From NCBI RefSeq assembly GCF_015207035.1, contig NZ_JADEXQ010000040.1:1-50094 (forward strand): a DNA stretch of 50,094 bases, in the 5' to 3' direction. The notes under the pieces are model-generated. The model saw only the letters and a list, made by a program, of their open reading frames with translations, did no database searches and was not told where the DNA came from. The translations under genes were made by a program, and so were the position numbers. Position 1 is the stretch's first letter. Each line of letters starts with the position of its first letter. This DNA comes from Romeriopsis navalis LEGE 11480 (GTDB taxonomy: Bacteria > Cyanobacteriota > Cyanobacteriia > Leptolyngbyales > Leptolyngbyaceae). This document shows positions 1-50,094 of this stretch, in pieces.

Positions 1-73
1 TTAATGGCCTGCTCCCAGAGCCCCAATTGGCCGCTTCCTAACGCCTCAAATTCAATTCGATTTCAATTCGATC

Positions 74-106
74 AAAAAGCCGTTGGCCGGAGCCAACGGC
101 TTTTTT
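74..106. terminator. Rho-independent terminator, probably bidirectional, 3' of tilS
   Basis: A perfect 9-bp stem GCCGTTGGC / GCCAACGGC (79-87 and 92-100) has a 4-base loop, with A5 before it and T6 after it, so it can act on either strand. It lies about 25 bases beyond the tilS stop. A plus-strand reading frame ending at 39-41 (last residues NGLLPEPQLAAS) may be the tail of a gene that enters from the left and shares this terminator; that tail is too short to support as a gene. Confidence 0.85.
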
Positions 107-128
107 GTCCCAACATTGTGCCGATGAC

Positions 129-1115
129 TTAAACCAACACAATTTGCAGAAACGGCGCAACCACTCGCACACAAACACCACCGCTCAAGGTCGAAGTTTG
201 ACTGCCATTCGGCGCGGAAATCAGGGCAACAGCAGCTTCAATTTGCTCAAAGTTAACCGATCGGCACAACCCATTTTGCAGAAACTGGCGCATCACGCGG
301 CGCTGGAGGGCCAAATGAGCCGCTTGTAAGGGCCGCCGGTCTAATTGCTGATCCGTTTGAGGTGCAATCGCTTGCTGATATAGTTCAGTCGCTTGGGATT
401 CGAGATAATCCACTTCCGCACTGAGCAACTCCGACGTTTGCGCGAGGTGCAACGCCGATCGCGGGTTTAAATGTTGGGCGAAATAGGGCAATACTTCTAG
501 GCGAATCCGATTGCGGGCATATTGCAATGCTTGATTCGTTGAGTCCTCCCAAACGGGCAGCTTGAGCAACTGGCAGAACTCGGCTGTTTCCAATCGCGTA
601 AATCTTAACAGGGGCCGCACGAGCTGAATCTGCGGACAAGCCTGGCTGAGTCCACGTGACCAACCCAAAGACTGTAAACCATCACTCCCACTACCGCGCA
701 CTAGGTTATAGATCAAGGTTTCGGCTCGATCACTCGCCGTATGGCCGGTCACCACATAATCAAATTGCGCTGCCTGGGCAATTTCCTGAAAGCATTGGTA
801 GCGCCAGTTCCGAGCCGCCGCTTCACCCTTGGGTGGCGTCGGCGCAACTTCGACATAAATTGGCACCGCCCAACCTTGACAGAGCGATCGCACATGGGCC
901 ACATTCGCAGCGGAATCCGATCGCCATTGATGATCGCAGTGAATCACCGCCAACGACCAATGCCAGTGTGGCTGGAGATCAAGTAGCAGCCGCAATAAAC
1001 ATAGCGAATCCTGCCCACCCGATACCGCAATTAAAACGCGACTTTCTGCAGGCAACAAATTCCTAGCTTTCAGCAGTTGGTGCAGCCTTGCATGGTCATC
1101 AGTCCAGTTGATCAT
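129..1115 (-). CDS. tilS: tRNA(Ile)-lysidine synthetase TilS
   Basis: It attaches lysine to C34 of the AUA-decoding tRNA(Ile2) using ATP, which changes both charging and decoding specificity; it is essential in most bacteria and cytosolic. The N-type ATP pyrophosphatase loop SGGQDS sits at residues 32-37 and the second conserved block GHTASDRAET at about 124-133. At 328 aa it matches the shorter TilS form that lacks the extra C-terminal domain of the E. coli enzyme. Its ATG (1113-1115) overlaps the PadR stop by one base (TAATG), so its translation is probably coupled to that regulator. Identification is firm; the pairing with PadR is unusual. Confidence 0.95.
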   Translation of the reverse strand: MINWTDDHARLHQLLKARNLLPAESRVLIAVSGGQDSLCLLRLLLDLQPHWHWSLAVIHCDHQWRSDSAANVAHVRSLCQGWAVPIYVEVAPTPPKGEAAARNWRYQCFQEIAQAAQFDYVVTGHTASDRAETLIYNLVRGSGSDGLQSLGWSRGLSQACPQIQLVRPLLRFTRLETAEFCQLLKLPVWEDSTNQALQYARNRIRLEVLPYFAQHLNPRSALHLAQTSELLSAEVDYLESQATELYQQAIAPQTDQQLDRRPLQAAHLALQRRVMRQFLQNGLCRSVNFEQIEAAVALISAPNGSQTSTLSGGVCVRVVAPFLQIVLV

Positions 1116-1651
1116 TAGCTCAAACTATCGCTTGCTTCATCACACCAGGCTAACCAACCGGTCTCAAAATGGATGCCATTCCGAAGCGTTAAGTATTGAT
1201 AACGTGCTTCCAGGGACAGCGCTTCGGGATTGCCAAAATATTCCCGCTCGATCGTCCGATAAGTGGCCAGGATTTCTTCGTGCTGGGCCCGTTGCTGCTG
1301 CAAAAGTGCCTGGATTTCGGACTTCGGCACAAGTTGCCCCACAAATAGCTTAATCAGCAACTCATCTTTAACCGGCGGCAACGGCGACGGCTGCACAATC
1401 CATTCACGCATCAATGCTTCACCCGCGTCAGTAATCGAATAGAGCTTCTTGTCCGGGCGCCCCACCTGACAAATTACTTCTAGATCCACAAGTCGCCGAT
1501 CTTCTAGTTTCGTGAGCTCCCGATAGATCTGCTGGTGACTGGCATTCCAAAAGAACCCCACCGACCCATCAAACTGCTTGGCCAAATCATACCCACTACA
1601 GGCACGATTGGTCAGCACCGCCAAAATTGCATGGGCTAAGGCCATCCCCAC
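1115..1651 (-). CDS. PadR-family transcriptional regulator
   Basis: A 178-aa protein with an N-terminal PadR winged helix (about residues 5-80), in which a helix containing the motif SGYDLAKQF is followed by a wing reading GRPDKKLYSIT. The C-terminal Vir-type helical domain (about 90-170) normally mediates dimerisation and ligand sensing. PadR proteins are dimeric repressors, often autoregulated and responsive to phenolics or drugs. It diverges from a Coq4-like gene, and three copies of a TATGCA-N6-TGCATA element lie in the 126-138 bp gap, which suggests it represses both itself and that gene. Because tilS overlaps its stop, tilS is probably drawn into the same regulation. The ligand is unknown. 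Confidence 0.88.
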   Translation of the reverse strand: MGMALAHAILAVLTNRACSGYDLAKQFDGSVGFFWNASHQQIYRELTKLEDRRLVDLEVICQVGRPDKKLYSITDAGEALMREWIVQPSPLPPVKDELLIKLFVGQLVPKSEIQALLQQQRAQHEEILATYRTIEREYFGNPEALSLEARYQYLTLRNGIHFETGWLAWCDEASDSLS

Positions 1652-1695
1652 TCACCACCATTGTTTTGCCCAGAACTTTATTCAGCCTACTTGAC

Positions 1696-1758
1696 TATGC
1701 ACTTTTTTGCATATATTTTGATTATATGCACTTTTTTGCATAATCACTCTTTTGCATA
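1696..1758. promoter_or_regulatory. Triple palindromic operator between padR and the Coq4-like gene
   Basis: Two identical 18-bp sites, TATGCA-CTTTTT-TGCATA, lie at 1696-1713 and 1725-1742, 29 bp apart. A third, degenerate copy (15 of 18 positions, with an intact TTGCATA half) lies at 1741-1758. They fill the divergent promoter region. Dyads of this size suit a PadR dimer, and the only regulator gene beside them encodes PadR. That PadR binds here is inference. Confidence 0.7.
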
Positions 1759-1789
1759 ATTTAGACTAGCGTCAACAATGGAGGTCGAG

Positions 1790-2461
1790 ATGACTGGGCA
1801 CACCGAACAAGCACATCGGAATATCTCCTGGTGTCCTTTCAGCGGCATCAACTGGCACGAACTCCGACTAGCCTACAAAACATTTATCAACGATGCAGGG
1901 GCCGGAATTCGGCATATTCTCGTCGCTCAACGGCACAGTACATGGCAACATTGGGTCGATCGCCGTTTAGCACAACAAGCATCCGCATTGACTGGCCGCA
2001 ATATCACGATCGACCTTGAGCTCCTCGTCAAATTGCCTCCCAATACCCTGGGTGGAGCCTACGCCCGACATCTGATTCAGGCCGGACTGGACCCAGCGGC
2101 ATTTATTACGCCTGGGGCCGGTTGGCTCGATCAACGCACGGCGATCGGACATGACATTTTCCATATCATTACGGGGTTTGATGCCACACCAGTCGGGGAG
2201 TTCGGGGTCGCGGCATTTACACTAGTGCAGTATCGCGATCTACTCAATGTGTTCGTGTTGAGTTTTGTCCCCATCAGCTTGACCAATCCACGCTGGACAA
2301 TGCCACTATTACGGAGTTTGCACCGCGGCTTTCGGATGGCTTGGTGCAGCCAGCCAGTCGTCGCCTATGCTGTTGAAGATAATTGGGCCAAACCCTTGCC
2401 CTTAGTCCGGCAGGAACTGGGTATTGGCAATTTCTTCACCCCTCAGGCAGGATTAAACTAA
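1790..2461 (+). CDS. Coq4-family protein
   Basis: The Coq4 signature is visible: HDIFH about 120 residues in, followed by a glutamate (GE) 12 residues later, matching the HDxxHx11E metal-site pattern of the family. In mitochondria and proteobacteria Coq4 works with quinone head-group biosynthesis enzymes; cyanobacteria make plastoquinone, so the substrate here is open. I chose ATG 1790 (223 aa) rather than ATG 1778 because GGAGGT (1780-1785) would be its ribosome site. The gene diverges from padR behind the triple operator, so it is the probable PadR target. Family call is good; the reaction is unknown. Confidence 0.72.
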   Translation: MTGHTEQAHRNISWCPFSGINWHELRLAYKTFINDAGAGIRHILVAQRHSTWQHWVDRRLAQQASALTGRNITIDLELLVKLPPNTLGGAYARHLIQAGLDPAAFITPGAGWLDQRTAIGHDIFHIITGFDATPVGEFGVAAFTLVQYRDLLNVFVLSFVPISLTNPRWTMPLLRSLHRGFRMAWCSQPVVAYAVEDNWAKPLPLVRQELGIGNFFTPQAGLN

Positions 2462-2492
2462 CGCCGATCGATCACTCAATTGCCGAACCAAC

Positions 2493-3086
2493 ATGTCGTT
2501 TGATCCCAAGCAAATTCTGCAGGAAATTATCGCAACGAGTGTGAAGCCTCAGCTCAAGGCGTTGGGCTATCGCAAATCGGCCCTGACCTGGCGCAAATCA
2601 GTCGGTGAACTCACGCACGTCGTCAATGTCCAACTCAGCCGCCACAATTCCCCTAACAGTTCACGCTTCACGCTCAATCTGGGAGCCTACCACCCAAGCA
2701 TCTACACCGCACTGCACCAAGTAGCACTACAGGGCAAAGTTCTGGAATATCACTGCAATCCACGGGTACGCTTAGGCACGCTGATCGATGGGCACGATCG
2801 TTGGTGGCCGCTCACGATCGACCCAAGCGCGCCAAACCTTGATCAGGAACTAGACCAGCAGTTCCGCCAATTCGCCGTCCCTTGGCTCGAACAATTCATC
2901 ACCCTGGAGGCGATTTATCAATATTTCGAGCGTGAGCAGCAATATTTCCACGCGGCCGTTGCCGCGAACATACTGGGATTCGACAATGTCGCCGTCCTCA
3001 TGACAAAAGCGCTCAATCATTCTCCCCATGCCAACTTCACTCGATTTATGCGACGATGGGCCACCGCACATGAGATAACGCTATGA
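2493..3086 (+). CDS. DUF4304 domain protein
   Basis: A 197-aa cytosolic protein with no signal or membrane segment. The first half carries the DUF4304 pattern: a helix ending LKALGYRKS, then a strand pair with HVVNVQLSRHN and RFTLNLGAYH. This uncharacterised family often occurs near toxin-antitoxin or immunity genes, but nothing here shows a function. It lies 31 bp after the Coq4-like gene on the same strand and may be co-transcribed with it, and it is convergent with the cupin gene (3-bp gap). Confidence 0.65.
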   Translation: MSFDPKQILQEIIATSVKPQLKALGYRKSALTWRKSVGELTHVVNVQLSRHNSPNSSRFTLNLGAYHPSIYTALHQVALQGKVLEYHCNPRVRLGTLIDGHDRWWPLTIDPSAPNLDQELDQQFRQFAVPWLEQFITLEAIYQYFEREQQYFHAAVAANILGFDNVAVLMTKALNHSPHANFTRFMRRWATAHEITL

Positions 3087-3089
3087 ACG

Positions 3090-3770
3090 CTATGGCAAAG
3101 TTGGCACAGTCACGTGCGATAAGTGCCCTTGCTTCAGCCACACCTGAGCACCGGCCGCTCCCGCAACCGCCTGCAACCGCGAATTCGGCGGCAGACGTAA
3201 CCAAGAATTGATACAAAACAATTCATCTCCCACATGGAAACTCCCAGCGGTCACAAAAATTTCTAACCCATGTGTGACCGGGCGATCGATGCGCGTAGCC
3301 GGGGCCCATTTTTCTAGGCGAACTTCCTCTACATCATCCTGAAATAACGGTAGGACTGTCACATCGCTGAGGCCAGGTAGCGGCGTAAATTCTTGGTGGG
3401 CCGTCTCGACCACCAGTTGCGTCCGATCGTCTCGCTTAAATTGCCACAGTTTGACCAAAATCACGCATCCCGGCTGAGAACCTGGAGTATGGCGCGACGT
3501 CGGTGGATTGCGGACGTAGGTGCCTACCGGATAATCCCCATGCTCATCTTGGAAGACGCCTTCCAAGACTAAAAATTCTTCACCGCCGCCGTGGGTATGG
3601 GGAGAGAACTGACTACCGGGGGCATATCGGACGATCGTCGTAGCCCGCGCCACTTCATCGCCAACTCGATCGAGCATGCGCCGCTCAACACCGGATATCG
3701 GTGAAGGTTGCCAAGGCATATCCGCCGCATGCACCACGGCACGTTGCGTGAACTCAGCATTCAGTTCCAT
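3090..3770 (-). CDS. ChrR-like bicupin protein
   Basis: Two cupin halves are visible. The first has a metal-site pattern, SPHTHGGGEEFLVLEG then RHTPGSQPGC; the second (THGLEIFV to WLRLPPNS) looks degenerate, with few histidines. This is the arrangement of ChrR/Cupin_7 proteins, which in alphaproteobacteria are zinc anti-sigma factors; no N-terminal anti-sigma domain is present, so a metal-binding enzyme or sensor is more likely. I chose ATG 3770 (226 aa); an in-frame GTG at 3836 would add 22 residues. GGAGA lies about 10 bases before the ATG. It diverges from the TetR gene and is its probable target. Confidence 0.7.
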   Translation of the reverse strand: MELNAEFTQRAVVHAADMPWQPSPISGVERRMLDRVGDEVARATTIVRYAPGSQFSPHTHGGGEEFLVLEGVFQDEHGDYPVGTYVRNPPTSRHTPGSQPGCVILVKLWQFKRDDRTQLVVETAHQEFTPLPGLSDVTVLPLFQDDVEEVRLEKWAPATRIDRPVTHGLEIFVTAGSFHVGDELFCINSWLRLPPNSRLQAVAGAAGAQVWLKQGHLSHVTVPTLP

Positions 3771-4029
3771 GATGCAGTTCTCTCCAAGGAGTCGTTCCAA
3801 CTCATCCGATTCAATTAAGCCGTCAAACAAGGGCACAGCGATGCCGGTTCATGCCATGCCTTCAGGTAATGGGCTGGTGCGGAATTGTGATCGGGCAACA
3901 GCCACCCCTAAGATTCCACTTGATTCGGTCAACTCTGTTGCAGCCAAAGCAATCCGGACTCACAAAAAATTCGGGCAGGCTTTGTATTCGTGGACTTTCA
4001 TGGCAACCCTTGGGGCAACCTCTACTTAT

Positions 4030-4106
4030 CTAACGACCGTTAGGTAAACCATGTCGCGAATTCCCCGGAGTTGTCAACCCCTTATCCAGTGTTAGATAAT
4101 TACCTA
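4030..4106. promoter_or_regulatory. Two dyad operators in front of tetR
   Basis: CTAACG-AC-CGTTAG (4030-4043) is a perfect inverted repeat with 6-bp arms. A second, near-perfect dyad TAGATAATTACCTA (4093-4106, one mismatched pair) ends one base before the TetR start codon. The two share the core (G)TTAG/CTAA. Their placement suits TetR autorepression and control of the divergent cupin gene; binding is inferred. Confidence 0.55.
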
Positions 4107-4107
4107 C

Positions 4108-4656
4108 ATGCAGGAATATTCAGCAACGGCAATCGAAATTCTCGATGCCGCCGAACGGCGGATGCGCAGTGGTGGGTTCGATGCCGTGAGCTATCGATAC
4201 TTGGCCGATGATGTTGGGATGAAAGCGGCTAGTGTGCATTATCACTTTCCCCAAAAAGCACTACTGGGGAAAGCGGTGGTCGATCGCTATGCGGAAAAAT
4301 TTCTCAATACTTTGGGTCGCATTGATCACAGGCAAAACAGTGTTGAACAGCATTTGCAACGACTCTGTGATGGCTACGAATCCGCTGTGCGCAATACCGG
4401 ATTAATTTGTTTGTGCTGCATCCTAGGGGCGGAGTCGCAGGATCTACCCAAGATCGTATCGGAAGCCATCGCGAATTTCTTCAATCAGCTCATCTATTGG
4501 ACACAGAAAGCCTTGGGCGATCACCCAAAGGCGACAACCTTAGCCCCACATCTGATTGGCACATTACAAGGCACGATGATTTTGGCCGTGACACTCAAGC
4601 GCCCCGAGCTGATGGGCGAGGCCGCGAATCAACTGATCAGCCTGGTGAATCGCTAA
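4108..4656 (+). CDS. TetR/AcrR-family transcriptional regulator
   Basis: A 182-aa protein with the N-terminal TetR helix-turn-helix at about residues 8-55: SATAIEILDAAERRM, then the recognition part ending AASVHYHFPQKALLGKAV. The C-terminal ligand and dimer domain contains an unusual CLCC cluster near residue 100 that could be redox- or metal-sensitive. TetR proteins are usually repressors of an adjacent divergent gene, here the cupin protein. It is convergent with the DUF1295 gene (13-bp gap). Confidence 0.88.
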   Translation: MQEYSATAIEILDAAERRMRSGGFDAVSYRYLADDVGMKAASVHYHFPQKALLGKAVVDRYAEKFLNTLGRIDHRQNSVEQHLQRLCDGYESAVRNTGLICLCCILGAESQDLPKIVSEAIANFFNQLIYWTQKALGDHPKATTLAPHLIGTLQGTMILAVTLKRPELMGEAANQLISLVNR

Positions 4657-4669
4657 TCCCCCAGGAAAA

Positions 4670-5329
4670 CTACCAAATCCACGGCAGTAGGCGCGTACTT
4701 TGGGCCTGGTAATTGGCAAAATCGCGATATTTCGTCGCCATTGACTTTTCTTTCTCGATAATGCGCTGGAAATATAATCCGACGATCATCATAGGCAACA
4801 GAAAGGCCCACAGCGAACCGGCAATAATGCTGAAACTGGTATAGCGCATCAAATCACCCAGGTAATTGATATGCCGTACCGATCGCCAAATGCCATCCTG
4901 CACTAGTTTGGCGCCCATATCTTTAGCGGTCATTTTCTGGATATCAGCACTAGTGTTAATCAAACTGCCGAAGATGTATAGGGGCAGCGCGATCGCGATC
5001 GTCAGGTCCGCGATCGGTTGGGGATTGGTAAATGCAAAATAACCGGGTAAGGCGTAGAAAATCCCCACAAAACCCAAAATCCCCACAAAGGATGGGATAT
5101 CCGCTGGTTCAGTAAACACTTGTTGGCGACGCTGCGGAAACAACCATTGCTCGAGCAACCACCAAAGACAATAGCTCACATGCAAACACAGATATAACGT
5201 TTGGCGATGGTCATGAATGCCATACACCAAGGCAAAACCCAACAGGCACAAAATTGTGAGTACCTTAGCGAGATTAATCGCTGTAAGCTGCGTAACCGGA
5301 GTTTTCGCGGTCTCAGTAGTCGGTTCCAT
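4670..5329 (-). CDS. DUF1295 / isoprenylcysteine methyltransferase-like membrane protein
   Basis: A 219-aa integral membrane protein with about five or six hydrophobic segments. Near the C-terminus it has the family block GIWRSVRHINYLGDLMRY followed by a later EKEKSMATKYRDFANY, as in the DUF1295, steroid 5-alpha-reductase and ICMT fold proteins, where this region binds NADPH or SAM. The usual RHPNYxGE motif appears as RHINYLGD, so catalytic competence is uncertain. The substrate cannot be predicted. It is convergent with tetR, with which I see no functional tie. Confidence 0.65.
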   Translation of the reverse strand: MEPTTETAKTPVTQLTAINLAKVLTILCLLGFALVYGIHDHRQTLYLCLHVSYCLWWLLEQWLFPQRRQQVFTEPADIPSFVGILGFVGIFYALPGYFAFTNPQPIADLTIAIALPLYIFGSLINTSADIQKMTAKDMGAKLVQDGIWRSVRHINYLGDLMRYTSFSIIAGSLWAFLLPMMIVGLYFQRIIEKEKSMATKYRDFANYQAQSTRLLPWIW

Positions 5330-5429
5330 ATTTGATCAATGATCGGGGCTCTTAAATCTTATCGCAGTTATTTCGCTCACTTGGATAGCAGTCAGTCAAG
5401 GCTGCACCAGAGAAAAACAAGTTACACAG

Positions 5430-5474
5430 AGCTGCCAATCAAATAGCTACCAATCAAATAGCTGCCAATCAAAA
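5430..5474. repeat. Three tandem copies of a 15-bp repeat
   Basis: Units AGCTGCCAATCAAAT, AGCTACCAATCAAAT and AGCTGCCAATCAAAA follow each other exactly. They lie in the 322-bp gap between the DUF1295 gene and the GHL10 gene, which otherwise shows no coding potential. This resembles the short tandem repeats common in cyanobacterial spacers. Confidence 0.8.
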
Positions 5475-5651
5475 TGACGTAAATCGGACGATATCGATCG
5501 GATAAACCCATAGCACTAACGCATAACCGGCAACTACTGTTGAATGGTGGTCATCTCCGGGAAATCTAGATAAGATGCGGAATTGACTGATTTTTGCGTG
5601 AATTCATGTCATATCAACTGTGCTCATTCCTGAAAATTCATTAAGGTTGCT

Positions 5652-6875
5652 ATGCCATCACAAAAAGATAACAAGGGTTGTGGATGTGCAAATATTCCCA
5701 TCTCTCTAATGCTTGTGATGCTAGTCGGTGGGTTCTGGGGATTTCGCCAACTGGGCAAACTCGACCTCGGGAATACAGTCGCCAAGCAATTCGGCGATGT
5801 GATTCCAGGTCTCGCCAAGCAGAAGCAACCCGCACCAGTGGCCGCAGTTCCGCCCAAACATCAGCAGCCGACCATCAAAAATCCAGTGGCAAGCCGATCG
5901 CCCAAACCGATCGCCCCACAAAAGTCGTCCCCCAGTAAACCAACCCCAGCCCAAAAAACGGCAAAAAAAACGCCACAGACACCCTGGCAAAAGAAGCAAA
6001 TTCGCGGGATTTATCTCAGTCGCTACATGGTGACGAATAACGCTAGCGAGAAAATGATTCGTAATCGCGTCCGCTATTTCCGCAAGCAAGGCATCAATAC
6101 GATCATTCACGGGGTCTGGGGCAACGGCTGTGCGATGTACAAAAGCCAAGTCACCCGCAAATACGTGGGCTATTCGAGTTGTCCAAATTTGTTTAATCCG
6201 CGTTGGCTTGATTGGCTGCTAGATGAAGCGCACAAGCAGGGTATGCAGGTTCATGCCTACTTTGAGAAGGGGATTAAACTCGACGAGAACAGTCCGATTT
6301 TCGATAAAGCAGTGGCCAAAGGCTGGATGGTGCCTGGGGTGGATAAGACGTTTCCGGGGCTTGATCACTATTTACTCGATGTTGGCAATAAAGCGGTTTC
6401 GGCGTTTTACCGGGAAGTCGTGGTGGAGTTTGTTAAACGCTATCCAACGATCGATGCAGTGCAGTGGGATGACTATTTGGGCTACCATGCTGAGCTGCCG
6501 AGTAAGACCGATCGAACGGCTCAGCTAACGAAGTTTGTGCGCCAAATGAAATCGGATATGAAACGGGCGAACCCCAAGGTGAGCTTTGATATTTGTCATC
6601 ACAATCCCTATTGGGGCAAACGCTACTTTGCGGCGGACTGGAAGAACTGGAATGTCGATCGCGCCTTTATCCAAAACTACAGCGAAGCCAACTTCGAGAA
6701 GGAAATGCCCTATATCGAGCAAATCGAAGGCGTGGCCCTGACCGAAAAACAATTCCACCGGCTCAAAAGCCTCGTCGCCAACCCGAAGGTCAAAAGTATT
6801 CTGGTGTTTCCTTCCAAGGGGAATCCCAAGGAAGCAGCAGCAATGGTGAAAAAGTTTACGCCGATCGGGAATTAG
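5652..6875 (+). CDS. GHL10-type glycosyl hydrolase-like protein, membrane-anchored
   Basis: A 407-aa protein. Residues about 15-33 form a hydrophobic anchor (SLMLVMLVGGFWGF) after a short Cys/Lys-rich head. Residues 55-112 are a Pro/Lys/Gln-rich linker. The rest is a TIM-barrel-like domain of the glycosyl-hydrolase-like 10 (DUF187) class, with RGIYLSRYMVTNN, then HAYFEKG, AVQWDDYLGYH, SFDICHHNPYW and FIQNYSEANFEKEM. The WDDYLG acid pair is the likely active-site strand. Members are thought to act on cell-wall or exopolysaccharide glycans, so a periplasmic location is expected. It stands alone. Confidence 0.78.
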   Translation: MPSQKDNKGCGCANIPISLMLVMLVGGFWGFRQLGKLDLGNTVAKQFGDVIPGLAKQKQPAPVAAVPPKHQQPTIKNPVASRSPKPIAPQKSSPSKPTPAQKTAKKTPQTPWQKKQIRGIYLSRYMVTNNASEKMIRNRVRYFRKQGINTIIHGVWGNGCAMYKSQVTRKYVGYSSCPNLFNPRWLDWLLDEAHKQGMQVHAYFEKGIKLDENSPIFDKAVAKGWMVPGVDKTFPGLDHYLLDVGNKAVSAFYREVVVEFVKRYPTIDAVQWDDYLGYHAELPSKTDRTAQLTKFVRQMKSDMKRANPKVSFDICHHNPYWGKRYFAADWKNWNVDRAFIQNYSEANFEKEMPYIEQIEGVALTEKQFHRLKSLVANPKVKSILVFPSKGNPKEAAAMVKKFTPIGN

Positions 6876-7004
6876 GCAAGTTACGCCAAACCCAAGAAAA
6901 TCGCATCAAGAACCACGGCAGCACTATATCTAACTCAGGATGATTTAAACGACATGATTTTCTTTGGGCAGCCCATGTACCATTCGCATAAATCGCCGCC
7001 CAAT

Positions 7005-7067
7005 AACGCCCGCTGCAACAGTAGATAAAATGGCAGTTTTTTGTCCGTCTGATTGCAGGCGGGCGTT
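7005..7067 (-). terminator. Long hairpin at the 3' end of the AHJR-HEPN gene
   Basis: AACGCCCGCTGCAA (7005-7018) pairs with TTGCAGGCGGGCGTT (7053-7067), leaving one bulged base and a loop of 34 bases; the right arm overlaps the stop codon at 7066-7068. It is G+C-rich beside an AT-rich gene and has no T tract downstream on the minus strand, so it may be a weak terminator, an mRNA-stabilising stem, or the edge of the inserted module. Confidence 0.45.
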
Positions 7068-7731
7068 AGCCCATTGATTCAACACTGGATATGATTTCAT
7101 GCAATAACACCATGCCATCTTCTAATTGCTTCTCAGCAAAATTGGCATCAAATCCATGCACTACTTTATTTCTTAATTGCATTAATTCCTTTAATTGATC
7201 TGTTTGACTCATCGACAACTCACCATCTGAATATAAGTGATTGATAAGGCGTTGAGGCTGCAATAAATCTAATGGAAGGTCTGCTAATCTGGCTTTAATT
7301 CTCAGCCAAGACTCGATTTGAATCCATAGGGAAATCAATGCAATAGATAACATCCCCATTGCGACCAATGTTGTAATATCTTTTAAATTTTCTTTCAGCA
7401 CGTTCGGATCAGGTAAATCTGTTTCAGCGATTGATATAACCTTACTAACTGGATCATCAAGTGTTACCAATGCAAATTTCCATCCTTGATGAGAAGATAC
7501 CTGTTGAGCTATTTCATGAAACTTTTGAACTGGCAATCGCTTTAGGCTTGCTTTGACTTCAACAACTACACCCCCATTATCTTTGATCGCTATTAGGTCT
7601 GGTTGATAGTTATGAAGCTTGAAAGGAATATTTTCCGAGGAGGGTCCAATGAAAACCGTGTAACCTTTACTCTCAAATTCTAATGCTATTTCTTGAGCTT
7701 TATCTGATTCGCTCACTCTAATTACACTCAT
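7066..7731 (-). CDS. PD-(D/E)XK (AHJR-like) nuclease fused to a HEPN-like domain
   Basis: A 221-aa two-domain protein. Residues 1-110 read as a restriction-endonuclease fold of the AHJR-like type, with catalytic pattern D45 (PDLIAI), E58 and K60 (GVVVEVK). Residues about 120-220 are all helical and end with the R187-x4-H192 motif in LRNKVVHG, the RNase signature of HEPN domains. A DNase-like and an RNase-like domain in one chain is typical of defence or toxin proteins. It overlaps the RusA-like gene by 4 bp (ATGA), so the two are one operon. G+C is about 36% in two 60-base samples, well below neighbours, which suggests horizontal acquisition. The function is inferred. Confidence 0.7.
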   Translation of the reverse strand: MSVIRVSESDKAQEIALEFESKGYTVFIGPSSENIPFKLHNYQPDLIAIKDNGGVVVEVKASLKRLPVQKFHEIAQQVSSHQGWKFALVTLDDPVSKVISIAETDLPDPNVLKENLKDITTLVAMGMLSIALISLWIQIESWLRIKARLADLPLDLLQPQRLINHLYSDGELSMSQTDQLKELMQLRNKVVHGFDANFAEKQLEDGMVLLHEIISSVESMG

Positions 7732-8126
7732 AAATAAACTCCAAGCTCATCTGCATTTTCCACTTTCACGTATACAGCTTCATCGCCAGCTGCTACAGCA
7801 TCTGCCAAAATTTGTGGCAAGCCAGTTATAACAATTGTATCGGTCAGGTATCGTCTATGACTATCTACGTCTGATATTTGTATATCATCCTCATATACAA
7901 CCCCAACCATGGCATCTTGTATTGGCTTAATAATGTTATCGATATCGGCAGGAGAGTCATCACAAAGATAGACTAACGTCAGCCTCAAGTCGGTCCCGTC
8001 AAGTATCAAGGGATCAGTCCAATGAAAATTAGCAATACCTTCTACATAAGCTTTCCAAGCCTGTAAGTTGGCTCTATTCCTTGTCTGATGAGATAGAGGC
8101 CTCCTAGGAATTATAAACTCAAGCAA
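7728..8126 (-). CDS. RusA-like Holliday-junction endonuclease family protein
   Basis: A 132-aa protein with the RusA pattern: D61-I-D63-N64 (PADIDNIIKPIQDAM), then D71 and the acidic pair D80/D81 in VVYEDDIQI. E. coli RusA uses three such aspartates to resolve Holliday junctions. The start must be TTG at 8126: an in-frame stop lies shortly upstream and AGGAG sits about 8 bases before the TTG. It is AT-rich and is the first gene of the two-gene operon with the AHJR-HEPN fusion. RusA is usually a phage or prophage resolvase; here, paired with a nuclease toxin-like protein and no phage genes, it may have been recruited to defence. Confidence 0.75.
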   Translation of the reverse strand: MLEFIIPRRPLSHQTRNRANLQAWKAYVEGIANFHWTDPLILDGTDLRLTLVYLCDDSPADIDNIIKPIQDAMVGVVYEDDIQISDVDSHRRYLTDTIVITGLPQILADAVAAGDEAVYVKVENADELGVYL

Positions 8127-8282
8127 TGATGCATATCTCCTATCTTGTTACTTTCAAGTGCGACGAGGGCTAACGATTAGTAGATGGGAAATTCCTCATA
8201 TCTGTAGAATAAAAGCATGAACTTTCCGCCTATCCTCCAATTATAGGGTGATTTGTCGCAACTTTCTGCCTATCACATCATC

Positions 8283-8459
8283 ATGAATAAGCCACCCAAG
8301 AAGCCTATCGAGCAAGTACGCGAAGCCATCCGCCTTATAACATTATCACCATATCTAAACGAGTCAGTTGCCAGCCAGTGCTGCCAATCGAAAATTGATA
8401 TCATTGTTGATCCTTTGACTATTTCTAATAATAATACCCAGCCAATGTACTTAAAGTAA
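8283..8459 (+). pseudogene. N-terminal remnant of an integron/phage-type tyrosine integrase
   Basis: The translated stretch PPKKPIEQVREAIRLITLSP followed by YLNES closely resembles the first 25-30 residues of integron-type and Xer-like integrases (…LLDQVRDAIRLKHYSYRTE…). The similarity stops after about 30 residues and the frame runs to a stop with no catalytic domain; I found no frameshifted continuation in the next 200 bases. It diverges from the RusA-like gene and sits at the edge of the AT-rich segment, so it probably records how the module arrived. Remaining bases up to 8593 hold no recognisable gene. Confidence 0.5.
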
Positions 8460-8593
8460 TTGTTAATCGTCGGTAGACGTAATTCCAAATCCGCGATCGT
8501 CCAACGAGAAGGCTTTTCAGCCTACTTCACCCGGATTATTATGCTGCATCTTCAACCGGATTGAACCTTCAACCCCGTCTCAAGCGCGCATCG

Positions 8594-8992
8594 TTACTCT
8601 AAGTTAAGTTGCCATGAAACCCCGAAGCGGTAATTCAGCCAGCCAAACTGCTTGCTGAAAACATAGTTGTCGATCGACATGAGCACACTTCCGTCTAACG
8701 ACAACTGCTTAAAGACATTGTGTAATTCCTGTTCATCTTCGCAATCCACAAATATCGACATCGCCGGAGTGAAACTAAAATCATGCTGTATTGGCGAATC
8801 GATACATATCAAGTGCTGCCCACCCACAATAAAGTCCGCTCGCTTGATTGAGCCTTCCGCGCCTTGTTCACCCGATCCATAGCGTTCAATATGACTGATC
8901 TTTGAATTCTTAAATAACGAAATATAGAGTTTCATCGCATCTTCAGCGACACCCTCGAACATTAGAAATGGTGTGATTTTGTGTGCCATCAT
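8594..8992 (-). CDS. VOC-family PhnB-like protein
   Basis: A 132-aa single-domain protein of the PhnB (3-demethylubiquinone-9 3-methyltransferase-like) VOC class: ITPFLMFEGVAEDAMKLYIS at the start, ERYGSGEQGAEGSIKRADF in the middle, and the C-terminal FGWLNYRFGVSWQLN. These proteins have paired beta-alpha-beta-beta-beta units and often bind a metal; most have no assigned substrate. AAGGAGTG precedes the tandem ATGATG start. It appears monocistronic. Confidence 0.85.
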   Translation of the reverse strand: MMAHKITPFLMFEGVAEDAMKLYISLFKNSKISHIERYGSGEQGAEGSIKRADFIVGGQHLICIDSPIQHDFSFTPAMSIFVDCEDEQELHNVFKQLSLDGSVLMSIDNYVFSKQFGWLNYRFGVSWQLNLE

Positions 8993-9343
8993 TCACTCCT
9001 TACCCGAGTTGCGAGTTGTGCTCCAATTCTAGTGCGATCCAATTCGGCATGTATGCATGCATAACGTACCGCTTCACTCGTGGGAGAAATCTCACAATAC
9101 CGAGCTAAGCGATCGTCATCCATCGGGTACAAGCAGATAGTTAGGCAACGATCGGCCATGAGGAAAATTACACCAACCCTAGGGAAATCACATAAAGAAT
9201 CACAATGGCATTATCAGGAAAATTGGATTCTTGTTTGAGTCAAAGGATTGGACACGAAGCATTACGGCATCCGTATTTGCCCAAGTTCGTTAGTCGCTGG
9301 AAGGTTGCCACATATCCACCTCAAACCTTACTCCGATCGATCA
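8993..9343. other. 351-bp spacer with no gene found
   Basis: Reading all frames shows only short plus-strand frames that are antisense to neighbouring genes. The sequence ATGCATGCAT near 9053-9062 is self-complementary and lies upstream of the VOC gene, but I cannot assign it a role. Confidence 0.6.
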
Positions 9344-10045
9344 TTATTCATCGTCAGCAGGCCAAAATTCCAAATCAGCGATCGACTCTTCCGCCTCATG
9401 CAAATTCGAGTAAACCGTCTGCTTGGCCCGATCGACGAATGAAGCATCAGTCAGCGCCTCGCCCCAACATTGAAAATAAATCCGATCGCCCTGCGGCTGC
9501 ACATTCAGATAAAAGCAGCGCAGTGTATCGTTATGAATCATATATCGAGCACGCTGACCATCCGGGCGATCGATATAAAAATAACGAAAATGCTCAACAT
9601 CAATTCCCCCGGCTTCAAAGAATTCCACCCGATAACCCGGAATTTCCACCGTATGCCGCACCTCCTTCGCCCATTCTGACGTAAGTCCAATTAACAGCAC
9701 CAACAGCAGCGAAAACAGACTCAAACCCGAATACTGTAACCAGCGTCGCTGCCGTTTCTTACCCAACCGCCAAATCAGACCAGACACCAGCGCAATCATC
9801 AACAGCGGCAAATTGAAGAACAGCGCGATCCCAAAAGTGGCCCACGGCTGCTCAAGCCAACGCAAAAAGACCACCGCCACAACCCCAAAGCCGCACAGCA
9901 ACGCTAAACTCAAACCAGAATATTGCAGCCACCACTGCTGTCGCCGCGCTCCGACCGACCAAAACCAGCACGCCAAACCAGCCAGCATCGCCAGTAGCGC
10001 TCCAGAAAACAACACGATCACCGCATCATCAACCCCAAAAAACAT
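9344..10045 (-). CDS. Uncharacterised membrane protein, tandem paralogue A
   Basis: A 233-aa protein with four predicted membrane helices (about residues 8-28, 40-60, 68-92, 104-124). A soluble C-terminal domain of about 105 residues contains VEIPGYRVEFFEAGGID, FRYFYIDRPDGQRA and the tail SIADLEF. Its neighbour at 10182-10871 is clearly homologous over the same blocks, and a third decayed tail follows at 10881-11030, so the locus arose by tandem duplication. I do not recognise the family. The soluble part probably lies on one face of the membrane as a ligand or partner domain. Confidence 0.7.
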   Translation of the reverse strand: MFFGVDDAVIVLFSGALLAMLAGLACWFWSVGARRQQWWLQYSGLSLALLCGFGVVAVVFLRWLEQPWATFGIALFFNLPLLMIALVSGLIWRLGKKRQRRWLQYSGLSLFSLLLVLLIGLTSEWAKEVRHTVEIPGYRVEFFEAGGIDVEHFRYFYIDRPDGQRARYMIHNDTLRCFYLNVQPQGDRIYFQCWGEALTDASFVDRAKQTVYSNLHEAEESIADLEFWPADDE

Positions 10046-10181
10046 GATTTTCCCCGGATAACCTGCGATCTTTCAACTACCCATACACCGCACATCCGGC
10101 CAACACGCCACTTGAATCAGTCAGCTCGCATCTCGGCAGCGATCGCCACCACACCACCACGGCGCGGCCCGATGCGCTCTA

Positions 10182-10871
10182 TTAACCCGGTGCCTTAAAC
10201 TCCAAATCCGCGATCGCCTCTTCCTGCTTACGCCAACCGGAATAAACCGTCTGCTTGTCGGTATCCACAAATGAGGCATCCGCCAGCGACTCGCCAAAAC
10301 ATTGAAAATAAATCCGCTTATCTTGAGGTTGCACCTTCAAATAGAGACAGCGATCGGTATCGTTATCAATCACAAATTCCGCCCGTTGACCATCGGGGCG
10401 ATAGACATAGAAATAACGAAAATACTCAATATCAATCCCACCAGCTTCAAAGAACTCCACCCGATAACCCGGAATCTCCACCGTCTGCCGGACTTCCTTC
10501 GCAAGCTCACCCGTAAACGCCACCAACGCCACCAGCAACAATGGAAATAGACTCAAGCCAGAATATTTCAGCCATCCGAGCCGCCGCTGCTGCCCCTGTC
10601 GCCAGAGCAACCCCGCCACCAACGAAATCATCAACAGTGGCACACTAAAAATTACCGTGAGATACAACGCCGCAAACAGATGCTCTATCTCACCAAAGAC
10701 AACGATCGCCACAATCGCCACAACGCATAACGCAACTAAAACCAATCCTAAATATTTCAACCATTGCAGCTTCAGCCACTTGCTCAGACAGCCAATCAAA
10801 CTCGCAATACCCACAACAATCGCCAGCCATATACCCGAGACCATCACAATGGGGAAATACTCAGAAAACAT
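10182..10871 (-). CDS. Uncharacterised membrane protein, tandem paralogue B
   Basis: A 229-aa protein with the same plan as the downstream copy: four hydrophobic segments in the first 125 residues, then a soluble domain with VEIPGYRVEFFEAGGID, FRYFYVYRPDGQRAEF and AIADLEFKAPG at the end. The membrane part has diverged more than the soluble part, which implies the soluble domain carries the conserved function. The 136-bp gap to copy A is non-coding. No function is assigned. Confidence 0.7.
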   Translation of the reverse strand: MFSEYFPIVMVSGIWLAIVVGIASLIGCLSKWLKLQWLKYLGLVLVALCVVAIVAIVVFGEIEHLFAALYLTVIFSVPLLMISLVAGLLWRQGQQRRLGWLKYSGLSLFPLLLVALVAFTGELAKEVRQTVEIPGYRVEFFEAGGIDIEYFRYFYVYRPDGQRAEFVIDNDTDRCLYLKVQPQDKRIYFQCFGESLADASFVDTDKQTVYSGWRKQEEAIADLEFKAPG

Positions 10872-10880
10872 CTTTTTTGC

Positions 10881-11030
10881 TTATTTTCTCTTGTTAATTA
10901 ACGACGGTAGCGATTGCACAGGTGTCTCAAACTTCAAATCAGCGATCGTCTTGTCTGGCTGATGCCGACCGGCAGCAACAGTCAGTTGTTCTAACACCGC
11001 GATCCGGACTTTTAATCGGTTTAACTCAAC
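10881..11030 (-). pseudogene. 3' remnant of a third membrane-protein paralogue
   Basis: An open stretch ending at 10881 reads QLTVAAGRHQPDKTIADLKF then ETP, matching the tails QTVYSGWRKQEEAIADLEFKAP and QTVYSNLHEAEESIADLEF of the two intact copies. Similarity is also visible in the DNA: AAACT-CAAATC-GCGATCG occurs in the same place. No start or membrane region accompanies it; upstream is an unrelated small gene, so this is a truncated relic. Confidence 0.6.
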
Positions 11031-11427
11031 ATACCCATTCCGCCGAAACAACTACCTCAACGCCAAGCCACTCCGCACCGATCGCCTGCAGCGGCGCAAC
11101 ATCTGGCACCCATTGCCTATCCCTCGCCAGACCAATCACGTCAACTGCTTGGGCTCCATAGTATTGGCCATCAATGTCATAAATTCTGACCGTACCCAAT
11201 CGCCGATCACGCTCGCCCAACCACCCAGCCAACAATCGCAGATATCGCGGATAAGTCACAACTGCTTCATAGCGATCACTTGGATCATGAAAGCGCGCAT
11301 ATTCCACTTCGTCCGACAGATACATCCAGCCGGCAATCACCGGCTGCATAATCCGCAACATCATCCAGATACAGATTTGCTTGAACAGATTGAATTGCCA
11401 CAACAGATTGGATTTCAGCATTGTCAT
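11026..11427 (-). CDS. Hypothetical protein with N-terminal hydrophobic segment
   Basis: A 133-aa product. Residues about 8-36 are hydrophobic (FNLFKQICIWMMLRIMQPVI), a possible membrane anchor. The rest reads as a compact soluble domain: RYEAVVTYPRYLRLLAGWLG, then GTVRIYDIDGQYYGAQAVDV and a strand-rich end. I do not recognise a family but the composition looks coding. The start is uncertain because several ATGs lie near the beginning. The stop abuts the paralogue remnant, which is in another frame. Confidence 0.55.
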   Translation of the reverse strand: MTMLKSNLLWQFNLFKQICIWMMLRIMQPVIAGWMYLSDEVEYARFHDPSDRYEAVVTYPRYLRLLAGWLGERDRRLGTVRIYDIDGQYYGAQAVDVIGLARDRQWVPDVAPLQAIGAEWLGVEVVVSAEWVC

Positions 11428-11610
11428 AGGTCTACCCAGCCGGAATACTAAGTCGAAATACAGCCGCGCACCCCGTCATTCCACAATTTGCAGAGGGAAC
11501 GATCGCGGTCGCTCACAACAACTTCTCCCTCCCCAAGACGCAGACTTATGCAGCCCAATTTGTCCCTCCAGACTGATTTGTGCCGCCGGGGAAAATCCTA
11601 AAATTAGGTC

Positions 11611-12393
11611 ATGTACGATGACACCTGTCGCTTCCTCGCCGAACATTTCTCAGCGGACTTTGCCAGTTGGCTATTAGGCGCACCGATCGCGCTGACCGAA
11701 ATCGAGCCATCAGAGCTTTCCCTCGAACCGATTCGGGCCGACGCGCTCATATTGCTCCAGTCCGAAGCCACGATTCTGCACCTTGAGTTTCAAACACGGC
11801 CCAAAACCGACATCCCATTTCGGATGTTGGACTATCGGGTGCGTAGCCATCGCCGCTACCCCCGCAAAACCATGCGACAAGTGGTGATTTACCTGCAAGC
11901 CACCGGATCAGAACTGGCCCGCGAGACCCAATTTTCCCTCGAAAACACCACCCACAACTTCGAGGTCATCCGCCTCTGGGAGCAACCCGCCGAAACCTTC
12001 CTGCAATATCCAGGACTACTACCCTTTGCCACACTGGGCCAAAGCACTAGCGCCACCACCACACTCCGACAAGTCGCCCAAAACATCGACCAAATCGCCG
12101 ATCCAACCGCGAAAGCCAACCTCGCCGCCGCATCAGCCATTTTGGCTGGGTTAAAATTAGAAGAAGCAATGATTTACCGTCTTTTACGGAGAGACATCAT
12201 GCAAGAATCTACCGTCTATCAATCGATCAAACGCGAAGGTGAGCTTCAAGGTGAAGCACGCGGCGAGGCCAAAAAACAACGCGAGATTGCCTTAAATCTG
12301 CTGCGCAATAATTCGCCGCTGCAATTCATTTCTGACATTACAGGCATGTCACTTGAGGCAGTGCAGCAACTCAAACAAGAAATTGACGCTTAA
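11611..12393 (+). CDS. Rpn-family recombination-promoting nuclease (DUF4351-type)
   Basis: A 260-aa protein of the Rpn / PD-(D/E)XK transposase-like family very common in cyanobacteria. The opening YDDTCRFLAEHFSADFASWL, the block IRADALILLQSEATILHLEF-QTR and FRMLDYRVRSHRRYP are diagnostic. The nuclease residues read D44, E59 and Q61, the D-ExQ variant of the fold. The C-terminal 60 residues are a charged helix plus a helix-turn-helix-like tail (MSLEAVQQLKQEI). Rpn proteins cleave DNA and in E. coli act as toxic antiphage nucleases checked by an intragenic small protein; an equivalent internal start is visible here. It stands alone on the plus strand. Confidence 0.85.
   Translation: MYDDTCRFLAEHFSADFASWLLGAPIALTEIEPSELSLEPIRADALILLQSEATILHLEFQTRPKTDIPFRMLDYRVRSHRRYPRKTMRQVVIYLQATGSELARETQFSLENTTHNFEVIRLWEQPAETFLQYPGLLPFATLGQSTSATTTLRQVAQNIDQIADPTAKANLAAASAILAGLKLEEAMIYRLLRRDIMQESTVYQSIKREGELQGEARGEAKKQREIALNLLRNNSPLQFISDITGMSLEAVQQLKQEIDA
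12199..12393 (+). CDS. Possible internally initiated RpnS-like antitoxin (nested in rpn)
   Basis: Codon 197 of the rpn gene is an in-frame ATG with GGAGAG just upstream (12189-12194, 4-base spacer), a strong ribosome site in the middle of a gene. Translation from it would give a 64-aa protein containing only the C-terminal dimerisation/HTH-like part. Rpn genes of enterobacteria are known to make such an intragenic inhibitor (RpnS). That this start is used is inference; the downstream duplication of exactly this segment supports it. Confidence 0.45.
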   Translation: MQESTVYQSIKREGELQGEARGEAKKQREIALNLLRNNSPLQFISDITGMSLEAVQQLKQEIDA

Positions 12394-12417
12394 CCTTGGC
12401 CTTCAGAGAAGCGCATC

Positions 12418-12611
12418 ATGCAAGAGTCTGTCATCTATCAATCGATCAAACGCGAAGGTGAGCTTCAAGGTGAGGCACGTGGCAAACCAAAAAACAACGG
12501 GAGATTGCCTTAAATCTGCTGCGGAACGGCTTATCGATCGAAGTTGTTGCAAACGGTACAAAGCTGTCAATCAAAGCAGTCCAGCAGCTCAAGCAGGAAT
12601 TAAACGCCTAA
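12418..12611 (+). pseudogene. Tandem duplicate of the rpn tail, frameshifted
   Basis: It begins with an ATG in the same place as the internal rpn start (MQESVIYQSIKREGELQGEA against MQESTVYQSIKREGELQGEA). It stays near-identical for about 100 bases, then loses one base before the A6 run (12488-12494), so the frame closes after 31 residues at 12513. After the shift the reading continues as IALNLLRNGLSIEVVANGTK and ends QQLKQELNA at 12611, so the copy was once a complete tail. The last third differs from the adjacent rpn, implying an origin from another rpn paralogue or older divergence. Confidence 0.75.
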
Positions 12612-12612
12612 A

Positions 12613-12975
12613 TTATCCGTTTAACTCATCATCAGAAACTGTCCGTGCCTGTACTCGCAACCGCTGCCGACTGCCATCCGTTGCTGAGGTCCGATCGGGC
12701 AACCGTTCCTGGGTCCGATTAGGCGAAAACTCCACCCGCACTCGAATACGACCGCGCTGCCAGCCCGAACCCGATAGCCGCAGCACCTCACAATCCGAGC
12801 CTTCACTAAACCAAGCCTCGTGATCTTCCGACCAATCCGCCTCACGATCGCTCACCAACTGCGCCAACGCATCCAACAGCTCGCCCACCTTAAACGTCGG
12901 GTTATCTAGCAAAATACGACCATTGCCAATAAACACAACCTCATCATCATCCAAGGGAACGAACGGATTGCTCAT
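12613..12975 (-). CDS. KGK-domain-like protein
   Basis: A 120-aa acidic protein. The N-terminal pattern VPLDDDEVVFIGN followed by DNPTFKVGELLDALAQLV resembles cyanobacterial KGK-family proteins, whose role is unknown. The C-terminal 30 residues are polar and probably disordered. It converges on the duplicated rpn tail with a one-base gap. Family assignment is tentative. Confidence 0.5.
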   Translation of the reverse strand: MSNPFVPLDDDEVVFIGNGRILLDNPTFKVGELLDALAQLVSDREADWSEDHEAWFSEGSDCEVLRLSGSGWQRGRIRVRVEFSPNRTQERLPDRTSATDGSRQRLRVQARTVSDDELNG

Positions 12976-13105
12976 GCGGGTAGACTCCAGAAAATCAATA
13001 GGGGAGAAGCGATCAGGAATTTGGGTTAGCCAGTGGCTAGTTTAGCGCCACCCGTCCCAAACGGCGCACCAAGATGGAGGATAGAAAAATCAACGATCAC
13101 ACTAA

Positions 13106-14092
13106 CTATAAAAACCAACCGTAGCTGTGCAGTCCCTTACCGAGAAGATTCACACCCAAATAACAGACCCAAACCACAAAGAAACCTAGCGTGGCCAAAA
13201 TTGCCGGACGTCGCCCTTGCCACCCCTTCGTAATCCGCGAGTGCAAATACGCCGCAAACACCAACCAAGTAATCAACGCCCAAGTTTCCTTCGGGTCCCA
13301 GCTCCAGTAGGATCCCCAGGCTTCATTCGCCCAAACACCACCAGAGATAATCCCGATCGTCAGCAGCGGAAAGCCCAAGCCAATAATCCGGTAGCTGATA
13401 TTGTCCAGATTATCCGCCAAACTCAAGCGTTGGGGTGATAGCTCAACTGCTGCCGCCACTGGCTGAGTTAACACTGCCGTGCCACCACTGCTATCGGGTG
13501 CAGCGGCAGTCGCTGCCAGGGCAGTCGCCGCCGGATTTTTCTTAATCCGATAGCTGCCTGTCCCCACCGAACTGCCCCGCAGCTCGATCGACTGACCCCG
13601 CGTCACAATCAAGAACCCGATCGCCAGCATCGAACCCACCATCAACGTGCCGTAGCTGAGCATCATCACACTCACGTGCATCATCAGCCAGTTGGACTTG
13701 AGGGCCGGAACCAAGGGCGCCGACTTTTGCATATCATCGGGCAGACGCAGGGCTGCAAACGCTGTAATCCCCATTGCTACGGGCGAAGTCACAGCACCAA
13801 CCCACCGACTTTTGCTCATGTTCTCGGCGATCAGGTGCATCGTCGTCACCGTCCAGACGAGAAAGAAGAGCGATTCATAGAGATTACTGATCGGGAAGTA
13901 GCCCGCTTCGATCCAACGCGCCGCCAGTAAAACTGCCGTGCAGAGATTCCCGATCACCATCCCCGCTGTGCCCAAGGTCGGCAAAATACTGGCTTTGGGA
14001 AACGCCACACCGACCCAATAGACTAACATCGTCACAAATAAGACGCCGAACGCTACATTGTCCAGGTATCCCTGCAAGGCCACTAAATTCAT
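13106..14092 (-). CDS. ccsA: Cytochrome c biogenesis protein CcsA (system II, ResC type)
   Basis: A 328-aa multi-pass thylakoid/plasma membrane protein that, with Ccs1/ResB, carries haem across the membrane and ligates it to apocytochromes such as c6 and f. About eight hydrophobic segments are visible, and the WWD-type haem-handling motif reads [18 protein letters not shown], followed by [14 protein letters not shown] and the conserved C-terminus [13 protein letters not shown] loop of about 60 residues near the middle (Ala/Thr-rich, residues 170-215) is an insertion typical of cyanobacterial versions. Some databases call this protein CcsB. It lies downstream of psb27 on the same strand, separated by about 210 bp. 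Confidence 0.93.
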
Positions 14093-14236
14093 CGTTAGTC
14101 TTCTCCCAAACAGCCAGTCATCACCAAAACTCCGGCAAATTTAGCTCTGCCTCTTTCTATTCTACGAGCCGCTAAGGTTTCTTGTATAGCGACAGGTTGT
14201 CATGGCACGGCTCAGCCACCGAACCAGATACAAGAA

Positions 14237-14260
14237 CCGGGCAAGGAAAACCCCGCCCGG
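14237..14260 (-). terminator. Hairpin between psb27 and ccsA
   Basis: CCGGGC (14237-14242) and GCCCGG (14255-14260) flank a 12-base loop, 43-66 bases past the psb27 stop on the minus strand. The following minus-strand bases TTCTTGT are only weakly T-rich, so this is a modest terminator at best. Confidence 0.35.
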
Positions 14261-14302
14261 CCCATTCAAATATCTTGCGGCAAGACCCGCTTTGACTAAT
14301 CT

Positions 14303-14707
14303 TTAAGCACCACGGTTCAAGGCAATTTGCGCTTTCTTAAACTCATCCAACAAACGCACCTTCAGTTTGTCCGGCACCAACCGATTGGGATAGGAGCTAT
14401 AGTGCGCAGCCAAGGAGTTCAACGCGGTTCGCATCGTGGTGAAGGAGCTCAAACGCGACACCTTCGAGTTGCGGCGATAGCGGGCCGAGAAGTCGTTAAT
14501 CTTCAGACGGGCCGCAGCCGTAATCTGCGCGCGATCGGGCGTGTCCGCCTGCACATCGATCGCCGTCTTCAACGTCTGAATCACATCCTGAACATCATCC
14601 GCATAGCGACCACTCAGACTATCGGCATTCGCGATCGCCGGAACCGTAGTCACGCCAATCAAAACCACACAAACCAAGGCCAACAGTCGAGACAAAAAAC
14701 GCTTCAT
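14303..14707 (-). CDS. psb27: Photosystem II assembly protein Psb27
   Basis: Psb27 binds CP43 on the lumenal side of PSII during assembly and repair. The diagnostic core is intact: KINDFSARYRRNSKV, FTTMRTALNSLAAHYSSYPN and the C-terminal FKKAQIALNRGA. The N-terminus MKRFLSRLLALVCVVLIGVT followed by TVPAIANA is an ordinary cleavable signal peptide. Most cyanobacterial Psb27 proteins are lipoproteins with a lipobox cysteine at this point; here that cysteine is replaced. ATG 14707 gives 134 aa; a TTG at 14734 with AAGG upstream would add 9 residues. Mature length fits the family. Confidence 0.92.
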   Translation of the reverse strand: MKRFLSRLLALVCVVLIGVTTVPAIANADSLSGRYADDVQDVIQTLKTAIDVQADTPDRAQITAAARLKINDFSARYRRNSKVSRLSSFTTMRTALNSLAAHYSSYPNRLVPDKLKVRLLDEFKKAQIALNRGA

Positions 14708-14804
14708 AACGGGTTCGAGATAACAAAACTTCAAATGCTGCCTTCAAATCCTACCGCGAATCGGGATCACAGCCACGATTGACGCGGAATTCCTGCGGTA
14801 CAAC

Positions 14805-15608
14805 CTAGCCAAAACGACCACTGACGTAAGCCTGAGTCGCCTGCTCCTTCGGTGCTTGGAAGATCACTTCAGTACGATCGTACTCTACAATAAAACCAGT
14901 ACGGCCCTGGGACGTCTGCTCCACGTTAAAGAAGGCCGTATAGTCGGAAGAGCGCGATGCCTGCTGCATATTGTGCGTCACGATGACGATCGTATACTTC
15001 TGCTTCAGCTCTTGGAGTAAGTCCTCCACCTTCAAAGTCGAAATCGGGTCCAGGGCCGAGCAAGGCTCATCCATCAGGATAATATCCGGCTCCATGGCGA
15101 TCGTCCGAGCAATGCAGAGACGCTGTTGCTGACCACCGGAAAGCGCTGTGCCGCTTTCTTTCAGCTTATCTTTAACCTCATCCCACAGGGCTGAACCACG
15201 CAAGGAACGCTCAACCAACTCATCCATATCACCTTTGTAGCCCACTAAGCGTGGACCAAAGGCAATATTGTCATAAATGCTTTTGGGGAACGGATTTGGC
15301 TTCTGGAACACCATCCCAATCCGCCGCCGCACTTCCACTGGATCAACAGATGCATCGTAGAGATTTTGGCCATGGTAGTACACCTGACCGCGTAGATGAA
15401 AGCTCTTGATTAAGTCGTTCAACCGGTTGAAGCAGCGCAATACCGTACTCTTACCACAGCCCGAAGGACCAATAAACGCTGTGATCGCATTCTGAGGAAT
15501 ATCGATCGTCACATCCCGCACCGCCAAAAACTTACCGTAGTAAATCTGGAGGTTATCCGTCTTGAGCACCATATCGGTCTTCGTTGCAGGATTCATGGAA
15601 GTAGTCAT
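14805..15608 (-). CDS. pstB: Phosphate ABC transporter ATP-binding protein PstB
   Basis: A 267-aa ATPase that drives high-affinity phosphate import with PstA, PstC and PstS, on the cytoplasmic face. Walker [10 protein letters not shown] is at 47-55, the Q-loop lies in [11 protein letters not shown] near 98-108, signature LSGGQQQR at 156-163, Walker B IILMDEP at 176-182 and the switch histidine at 212. It is last of the four pst genes, 87 bp after pstA, and only one pstB is present. Confidence 0.97.
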
Positions 15609-15695
15609 TCAGTTGTCCCTCAAAACAGTAGTTCAGCAAGAGTCAAAAATCAATTAACCACGCGTTATCGGCATAACGCTCAACCCAAAATCAAT

Positions 15696-16571
15696 CTAAG
15701 CCCGCCGCTGCACCAGCAAGCGGGACAAAATATTCGCGACTAGCACCATCAACACCAAGAGCAATGCCCCGGCCCAAGCCAAATCCTGGAGGTTTTTGTA
15801 GGGAGAAGTCGCAAAGTTATACACCCGTAAGGAGAGCGTCGCAGCAGGCTCCCAGATGCTATTGCTAAGATACTGCGACCCCAGGGCGGTAAACAGCACC
15901 GGCGCCGTTTCCCCAGCGGCCCGGGCCACACCCAGCATCGCCCCCGTAATAATTCCCGGCAAGGCCGCCGGCAGGACCACGCGGGAAACGGTCTGAAATC
16001 GACTTGCGCCCAAACCCACGGCGGCCTGGCGTAATTCCTGCGGCACCAATTCCAGCGCTTCCGTCGCCGTTCGCACAATCACCGGCAACATCAGCACCGC
16101 CAACGCCACACCCCCAGCAAACGCCGAGAACTGCTTTGTGGTCAGCACCAACAGACTATAGACAAAGGTACCGGCGACGATCGACGGCACCCCGCTCAAG
16201 ACATTCGTGGCAAACCCAATCCAGCGGGCCAACTTTGTATCCCGGACAAACTCCGCCAGGAACACCGCCGCCAAAACCCCGATCGGCACGGCCAACAAAG
16301 TCGCAATGCTGACCGTATAGAAGGTTCCCTGCAACGCATTAAGCAAACCACCACCGTCGGACAATGCTGCTGGCTGAATTTGCGTAAACAGATCGAGATT
16401 GAACCGCGAAAATCCCTTGGAAATCACCATATACAGAACGGAGAACAAGGGAATCACAGCAATCACGGCGCAGAGCGTCGAAATCACACTCATCGAACTG
16501 GAAAACAACGTTCGCGGCGCCCACGGATTGCGCTGCAAAGAACGTGAAATGAACGGCTGACTATCACTCAT
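15696..16571 (-). CDS. pstA: Phosphate ABC transporter permease PstA
   Basis: A 291-aa inner-membrane permease with about six helices. The EAA loop that docks to PstB reads ATEALELVPQELRQAAVGLG, followed by GASRFQTVSRVVLPAALPGI. It forms a heterodimer with PstC to pass phosphate delivered by PstS. The gap to pstC is 136 bp, larger than usual for an operon, but no terminator is seen in it. Confidence 0.96.
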   Translation of the reverse strand: MSDSQPFISRSLQRNPWAPRTLFSSSMSVISTLCAVIAVIPLFSVLYMVISKGFSRFNLDLFTQIQPAALSDGGGLLNALQGTFYTVSIATLLAVPIGVLAAVFLAEFVRDTKLARWIGFATNVLSGVPSIVAGTFVYSLLVLTTKQFSAFAGGVALAVLMLPVIVRTATEALELVPQELRQAAVGLGASRFQTVSRVVLPAALPGIITGAMLGVARAAGETAPVLFTALGSQYLSNSIWEPAATLSLRVYNFATSPYKNLQDLAWAGALLLVLMVLVANILSRLLVQRRA

Positions 16572-16707
16572 GGTCTAAACTTGCGTCCACATTGCAGAGA
16601 TAAACATCAATCTCACCTTCAAACTGAAATACGAATCAACCGAACGCGCTTGCGCTTAGCCCCAGTCCGCAGGCATATCCAACATGCCAAACGGAGTGAG
16701 CCGGCGG

Positions 16708-17670
16708 CTAAACTTTGGTCCGAATCCGACGCACAATTAGCTCCGCCAGCACATTGACAATCAGGGTAATCAAAAACAGGACAAAGGCGGCATACATCAA
16801 AGACGAAATCTGCAAGCCATCCGCTTCGGCAAACTGGTTCGCGAGCAGTGACGAGATCGTCGACCCTTGATCAAACAGTGATGGTTTGATTTTGTTCGCA
16901 TTACCGATCACCATCGTGACCGCCATGGTTTCACCCATCGCCCGGCCCAAGGCCAACATCGTTCCGCCAACAATACCGGAAAATGCGGCCGGCATAATGA
17001 TTTTGAGAATCGTCTCCCAACGGGTCGCACTCAGACCGTAGGCCGCTTGGCGCAGCGTATCAGGTACAGCGACCAAAGCATCACGGGAAATCGCGGCGAT
17101 AATTGGCAAGATCATGATGGCCAGGATCACGCCCGCCACATACATACCGGGCCCAGTCGGAGCTGAACTAAACAGCGGAATCCAGCTCAGACCGCCATTC
17201 AAAGCAACGCCCATATTCCGCAAAATCGGAATCAGCACGAAAATTCCCCATAGACCATACACCACGCTGGGAATCGCGGCCAGCAATTCAACGAGAAAGA
17301 CGATCGGGCGCTGGATTTTGGTGGGCAAAAAGTCTTCACTCAGAAAAATCGCCACGCCCAGGCCGATCGGCAAGGCCAAGATCAAGCCAATAAACGAGCT
17401 AACGAGGGTGCCATAAATCTGCGGCAATGCGCCATAGATGTCGTTGACGGGATCCCACCGCTGCGTCACCAAAAATCCCAAGCCAAATTCTTGCATCGCG
17501 GGCAAGGCGCGGTAGCCCACCTGAATCGCGATCGTCAATAAAATCACAGCCAAACTAATGGCGAAAACACCGGTTAACCAAACAAAACCGGTATCAAGTT
17601 TCCGGGAAAGGGGAGAGCGCTCACGCCGCATTTCCGACGCAATTACCGGCTTTTCTGAAGACAGGGCCAT
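16708..17670 (-). CDS. pstC: Phosphate ABC transporter permease PstC
   Basis: A 320-aa permease with six or seven membrane segments. The EAA loop is ISRDALVAVPDTLRQAAYGL then SATRWETILKIIMPAA. The N-terminal 28 residues are cytoplasmic and basic. It lies 374 bp after pstS, with a terminator-like hairpin between, so it is probably expressed at a lower level than pstS by read-through or from its own promoter in the AT-rich 17700-17900 stretch. Confidence 0.96.
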   Translation of the reverse strand: MALSSEKPVIASEMRRERSPLSRKLDTGFVWLTGVFAISLAVILLTIAIQVGYRALPAMQEFGLGFLVTQRWDPVNDIYGALPQIYGTLVSSFIGLILALPIGLGVAIFLSEDFLPTKIQRPIVFLVELLAAIPSVVYGLWGIFVLIPILRNMGVALNGGLSWIPLFSSAPTGPGMYVAGVILAIMILPIIAAISRDALVAVPDTLRQAAYGLSATRWETILKIIMPAAFSGIVGGTMLALGRAMGETMAVTMVIGNANKIKPSLFDQGSTISSLLANQFAEADGLQISSLMYAAFVLFLITLIVNVLAELIVRRIRTKV

Positions 17671-17961
17671 GATTCCTCTAGCACAAAGTACAGCTCAGGG
17701 AACAAACAAAAAACTGCTTAATTACATACCGCACGATTACAACAGTAGGCAAACGCATTTTTGCAGGCCAACCCTAAGTTACGACTAACAACAAATTAAA
17801 TTCTTAGGCTTAAAAACAAAATTGGGGCAGACGTTTAGCCGTTCGCCGAACCAAATTTAAGTATGGGCACAAGGCCCAGAAAAACTATCGGTAGAAACAA
17901 TTACTCAATCTGATCACGATCAACATCGCCTCAGACATCTTGGCAAACCGCCCCAAGCGGG

Positions 17962-18001
17962 AAAAGTCCCCTCAAGATCCTAAAGGTTAGAGGGGACTTT
18001 T
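17962..18001 (-). terminator. Terminator-like hairpin between pstS and pstC
   Basis: AAAAGTCCCCTC (17962-17973) pairs perfectly with GAGGGGACTTTT (17990-18001) across a 16-base loop, with T-rich minus-strand sequence inside the lower stem. It starts about 44 bases after the pstS stop. Such a partial terminator would give more binding protein than permease. The rest of the 374-bp gap (17671-17961) shows nothing else I can name. Confidence 0.75.
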
Positions 18002-18044
18002 GATACATTTCGGTGAAATTAATCCCGGCAATTTTACGTGGAAA

Positions 18045-19130
18045 TTACTTTGCCGCTTCCACTGCTTCGATGACTTTGGCCGAGACATCTTCCGGCAAAG
18101 GAATATAACCGAGCTTTTCAGCTGCTGGCTTACCTTCCTTCATTGCCCAAGTAACGAACTTCTTAATCTCTTCAGACTTCGAAGCATCATCGTACTGGCC
18201 ATAGATCAACAACCAAGTCAGGCTGACGATCGGGTAAGCACCTTCCGCTTCAGGGTCGGGCACCGACAAGGCAAAGTCATCCGGAATCTTCACACCGGAA
18301 AGGGCTTTACCCGCCGATTCGGGCGTGGGCTTAACATACTCACCCGCTTTATTCTTGAGCGCCGCCATGTTCAGGCCGTTCTCATTGGCGTAGGAATACT
18401 CGATATACCCGATCGCGCCCGGTGTTTGCTGAATTTGGGCCGTGACGCCTTCATTGCCCTTCGCACCAGTACCCGTGGGCCATTCGATCGCTTTACCAGC
18501 ACCAGCTTTCCAGTTAGAGCAGGCCTTTTCGATATGCTTGGTAAAGATCGAGGTTGTACCACTACCATCCGAACGATGGACAAAGGTAATCGGTGAATCC
18601 GGTAGATCCACACCGGCATTATCGGCCGTGATCTTGGCATCGTTCCATTTCGTCACTGAACCATCGACGATGCCGCAGTAAGCGTCACGCGAAAGCTTCA
18701 AATCAGTCACACCTTCCAGGTTGTGGGCAAACACCACAAACAGCCCCGTTGAAGGGACCTGGATGACGCTACCGCGCTTGGCTGGAAACTTCGCCCGATC
18801 CTTATCCTTCAGCGCCGCATCCGTCGCACCAAAATCAACCGTCTCGGCGAGATACTGCTTAATACCAGCGCCACTACCAACCGATTCATAACCGATCTTC
18901 GTACCAGTTTTCTGCGCGTACTCCGCAAACCACTTTTGGTAGAGCGGTGCGGGCGCACTGGCACCCGCACCCTTGAGGGCAACGCCAGAACTAGAACCAC
19001 CGCCAGTGGATGAGGAACCTGGAGCAGTTGGGGCTTGGGTGGAAGAGCCACCACAAGCAGTAAGGCTCACAGTTAGGGCAAACAGGGAAGCAGAAGTTGC
19101 CCAACGGGTGTTCGATCGAGACAGTGCCAT
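18045..19130 (-). CDS. pstS: Phosphate-binding lipoprotein PstS
   Basis: A 361-aa periplasmic phosphate receptor. The lipobox LTAC places the lipidated cysteine at residue 26, followed by a Gly/Ser/Pro tether. The mature domain has GAGASAPAPLYQKWFAEY near its start, the phosphate-site segment VHRSDGSGTTSIFTKH and the conserved GNEGVTAQIQQTPGAIGYIE. It is the first gene of the pst cluster and is preceded by a Pho box, so it should be strongly induced by phosphate starvation through SphS-SphR. Confidence 0.97.
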   Translation of the reverse strand: MALSRSNTRWATSASLFALTVSLTACGGSSTQAPTAPGSSSTGGGSSSGVALKGAGASAPAPLYQKWFAEYAQKTGTKIGYESVGSGAGIKQYLAETVDFGATDAALKDKDRAKFPAKRGSVIQVPSTGLFVVFAHNLEGVTDLKLSRDAYCGIVDGSVTKWNDAKITADNAGVDLPDSPITFVHRSDGSGTTSIFTKHIEKACSNWKAGAGKAIEWPTGTGAKGNEGVTAQIQQTPGAIGYIEYSYANENGLNMAALKNKAGEYVKPTPESAGKALSGVKIPDDFALSVPDPEAEGAYPIVSLTWLLIYGQYDDASKSEEIKKFVTWAMKEGKPAAEKLGYIPLPEDVSAKVIEAVEAAK

Positions 19131-19181
19131 AAAGTTCTTCTATTTAGTATCGTCGGCTACGATTTACACCGTATTACGAGT

Positions 19182-19223
19182 TGTTAAAGATCAGGTTAAG
19201 GCAGACCTTTAAGAAAGGTTAAG
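19182..19223 (-). promoter_or_regulatory. Pho box upstream of pstS
   Basis: Read on the minus strand, the stretch holds CTTAACCT, CTTAAAGG, CTTAACCT and CTTTAACA in direct repeat at 10-13 bp steps (19216-19223, 19206-19213, 19193-19200, 19182-19189). This matches the known cyanobacterial SphR site (pyrimidine-TTAA-pyrimidine octamers at about 11-bp spacing). It ends about 52 bp upstream of the pstS start. Confidence 0.8.
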
Positions 19224-19404
19224 AATTCGTCAATTGTGGAGATTCTTAAATATTTCTTTGGGCAGTATGGCGCAGATTTTCGACATTTATCAGCGGCGCA
19301 AGTTGGCTCCCAGGGCGGCACAGACATCGTTTTCAACCGCATACGGAGCCAATCAACTCACCAGACGGTATCCCAGCTATCTCATTGCGAGAAAAAGACT
19401 CCGC

Positions 19405-19566
19405 TATAATAATCGCAGTTCGATATTTGTAGGGTTCTCAGTTCATCGACGGTGACGACGTGATAGGCCCGTTCTAGAAACGTCAAGCACAGCTCTGATG
19501 GACCGATACAGGTCCTGACAAACCCTTCAACTTTTTGTATGTTTGAGTTCGTTGTTGGAGAAAACA
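19405..19566 (+). promoter_or_regulatory. Probable promoter and long 5' leader of the RRM gene
   Basis: A perfect -10 hexamer TATAAT lies at 19405-19410 with only a weak, closely spaced -35 (TTGCGA at 19385). Transcription from it would give a leader of about 150 bases before the GTG start. Long leaders are known for cold-induced cyanobacterial rbp genes; cold control here is inference. Confidence 0.45.
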
Positions 19567-19818
19567 GTGACTATTTACGTCGGTAACTTGTCCTTTCAAG
19601 CCACTGAAGAGGACGTTAAAGAAGTTTTCGGAGACTATGGCACCGTCAGTCGGGTCAGTCTACCGATGGATCGCGAAACGGGTCGGAAGCGCGGATTTGC
19701 GTTCGTTGACCTGTCCAGTGATGCAGAGGAAGACGCCGCAATTTCCGAGCTTGATGGCGCGGAATGGATGGGCCGTGATCTGAAGGTCAACAAAGCGAAG
19801 CCGCGTGACCCGCGATAG
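19567..19818 (+). CDS. Single-RRM RNA-binding protein (Rbp family)
   Basis: A glycine-poor 83-aa RRM protein. RNP2 reads IYVGNL at the extreme N-terminus and RNP1 reads KRGFAFVDL in the middle, with the linker DRETGRKRGF typical of cyanobacterial Rbp proteins. These bind U-rich RNA, and in several species are cold-induced or help place photosynthetic mRNAs at the thylakoid. I chose GTG 19567 because GGAG lies 6 bases before it and the RRM starts there; an in-frame TTG at 19543 would add 8 residues. No C-terminal Gly-rich tail is present. Confidence 0.92.
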   Translation: MTIYVGNLSFQATEEDVKEVFGDYGTVSRVSLPMDRETGRKRGFAFVDLSSDAEEDAAISELDGAEWMGRDLKVNKAKPRDPR

Positions 19819-19924
19819 CTTAAACCATCTGCTTTTACTAAAGTAATTAATCAGCCAACTGATTGCGATCGCCTGATAATCGATCGGATCACTTGCCTTT
19901 ATATGCCTACTTGCTAATCGGCAT

Positions 19925-20065
19925 AGCCGTTTGGAACGGCTGTTTGCTCAACGCATTTAGGTGGTTTTTGTGAGCAAATGACTGCCCATACGTACGGTGT
20001 TGCAGTCATTTGTATAGAATTCGACAGAGATAGCGCAACGGCCATGAGCCATTGCGCTATCTCTG
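19925..20065. ncRNA. Hairpin-rich spacer element, possible RNA
   Basis: Four inverted repeats lie end to end: AGCCGTT/AACGGCT (19925-19941), TTTGCTCA/TGAGCAAA (about 19943-19978), CAAATGACTGC/GCAGTCATTTG (19975-20012) and AGAGATAGCGCAA/TTGCGCTATCTCT (20026-20064). The second and third share CAAA, so those stems compete. The first may be the rbp terminator. No reading frame covers the element. It could be a structured 3' end, a small RNA or a mobile repeat; which one cannot be told here. Confidence 0.45.
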
Positions 20066-20106
20066 TTGGAAAAACCAGTCTTATCGCGCGCGGCTGGGAG
20101 CGATCA

Positions 20107-20652
20107 CTAGCGGTTCTGCATGAATTTCGACGCCATATTCATCGCATCACCCAGATCCACATCACCATCTTGGTCTTGATCAAGGAACATATTCAGTAAC
20201 GGATTACCCGCTGAGGCTTGGGGCGCTCCTGCTGCTTGCGTTCCACCCATTGAGCCACCTTGCAAGAAGTTCATCGCCAAGGGCACTAACATCGGGAGTA
20301 AGCCCACAATCATGTTGGCATCGAGGCCCGTTTTTTGAGCCACGGCCTGGGCGAGCTGCTGCTGAATTTGCGGGGAGAATAGCGACGATAAAGCCGAACT
20401 ACTCGCCGTCGCACCACTGAGTTGCCCGATTAGGTTTTGGACATGGGGTTCGCCCTGAGTGCTGCGTTGCTCCTGCAGGGAAGAACGCACTTGCCCACCA
20501 ACCATCGACATCACCGTTTGCATCATGGCGGGGTCAATCCCATTTTGGCCACTCAACTGCTGGACGGTACCGACAATACTCCCGAGTTGATTAACCGATG
20601 CGGCTTGCTCCGGATTGTCGATCGCACCCATAAATGCATCAAAAAGGCTCAT
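20107..20652 (-). CDS. DUF937 protein with a C-terminal EF-hand-like loop
   Basis: A 181-aa protein. Residues 1-130 have the DUF937 pattern of Gln/Ser/Gly-rich amphipathic helices, with LGSIVGTVQQLSGQNGID and IVGLLPMLVPLAMNFLQGG. The end contains DQDQDGDVDLGDAM, which has the Asp spacing of a dockerin/EF-hand calcium loop. No signal peptide is seen. The family has no firm function. A calcium-binding tail on a helical oligomer-like domain suggests calcium-dependent assembly, as inference only. Confidence 0.75.
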   Translation of the reverse strand: MSLFDAFMGAIDNPEQAASVNQLGSIVGTVQQLSGQNGIDPAMMQTVMSMVGGQVRSSLQEQRSTQGEPHVQNLIGQLSGATASSSALSSLFSPQIQQQLAQAVAQKTGLDANMIVGLLPMLVPLAMNFLQGGSMGGTQAAGAPQASAGNPLLNMFLDQDQDGDVDLGDAMNMASKFMQNR

Positions 20653-20890
20653 ATAACTCGTTTCTCACGCTTAAAATCATTGGTTTTATCGGAAATCTGG
20701 CCAATTTAGCCACCCGATCGTCCCACATGCGGGAACCATCGATCATTGTAATCATCTGCCCTAATTTCACAAGGTATCGGCCATATCATTCCGCACCAGC
20801 AGCAGCGCCGGGGCAAATCCGATGACCATCGCTTATGATTTCTGATGTGGGCATTTGCCCGATTATTCCGCTTCTGGCACCGCTAAGCCC

Positions 20891-22534
20891 ATGCGTATTC
20901 CCCGATCGATAACTCTGATTCTCGGCGTCATTGTGATTCTCGTGTTGATGCTCTGGCTCACGAGTTCACTCTTGGGACTGGCCCAGAATCTCCAAGGCGT
21001 TTCGCCAATTTTGGTGAATATCGTCGTGGCGCTGATCATTGCGCTGCTGCTGCTGCTGCTTGGGGCATTTGTTTATTACTTCGTCATCCTGCCGGCCAAT
21101 GCCAAAAAACGCCAGGCCAGACGGGAACGGCCACCCGTCATTCCCGCGGAGAAAACCGCCGCGGCGACCGAGAACCTCAAAGCCCTACGGGGTCAGCTAG
21201 ATCAAATCCAGGATGAAGTCACCCGCCAAGCCCTGCTGAATCGATCGCGGGAAATTGAACAGAATTTGCAGTTGGGGGGACTGACGATCGCGGTGTTCGG
21301 CACTGGATCAGCGGGCAAAAGTTCGCTGATCAATGCCCTAGTCGGTCGCATGGTCGGCGAAGTCGGTGCAACCATGGGCACCACCACCGTTGGTGCGACC
21401 CACAAAATGCAGCTCGAAGGGGTGAAGCGGGACATCTTAATTGCTGATACCCCCGGAATTTTGGAAGCGGGAGATGCTGGTACCGAACGGGAAAAGGAAG
21501 CCCGGCGGTTGGCAGCCGAAGCAGATTTACTGCTATTTGCGATCGACGGCGACCTACGCCAATCCGAATTTAAGCCCTTGACGGATCTAATCGGCATTGG
21601 CAAACGCTCGATCATCGTCCTGAATAAGATCGACTTACTCACAGAAGACGATCTAAATATCATCTTGAATAGCCTGCGCCAAAAACTTCAGGGTTACGTC
21701 AATCCCCAACAAGACATCATTGCCGTCTGCGCCAACCCACAAGTCGTCACCCTGGAAACCGGGGAAACCGTCAAACCCGATCCGGATATCATGCCGCTGA
21801 TCAAACATATCGCCGCAGTGGTGCGATCGGAAGGTGATGATCTCCTAGCTGACAATATCCTGCTGCAATCCCAACGCTTAGGCGATGAAACCCGGCAACT
21901 GATCGATAATCAACGGCGGCGGGAAGCGGAAAAGATCGTCGATCGCTACCAATGGATCGGGGCGGGGGTAATCGCAGTCACGCCACTGCCGATCGTCGAT
22001 ATGCTGGCCACGGCGGCGGTGAATGCCCAAATGATCGTCGAGCTGGGTAAGGTGTACGGCGAAGAAATCGATCTCAGTCGGGGTCGGGAACTGGCGATGT
22101 CCTTGGGGAAAACCCTAGTCAGTCTAGGCATCGTCAAAGGGGTCTTAACCCTCGTCACAGCATTTTTGGAAGTCTCAGTGGTGGGTTTAGTCTTAGGCCG
22201 GGCGATTCAGGGTGTGAGTGCGGCTTATTTAACGCGGATTGCAGGCAAGAGCTTTATCGAATATTTCCGGCAGGATCAGAGCTGGGGCGACGGCGGCATT
22301 GCGGAAGTCGTGCAGCGGCAGTTTGAGTTAGAGCGCAAAGACGAGTTTATGAAAGCGTTTATCAAGGACGCGATCGCCAATGTCGTCAAGCCATTGCAGA
22401 TGCAAGCGGAGTTGGTCGAGCCAGCAGAAACGGGCATTGTCCCAGCCGAAGAGCCGCTGCCAACCCCACCGGAGTGGGCCGGGCAGGAGATTGTGCGGCA
22501 GCCAGTCGATGAAATTGATGAGTGGCAGCAATAG
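20891..22534 (+). CDS. Membrane GTPase with DUF697 (YcjF/Era-like) domain
   Basis: A 547-aa protein from ATG 20891; a TTG at 20855 would add 12 residues. Two N-terminal membrane helices (about residues 6-32 and 44-72) precede a coiled segment, then an Era-like G domain with P-loop GTGSAGKSS near residue 137, DTPG switch II and NKID specificity motif. The C-terminal half is the DUF697 helical membrane-associated domain (TPLPIVDMLATAAVNAQM). Cyanobacteria usually carry several such proteins; roles in membrane or stress homeostasis are suspected but unproven. It is monocistronic. Confidence 0.87.
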   Translation: MRIPRSITLILGVIVILVLMLWLTSSLLGLAQNLQGVSPILVNIVVALIIALLLLLLGAFVYYFVILPANAKKRQARRERPPVIPAEKTAAATENLKALRGQLDQIQDEVTRQALLNRSREIEQNLQLGGLTIAVFGTGSAGKSSLINALVGRMVGEVGATMGTTTVGATHKMQLEGVKRDILIADTPGILEAGDAGTEREKEARRLAAEADLLLFAIDGDLRQSEFKPLTDLIGIGKRSIIVLNKIDLLTEDDLNIILNSLRQKLQGYVNPQQDIIAVCANPQVVTLETGETVKPDPDIMPLIKHIAAVVRSEGDDLLADNILLQSQRLGDETRQLIDNQRRREAEKIVDRYQWIGAGVIAVTPLPIVDMLATAAVNAQMIVELGKVYGEEIDLSRGRELAMSLGKTLVSLGIVKGVLTLVTAFLEVSVVGLVLGRAIQGVSAAYLTRIAGKSFIEYFRQDQSWGDGGIAEVVQRQFELERKDEFMKAFIKDAIANVVKPLQMQAELVEPAETGIVPAEEPLPTPPEWAGQEIVRQPVDEIDEWQQ

Positions 22535-22645
22535 GACGGCAATGGCCAAATTAATCAAAGTCGTAAAAATCAGCAAGTTGCCTATCATCTCGGCCTATTT
22601 TCAATCAAGGCGCAAGGGGAAGACGCGTCAGCCAACCGATCTGCG

Positions 22646-25546
22646 TTATAGGACCTCGACAATTTCCTCGAAGCCAAAGTCATTCACAAGTTGAATCAGC
22701 GATGCCGCCAAGTCAGCATGAGTCGCCGGGATTTGTTCGATCAACTTGTGCAACTGCTTCGTATTAGCCCGACTTGCCGCTTGATGTACCTCGTGCAACC
22801 ATTCCGTGGGCATGACCTGCAGATCCGCCGCCGTTAGCGCCCCGATCGGCTGAGGCGGAACCGGCTCACTGACCGCTGCCGATGACTCGACTGCCGCATA
22901 GCGGTATCGAACACCCAGGAATTTCGCCATCTTTTCAAAAATAATCTCGACTTGAAACGGCTTCCGCACAAAATCACTACAGCCCATGTTGATCGCCACT
23001 TTGCGATCTTCTTCAAACACACTGCCTGTAATCGCAATAATGATCGGCTCGGGGCAATCATCGCGATCGCCATCCACCGGTTCTTGTGCCGCATTCGTCT
23101 GCCGCGCCGCACTGGCCGCTTTAATTCGTTGTGTTGCCTCATAACCATCCATCACCGGCATCCGAATATCCATCCAGATCAGATGCGGTTGCCAACGCTC
23201 CCAACAATCAATTGCCTCCAACCCATTCACTGCTTCTTCAACTTCAAACCCGACCGAAGTCAGCAATTCTCGCAAAACCTGGCGATTTTCTGACTTGTCC
23301 TCCACAATCAAAATACGGTAGGTGGGCTGATCCGCGGCTAAGCCAATCACCGTCGGCGCCGTATAGGCTGAGCGTTGGGCAGTTGAGATGGCGATCGCCG
23401 TTTTGATCGTAAAGCGAAAGACTGTGCCCATACCCACCGTGCTACTGACATCGATTTGGCCGCCCATTAAGTCCACAAACTTTTGACTGATGGCTAAACC
23501 CAGTCCCGTGCCCTCCTGCGACTGTTGACCACTGGCCGTCTGGACAAAGGGTTTGAATAAGTTTGCTTGATCCGCAAGGGCAATTCCAGGCCCCGTATCC
23601 TCGACTTCAAATAAAAACGTCAGGGGTGATGTGGCCGTCGGCTTCACGCGCAAGGCGATCGCCCCATTTTCGGTGAACTTCACCGCATTCCCCACAAGAT
23701 TGACTAACACCTGCCGCAGCTTACTTTCATCCGCATAAATAAATTGGGGCAAGTCAGGATCGCTTTCCAGCAGCAGTTGCAAGCCCTTGGACTGCGCTTT
23801 CATCTTAAACATTTGATGCACCCAGTCAAGCAGCTTATACAAATCCAAATCGATCGGGGTGAGCGTCACTCGACCCGCTTCAATTTTGGACATTTCCAGC
23901 ACATCATTAATCAATGTCAGCAAATGTTCACCACCGCGATTGATCGTATCGACATATTCGGTTTGTTGGGGATTGAACGAACCACTCCGCAATAGCAATT
24001 GGCTGAAGCCCAGAATCACATTTAAGGGCGTCCGCAGTTCATGGCTCATATTGGAAAGAAAGACACTCTTCGCCCGATTCGCTGCTTCGGCCGCTTCAAC
24101 AGTGCGGCGCAGCTCCGTTTCAACGGTTTTGCGATGACTAATATCGGCAATCACCCCATCCACATAGCCCAACTCTCGATCCAATCGGGCCGAACATAAC
24201 CCCCAAAAGATCGAACCATCTTGTTTGCGCACTTGCGCCTCAAAGTTGTGCAATTCACCAAACTGCGACAACTGCTCCCGCGCATAATCACGATCGTTCG
24301 GATCGACATACAATTCCGTCGTGCGGGTTTGGCCAATCACCAGGCTGGAAGCATAGCCAATCATCGCAATAAACTGCTGATTGGCATCCAGAATCACGCT
24401 ATCGTCCATACGCACGCGGAAGATGCCCACCTGGGAATTCTCAAACAGATTGCGAAACTTTCGCTCACTTTGTTTCAGCGCCTTAACAGCCTGCTGACGG
24501 CTTGTTTCATAGGCTTCTAAATTCGCCAACATGCGATTCATGCCCACTGCCACCTGGGCCAGTTCATCGTTGCCCACCGCCGAGACACGACTGGAAAGAT
24601 TGTCCTGACTAATTGCCTCAACTTCACTGCTGAGTTTGGCCAGCCGCGACAAGATCAGCCGCTCCAGCAAAAACAAGGTAGCAATGCCAAACACAATGCC
24701 CGTACCCAACATGGAGCCGGCTAAAAAGCGCAGGGTGTTCTGGCCTTGGCGATAGATTTTCCGATCACTCTCCGTGCGGATTACAAGTGCCGGCTGACCG
24801 TAAATATCTTGAAACAAGGCATAGCCCGCGATCGTGTCAGCATTCATCACCTGGATTGCGGTTGCCTCACGATCCCGGCGGCGCCAAGATTCTAAACGGT
24901 CTGGTAATGGTGCCGTCGCAATCGGTTGGATGTCCAGTTTTAAGCGGGTAATTTTGGACAACTTCTGAACTTCTGCCTGGTCCAGATAACGCCCGACCAC
25001 CAAGCTGCCGCGAATCGGACCGCGATTATCACTGGTCAGAATCGGTCGGGAAATAATCATCATGATCCCATCCGATAACGGCACCACCCCAGAAATCGAA
25101 CTCTTGAGTGTGGAATGTTGGAGCAGGCGATCACTTGGAACAAATCGCCGCAACAAGTCAGCGGGAACGGGGGTTTTCTGATTGGTTTTTAAATCAAATC
25201 CAGTCCCAAAAGTAATGCGACCCGAGGGTTGAATAAACGCAATTAAATTAATTTGATTCGTCTTCAGTTGCCCCTCAATTAAGTTTGATTGAATAAATTT
25301 TGGATCACCATTTTGAACGAACTCGTAGGCGTCATCCCAAATGGCCCAATCGGCAAAATTTCGGTTGAACTGCGCCAGCGATTGGTTAACCACGCTAACG
25401 ACACCATTCAACTGCTTACGGGTATCCTCTGTCTCCGCCTGTTGGACATTTCTGAGCAACAAACTCGAGGCAATTAGGTAAAGCACTGCATTTAGAGTGA
25501 CTACCGCTACACCAATGATCAGGAGCGTTCGTTGGCGTAAAGTCAT
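22646..25546 (-). CDS. CHASE4-HAMP-PAS hybrid histidine kinase with receiver
   Basis: A 966-aa sensor. An N-terminal membrane helix is followed by a periplasmic CHASE4 domain (NRNFADWAIWDDAYEF), a second helix near 275-295, HAMP, a PAS domain (about 364-480), and HisKA with the phospho-accepting H502 in SNMSHELRTPLNVILGF. A HATPase (NAVKFTE, DTGPGIA, GTGLGLAI) follows, then a receiver with D793 in WMDIRMPVMDGYEA. The last 70 residues (MPTEWLHEVHQAASRANTKQ) form a helical tail common on cyanobacterial hybrids, Hpt-like in shape but with no confirmed active His. It diverges from the REC-kinase/regulator pair, sharing a 119-bp promoter region, so it may feed the same pathway. Confidence 0.92.
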   Translation of the reverse strand: MTLRQRTLLIIGVAVVTLNAVLYLIASSLLLRNVQQAETEDTRKQLNGVVSVVNQSLAQFNRNFADWAIWDDAYEFVQNGDPKFIQSNLIEGQLKTNQINLIAFIQPSGRITFGTGFDLKTNQKTPVPADLLRRFVPSDRLLQHSTLKSSISGVVPLSDGIMMIISRPILTSDNRGPIRGSLVVGRYLDQAEVQKLSKITRLKLDIQPIATAPLPDRLESWRRRDREATAIQVMNADTIAGYALFQDIYGQPALVIRTESDRKIYRQGQNTLRFLAGSMLGTGIVFGIATLFLLERLILSRLAKLSSEVEAISQDNLSSRVSAVGNDELAQVAVGMNRMLANLEAYETSRQQAVKALKQSERKFRNLFENSQVGIFRVRMDDSVILDANQQFIAMIGYASSLVIGQTRTTELYVDPNDRDYAREQLSQFGELHNFEAQVRKQDGSIFWGLCSARLDRELGYVDGVIADISHRKTVETELRRTVEAAEAANRAKSVFLSNMSHELRTPLNVILGFSQLLLRSGSFNPQQTEYVDTINRGGEHLLTLINDVLEMSKIEAGRVTLTPIDLDLYKLLDWVHQMFKMKAQSKGLQLLLESDPDLPQFIYADESKLRQVLVNLVGNAVKFTENGAIALRVKPTATSPLTFLFEVEDTGPGIALADQANLFKPFVQTASGQQSQEGTGLGLAISQKFVDLMGGQIDVSSTVGMGTVFRFTIKTAIAISTAQRSAYTAPTVIGLAADQPTYRILIVEDKSENRQVLRELLTSVGFEVEEAVNGLEAIDCWERWQPHLIWMDIRMPVMDGYEATQRIKAASAARQTNAAQEPVDGDRDDCPEPIIIAITGSVFEEDRKVAINMGCSDFVRKPFQVEIIFEKMAKFLGVRYRYAAVESSAAVSEPVPPQPIGALTAADLQVMPTEWLHEVHQAASRANTKQLHKLIEQIPATHADLAASLIQLVNDFGFEEIVEVL

Positions 25547-25665
25547 AAGGAAATACGGCGAAACTTTACCTATGGTATAGTTTTGGGGATTACTCTACAA
25601 GCCGCCAGCCCCACAAGTTTAGTCAGCTTAACCACTTGTGACAGGCTTTAATAAGGACTTCGCCG

Positions 25666-26784
25666 ATGGATATGTCACCTCTCCCCAAAGGTAATATTCT
25701 AATTGTCGATGATACGCCGGATAATTTGCGCTTATTGTCCGCAATGCTGACCGATCAAGCCTACGATGTCCGCAGTGTCAAAAGTGGTTCAGCAGCACTT
25801 ATGGTCGTGAAAGCCGAGCCACCCGATCTGATTTTACTCGACATTAATATGGCCGGGATGAATGGCTATGAAGTCTGCCAACATCTCAAAACTGACCCCA
25901 ACAGTGCGGCAATTCCAATTATTTTTATTAGCGCCCTCAACGAAGTTTTTGACAAGATTAAAGCCTTCTCTGTTGGTGGCGTCGATTATATTAGCAAGCC
26001 CTTTCAGTTAGAAGAAGTATTAGTCCGAGTTGAGAACCAACTGAGTCTTCATCGTTTGCGCCAACAGCTACAAGATCGCAATCAGCAGCTCCAACAAACT
26101 GATGCGGAGCTGCGCCGTTTGCTGCAACAGGCACAAGGATTGAATCAACGGATTGAGCAACTCGCGGCCATTGCCGAACGCAACCGGATTGCCCGCGATA
26201 TTCATGACTCGCTGGGCCATGCCCTCGTTGCTTTAAATATGCAAATGGAGATGGCCCTGGATGTCTGGGAGGAGTCGCCCACGGAAGCCCATACACTGCT
26301 ACAGGAGGCGAAGGATTTAGGCTCAGATGCCCTGCGATCGGTGAGAGAATCCGTCGCCGCAGTCCGCACTGATCCACTCAAAGGTCAAGCACTCGACACA
26401 ATATTGACTGAACTGACCGACAGTTTCCAGCGGACTGCCAGCACCTCGGTGCAATGCCAGCTAGATATTCCAGCCAGTCTATCGCCAGCCATTGGGACTG
26501 CGATCTATCGGGTGGTCCAGGAAGGCCTCACCAATATTCAGAAACATGCGGCGGCAACTGCCGTCAATCTTTGCGTCGAATGCACGCCGGACGGACTCCG
26601 CATGACACTACAAGATAACGGCAAAGGATTTACGCTTGATGCCAATCGCAGTGGCTTTGGACTACAAGGCATGGAAGAACGCGTGGTGGCGCTGGGTGGA
26701 CATTTACAGATTGTCAGCCAACCGCAGACAGGCTGTCAGATTACCGCATTGTTTTCGGAAGTGGGGAGGTTAAGTGCAATATGA
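25666..26784 (+). CDS. Receiver-HisKA_3 histidine kinase
   Basis: A 372-aa soluble protein. The N-terminal receiver (about 10-125) has the aspartate in LILLDINMAGMNGYEV and the lysine in DYISKPFQ. A coiled coil of Gln/Leu-rich sequence follows (130-175), then HisKA_3 with the phospho-accepting His in ARDIHDSLGHALVALN and a HATPase (VVQEGLTNIQKHA, DNGKGF, GFGLQGMEER). Receiver-first NarX/DesK-type kinases take a phosphate or signal from another kinase, here plausibly the divergent CHASE4 hybrid. Its stop overlaps the next gene by 4 bp, so the next gene encodes its cognate regulator. Confidence 0.92.
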   Translation: MDMSPLPKGNILIVDDTPDNLRLLSAMLTDQAYDVRSVKSGSAALMVVKAEPPDLILLDINMAGMNGYEVCQHLKTDPNSAAIPIIFISALNEVFDKIKAFSVGGVDYISKPFQLEEVLVRVENQLSLHRLRQQLQDRNQQLQQTDAELRRLLQQAQGLNQRIEQLAAIAERNRIARDIHDSLGHALVALNMQMEMALDVWEESPTEAHTLLQEAKDLGSDALRSVRESVAAVRTDPLKGQALDTILTELTDSFQRTASTSVQCQLDIPASLSPAIGTAIYRVVQEGLTNIQKHAAATAVNLCVECTPDGLRMTLQDNGKGFTLDANRSGFGLQGMEERVVALGGHLQIVSQPQTGCQITALFSEVGRLSAI

Positions 26785-27536
26785 TCCGGATTGTAGTCGT
26801 CGAAGACCAAGAAATTGTCCGCCGAGGACTAAAAACTTTACTGCAACGCAAACCGGACTTTCAGATCGTCGGGGAAGCGGCCAATGGGCAAGCAGCGATC
26901 GAACTCGTCAGCACCCTGGGTCGGGATGACCAATGCCCAGATGTGGTCTTGATGGATATTCAAATGCCCGTGATGGATGGCGTCGCAGCGACTCAAAAAA
27001 TTTGTCAGCAGTTTCCCACAATCAAAGTCTTGATGCTGACCACCTTTGACGATGTCCCTCACATTACTGAAGCCATGCGGTATGGCGCTAAGGGGTACGT
27101 CTTAAAAGACACACCATCGAAGGAACTGGCGGAAATCATTCGATCGATTGATCGGGGATACACCCAATTTAGTCCTGGTATCCTGGAGAAGATGCTCACA
27201 GGAATGCAACCGAAAACCGATGAAAACGTTGACGACAATGCTGAACCAAGCCTGCCGCAAGCGGTCCCGCCACAACAACCCACCGCACCAGCAGAACTCC
27301 CACCTGGATTCACGGAATTAACAAATCGCGAACGGGAAGTCCTATGCTTAATCACCGCAGGCCAAAGCAATAAAGAAATCGCCAACCAACTTTGCGTCAC
27401 GGAAGGTACCGCACGCAATCATATTTCACGCATTCTCAGTCGATTGAATGTCCGCGATCGAACCCAAGCCGCGATCGTCGCCAGCAACTTTTTAGATTGG
27501 CTGAAAAGCTCTGATACCAGCAATTCAGCAAATTAA
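26781..27536 (+). CDS. NarL/FixJ-type response regulator
   Basis: A 251-aa protein: receiver (1-125) with phospho-site in DVVLMDIQMPVMDGVA, a flexible Pro/Gln-rich linker (about 145-175), and a LuxR-type helix-turn-helix (LTNREREVLCLITAGQSNKE … GTARNHISRILSRLNVRDRT). Its ATG overlaps the kinase stop (ATGA), so the two are co-translated. Two arrays of ATGACA-N2-TGTCAT palindromes lie just downstream in the 0.9-kb spacer, matching what dimeric NarL-type regulators bind; these are its likely targets. Confidence 0.93.
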   Translation: MIRIVVVEDQEIVRRGLKTLLQRKPDFQIVGEAANGQAAIELVSTLGRDDQCPDVVLMDIQMPVMDGVAATQKICQQFPTIKVLMLTTFDDVPHITEAMRYGAKGYVLKDTPSKELAEIIRSIDRGYTQFSPGILEKMLTGMQPKTDENVDDNAEPSLPQAVPPQQPTAPAELPPGFTELTNREREVLCLITAGQSNKEIANQLCVTEGTARNHISRILSRLNVRDRTQAAIVASNFLDWLKSSDTSNSAN

Positions 27537-27549
27537 GCTATTCGTACAG

Positions 27550-27662
27550 CATGACAAATGTCATGACTCTATCGCCGTGCCCCAGACGAGATGATGACAT
27601 ATGTCATGGCGCAGAAGGATGACATTTAGTCGATGTGCATATTACTGCATTCACGGTACTTT
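27550..27662 (+). promoter_or_regulatory. Operator/promoter array A
   Basis: CATGACAAATGTCATG (27550-27565) and ATGACATATGTCAT (27594-27607) are perfect palindromes. A third element ATGACATTTAGTCGATGTG starts at 27619. A -10-like TACTTT lies at 27657-27662, putting the third element around -40, the place of a class II activator. The start-to-start distances are 43 and 25 bp. Array B repeats this layout. Binding by the adjacent NarL-type regulator is inferred. Confidence 0.65.
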
Positions 27663-27668
27663 GAGGGC

Positions 27669-28092
27669 ATCGGAGTAAGCAATGTTTCTCACCCAAGGAA
27701 CGCTTCTAATCAAGGAGTTTTGACCAGAGTTACGACTCATGGACAGGCTCTACCGTGATGTTCCCCTTTATGCTCGAGGACAACTGAACATCAGCTCCAG
27801 CCCCAGCTAGTTCCGATCAACGGAGATAGTTGCTGCCCTCAGCTTTACCCCAGAGGGCATCAGTGGGTTCACCAATGCCAATTGCCAGCGTCTCGTCTGT
27901 ATCAGTAATTGTATGACCCGAATCGCGTTGGCAATTTTGAGCATTGGTCCGCTTTAGACATTTAGACATTAGTCCACTTGAAGCACCAGCCAGACATCAT
28001 GGCAACGCGAGCACGATGCCACAGATATTCGCCATTGGATTATGAGAAACCCATAAATTCTGAGCGCTACCGACAAAAGGCAGCGCTTTTTT
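27669..28092 (+). ncRNA. Candidate structured RNA downstream of array A
   Basis: Between the array A promoter and a terminator at 28063-28092 no real gene is found. The stretch can fold: TGCCCTC/GAGGGCA at 27834-27859, and a long nested stem with CCAATGC/GCATTGG (27872-27878, 27941-27947) enclosing AATTGCCA/TGGCAATT (27880-27887, 27929-27936). Two tiny reading frames occur near the 5' end: 27682-27723 (13 residues, GGAG 6 bases before its ATG) and 27739-27810 (23 residues, MDRLYRDVPLYARG). The second resembles the start of the DUF4278 genes at DNA level (CTCTAYCGTGRTG). It is either an sRNA, a peptide mRNA, or a decayed DUF4278 gene whose control region survives. Confidence 0.5.
28063..28092 (+). 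terminator. Rho-independent terminator ending the array A transcript
   Basis: AGCGCT-A-CC (28063-28071) pairs with GG-C-AGCGCT (28079-28087) around a 7-base loop, with one mismatch, and runs into T6 (28087-28092). It lies more than 500 bp past the response-regulator stop, so it most simply terminates a separate transcript or a long 3' extension. Confidence 0.7.
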
Positions 28093-28261
28093 AGCGCGAT
28101 TTTGCGGGTTCACAAAACGATTCAAAATCGAGTTTGCATCGATTGACATGGATGCATCAATTTATACGAAACATTTGATTCTCGATCTAATGTTAAACAA
28201 TTTTTGACACAGCCAAAACACCCGTTCAGCAGTCACTTAGCGAATCAATGTGCCATATAGA

Positions 28262-28374
28262 ATGACAAATATCATCCGTAAATCACAACCAATCCAGGCA
28301 AAATCATGATGAATGTCATAGTCCAAAGAGATGACATTTAGTGGATGTGAATCACAATGCAACCGCGATAACTT
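28262..28374 (+). promoter_or_regulatory. Operator/promoter array B, upstream of the DUF4278 genes
   Basis: ATGACAAATATCAT (28262-28275) and ATGATGAATGTCAT (28306-28319) are imperfect copies of the array A palindromes. The third element ATGACATTTAGTGGATGTG starts at 28331 and is identical to that of array A except for one base. Start-to-start distances are 44 and 25 bp, and a -10-like TAACTT lies 38 bp after the third element, exactly as in array A. A small hairpin GAAACG/CGTTTC (28383-28399) sits in the leader. Confidence 0.65.
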
Positions 28375-28430
28375 AAGCACATGAAACGAGAAACGTTTCG
28401 CACAAAACCCCAAACTAGGAATCTTGGATT

Positions 28431-28712
28431 ATGAAATTGCTCTATCGTGGTGCCTCTTACACAATCAACAATCAGTCTGCCCAAAGCCCATCAGCGGTGG
28501 ACAGTAGTCGCCAAGCTGACGTTCGCCTCACCTATCGTGGCAGCAGCTATGAACGTCAACCAGAATCGGTGTTAGTAGCGGCTACCGCTAAAGCAAATGT
28601 CTCAACTGCCACGCTGATGTATCGCGGCCAAACCTACGATCGCCGCGTACCCGTATCCAGCAGTGAGCCGACAATGCCGACCGCTGACATCACTTTGGCG
28701 ATCGCATCCTAA
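28431..28712 (+). CDS. DUF4278 protein, copy 1
   Basis: A 93-aa protein of the cyanobacterial DUF4278 family, which starts MKLLYRG. It contains three spaced repeats of YRG-x2-Y: LLYRGASYTI, LTYRGSSYERQ and LMYRGQTYDRR, separated by polar linkers. The family has no known function; the repeats suggest a small RNA-, protein- or surface-binding scaffold. It is the first gene after operator array B, and a second copy follows 107 bp later. Confidence 0.85.
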   Translation: MKLLYRGASYTINNQSAQSPSAVDSSRQADVRLTYRGSSYERQPESVLVAATAKANVSTATLMYRGQTYDRRVPVSSSEPTMPTADITLAIAS

Positions 28713-28733
28713 AGGATCGACTTGCCAAGAATT

Positions 28734-28774
28734 GCGGGGTATTGGCTCGCCACATTACCTCAAAATCACCCCGC
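28734..28774 (+). repeat. Inverted repeat between the two DUF4278 genes
   Basis: GCGGGGT (28734-28740) and ACCCCGC (28768-28774) flank a 27-base loop, with further imperfect pairing outside. No T tract follows, so it is more likely an mRNA-stabilising stem than a terminator. Confidence 0.5.
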
Positions 28775-28819
28775 AGTTCAATTAACAATTTGCCCAATCG
28801 TTAATCGAGATCTTGAATT

Positions 28820-29101
28820 ATGAAATTGCTCTATCGTGGTATCGCTTACGAAATCAACGGTCAGTCTGGCCCACGCTCCAAGGCCATTGAACCGGCGATT
28901 CAATCCCAAAAAAATTGCCGCTATCGAGGTAGTACGTACAGACGTCAGACTCAGCGACAGCCAGAAGCCCATCTAGCCGCTGTCTCGACTACTACGCTGA
29001 TGTATCGCGGCCACAGCTATGAACGCCAACTGCCCGCTTTTAGCATGGAGCAGCCGTTGCCTGCCCTTCGGTCAGACTGGCAGTTGCATCCTCAGGCATA
29101 G
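28820..29101 (+). CDS. DUF4278 protein, copy 2
   Basis: A 93-aa paralogue of the preceding gene, with the same three repeats: LLYRGIAYEI, CRYRGSTYRRQ and LMYRGHSYERQ. The start ATGAAATTGCTCTATCGTGG is identical in both genes for 20 bases. The linkers have diverged (more Gln/Pro/His here). It is probably read from the array B promoter through the intervening stem. Confidence 0.85.
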   Translation: MKLLYRGIAYEINGQSGPRSKAIEPAIQSQKNCRYRGSTYRRQTQRQPEAHLAAVSTTTLMYRGHSYERQLPAFSMEQPLPALRSDWQLHPQA

Positions 29102-29113
29102 GGCGTTCATATA

Positions 29114-29151
29114 CTTCGAGGTAGTTTTAAATATTACCCCCTACCTCGAAG
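29114..29151 (+). terminator. Perfect 11-bp hairpin after the second DUF4278 gene
   Basis: CTTCGAGGTAG (29114-29124) pairs perfectly with CTACCTCGAAG (29141-29151) across a 16-base loop that contains TTTTAAATATTA. No downstream T tract is present. It probably ends or protects the DUF4278 transcript. Confidence 0.5.
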
Positions 29152-29200
29152 TCATCTCAAAATTCAATCAAGTTATTTCGTGCTCAGTCAGGAGATCGTC

Positions 29201-29428
29201 GTGCGTAGACAAATCATGCAAGTGCAGGCCGTGGAGCATAACGTCCCAGCAACATTGATCGATTCGAGTGGGGTGATCACGTTAGGCGGGTTCATCATCG
29301 TCTTCCAACTCGCATTAATCATTATTCTGGCACGCCGCCAATCACAGCAGCGATCGACCAAAGCGCATCTCATTCATTTAGAGCGATCGTGGCAACTGAA
29401 ACCCTCGCACAATCCCCACTACAACTAA
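29201..29428 (+). CDS. Small single-pass membrane protein
   Basis: A 75-aa product starting at GTG 29201, chosen because AGGAG lies 6 bases upstream. Residues about 29-47 (TLGGFIIVFQLALIIILARR) form one membrane helix; the C-terminal 28 residues are basic and polar, so probably cytoplasmic. No family recognised. It lies in the same direction as the DUF4278 genes and the peptidoglycan-binding gene and may share their regulation. Confidence 0.5.
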   Translation: MRRQIMQVQAVEHNVPATLIDSSGVITLGGFIIVFQLALIIILARRQSQQRSTKAHLIHLERSWQLKPSHNPHYN

Positions 29429-29485
29429 CGTTCATCACTGCATTACGCCAGTGACAACACACTTAATAAATTTATAATTTGAAGA

Positions 29486-29851
29486 ATGTTCATGCAATTA
29501 ACTCACAATATTGACACCAAGCACATTGATACCAACCTCGACCTAGCTCTGCTCCGCGAAGGCGATCGTGGATCAAATGTTGCACAACTTCAGGCCCGAC
29601 TGGCCGCGCTGGATCTCTACCAAGGTGAGATTACTGGCTATTTTGATTCAGCGACCAGACAATCCCTAGAGTCATTCCAGCGCACGTATGAATTGGATGA
29701 ATATGGCTGTTTTGGGACGGAAACTTGGTATGCCATGACATTCTGGAGTCAAGAGACCGCATTCCCCTCGATCAAATTATGGGTTAAACGCAGCATGCAA
29801 TTGCTGCATGATCAGCTACATACAACATATCGCTTGATTTACCGAGGCTGA
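29486..29851 (+). CDS. Peptidoglycan-binding domain protein
   Basis: A 121-aa protein made mainly of one PG_binding_1 domain: LREGDRGSNVAQLQARLAAL followed by GYFDSATRQSLESFQRTYEL and GCFGTETWYAM. No signal peptide is evident (the first residues are polar), so export is unclear. Its last four residues, IYRG, echo the YRG repeats of the DUF4278 proteins upstream. It follows the small membrane protein by 57 bp. Confidence 0.8.
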   Translation: MFMQLTHNIDTKHIDTNLDLALLREGDRGSNVAQLQARLAALDLYQGEITGYFDSATRQSLESFQRTYELDEYGCFGTETWYAMTFWSQETAFPSIKLWVKRSMQLLHDQLHTTYRLIYRG

Positions 29852-29938
29852 GCGGATGAGGGCAACCGGCCGCGAAAACTGCATATTCCCAACTGCCCCT
29901 GACGTAGGTAGTCGTGGTGTAAGGAGAAATGAGCGGCG

Positions 29939-30625
29939 ATGCAAATCCAGCTACAGTGCGCGACATGTGGCAATGCGGCGGCAAACTATGCCCCCCACCG
30001 ACCCGAATTTATTGCGGTTGGCTATCAAGACAATATTGAATGGTCACAGGCCCATCGCAAAATTCCAGCCAAGCAGGGTCGCAACGATTGGCCCCGATCG
30101 CAGCGCACACCGAATATCAATGAAAAATGCGTCATTCTAGCCAAGCATCCCTTCCACGAGACCTTGGGTGGGGAATTCTGGGTGTTTTACGAACCAATCG
30201 ATGCCCGGCTCAACGGCTGGGATGACAGCCTCGCCGATATTCAGCAAGCGGCTTTTGTTAAATGTCGGATAACCAAGATTCTTCGCCAATCAGCCAAAAC
30301 GGCCTGGCTGCAAATTCGCGTTATCGATCGCATCTACCTGCATCAAGCGATCAGCCAGATTCCGGCACAGTCTGAAACAGAGTGTTTTCTTGATCACACC
30401 TTCGGCAATCGAGGCTGTGGCAGCAATACCTTGGGAGAGTGGCAATATTGCTACGGCAGCACTGAAGGCGATGTGGGTCACTGGATGATTTTGCGCCAGG
30501 TACAGCAGCAGGTTCATCTGATTGCCTATGGCGAATGGTCATTTCACCAAGCGACGGCCTATCTGGGAAATCTCGTGCTATCAGAAAGTACATGCCGGGT
30601 TTTAACAGAACGCTATAGGCAGTAG
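29939..30625 (+). CDS. Uncharacterised protein
   Basis: A 228-aa protein I do not recognise. It has an N-terminal CxxC pair (CATCG) that could bind metal, a block KCVILAKHPFHETLGGEFWV, and a strand-rich second half containing FGNRGCGSNTLGEWQYCYGS. No signal or membrane helix is present. AAGGAG lies 12 bases before the ATG; a second ATG at 29929 is in another frame and closes within about 40 codons. It could belong with the preceding peptidoglycan-binding gene (87-bp gap). Confidence 0.6.
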   Translation: MQIQLQCATCGNAAANYAPHRPEFIAVGYQDNIEWSQAHRKIPAKQGRNDWPRSQRTPNINEKCVILAKHPFHETLGGEFWVFYEPIDARLNGWDDSLADIQQAAFVKCRITKILRQSAKTAWLQIRVIDRIYLHQAISQIPAQSETECFLDHTFGNRGCGSNTLGEWQYCYGSTEGDVGHWMILRQVQQQVHLIAYGEWSFHQATAYLGNLVLSESTCRVLTERYRQ

Positions 30626-30667
30626 GATCAATGGGTAAAAAGATATTCGCGCGATTTAGCAATTCCC

Positions 30668-31171
30668 ATGGTTCAAACGCCCAACGCTCCAACATTTAAA
30701 CAACGCATGGCATTGCGACGGGGATGGACAGTGTCAATCGACATCCATGCCCCGAGAGCGTTGGTATGGGAACAAGTCACAGATTTTGCCGCTTACGCCG
30801 AGTGGAATCCCTTTGTCCTAGAAGCTGAGGCGGAGTTTGAAGTTGGCAAATCAATTCAATTTTTAGAAGAGCTCCAGGAGTTTGGGCAACATTGGCTGGC
30901 GGCGAAATTCTTAGCGATCGACCCACCGAATGAATTTGTTTGGCAGGGGCATTTTAAGGCAGCGTTGCTGTTTCAAGTGCGGCACAGTTTCAAATTTGAA
31001 GCCTTGGGTAATCATCGCACCCGGTTTACACAAGTCCATCAGCACTCTGGCATCCTAATCCCCTATCTTGCCTGGAAGGGCATTTATATCCGCTCACATC
31101 AAGGCTATATGGCCTTCAACCAAGCCCTAAAAAGACGCTGTGAGGAGCTTGCGGCGGCTCGATCTGTATAG
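30668..31171 (+). CDS. SRPBCC-family protein
   Basis: A 167-aa START/Bet v1-like (polyketide cyclase 2) fold protein: VSIDIHAPRALVWEQVTDFA then AYAEWNPFV, a central strand region FVWQGHFKAALLFQVRHSFK and a long C-terminal helix. These proteins bind hydrophobic ligands in a cavity; the ligand is unknown. It lies just after the uncharacterised gene (42-bp gap), so they may be co-transcribed. Confidence 0.82.
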   Translation: MVQTPNAPTFKQRMALRRGWTVSIDIHAPRALVWEQVTDFAAYAEWNPFVLEAEAEFEVGKSIQFLEELQEFGQHWLAAKFLAIDPPNEFVWQGHFKAALLFQVRHSFKFEALGNHRTRFTQVHQHSGILIPYLAWKGIYIRSHQGYMAFNQALKRRCEELAAARSV

Positions 31172-31269
31172 TTCGCCGCATCAATGCAGAATTCCATCAT
31201 AGGATCAACGCACATTGGTTAGGCTAACTTTTAGTCACGACCGTAAATTTTCACTCCGCCGATTACCTC

Positions 31270-33087
31270 ATGTCTAACTTGCAACAAATCTGGGATAACC
31301 ACCACTTCTACAGCGGCAGCGACGATCCGCGCATCGCGACTACAGTTGAAGCAATCAAAGGGGCGATCGTCACCCTGGCTGAAAACTGCACCCCCTTCGA
31401 CCAATACATCGAAACGGCGGAAACTATCCCAGTCGAGCAGTTTGACACGCTACTGGAGCTGGTTCGCACAGCGCATCAACAGCGCACAGACATCTGGAAG
31501 GACATGGGCAACCTGCGGACGTTCATTACCTCAATTCTCAGCGTTGATGCCCAAGATACTCACGCCCGCGAATGGAAACCAACATTGCAGCAGTTGGGCG
31601 CGGAAATGAGTCAGGCGACCAAAGCCTTGGATGTGTTTCTGACCCGTGCCCATGACAACTTCATCCAGCACGTAATCAGCGACCCGGTGCTAGAAGAGCT
31701 AAGTTTCGCGATCCAGCATCAGCGTCAGCTTAAAGATCAATTACTCAGTTTGGCGGAAGAGAAACTCGTTACGGGCCTCGGAGTCACGGGCTTACAAGCC
31801 TGGGGCAACCTCTATACCGAACTTGCTGGCAGTCTCCAATGCACGGTCAATGACACACAAATTGGTCTAGCAAAAGCCTTTAACCTCCAAAGTTCTCCCG
31901 ATCGCCCCACCCGCGCGGCCGCCTGGCAAGGGGTCCAAACCGCCTGGGAAACCCAATCTAGTACCGCTGCTTCAATTCTTAATGCGATCAATGGTTGGCG
32001 ACTGGAGGAAACCAAACAACGCGGCCGCACCCGCACCCTGCACTACCTCGATCAAAGCTGCCACACGAGCCGCATCGATCGCGCCACCCTCGATGCCATG
32101 ATGGCCGCAACTTATCAACGACGATCGATCGGGCAACGCGCTTTAAACACCATGGGTCAAGTCTTAAACATAGACGCGATGCAACCTTGGGATTTGTTCG
32201 CGCCACCGCCCGTTAGTGGTGAAGCCGAGGTGATCAGCTATGAAGATGCGATCGACATGATCGCCAAGGCCTTCCGGCAGCTGACGCCGGCCATGGGTGA
32301 CTTTGTGGTGATGATGGCGGAAAAGGGCTGGATTGATGCCAAGCCGACTCCAAATCGCGCCACTGGGGCTTATTGCGGTGGGTTTTCGGAACCGCGTGAA
32401 CCCCGGATCTTCATGACCTATGAGGGCACCATGACCAATGTCCTAACCCTCGCCCACGAACTCGGTCACGCTTGGCATAGCTGGGTCATGCGCGATCTAC
32501 CCCGCTACAAAACCTACTACTCCATGACGTTAGCCGAAACGGCGAGTATTTTTGGCGAGACACTGGTGCGGGATGCGCTGTTTGCCCAAGCCAAAACAAC
32601 GGAACAAAAGCTGGGAATTGCTTGGGAAGACGGTTCGGCAGCGGCAACATTTTTGTTGAATATTCCGGCCCGATTTACGTTTGAGCAAAAGCTGGTGGAA
32701 CGCCGCAAGCAAGGATTTGTGATTGCCGATACGCTCAAAACGATGATGGGCGATAGCTGGCAGCATTGGTATGAGGACAGTTTAGCCAGTTACGATGAGA
32801 TGTTCTGGGCCAGTAAGTTACATTTTTCGATGGCGGGCCTAAGTTTTTATAACTATCCTTACCTATTTGGCTATTTGTTTAGTTTAGGCATTTACGCCCA
32901 GAAGGAACGTTATGGGGAGGCATTTAATGAACTATATACAAACCTATTGCGCGACACAGGCAGCATGACGGCGGAAAATTTGGTGCAGCAGCATCTCCAA
33001 CAAGACATTCGGCAACCAGCATTTTGGCAGGCCAGTTTGGATATTGTCGATCGAGGTGTGAGCCGTTTGGAGGCATTAGCGATGTAG
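31270..33087 (+). CDS. M3-family oligoendopeptidase (PepF-like)
   Basis: A 605-aa cytosolic zinc metallopeptidase. The active-site HELGH is at residues 396-400 (LTLAHELGHAWHSW), with the third ligand glutamate in TLAETASIFGE about 25 residues later. A helical N-terminal half covers the channel that limits substrates to short peptides. It probably recycles peptides of about 6-17 residues. The following 278 bp (33088-33365) contain no gene I can support. Confidence 0.92.
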   Translation: MSNLQQIWDNHHFYSGSDDPRIATTVEAIKGAIVTLAENCTPFDQYIETAETIPVEQFDTLLELVRTAHQQRTDIWKDMGNLRTFITSILSVDAQDTHAREWKPTLQQLGAEMSQATKALDVFLTRAHDNFIQHVISDPVLEELSFAIQHQRQLKDQLLSLAEEKLVTGLGVTGLQAWGNLYTELAGSLQCTVNDTQIGLAKAFNLQSSPDRPTRAAAWQGVQTAWETQSSTAASILNAINGWRLEETKQRGRTRTLHYLDQSCHTSRIDRATLDAMMAATYQRRSIGQRALNTMGQVLNIDAMQPWDLFAPPPVSGEAEVISYEDAIDMIAKAFRQLTPAMGDFVVMMAEKGWIDAKPTPNRATGAYCGGFSEPREPRIFMTYEGTMTNVLTLAHELGHAWHSWVMRDLPRYKTYYSMTLAETASIFGETLVRDALFAQAKTTEQKLGIAWEDGSAAATFLLNIPARFTFEQKLVERRKQGFVIADTLKTMMGDSWQHWYEDSLASYDEMFWASKLHFSMAGLSFYNYPYLFGYLFSLGIYAQKERYGEAFNELYTNLLRDTGSMTAENLVQQHLQQDIRQPAFWQASLDIVDRGVSRLEALAM

Positions 33088-33365
33088 TTCGCGGCATTGA
33101 ATATATCGGCAGTGCCCGATGTCGTTCAGCCCAGGTGTAACTTCGTAAGGGGTGGTGCGCTTGGGTATGTGATGGATATGCACAATCAGCATTACCAGAA
33201 GGCACAAACGTGGAATCAATACCAGCGACGTGGTCTGTGAGGCAGAAGCTTTGAGGCTGCACAACAGAAGGCCGCAAACTCAGACAGGCGATCGCAGTGG
33301 CGATGAGACAAATTTGCCGCAATCCCACGATATGATGAGCAACGCCGCACCATCATTCGTTTTGT

Positions 33366-34097
33366 ATGCAGTTTGTTTTTATCCTGGTCGAACCCGAAGA
33401 AGCCCCTAACGTCGGCGCTGCTGCCCGCGCATTGAATGTCATGGGCCATACCGATTTACGGTTTGTCCGGCCCAAGGCCGACCATCTCAGCGAGAAAGCT
33501 CGGGTATTAGCCCACGGTTCCCAGCACGTCCTCGAAGCGGCAACGGTCTACGACGACCTTAAAGATGCGCTCCACGACATTGATCTGGCTTGCGCCACGA
33601 CAGCGCGGCACCGTTTAGAGAAACATCACTACGTCTCAATTCGGGAATTGCCCCAGGTGTTAAACGAGAAAGGTGACAGTTTACAAACGGTGGCGATCGT
33701 CTTCGGGGGAGAACGATCGGGCCTGAATCGCCAAGATATTGCCCTCTGTGACATCCTCACCACCATTCCCCAAAGCTGCACTTATCCGTCGCTCAACTTA
33801 GCTCAAGCCGTGATGGTCTTGAGCTTTGTGTTTTCCGAAGCCCAAACCGAGGTGCAAATCGCCGACCAACGGCTAAACAGTGAGGAGATGCCACCGGCAC
33901 AGTATGGCAGTCTGAAAGATTCGACATTACAGCTCATGGATCGCATTGGCCTAAACGATCGCTACAAAACCTACGTCATGAAAGGGCTAGCCAGATTGAA
34001 GTATGAGGATTTATATTTACTGCATAATCTGCGATCGAGCATCGATCGGGCTTTAGACAAGGCAGAAGGCAAGCCATCATCCGATGGAAAGTCGTGA
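33366..34097 (+). CDS. trmJ: tRNA/rRNA 2'-O-methyltransferase, TrmJ-like (SPOUT, TrmH family)
   Basis: A 243-aa SPOUT methyltransferase. Motif 1 is ILVEPEEAPNVGAAARALNV, motif 2 VFGGERSGLNRQD and motif 3 IPQSCTYPSLNLAQAVMVLS, which together form the knotted SAM site. The C-terminal 80 residues are helical, as in TrmJ, which methylates the ribose at tRNA position 32. No other gene is linked to it. Confidence 0.88.
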   Translation: MQFVFILVEPEEAPNVGAAARALNVMGHTDLRFVRPKADHLSEKARVLAHGSQHVLEAATVYDDLKDALHDIDLACATTARHRLEKHHYVSIRELPQVLNEKGDSLQTVAIVFGGERSGLNRQDIALCDILTTIPQSCTYPSLNLAQAVMVLSFVFSEAQTEVQIADQRLNSEEMPPAQYGSLKDSTLQLMDRIGLNDRYKTYVMKGLARLKYEDLYLLHNLRSSIDRALDKAEGKPSSDGKS

Positions 34098-34310
34098 ATA
34101 AATCGCTTGCCAACACATAGTCATAAATCAATGGATGACTGAAAAATCAGCGCATTCAACTGATATATACTATTACAGTCAGCCGATCATGCGATCGGCG
34201 ACCAAATCCCAACGTGAATCCGAAAGGTTGATTTGGCATTACGCGAACATCACCGCGACTTTTGATCAATCTTTAAGTGACTCAATCACCTGTACTGAAG
34301 GAGAATCCCG

Positions 34311-34712
34311 ATGCCAGATATTGTCGATATTGCCGTCAGTGACGAGAGTTTCTCCACCCTAGTCGCCGCAGTTCAAGCTGCCCATTTAGTCGATGCCTTA
34401 AAAAGCGCTGGGCCATTTACCGTATTTGCGCCCGTCAATGCTGCATTTGAGAAATTGCCACCGGGCACCGTCCAAACCTTGGTCCAAAATCCGCCACAGT
34501 TGGCCCGCATTCTGAAATACCATGTCGTGTCGGGAAAATATAGCAGCGCCGATTTAGCGAGTCTTACCGAAATCGCTTCCCTCGAAGGCACGATGATTAA
34601 ACTCAACCTCAAAGCGAACGAAGTCAAAAACGCCAATGTGATTGCGCCTGACATTGAGGCTGATAATGGAATGATTCACGTAATCGATCAAGTTATCCTC
34701 ATGGGGCCATAG
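34311..34712 (+). CDS. cupS: Fasciclin-domain protein, probable CupS
   Basis: A 133-aa single fasciclin domain without a signal peptide: [50 protein letters not shown] and the end [20 protein letters not shown]. CupS, a subunit of the inducible CO2-uptake NDH-1MS complex, has this fold and in Synechocystis is encoded right after cupA. Here it lies beside the end of cupA but on the other strand. GGAG lies just before the ATG. The domain is certain; the CupS identity rests on location and could be a generic fasciclin protein. Confidence 0.68.
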
Positions 34713-34731
34713 CAAAATCCCAGATACAGAA

Positions 34732-34765
34732 ATCGGGTGGTTGCCACCAAACACAACCACCCGAT
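34732..34765. terminator. Bidirectional hairpin between convergent cupS and cupA
   Basis: ATCGGGTGGTTG (34732-34743) pairs perfectly with CAACCACCCGAT (34754-34765) over 12 bp with a 10-base loop. It sits in the middle of the 76-bp gap between two converging genes. T tracts are weak on both sides. Confidence 0.6.
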
Positions 34766-34788
34766 CATCATCCGAAAATCAAATTACA

Positions 34789-36087
34789 CTAACGATATTC
34801 TTGATTCTGAATATCCTTCAGCCTTGCCTCGGGCCGTAGCATCCGGTCCATTTGCGCTTCAAAGAATTCGCGATTCGCTTGCAGATGCTCTGGATTTGGG
34901 TCATCCAGAGAATAGCGCAGCGCCGTCCGCAACGCCTGAATCACCGCCGACGTGACGCAATACATCGATCGTTGAAAACTCACGGTGAGTTGAATCAACG
35001 TATCATCTTCACCCCGGCAATGCTGCTTATAATAATCGACTAAATACTCCGGCAGAAAATGCAGCATATCCTGCGCCAGCAACGTTGGCGGAATCCCTGC
35101 TGTGCCAACCGGGAACGGATCGGCGTAGAGAATGCCATAGTGAAAGTCCTGCTGCTGACTCGGCACTTCATCAGCTTGGGCGTTATAGGACTTGGTACCG
35201 CGAAACGGTGTGGTGCGATAAAAAATCGCTTCCACATAGGGCAACGCCGCTTCGTACAACCAAGTAAAGCCCTTCGATTTGGGAATCACTTCAAAGCATT
35301 CACCATCGATATAAACATGGTGATAGATCGGCCGACCGGCCACTGCAAAAATCCCATTCACCAGGAAATTCATCGCTTCGGGCACACTGGTGATTTTGCC
35401 CTCATCGTAGAGGTCCGACATTTCAAAAAACACCGGGGCCATCACTTCCCAAAACAACCCCAGGTTGGCGTAGTAGGACGACTGCCGACATTGTTCCAAG
35501 AACATATCAGGGAACAGCTTATACAAGCCCAACATCACCGGATTGCGCTTAAAGTAAGCCTTGATTGCCCGATCGGCATTCTGCTTGTACTCATCTGAAT
35601 CAAGATAAGCATCAAACTGATTCCACGGCGCATACATGCCGCGATGCCACAGCATGGAGCGCATACAGGCTTCAGCAAACTCCATATTGACCCGATCGTG
35701 CCACAGGTGATGCATCCAGCGGGGGAGTTTCCGCTTCAGTTCCCCTTGTTCAATAAAGTCTTTTAACTCGGGATGCGCTTCCGCTCCGCCCCGCCAGATC
35801 CGCAGATCGGCATCATCACCCGCGTAATGGTTATGCCGCTTCAGGTAATCATCCGAGATAAAGTACTTGAAAAACGGTAGCGGCTGGAGAAACACCTGCT
35901 CGCCGATATAGAGCAAATCCCGCCAGTAAAAATCCATCGGCACGGCATAAGCTTTATAAATACCGATGATTTGCATCAGATTTTCCGGCGTATCCGGCAG
36001 CATTGCCCCACCCGCTTCGAGCCGATGCACAATGTCAGCTAAAGGATGCTTTGAAGGGGGTAACGTTGCCTTAGAAGTCACAGCCAT
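34789..36087 (-). CDS. cupA: CO2 hydration protein CupA (ChpY)
   Basis: A 432-aa soluble subunit that attaches to the NdhD3/NdhF3 form of NDH-1 and hydrates CO2 to bicarbonate at the thylakoid surface. The family is recognised by PENLMQIIGIYKAYAVPMDF, a His/Trp-rich stretch (RWMHHLWHDRVNMEFAEACM) and GTKSYNAQADEVP. It lacks homology to ordinary carbonic anhydrases. It is the third gene of ndhF3-ndhD3-cupA, 93 bp after ndhD3. Being with D3/F3 it should be the low-CO2-inducible CupA rather than CupB. Confidence 0.92.
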   Translation of the reverse strand: MAVTSKATLPPSKHPLADIVHRLEAGGAMLPDTPENLMQIIGIYKAYAVPMDFYWRDLLYIGEQVFLQPLPFFKYFISDDYLKRHNHYAGDDADLRIWRGGAEAHPELKDFIEQGELKRKLPRWMHHLWHDRVNMEFAEACMRSMLWHRGMYAPWNQFDAYLDSDEYKQNADRAIKAYFKRNPVMLGLYKLFPDMFLEQCRQSSYYANLGLFWEVMAPVFFEMSDLYDEGKITSVPEAMNFLVNGIFAVAGRPIYHHVYIDGECFEVIPKSKGFTWLYEAALPYVEAIFYRTTPFRGTKSYNAQADEVPSQQQDFHYGILYADPFPVGTAGIPPTLLAQDMLHFLPEYLVDYYKQHCRGEDDTLIQLTVSFQRSMYCVTSAVIQALRTALRYSLDDPNPEHLQANREFFEAQMDRMLRPEARLKDIQNQEYR

Positions 36088-36180
36088 AGCAAGAATCCGA
36101 GTCAGGAGTAAGGTGAACTAATCAGTCAGGTATACAAAATCAGCCAGGTAAACAAACTAGGTGGACTAACGCTAAGTGAA

Positions 36181-37782
36181 CTAATCCAACATGGGTGCCG
36201 TTGCGATCGGCGCAGCCGATAGTGCCTTAGTCACATCAAGTGCCGTCGTGACATCAAGCACCTTCGTGGCATCAAAGACATTGGCCACATCCGCACCGCG
36301 CGGGTAAGCCCCAGTCACAATCTTGTTCGAGGTTGATTCTGTCCACTTCACGACCCATGTGGGTTGAATTCCCAGAATCACAATGATCGCCGCCAGTCCC
36401 AACGCGGGCAGGGATTCACGGCGCGTCACGACGGGATAGTAAGCACTTTGACTATCCAACCGCCCAAAGCAAGTCCGATTCAACAAAATCACAAAGTAAA
36501 CCGCCGTCAGAATCGTGCCGAAGATACAAACGATCGTCGCCGCCGGATAAATCGGATAGCTCCCCTGAAACACCATAAATTCCGAAATAAAGCCCAACAT
36601 ACCCGGAATTCCCGCACTGGCCATCGCCGCCAAAATCATCAGACTAGCAATCAGCGGCAAACCCCGCACCGGGTTGAGCAAACCATTCAAAGCCTTCAGG
36701 TCACGGGTACCGACTTTCGATTCGATAATCCCCACCAGATAAAACAACAGGCCCAAAATCAAGCCGTGGGACACCATCTGGGTAATCACGCCCACCATAC
36801 TCAGACTGGTCAGCGCCGCCGAGCCGAGCATGATATAGCCCATATGCCCGATCGAGCTATAGGCCACCATCCGCTTAATGTCCTGCTGGGCGATCGCCGC
36901 CATCGCCCCGTACACCACCGAGGCCGCCGCAATCACCGACATAATCGGCGCAACCGAGGCCCAGGTTTCAGGGAACATGCCGATCGCAAACCGCACCAGA
37001 CCATAGGTACCCAGCTTCGACAGAATTCCACCCAGCATGATCGACACCGGCGCAGAAGATTCAACGTAAGCATCGGGCAACCAGGAATGCAGCGGCACTA
37101 AAGGAATCTTGATTCCAAACCCTACGAGCAACATGCCCAACAGCACTAGCTGCACATTACGCGGTAGATCGCGCGTATTGATCTGGCTATATTCAAAGCT
37201 ATTGCCCTGGGTCAACCAGTTAACCGAAAGAAACGCCGCCAACAGAATAATGCCGGATAAGGCCGTATAGATCAGAAACTTGGTGGCTGCATATCCCCGC
37301 CGTTCACTACCCCAAATCACAATCAGCAAGTAAAACGGAATTAGCTCAATCTCATAGAACAGGAAGAACAAGAGCAAATTCTGGGCCAAAAATGCGCCCA
37401 TCACCCCAGCGTTAGCCAGAAATAAGAGACTGTAGAACAATCGCGGTCGCGGCAGCTCCTGACCGGGTTTCAGACCAATATTGGCATTGAAGGCCAAGAC
37501 CAGCGTCAGCACATTCACCAACCCAATCAGGGGCAGCGACAAGCCATCTACCGCCAGACTAAAGGTCAGCCCCAACTGCGGCAGCCACGGTAGGGATGTC
37601 GCTAGCTGAAACGCGGGCTGTTTTAAGTCAAATTGGCTAAAGATACCAATCGTCAGACTACACATCGTCAGCGCAATGACGATCGCCCCTTGGCGCAACT
37701 GGGCATGACTCAATTGACCGGGATAAAACCCCAGCACCAGTGCGCCCAGCAGCGGGACGAGAACTAATAAACTCAATAACAT
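36181..37782 (-). CDS. ndhD3: NAD(P)H-quinone oxidoreductase subunit NdhD3
   Basis: A 533-aa antiporter-like membrane subunit with about 14 helices. Conserved proton-channel segments include the helix ending LLLFFLFYEIELIPFYLLIV and the block AIAQQDIKRMVAYSSIGHMG with its lysines. The C-terminal about 40 residues are an Ala/Thr/Val-rich repeat (DVTTALDVTKAL) without known role. Position between ndhF3 and cupA assigns it to the CO2-uptake complex. The gap to ndhF3 is 15 bp. Confidence 0.92.
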   Translation of the reverse strand: MLLSLLVLVPLLGALVLGFYPGQLSHAQLRQGAIVIALTMCSLTIGIFSQFDLKQPAFQLATSLPWLPQLGLTFSLAVDGLSLPLIGLVNVLTLVLAFNANIGLKPGQELPRPRLFYSLLFLANAGVMGAFLAQNLLLFFLFYEIELIPFYLLIVIWGSERRGYAATKFLIYTALSGIILLAAFLSVNWLTQGNSFEYSQINTRDLPRNVQLVLLGMLLVGFGIKIPLVPLHSWLPDAYVESSAPVSIMLGGILSKLGTYGLVRFAIGMFPETWASVAPIMSVIAAASVVYGAMAAIAQQDIKRMVAYSSIGHMGYIMLGSAALTSLSMVGVITQMVSHGLILGLLFYLVGIIESKVGTRDLKALNGLLNPVRGLPLIASLMILAAMASAGIPGMLGFISEFMVFQGSYPIYPAATIVCIFGTILTAVYFVILLNRTCFGRLDSQSAYYPVVTRRESLPALGLAAIIVILGIQPTWVVKWTESTSNKIVTGAYPRGADVANVFDATKVLDVTTALDVTKALSAAPIATAPMLD

Positions 37783-37797
37783 TAGGGTCGCTCCTGA

Positions 37798-39657
37798 TTA
37801 CGGCTGGATGACGGATAAATTGGATAGCAGGGGCAGACTGAGCCACAGCCCAATCACCGTTAACCCAAGGAGAATCGTCAGAATGTAAAACTGCGATTGG
37901 CCCGATGTGCTGTATTTCAGGCTTTGGCCACTCACCAGCGTCGCCAGTCCGAAGAAATTAGCGATTCCATCAATCAGGTATTGATCAAACCAATTAACCA
38001 ACTTGGAGAAGAGGGACACAACCAACACAACGGTATTGCGATATAGCTGCGGCGTATAGAAATCGTAGGCAAACAAATCTTGCAGTCCGGGCCAAGGCAA
38101 GCGCACCGGCTTCTGGACAAAATTCCCCAGATAAATCGCCGCAGCCCCACCAATCCCCGTCAGCGTGCTCCAAATCACCACCAAGGCAATGCCTTTATCC
38201 AGCGATAGCCAATCCGGCAGGAGGCCCACAACGGACAAGAGAATCGGCACATGCAGCATAAAGCCAGTAGTCACGACCATCGGCAGAGCCATCGGCCAAT
38301 GGACCTCCGGACAACGCTCCGACATTTGACCCGGTTGGCCCAGGAAGACCCGACAGAATAACCGCGTGAAGCTAAAGCTCAGGAACAGATTGACCGCCAG
38401 CACCACGAAACATAACGGTGAATGGCTAGCCCAAAGGTCTTCAACCAATCGCAAAATCGCCCAGAAGCCACCAAAGGGCGGCAGTGCCACTAAACCGGCG
38501 GCTCCGATCGCCAAGCTAATTCCCGAAATCGGTCGCCGCGACCATAATCCCCCGAGCTGCGTCACATCCTGGGTCACACTATTCCAGATCACAGCGCTAC
38601 TACTCATCACCATCAGGGCCATGCCCAAGGCATGGGTAACGCTCAGGAGCAAGGCAGCCTGAGTATGGCCCGTTCCTACTGCGATAAACACCAAGCCCAT
38701 ATAAGCGCTGGTGGGATAGGACAGGTTACGCTTAATGTCCACCTGGGCAATCGCGATTAACGCACCACCGACCGCCGTAATCGAACCAATCACCAAAGTG
38801 GCAGTTCTCACAGGTGGAGAGAGGGATAAAACGGGCTGCAATTTCACGACGACCCAAGCGCCGACCTGCACGACGATCGCATTCCGCAAAATCGTACCGG
38901 GCACCGGGCCTTCCATTGCTTCATCCAGCCACAAATGCAGCGGGAACTGGGCGCATTTACCCATCGGTCCAAACAGCAGGGCAAAGCCGAGCAGTCCCAT
39001 CAAAGTCGGGTCAACGTCCGCTGTCTTGGCCCATTCCGCGAGTTCGGTGTAGTTCCAGGTACCGGCGATCGGCAACAGCGCCACCACACCCATCAACAGG
39101 AATAGATCGCCAATCCGTTTGGTCAGAAAGGCATCCCGAGCGCCCGTCACCACGAGGGATTGGTTAAACCACAAGCCAACGAGCAAGTACGTCCCGAGGG
39201 TCAGCAGCTCCAGCGCGATATAGCTAAAGAACAGCGAATCGGTCAACACCAAGAAATTCATTCCGGCTTCAAAGAACGCCATCAAGGAAAAGAAGCGCGC
39301 CCAGCCCCAATCCATTTCCAAATAGCCCATGGCAAACACTTGAGCCATCAGGTTGAGGCCAGTAATCACCACACAGGCCGTGATCGCCGCCGCATCAATA
39401 TGGAACGGAATGGAGAGGTCGAGACTCGCCACATTCAGCCAAGGTACGCTGAAATCAACCGCTGGCGCATCCCATGCATAAATCAATGCAATTGATGAAT
39501 GGATAAAGGCCGTGAGCGTCATCACAATATTCAAATACCCAGCCGGACGCGGCCCTGTGCGGCGGGTAATCCCAGAAAACAAAAAAAACGATAAGGCTGC
39601 ACCCAGCATGGTGTACAGCGGGATCAACCACATTGATTGAACGAGTGGATGCGACAT
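37798..39657 (-). CDS. ndhF3: NAD(P)H-quinone oxidoreductase subunit NdhF3
   Basis: A 619-aa membrane subunit with about 16 helices, first gene of the CO2-uptake cluster. Typical blocks are FFSLMAFFEAGMNFLVLTDS, FGPMGKCAQFPLHLWLDEAM, AIAQVDIKRNLSYPTSAYMG and a C-terminal lateral segment. I chose ATG 39657 because GAGGA lies about 8 bases upstream; an in-frame TTG at 39687 would add 10 residues. Expression is normally induced by low CO2 through the LysR-type CcmR/NdhR. Confidence 0.92.
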   Translation of the reverse strand: MSHPLVQSMWLIPLYTMLGAALSFFLFSGITRRTGPRPAGYLNIVMTLTAFIHSSIALIYAWDAPAVDFSVPWLNVASLDLSIPFHIDAAAITACVVITGLNLMAQVFAMGYLEMDWGWARFFSLMAFFEAGMNFLVLTDSLFFSYIALELLTLGTYLLVGLWFNQSLVVTGARDAFLTKRIGDLFLLMGVVALLPIAGTWNYTELAEWAKTADVDPTLMGLLGFALLFGPMGKCAQFPLHLWLDEAMEGPVPGTILRNAIVVQVGAWVVVKLQPVLSLSPPVRTATLVIGSITAVGGALIAIAQVDIKRNLSYPTSAYMGLVFIAVGTGHTQAALLLSVTHALGMALMVMSSSAVIWNSVTQDVTQLGGLWSRRPISGISLAIGAAGLVALPPFGGFWAILRLVEDLWASHSPLCFVVLAVNLFLSFSFTRLFCRVFLGQPGQMSERCPEVHWPMALPMVVTTGFMLHVPILLSVVGLLPDWLSLDKGIALVVIWSTLTGIGGAAAIYLGNFVQKPVRLPWPGLQDLFAYDFYTPQLYRNTVVLVVSLFSKLVNWFDQYLIDGIANFFGLATLVSGQSLKYSTSGQSQFYILTILLGLTVIGLWLSLPLLSNLSVIQP

Positions 39658-39864
39658 CAGCTTTTCCTCAATTTGCCATTTATGCAACTGGTGGCCAATG
39701 CATCTGAGAACATCGATACCGAAAGAAGTTTATCAAAAACTGCGTGCCAGCACTGCCTCCTGGTTCGCCGAATTAGCGAGCCAGTAACTGAGACAGCTGA
39801 TGGTGAAGCAATTGTCAAAGAAAACAGCAACCATAGATTTAGGTCAATGCTTTCTTTGGATTTC

Positions 39865-39885
39865 ATGTTAATTAATAGATAACAT
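39865..39885 (-). promoter_or_regulatory. Candidate LysR-type (CcmR/NdhR) box upstream of ndhF3
   Basis: ATGTTA-N9-TAACAT (39865-39885) is a perfect dyad containing a T-N11-A core, the form bound by LysR-type regulators. It lies about 208 bp upstream of ndhF3 in the AT-rich 447-bp gap to the divergent Omp85 gene. Nothing else in that gap looks coding. Assignment to CcmR is inference from the downstream genes. Confidence 0.35.
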
Positions 39886-40104
39886 AATTTACGTAAGTTC
39901 ACCAAAAGCCAGATATCGATTTTTTTATTACGCGGTTTAGTCGCGCTAATCAATTGGGATCATCTCATCTAGTACCAAAGTCACACCCCCAATCCAGTCC
40001 TTCTAACCCTCTAAAACAGGAACACAGATCGATTTATCCACCCAGCTCGCTGACTAAAGTAAACACACTTTGCTTTACGCATTTGCTTTTACGCCCAGTG
40101 AGTC

Positions 40105-42066
40105 ATGAATCGCATCCTCCTCTACATTGGCACGATCGCGGCCATCACGACGATCGCCCCGGCCTACGCCGAACCACCCAACAACAGTGAACAACCACTG
40201 CAAATCCAACTCGATCAACCGGTGGTCAAATTTATCGAGCAATCCACAGAGCCGATCGACAGCCGCGTGCTCGTTGCCGAGGTCGTCGTTCGCGGTGTCA
40301 GCGGACCGCTCGAAGAGACGATCTACCAAGTGATCAAAACCCAGCCGGGCCAAACCACAACCAAGGCAGAACTCCAAGCCGACGTTCAACGCATTTTCGA
40401 TACGGGTCGCTTTGCGCGGGTGCGGGCCGAGCCAGCCGATACACCACTGGGGGTGCGTGTCACCTTTTTCGTCGAAGCCAACCCAGTTTTGCAAAAAGTG
40501 GTGATCCGTGGCCGCCAAGTTCTCCCAGAAACCGTTATCTCCGAGGCATTTCAGAGCCAATATGGACAATCACTCAACTTCCGTGATTTCCAAACTAGCC
40601 TTGACACCATTGCCCAGTGGTATAAATCCAACGGCTACGTCCTCGCGCAATTTATTGACCGGCCCAAAATCCGTGCGGACGGTGTGGCAACGATCGCCGT
40701 CGCTGAAGGCAGTATCGAAGCGATTCAAGTGCAATTCCTTAATGCCGAGGGAAAAGCCAAAGATGCTAGCGGCAAACCAATCCGGGGCGGGACTCGCGAC
40801 TTTATCATCACCCGCGAAATGGAAACTAAACCTGGCGATTTATTTAACCGCGATCGACTCCAACGCGACCTGCAACGGATCGGCAGTCTGGGCATCTTCA
40901 AAGACCTGAAGCTGAAAATCGCACCAGGCCAAGATCCGCGCCAGGCGATCGTCGTCATCCAACCCACCGATAAACTCAACTTGATCGTGCGACCCGGATT
41001 TAGCTGGAGTTCGCGCACAGGCTTTGGCGTTGTCGGCGGCATCAAGGCCGGTAACTTCGGCGGCAACAACCAACAACTCAACCTTGATATTCAAGCCGGA
41101 ACGCGGAATTTCACCTTTGATACCAGCTTCACTGACCCGTGGATTGCGGGCGACCCGTTTCGGACATCCTATACCGTGAGGGGATTTCGCAGTCGCAGTA
41201 CGTCACTGAATTTTGAAGGCGGCGATACGGAAGTCAACCTCGCGAATGGCGATCGTCCCCGCATTCTCCGCACCGGCGGCGCAATCACTTTCACCCGGCC
41301 CCTGAGCAAAAACGTGTTCAAACGGGCTGAATGGACTGCCTCTTTAGGCTTGAAATATCAGCAGATCACACTTCAGGACGCCGATCGTAACCGCGTCACT
41401 CAAGATGCCCAAGGCAATGCCCTTACCGCTAGTGGCACCGGGCGTGATGATTTTCTGAGCATTCCCATGGCGATCGCCCAGGACAAACGCAATAATCCCC
41501 GCACCCCGACCAACGGTTCACTGTTGCGACTATCTTCAGAACAATCAATCCCGATCGGACGCGGCAAGATCTTTTCCAATACCCTCCGCGCCAGCTACAG
41601 CAAGTACCTCCCGACTAAGCTCACCCGCTTCACACCTGGCTGTCGCAAAGCCCAAACCACCGCCCGTGAATGCCCCCAAACCTTCGCCTTAAATCTCACC
41701 GGGGGTACCGTCCTCGGCAAACTGCCACCTTACAACGCCTTCTCCCTCGGCGGCAGCAACTCCGTACGCGGCTATGAAGATGGCGAAGTTGGCAGTGCCC
41801 GCAGCTTTCTTCAGGCTTCCGCCGAATATCGCTTCCCGATCATTCCCCTGATTAGCGGCACCCTCTTCCTTGATGCCGCGACGGATCTCGGCAGCGGCAG
41901 CAGTGTCATTGGCAATCCCGGTGGCGCACGCGGCAAGTCTGGCAATGGTTTTGGCTATGGCCTCGGTGCCCGAATCAATTCTCCCCTCGGCCCCATCCGC
42001 ATCGACTATGGCTGGAACGATCGGGGCGATCGACGCGTTCACTTCGGCTTTGGCGAACGATTTTAG
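40105..42066 (+). CDS. Omp85-family outer-membrane protein (BamA/TamA-like)
   Basis: A 653-aa protein: a signal peptide ending about residue 22 (TTIAPAYA), then POTRA domains (about 55-130, 130-210 and 210-310; for example VQRIFDTGRFARVRAEPADT and VVIRGRQVLPETVI) and a C-terminal beta-barrel ending in phenylalanine (HFGFGERF). The barrel hallmark FSLGGSNSVRGYEDGEVG carries the VRGY motif on the loop that enters the barrel. BamA-type proteins insert beta-barrel proteins in the outer membrane. At three POTRAs it matches cyanobacterial Omp85. It diverges from ndhF3. Confidence 0.9.
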   Translation: MNRILLYIGTIAAITTIAPAYAEPPNNSEQPLQIQLDQPVVKFIEQSTEPIDSRVLVAEVVVRGVSGPLEETIYQVIKTQPGQTTTKAELQADVQRIFDTGRFARVRAEPADTPLGVRVTFFVEANPVLQKVVIRGRQVLPETVISEAFQSQYGQSLNFRDFQTSLDTIAQWYKSNGYVLAQFIDRPKIRADGVATIAVAEGSIEAIQVQFLNAEGKAKDASGKPIRGGTRDFIITREMETKPGDLFNRDRLQRDLQRIGSLGIFKDLKLKIAPGQDPRQAIVVIQPTDKLNLIVRPGFSWSSRTGFGVVGGIKAGNFGGNNQQLNLDIQAGTRNFTFDTSFTDPWIAGDPFRTSYTVRGFRSRSTSLNFEGGDTEVNLANGDRPRILRTGGAITFTRPLSKNVFKRAEWTASLGLKYQQITLQDADRNRVTQDAQGNALTASGTGRDDFLSIPMAIAQDKRNNPRTPTNGSLLRLSSEQSIPIGRGKIFSNTLRASYSKYLPTKLTRFTPGCRKAQTTARECPQTFALNLTGGTVLGKLPPYNAFSLGGSNSVRGYEDGEVGSARSFLQASAEYRFPIIPLISGTLFLDAATDLGSGSSVIGNPGGARGKSGNGFGYGLGARINSPLGPIRIDYGWNDRGDRRVHFGFGERF

Positions 42067-42167
42067 GCACATCAAAACGTTACAAATTGCAGCAACTTCG
42101 CGTCCAGATTGGGGTGGCTTTTATATGATGAATGGAAAATTGCCCTCCACCCGAATCCGAAAATCCT

Positions 42168-42908
42168 ATGAGCTGGTTCACCCCGATCAAACGATCGATT
42201 CCCCACGCCTGGAAAGTGGGTGTCCAAGCCCAACGGCGACAGTTTCAGGACAAGCGATCGGGCATCTGGTCACAATTTGCGACACCCGCTACCGCACTCA
42301 CACCCAACAGTTGGCAAGCTCAAATTCATATCGCCCAAGCACTGAAGCCATCATCCTACGCTGAGAACAAATGGCATAATCTCGCTATGGCGATGCAGCA
42401 GCTAGAACCTGTGATCATCCGACCGGGTCAAATCTTTTCGTTTTGGCATGCCGTGGGAGAACCCAATACTAAGCGGGGTTATCGCGCCGGTCGAGCCTTG
42501 ATGAATAACAAACTCAAAGCCGTAGTCGGCGGCGGCTTGTGTCAGCTCTCTGGCTTGATTCACTACTTGGCGCTACATACCGATTTTGAAGTGCTGGAGC
42601 GGCATTCCCACTCTAAAGACATCTACACCGATGACACGCGGTTTGCGCCCCTTGGTTCGGATGCGACGGTGGTCTATGGCTACAAAGATCTACGAATCAA
42701 AAATCAAACGGAAACGCCAATCCGATTTCAGTTTGAATTATACAAAACTCACATCACGGCAACGATCATGAGTTTGGATGCGATTCCGGCCTATGACGTG
42801 GAGTTTTTGGTCAGCGATCGGCCCCATCAGAAATGTGTACGCACGATTCGTCACAAGCCCCATTCCCGCCACCCCGAACTCTACGGTACGACGGTCTACT
42901 CAATTTAA
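42168..42908 (+). CDS. VanW-family protein
   Basis: A 246-aa protein from ATG 42168; ATG 42132 would add 12 residues but family members start near here with a basic segment leading to QFATP. VanW hallmarks are PGQIFSFWHAVGEPNTKRGY and VVGGGLCQLSGLIHYLALHT, then ERHSHSKDIYTDDTRFAPLG. The family was first seen in vancomycin clusters; its reaction is unknown but is linked to cell-wall biology. It lies about 100 bp after the Omp85 gene on the same strand. Confidence 0.87.
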   Translation: MSWFTPIKRSIPHAWKVGVQAQRRQFQDKRSGIWSQFATPATALTPNSWQAQIHIAQALKPSSYAENKWHNLAMAMQQLEPVIIRPGQIFSFWHAVGEPNTKRGYRAGRALMNNKLKAVVGGGLCQLSGLIHYLALHTDFEVLERHSHSKDIYTDDTRFAPLGSDATVVYGYKDLRIKNQTETPIRFQFELYKTHITATIMSLDAIPAYDVEFLVSDRPHQKCVRTIRHKPHSRHPELYGTTVYSI

Positions 42909-42986
42909 CGAACTGTTTCCGCTACAATTAGCTTAGCTTTAATGCGATTTGCCTTCGTTACAGCGCTAGTAGGAGTTTGACGGGCA

Positions 42987-43643
42987 ATGGTCACAACTGC
43001 ACAGCCTCCCGCTTCCAGCCCACCCAGCGTTTTGGGTGAGCAACGTGTGACGTTGCAAGATGTCACGTGGCAGGGTTATCAGGATATTCTGCAGGCGCTA
43101 CCAGAAACTCGGGCGGCACGTTTAACCTTTGATGATGGGAAGTTAGAGATTGTTATGCCCTTGGAACTGCATGAGCAGGGCTGTGAACTGATTGGCCTGT
43201 TCATTCGGATTTTGGTGGTGGAAATGGGCCTGAAGTTAAAGTCCATTCGATCGACCCGACTGGAGCGCGATGATCTCAACCGAGGCGCAGAACCCGACAA
43301 CGCCTACTATATTCAGCATCAACCCCAGGTGGCGGGGCGGACGATCGATTTGGCGAATGACCCACCGCCGGATCTTGTGGTTGAAGTGGACATTAGCCAC
43401 ACTGACATTGATAAAAATCGGTTCTACGCCAGTATGGGGGTCCCGGAGTTTTGGCGCTTTGATGGTCAAACCTGGCAGATTTTGACACTCGATGGAGATG
43501 CTTACACAGAAGTTGATCAGAGTCCGACGTTTCCGATCATTGAGAAAGCGGATCTCTACGCTTTTCTGGAGCAGGCGTATCTCGATGAAGTCGAAGCGGA
43601 GATCGATTTTCGACAACAGGTGCGACAACGGCTAGCAACCTGA
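42987..43643 (+). CDS. Uma2-family PD-(D/E)XK endonuclease
   Basis: A 218-aa member of a nuclease family greatly expanded in cyanobacteria. The fold residues are visible: PDLVVEVDIS at 128-137 (D129, E133), K143 and the block FYASMGVPEFWRFDGQTW. The C-terminal helix is charged. AGGAG lies before the ATG. The family's role is unknown; mobile-element or defence roles are suspected. It lies between vanW and guaD with gaps of 78 and 49 bp. Confidence 0.85.
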   Translation: MVTTAQPPASSPPSVLGEQRVTLQDVTWQGYQDILQALPETRAARLTFDDGKLEIVMPLELHEQGCELIGLFIRILVVEMGLKLKSIRSTRLERDDLNRGAEPDNAYYIQHQPQVAGRTIDLANDPPPDLVVEVDISHTDIDKNRFYASMGVPEFWRFDGQTWQILTLDGDAYTEVDQSPTFPIIEKADLYAFLEQAYLDEVEAEIDFRQQVRQRLAT

Positions 43644-43692
43644 GCAAAACTATATACACGGCGAATGATTCTATTCGTCACAACGAACACCG

Positions 43693-45018
43693 ATGAATCA
43701 GAGCAATATCAGGGCAATTCGTGGGGCATTTTTTGATTTTGTTGATGACCCCTTTCTTCGACCGGAGATGGAATGCCTTCGCTATATTGCTGATGGCTTA
43801 TTGGTGATCGACGATGGGTTGATTGAGTCATTTGGCGAGTATAGGGAAGTTCGCGCCAATTACCCAGCAGTGGAAGTGACCCACTATCCCGGCAAACTGA
43901 TTACCCCTGGTTTGATCGATTTGCATATTCACCTGCCGCAGACGGAGATGATCGCGGCCTATGGTGAACAACTGATGGAATGGCTGGAGAAGTACACGTT
44001 TCCCACGGAGCGCAAGTTTGCTAACCCAGACTATGCCCGGCGGATTGCGGCGTTTTTCTTGGATGAGCTGCTGCGCAATGGCACAACTACGGCTCTTGTT
44101 CTCACCACGATCTTTGCGGAATCCGTCGAGGTGCTATTCCAAGAAGCCCAGAAGCGGCAGATGCGGATAATCGGCGGGCAAGTGCTGATGAGTCGCAATG
44201 CCCCGGATTATTTGCTCAAAGATCCGGCGACGGCTTACGCGGAGGTGAAGCAGCAGATTCAGCAGTGGCATGGAATTGGCCGATCGCGCTACGCCATCAC
44301 CCCCCGATTTGCCATCACCTCCACACCCGAGGAACTGGAGCTGGCCGGTCAGCTCAAAGCCGAGTTTCCGGATGTCTATGTGCATACGCATTTGTCCGAG
44401 AACCGCAAGGAGATTGAATTCACCGCTGAGCTGTTTCCCGAATGTGATGACTATCTGCATGTGTATGAGAAGTTTGGGCTGGTGGGCGATCGGTCCATAT
44501 TCGCCCATTGCATTCATTTGGAGGAGGGGGCTTTCCAACGGTTAGCGGAAGCGGGGAGTACGATCACCCATTGTCCCACCTCGAATTTCTTCCTCGGCAG
44601 TGGCTTGTTTCCTCTGCACAAGTCCCACGGTGCAAAGATCGGACTGGGCACCGATGTGGGAGCCGGGACGAGCTTTTCCCAGTTCGCGACGATGGCGGCA
44701 GCGTACCAGACGGCACAGCTTCAGGGACAGAGTTTGTCCGCGTTTAAGGCGTTTTATTTAGCGACGCTCGGGGGGGCACAGGCACTCTCACTGGCAAGTT
44801 TGTTGGGCAATTTTGCACCGGGGAAGGAAGCGGACTTTGTGGTGCTGGATTGGCAGGCGACACCATTGATGCAACTGCGCAATCCGGAGCTGCCGGTGGA
44901 AACCCTCGAACAACTGGAGTCAGGGCTGTTTGGCCTGATGATTTTGGGGGACGATCGAGCAGTGGCCCAAACCTACATTGCTGGACGACCGGCCCTGCAA
45001 CGAAACGAGGCGATGTAA
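43693..45018 (+). CDS. guaD: Guanine deaminase
   Basis: A 441-aa amidohydrolase that converts guanine to xanthine and ammonia for purine salvage or nitrogen release. Metal ligands are H78 and H80 in GLIDLHIHLPQ, histidines in VHTHLSENRKEIEF and FAHCIHLEEGAF, and the catalytic aspartate in IGLGTDVGAGTSFS. NFFLGSGLFPL is specific to guanine deaminases. Length fits. It shares no obvious operon with the downstream ccmK genes (152-bp gap). Confidence 0.93.
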   Translation: MNQSNIRAIRGAFFDFVDDPFLRPEMECLRYIADGLLVIDDGLIESFGEYREVRANYPAVEVTHYPGKLITPGLIDLHIHLPQTEMIAAYGEQLMEWLEKYTFPTERKFANPDYARRIAAFFLDELLRNGTTTALVLTTIFAESVEVLFQEAQKRQMRIIGGQVLMSRNAPDYLLKDPATAYAEVKQQIQQWHGIGRSRYAITPRFAITSTPEELELAGQLKAEFPDVYVHTHLSENRKEIEFTAELFPECDDYLHVYEKFGLVGDRSIFAHCIHLEEGAFQRLAEAGSTITHCPTSNFFLGSGLFPLHKSHGAKIGLGTDVGAGTSFSQFATMAAAYQTAQLQGQSLSAFKAFYLATLGGAQALSLASLLGNFAPGKEADFVVLDWQATPLMQLRNPELPVETLEQLESGLFGLMILGDDRAVAQTYIAGRPALQRNEAM

Positions 45019-45170
45019 CGAAACCATAAGCCGAGTTTATCTATGGTAACCATTTAACCGATATATCTGGGGCAGCGATTCACGGTATAGTGATCAATTG
45101 CAGGCGGATCAGCGCATTTTGTGGTGTTCTGGGCGCTTGTGGGTGAATGGTTGAGCGCTGGAGCGTCATC

Positions 45171-45482
45171 ATGGCAATGGCCGTTGGAATGATCGAGACC
45201 GTGGGATATCCGTCAGTCTTAGCGGCTGCGGATGCCATGCTGAAGTCCGGAAGGGTGGCGCTGGTGAATTACGAAAGTTGTGCCAGTGGTCGGTATCTGA
45301 TCGCGATTCGGGGTCCGATTTCAGAAGTCCGATCGGCGATGGAAGCCGGGAAGGAAATGGTCGAGAAGTTGCCCGGTGATGCCGAAATCGTGACGCACAT
45401 TACGATCCCCAATCCTCCAGAGAATCTTGAGGCAGTGTTGCCGATTTTCTATCTGGCGGAAGCCGAGCCGTTCCGGATTTAG
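45171..45482 (+). CDS. Carboxysome hexameric shell protein, CcmK3-like
   Basis: A 103-aa BMC-H protein from ATG 45171, where the domain begins (MAMAVGMIETVGYPSVLAAA). A GTG/ATG-region upstream frame at 45147 is not supported. IRGPISEV and IPNPPENLEAVLPI match CcmK3 rather than CcmK1/2/4. The pore region reads SCASGR in place of the KIGSGR of CcmK1/2, which would change the central pore. CcmK3 normally co-assembles with CcmK4 and tunes shell permeability. It is first of three tandem bmc genes away from the main ccm operon. Confidence 0.85.
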   Translation: MAMAVGMIETVGYPSVLAAADAMLKSGRVALVNYESCASGRYLIAIRGPISEVRSAMEAGKEMVEKLPGDAEIVTHITIPNPPENLEAVLPIFYLAEAEPFRI

Positions 45483-45503
45483 GACTGCTCGCATCCCGAA
45501 TTT

Positions 45504-45525
45504 AATGGGTTAAGCCGGACCCATT
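45504..45525 (+). promoter_or_regulatory. Intercistronic hairpin between ccmK3-like and ccmK4-like
   Basis: AATGGGT (45504-45510) pairs with ACCCATT (45519-45525) over an 8-base loop, and AATTTTTT follows 10 bases later at 45535-45542. It may be an attenuator or a leaky terminator that sets shell-protein ratios. Confidence 0.5.
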
Positions 45526-45582
45526 AGGTGGGACAATTTTTTGAGGCTGATTGGAAGGAACCGTTTTTTAGGAGCGCAAGCT

Positions 45583-45939
45583 ATGCCACAGGCAGTTGGA
45601 TCACTTGAAACAAAGGGGTTTCCCCCGATTTTGGCCGCCGCTGATGCGATGATTAAGGCCGGACGAGTGACGCTGGTGAGCTACGTAAAAGCGGGTAGTG
45701 CCCGGTTTGCAATTAATATTCGCGGCGACGTTTCGGAAGTGAAGCGGGCGATGGAAGCAGGCATTGATGCGGCAGAGAAGACACCGGGTGGCGTGCTTGA
45801 GACTTGGGTGATCATTCCGCGTCCACACGAGAACGTGGAAGCGGTGATGGATATCGAATACACCGAGGAAGTGGAGGAATTCCGCGCTGCGGTGAATGGT
45901 TACAGCATGATTACGGCGCAGCGTCAGCAGGGTTCGTAG
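45583..45939 (+). CDS. Carboxysome hexameric shell protein, CcmK4-like copy 1
   Basis: A 118-aa BMC-H protein from ATG 45583, chosen because AGGAG lies 8 bases upstream and the domain starts MPQAVGSLETKGFPPILAAA. INIRGDVSEVKRAMEAGIDA and WVIIPRPHENVEAVM match CcmK4. The pore reads KAGSAR. The C-terminal tail of about 20 residues (VNGYSMITAQRQQGS) is polar. It is middle gene of the triple and probably forms hetero-hexamers with the K3-like protein. Confidence 0.87.
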   Translation: MPQAVGSLETKGFPPILAAADAMIKAGRVTLVSYVKAGSARFAINIRGDVSEVKRAMEAGIDAAEKTPGGVLETWVIIPRPHENVEAVMDIEYTEEVEEFRAAVNGYSMITAQRQQGS

Positions 45940-45963
45940 GCTGGGTTGGTACGGTGGATGAGT

Positions 45964-46012
45964 ATCAGTTGTTAGGGGTGGTTGTGCTGACAACTGGGTG
46001 CTGACAACTGAT
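45964..46012 (+). promoter_or_regulatory. Alternative stems with a repeated arm between the ccmK4-like genes
   Basis: ATCAGTTGT (45964-45972) can pair with ACAACTGAT (46004-46012), or its CAGTTGT part with an identical upstream ACAACTG (45990-45996), because TGCTGACAACTG occurs twice 14 bp apart (45985-45996 and 45999-46010). Two competing stems in a 111-bp intercistronic gap could act as a processing or attenuation site. Confidence 0.45.
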
Positions 46013-46050
46013 GGTTTGGCTGAGGTCGCCTGTTTGGGCAAGAGATTGGA

Positions 46051-46404
46051 ATGAGCAATAAAGCAGTTGGGTCTTTGGAGACGATCGGGTGGCCGCCGGT
46101 GCTAGCCGCGTCGGATGCGATGGTGAAGGCGGGGCGGGTGACGCTGGTGAGCTATGTGCGGGCCGGGAGTGCGCGCTATACGATCAATATTCGCGGTGAT
46201 GTGTCGGAAGTGAAGCACGCGATGGATGCGGGTGTGGATGCGGCCAATAAGACGCCCGGTGGACATTTGGTGACATGGGTGATTATTCCCCGCCCTCATC
46301 CGAATGTGGAAGCGGTGATGAGTATTCGCTACAACGAAGATATTGAAGAATTTCGGCGGAATGTCGAAGGATTTGAAGTATTTCCGGATGCGAGGCAGAG
46401 TTAG
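46051..46404 (+). CDS. Carboxysome hexameric shell protein, CcmK4-like copy 2
   Basis: A 117-aa BMC-H paralogue of the previous gene: AVGSLETIGWPPVLAASDAM, pore RAGSAR, INIRGDVSEVKHAMDAGVDA and WVIIPRPHPNVEAVMSI. Differences cluster on the hexamer edge and C-terminal tail (NVEGFEVFPDARQS), so it may form its own hexamer type. Cyanobacteria usually have one ccmK3-ccmK4 pair; an extra K4 is less common. It converges on the PIN toxin gene (13-bp gap). Confidence 0.87.
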   Translation: MSNKAVGSLETIGWPPVLAASDAMVKAGRVTLVSYVRAGSARYTINIRGDVSEVKHAMDAGVDAANKTPGGHLVTWVIIPRPHPNVEAVMSIRYNEDIEEFRRNVEGFEVFPDARQS

Positions 46405-46417
46405 GCACCAAATCGGC

Positions 46418-46804
46418 TTACCAGATCACACTCACTGGATACTGGCGGATGAATCGATCGACACTGATAATCGGAATTTGTTCAACTTGGCTTTGGGCAA
46501 CGAGCAGTCGATCGAAGGGATCGCGATGTAGGTCTGGCAGGGAACTGACCTGAAGGATATAGGGTAACTGCACAGGCAAAACGACTAATTGATTCGCGGT
46601 AATGCGCGATGGGATATAGGTTTCGGCAGGTTCTGGGAGACTGAGTTTGTCGGTTCCTTGTTTGATGATAATTTCCCAGGCATTGATAACGCTGAAGATG
46701 ATCGTATTGTCAGGATTCGCGATGGTGTCTTTAGCGGTTTGCGACAGTTGCGCATCGTTAGTCACCCACCAGAGAAAGGCATGGGTGTCGAGCAGTGCTT
46801 TCAT
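46418..46804 (-). CDS. PIN-domain toxin (VapC-like)
   Basis: A 128-aa PIN ribonuclease: the first acidic residue lies in LLDTHAFLWW, the next in NAWEIIIKQG, and the third set in HRDPFDRLLVAQS and ISVDRFIRQY, as in the type seen in cyanobacterial VapC. VapC toxins cleave tRNA or rRNA when their antitoxin is lost. It starts 3 bp after the upstream antitoxin-like gene, as usual for a toxin-antitoxin operon. Confidence 0.88.
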   Translation of the reverse strand: MKALLDTHAFLWWVTNDAQLSQTAKDTIANPDNTIIFSVINAWEIIIKQGTDKLSLPEPAETYIPSRITANQLVVLPVQLPYILQVSSLPDLHRDPFDRLLVAQSQVEQIPIISVDRFIRQYPVSVIW

Positions 46805-46807
46805 GAA

Positions 46808-47092
46808 TTACAAGGGATTGAGGAAGTCATTGAGCACTGTCTCGGGAAGGGGCGCGTTGAAGTCATCGGCGATCGTGACTTTGCCGCTATCCTGTCCGGG
46901 AATGCGCGGCTGGGCGGATATTTGAATGGGATCTTGGGTGATCGGGCTGGCGGGTTGCCCCTGATCAACATTATTTTCTTCGTCTAGCAGCATGATGATG
47001 CGGACTCGACTGCGCTTTGCCTGAGGCTGCGGGTTATCGAGTTGAATATGGCCTTGGGCATCAAGGGTGCCGAGGGTTTCGATCGCGCGCAT
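46808..47092 (-). CDS. Antitoxin-like protein paired with the PIN toxin
   Basis: A 94-aa protein whose start (IETLGTLDAQGHIQLDNPQP … RVRIIMLL) resembles AbrB/SpoVT-like or cyanobacterial VapB-type antitoxins. The second half is polar, with a C-terminal acidic Leu-rich helix (LPETVLNDFLNPL) suited to wrapping a PIN toxin. Its stop lies 3 bp before the toxin start. The pairing is clear from arrangement; the DNA-binding family is not certain. Confidence 0.7.
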   Translation of the reverse strand: MRAIETLGTLDAQGHIQLDNPQPQAKRSRVRIIMLLDEENNVDQGQPASPITQDPIQISAQPRIPGQDSGKVTIADDFNAPLPETVLNDFLNPL

Positions 47093-47115
47093 AATTCAGC
47101 TTGTGAAGGATATGC

Positions 47116-47361
47116 TTATTTTAGACGATCGGACAAACGGTCTTCATCCAGCGCTTGCTTGAGAAATTCCCAGGTTTCCTTTTGTTCTTGCTCATCACCT
47201 TCTTCGCGCCAGGAGCGGAGGAGATCGAGAGCGGCTTGGTTTGCGGGTGGCGGAGCTTCTGGCTCAAGGATGCGAATCTGGAGGGTTTCGCCTTCGCGTA
47301 GGCTGAGGGGTGCTGTGGGTTTGAGCACGCCGTCTTCGTAGATTACGGTTAGATCAGCCAT
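47116..47361 (-). CDS. DUF104 (AF2212-like) antitoxin
   Basis: An 81-aa protein from ATG 47361 (an upstream in-frame start at 47376 would add five residues). The DUF104 hallmark is LTVIYEDGVLKPTAPLSLRE then GETLQIRIL. The C-terminal half is a charged helix. Members are antitoxins usually followed by a PIN toxin. Here the next gene is another antitoxin and only one PIN gene follows, so this one is either an extra antitoxin of the same operon (23-bp gap) or an orphan whose toxin was lost. Confidence 0.78.
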   Translation of the reverse strand: MADLTVIYEDGVLKPTAPLSLREGETLQIRILEPEAPPPANQAALDLLRSWREEGDEQEQKETWEFLKQALDEDRLSDRLK

Positions 47362-47441
47362 AGTGAATTTGGGCAAAGATTGCTTCTATTCTAGCGCAGG
47401 GCAATCAGCCACTCTGCTTCTCCATTAATCATTCTGCCTTC

Positions 47442-49961
47442 TCAATTCTTCAGTCCTAGCTGCTGCTTCAACTTCGGGGGGATATTCTCCACCGTTTCCG
47501 ACCCCGTAATACCTTGCCATTTCGTTTTAGCATCCCATTTAATATCTTTTAAGTTTGGACAGCGTTTTTCATTATTTCCAATCTCAACACAAGAAAATTT
47601 CACTTTCTCCAGATTCGCACCCCCGAGGGCAGCACCACTCAGATTCGCAGACAAGAGGTCAGCACCACTCAGATTCGCACCCCAGAGGTCAGCACCACTC
47701 AGATTCGCACCCCAGAGGTCAGCACCACTCAGATTCGCACCCCAGAGGTCAGCTTTTTCTAATTTTGCATTTCGGAGCGATCGACAATTTCCAAAAATCC
47801 GCTCTCTAAGATAAGCCGGAATTGACCGATTTTGTTTTTTCGCCCAACAGCCCCCAGCTAAATTTAGAACTGCTGCGCGTTCACCTTGATCACGATTGCC
47901 AAGTCGCTCAATTCGGTCATAATCGCGCTTCACCATTTCCTGCCGCCAAAAATACTCTGCGGGAATGCCTAAAACAAACAGCGGAATCATCAACACTCCA
48001 GTCATCTGACTACGACGCCACAAAAGGCTTTTCTGAATAAAGCCCTTCGCAACTGAAACACCTTCATGTTTCGCTTTCAGCAGTCGCTTCGCATCCTTCA
48101 GCAGTCGCCCATCTAGCAGATCCCGCCGCTTGTTGCTGCCGATATTCCACTGTCGCCGCGCATCTTCGATTTTGTCGATCGTCCGCCGAACATCCCGATC
48201 TTCCCCTCTCCATTCCGCCAACCGCTGCCAAGACTGAATCAAGGCTTCATGGCTGAGATCGATTACATCTTCGCTATTGATTCGATCGCCCACCAAAAGC
48301 CGACCATCGACCAGGGAATTAATCACAGAATCGATCGCGTCTTTCTCTGCCTGATTTTTTCCCATTGCCAATAGGGTCGATCGTAGTTGCCGTTGCCGCG
48401 TATCCCTCACACCTTCCCCCGTCCGCACCAACCGCAGCATCACCCGCTTCACCCACTGCTCCTGCTTTTGCTTCGCCAACCGCTTGTAGATTTCCTCCGC
48501 ATGCTGATTCACTGCACCCAGCACACCACCCAGCTCGCGGTAAGCATCAAACGTCAACACATTGTCCGATCGCTTTTCCCACAGCTCAGACAGCGCAAAC
48601 TCCAACAACGGCAAGCAATTCTCCTCATCCGCCACATCCCGCAAAATCAACTCCGCCAAGCCCGACTCTAACTGCGCCCCCTGAACTATTGCGGGTTGCT
48701 CGATCGCCGCTTTCAGCTCCGACTCCCCCATCGGCCCTAACCACACCGCATCAGTCTGAATCGCCTGCGTCAAATCTCCATCCGCCAAACAAGCGTCAAC
48801 AAAATCCGCCAGCATCGTCACCACCACCGCAGTACCTTGGGCCGCTGGCAAGTTGATCAACCGCTGAATAAACTGCGACTGTACGGCTTTATCACGACAC
48901 AGCGTAAACACCTCCTCAAACTGATCAACCACCAGCAAAGTCTTTTCACTAGAGCCGGGATTCACATCCGCGATCGCCTCAGCCAAAGTTTCCATCGGTT
49001 CTGTACCAGGCACGATCGGCTTCAACACACACCAGCCCAGATTTTCCAAACGTGGCACCAAACCCGCCCGCACCACCGAAGACTTCCCACTCCCACTCGC
49101 CCCAATCAATGGCACAAAATTTGCATCTTTCAGCTTCAGCACGAGATCATCAATTGTGCGATCGCGCCCAAAGAAAAACCGCGCCGTCGCCGCCGTAAAC
49201 GCCTGCAAACCCTGATACGGATTCTCCTGACTCACCGCCGCCACCACCGGCTGCTGCACCTGCCGAATCAGTGGAATATCCTTCCCCGCCCCAATGTAAA
49301 TCGGCTCCTGCATCTGCATCCGCGCAAACGCCGCATTCAAATGCTTCAACACCGACAACACCGTCACATCTGCCTGCTGCGCTAGGGCCAAAGCCTCCAG
49401 CAATGCCCCCGTAAACAAACTGTGGCTTTCCAACTTCTTCGCATAAGACTTCTGAAACTCCCGACAAGCCGCAATCCAACAAAAATTCTGATCAGGACTC
49501 GCCTTAAAGCTCTGCTTCACCAGCCCATCTTCCACAAACAGCCCACCATGACAGCAATCCAGCAACACCACCAAACTGCTAAGATTCGCCCGCTGAATCA
49601 ACCCATTCAACCGCCCAAACGACAGCCCGCGCCGCTGACTAACGATCGTCTCCCCCTCAAACTCCACCCCACAATCCGAAGTACCCAAATACCCCCGCCG
49701 ATCGTCCTCACTTTCCTCCACCATGAACCCATGTCCCGTGAAGTAGATCAGCGCATCCTGATTCGCCGCCTGCCGCTCCAAAAATTCCTTTAGCGCCTCA
49801 TCCAGTTCCTTCTGCGTCACCACACCACTGAGGCAATTCACCCGCCAGTCCGCTTGCTCCAGGACTTGCTTTAGGGCGATCGCATCCCCCGCCGGTTTAC
49901 TCAGATGACCCAGCGAATCGTGGTATTGCCCAATCCCCACCAGCAGCGCGTAACGTTCCAT
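47442..49961 (-). CDS. Caspase-like protease fused to a STAND NTPase and pentapeptide repeats
   Basis: An 839-aa protein. Residues 1-235 are a caspase-fold (orthocaspase/metacaspase) domain with catalytic His77 in YFTGHGF and Cys137 in LLDCCHGG. An nSTAND1 module begins with NPYQGLQAF and GRD, with Walker [10 protein letters not shown] at 287-295 and Walker [12 protein letters not shown] near 347-357. A winged/helical part follows, then one membrane helix (about 652-671). The last 110 residues carry pentapeptide repeats ([10 protein letters not shown] units, about 729-795). STAND-linked proteases act as sensors that trigger cell suicide, including in antiphage defence. The repeats could be the sensing part. 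It diverges from the gene at 50037. Confidence 0.87.
47655..47744 (-). repeat. Three identical 30-bp units inside the pentapeptide coding region
   Basis: Units at 47655-47684, 47685-47714 and 47715-47744 are identical over 30 bases (each begins GAGGTCAGCACCACTCAG and encodes ten residues, two pentapeptides). A degenerate copy flanks each side (47625-47654 and 47745-47774). Perfect identity at the DNA level implies recent expansion or gene conversion. Confidence 0.9.
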
Positions 49962-50036
49962 CGCAAACTCGACTTAAGCACATAACAAAGAAGCTACGAT
50001 TACCATAACCCCAAATTTCCGCTAGGTGATCCCATA

Positions 50037-50094
50037 ATGGCCGCCCAACACATTACATTCTTCGACGAGAACAACGAATACGCAGCCCTAATCG
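50037..50094 (+). CDS. Start of a truncated plus-strand gene at the window edge
   Basis: An ATG at 50037 preceded by AGGTGAT (50024-50030, 6-base spacer) opens a frame that runs off the window: MAAQHITFFDENNEYAALI. The strong ribosome site supports a real gene, divergent from the caspase-STAND gene. Too short to name. Confidence 0.5.
   Translation, partial: MAAQHITFFDENNEYAALI

Follow-up and report, generated by a model that had tools for sequence, protein, structure and literature searches.

The closest described systems are the Rpn nucleases of E. coli, where the small protein RpnS stops the growth defect, the SOS induction and the DNA cleavage due to the long protein RpnL, and where internal transcription start sites have been reported for all rpn genes (Zhong et al., 2023, PMC10327210). 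RpnS expression was also described from an rpn gene of C. difficile cloned in E. coli (Zhong et al., 2023, PMC10327210); E. coli and this one gene make up the published RpnL/RpnS case so far. In Synechocystis, too, a longer cyanobacterial gene yields a small protein from within, the structural product Cas11d of cas10d (cited in PMC10327210). Cas11d is a required subunit and no inhibitor, and its protein family is unrelated to Rpn. A literature search found no paper on cyanobacterial RpnS. The comparative evidence given here, a conserved internal promoter-like box among it, indicates that the intragenic Rpn antitoxin reaches cyanobacteria.

The window, that is, the whole 50,094-nt stretch of Romeriopsis navalis LEGE 11480 DNA that was analysed, is one contig of a 6.5-Mb genome and contains an rpn gene (Table 1) whose closest relatives by sequence, among public genomes, are cyanobacterial. 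We read this locus as a cyanobacterial gene-within-gene RpnL/RpnS module, at a probability of roughly 0.78. The long product matched TIGR01784 over residues 3-254 (73.2 bits, against a cut-off of 52.1), and its D44 and E59-F-Q61, invariant among 50 aligned Rpn relatives, align with the D and E-H-Q of E. coli RpnA. The AF2 model of RpnL had a pLDDT of 88.4, and the best fold matches of its N-terminal part were PD-(D/E)XK nucleases, among them EndoMS (Z 8.2, rmsd 3.5 over 105 residues). Sequence similarity between the cyanobacterial subfamily and E. coli RpnA/RpnE (COG5464/TIGR01784) is only remote; a PD-(D/E)XK nuclease with D...ExQ is common to both. The sequence-only reading had called the protein DUF4351-type, a label that is wrong because the protein has no Pfam match, DUF4351 (PF14261) included; DUF4351 is present in only 3 of the 50 aligned members. 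A sequence search of the PDB with the full protein gave weak, uninformative matches to PPR repeats only, and PADLOC gave weak matches only, with no Rpn model among them.

Table 1. Features of the rpn locus, by position in the 50,094-nt window
Feature	Position	Strand	Remark
TAAAAT, -10-like hexamer of rpnL	11599..11604	+	first base 12 nt ahead of the rpnL ATG, as spaced for a leaderless mRNA
rpnL, full-length nuclease of the Rpn family, PD-(D/E)XK type	11611..12393	+	260 aa; TIGR01784, catalytic residues, AF2 model, fold matches
TAAAAT, internal -10-like hexamer	12152..12157	+	starts 47 nt upstream of the internal ATG
GGAGAG, Shine-Dalgarno (SD) site of the internal start	12188..12193	+	ends 5 nt before ATG197
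rpnS, nested C-terminal frame, antitoxin by analogy	12199..12393	+	64 aa; Met column kept, AF2 helices, alignment with RpnA-S (7th0)
Decayed duplicate of the rpnS segment	12414..12611	+	ATG at 12418; 77% identical over 199 columns to 12195-12393; frame broken, reading ends at 12513

Codon 197 of rpn is an ATG (12199-12201) from which 64 residues run to the stop codon. The sequence upstream of it is ttttacGGAGAGacatcATG, in which the GGAG core of the GGAGAG lies 7 nt from the ATG; the genome's own 16S rRNA ends in GGATCACCTCCTTT, which includes CCTCC, and GGAG is thus able to pair with it. Direct reading thus bears out the earlier claim of an ATG preceded by GGAGAG at suitable spacing and opening a 64-aa frame. 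An internal ATG with a GGAGAG-type SD is common to E. coli RpnA/RpnE and to this gene, and here, too, the in-frame start and its ribosome-binding site stand at the C-terminal domain, as judged by sequence and conservation only.

Relatives gathered from public genomes were aligned as codons (66 sequences), and Met occupies the ATG197 column in 60 of them. In the other six the frame is broken or ends before the site, save in L046, which has GTG as its internal start, preceded by GGGAGGAG. In a test set picked for having this Met (n = 56, below 90% nucleotide identity, median pairwise identity 68%), an SD match of at least 4 nt precedes ATG197 in 55 relatives, against 29% (maximum 50%) in 500 sets of synonymous shuffles; the shuffles ignore kinship, and the result was unchanged after clustering by identity. 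No SD excess was found by synonymous shuffling of the same alignment at the other internal Met columns, 72, 88, 110 and 172. The codon for R193 is NGG in all 48 cases of Arg and that for R194 is AGA or AGG in all 53, a lock restricted to positions 193-194; AGR makes up about 15% of the Arg codons in these rpn genes and is scarce at all other conserved Arg columns. GGAG or GAGG also precedes ATG197 in each of the 15 sequences below 68% nucleotide identity (expected, 1.2). The check on which the sequence-only reading had staked its claim, conservation of the internal ATG and SD above background, was thus run and passed. That reading had also called the ribosome site strong; the conservation and the shuffles place the site above chance, the adjective being on the generous side where the core has 4 nt. 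It is very probable that the internal start is genuine.

A second conserved element lies farther upstream. TAnnAT is kept at codons 181-183 in 54 of the 56 relatives (expected 2.6, maximum 9 in 300 synonymous shuffles), the second-best position in the gene reaching only 19/56. It persists whether position 182 encodes Lys, Arg, Val, Gln or Leu, the codon ending in A each time, and is present in 13 of the 15 sequences below 68% identity (expected, 0.7). The strongest block of synonymous conservation along rpn, codons 173-184, lies upstream of the SD and contains this hexamer. Transcription from it would start at about position 12164, giving rpnS a 5' leader of some 35 nt. A generic sigma-70 promoter scan, which requires a -35 box, for that reason had no match here; no such box was seen near the hexamer, which therefore remains a promoter-like element. 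In E. coli RpnA/RpnE an internal transcription start site has been reported; here the TAnnAT box would mark a candidate counterpart. Conservation at the DNA level of both the internal SD and this box makes it very probable that a small C-terminal protein is also made from rpn.

Chance, or a constraint on the protein by which the Met and Arg-Arg-Asp-Ile are kept and the SD is incidental, would accommodate the fact that M197, R194 and D195 are conserved residues. Its probability is close to negligible: synonymous codons are locked at R193, R194, L181 and codon 182 in sequences that vary freely elsewhere, and the synonymous tests already refute it within the limits of the sample.

The main start is built differently. 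TAnnAT occurs at -16 to -11 of the main ATG in 33 of 49 relatives (shuffles, mean 2.4, maximum 7) and, after removal of similar upstream regions, in 19 of 28, other windows having at most 6; these counts leave out subfamilies B and C, where start codons are unreliably assigned. The commonest position is -12, so that the transcription start would coincide with the rpnL ATG. An SD match of at least 4 nt is found at the main ATG in only 3 of the 49 relatives, and the main ATG of the gene described here has none. This suggests that the RpnL mRNA is leaderless and lacks an SD and that the RpnS mRNA is leadered and carries one, an arrangement that would favour an excess of RpnS, if, as we infer, both the rpnL and the internal rpnS promoters fire. 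E. coli RpnA/RpnE differ in this respect, the main start here being the one that seems leaderless.

The AF2 model of RpnS (pLDDT 80.5, with lower values over residues 1-20) has a long helix at residues 5-36 and two short ones at 41-48 and 52-63, the arrangement of 7TH0. E. coli RpnA-S (7th0) aligned with it over 46 of 46 residues at an rmsd of 1.5 A, with 28% identity and a Z of 6.7 that only equals the Z of TrpR-like proteins, which align at 6-7 A, Z alone being unspecific for helical folds. RpnL/RpnS modules are expected to have variable 4-aa repeats 8-20 residues past the RpnS start; in relatives such repeats read EGRT, EGRE or LQQG from about residue 12, and in the present RpnS the repeat is degenerate, GELQGEARGEAK. 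The small three-helix C-terminal domain with 4-aa repeats past its start is common to E. coli RpnA/RpnE and this gene, the RpnS length being 64 aa here and 49 in RpnA.

The layout of E. coli rpnA, rpnE and ypaA resembles that of cyanobacterial rpn/rpnS in a further feature. Both ypaA (rpnES), annotated as a pseudogene in MG1655, and the downstream copy in the window are standalone C-terminal copies that follow the parent gene directly and begin from the homologous ATG, the copy's ATG lying 13 nt after the parent stop in rpnE/ypaA and 25 nt after it here. The similarity of the copy in the window begins 4 nt before the ATG homologous to ATG197. Unlike ypaA, this copy is frameshifted, and the copies of relatives may resemble the main C-terminus of a different strain more than that of their own gene. 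Four relatives (L034, L045, L065, L075) have intact standalone copies that begin at the homologous ATG, 43-60 nt after the rpn stop, and the intact copies near rpn retain a purine-rich SD-like site. The earlier proposal of an RpnS-like intragenic antitoxin accordingly gains support from the conservation of SD and ATG, from the E. coli rpnA/rpnE/ypaA architecture and from these copies.

The purine-rich stretch before ATG197 might also be regarded as an SD-like pause site, or as an element that influences translation of RpnL where the domains meet, and it does lie at the junction of the nuclease and C-terminal domains. A pause site would not predict a conserved start codon, its replacement by GTG in L046, a separate conserved -10 at a fixed distance or standalone genes that begin at the homologous codon, and this explanation is quite improbable.

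Matches to the C-terminal part only were seen elsewhere in the same genome (L005, L006, L010, L011, L014). In L091, L092, L094 and L072 (2516-2971) the nuclease part is interrupted and the C-terminal frame, with its ATG and SD, is open, as if RpnS had outlived RpnL there.

Main genes and downstream copies of related strains also appear to trade their C-terminal parts (L065:2501-3700, L068, L075:2501-3900), although the records concerned are mostly metagenome assemblies. L075 and L068 share up to 98% identity in their N-terminal parts and only 57-69% in codons 201-240, and the downstream copy of L075 is 94.6% identical to the C-terminus of L068. The C-terminus of L067 shares 94% identity with the downstream copies of L073 and L085 and 67% with the L073 main gene, the N-termini in the L067/L073 comparison being 87% identical. 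In two lineages, then, the downstream copy is closer to the main C-terminus of another strain than to that of its own gene, which points to displacement or exchange of cassettes between main and downstream C-termini. Such displaced cassettes suggest a route by which binding specificity changes.

According to the mechanism proposed here, the long frame would yield the nuclease RpnL. The nested unit, which has a -10-like element, an SD and an ATG to itself, would yield RpnS, consisting of nothing but the C-terminal dimerisation domain. If E. coli is a guide, RpnS would attach to this domain in RpnL and keep the nuclease off, and the small protein is likely the nuclease's own safety catch. Translation of RpnL from a leaderless, SD-less mRNA and of RpnS from a leadered one with an SD would favour an excess of RpnS, and the trigger for release of RpnL would probably be phage infection. 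We infer that RpnS is produced and has a role in defence. Release of RpnL becomes testable in that the mRNAs of the two products apparently differ in start mode. A more speculative extension, which we hold only tentatively and consider less than even odds, sets opposed modes within one frame, a leaderless SD-less nuclease and an SD-bearing antitoxin with a nested promoter; the nuclease would then be set free under conditions that favour leaderless translation, and RpnS cassettes would serve as specificity modules that are moved downstream and exchanged.

Alternatively, RpnS might be translated from the internal start and act, not as an antitoxin, but as a subunit that helps to assemble an active RpnL-RpnS nuclease complex or sets its stoichiometry. 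It carries the dimerisation domain, the sequence offers nothing to tell inhibition from assembly, and there is a precedent in Synechocystis Cas10d/Cas11d, as cited in PMC10327210. This alternative is nevertheless unlikely, since RpnS of E. coli prevents RpnL from impairing growth, inducing SOS and cleaving DNA (PMC10327210), standalone RpnS copies persist downstream and the apparent RpnS-favouring layout of expression fits an inhibitor.

The sequence-only reading had further expected this locus to widen the mechanism beyond enterobacteria. The comparative evidence points to its extension to cyanobacteria, the widening being smaller than claimed because RpnS expression from the C. difficile gene had already been shown (PMC10327210). 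A search of IMG/VR for phage-borne RpnS decoys returned 163 pattern matches with no relative among them, a negative that holds for that sensitivity alone. In a third cyanobacterial group of Rpn proteins no clear internal start was seen. A second cyanobacterial subfamily, B (MFGLSELKQT type; L155, L118, L128 and others), has an internal ATG of its own, and 28 of its 31 sequences carry an SD match of at least 5 nt, the shuffles giving 16%. This ATG is preceded by a strongly conserved AAGGAGAT/GGAGG, and 22 of the 31 sequences have a TAnnAT box at -65. In some cyanobacterial genomes (L161, L181, L187, L190, L135) two or three rpn genes stand in tandem.
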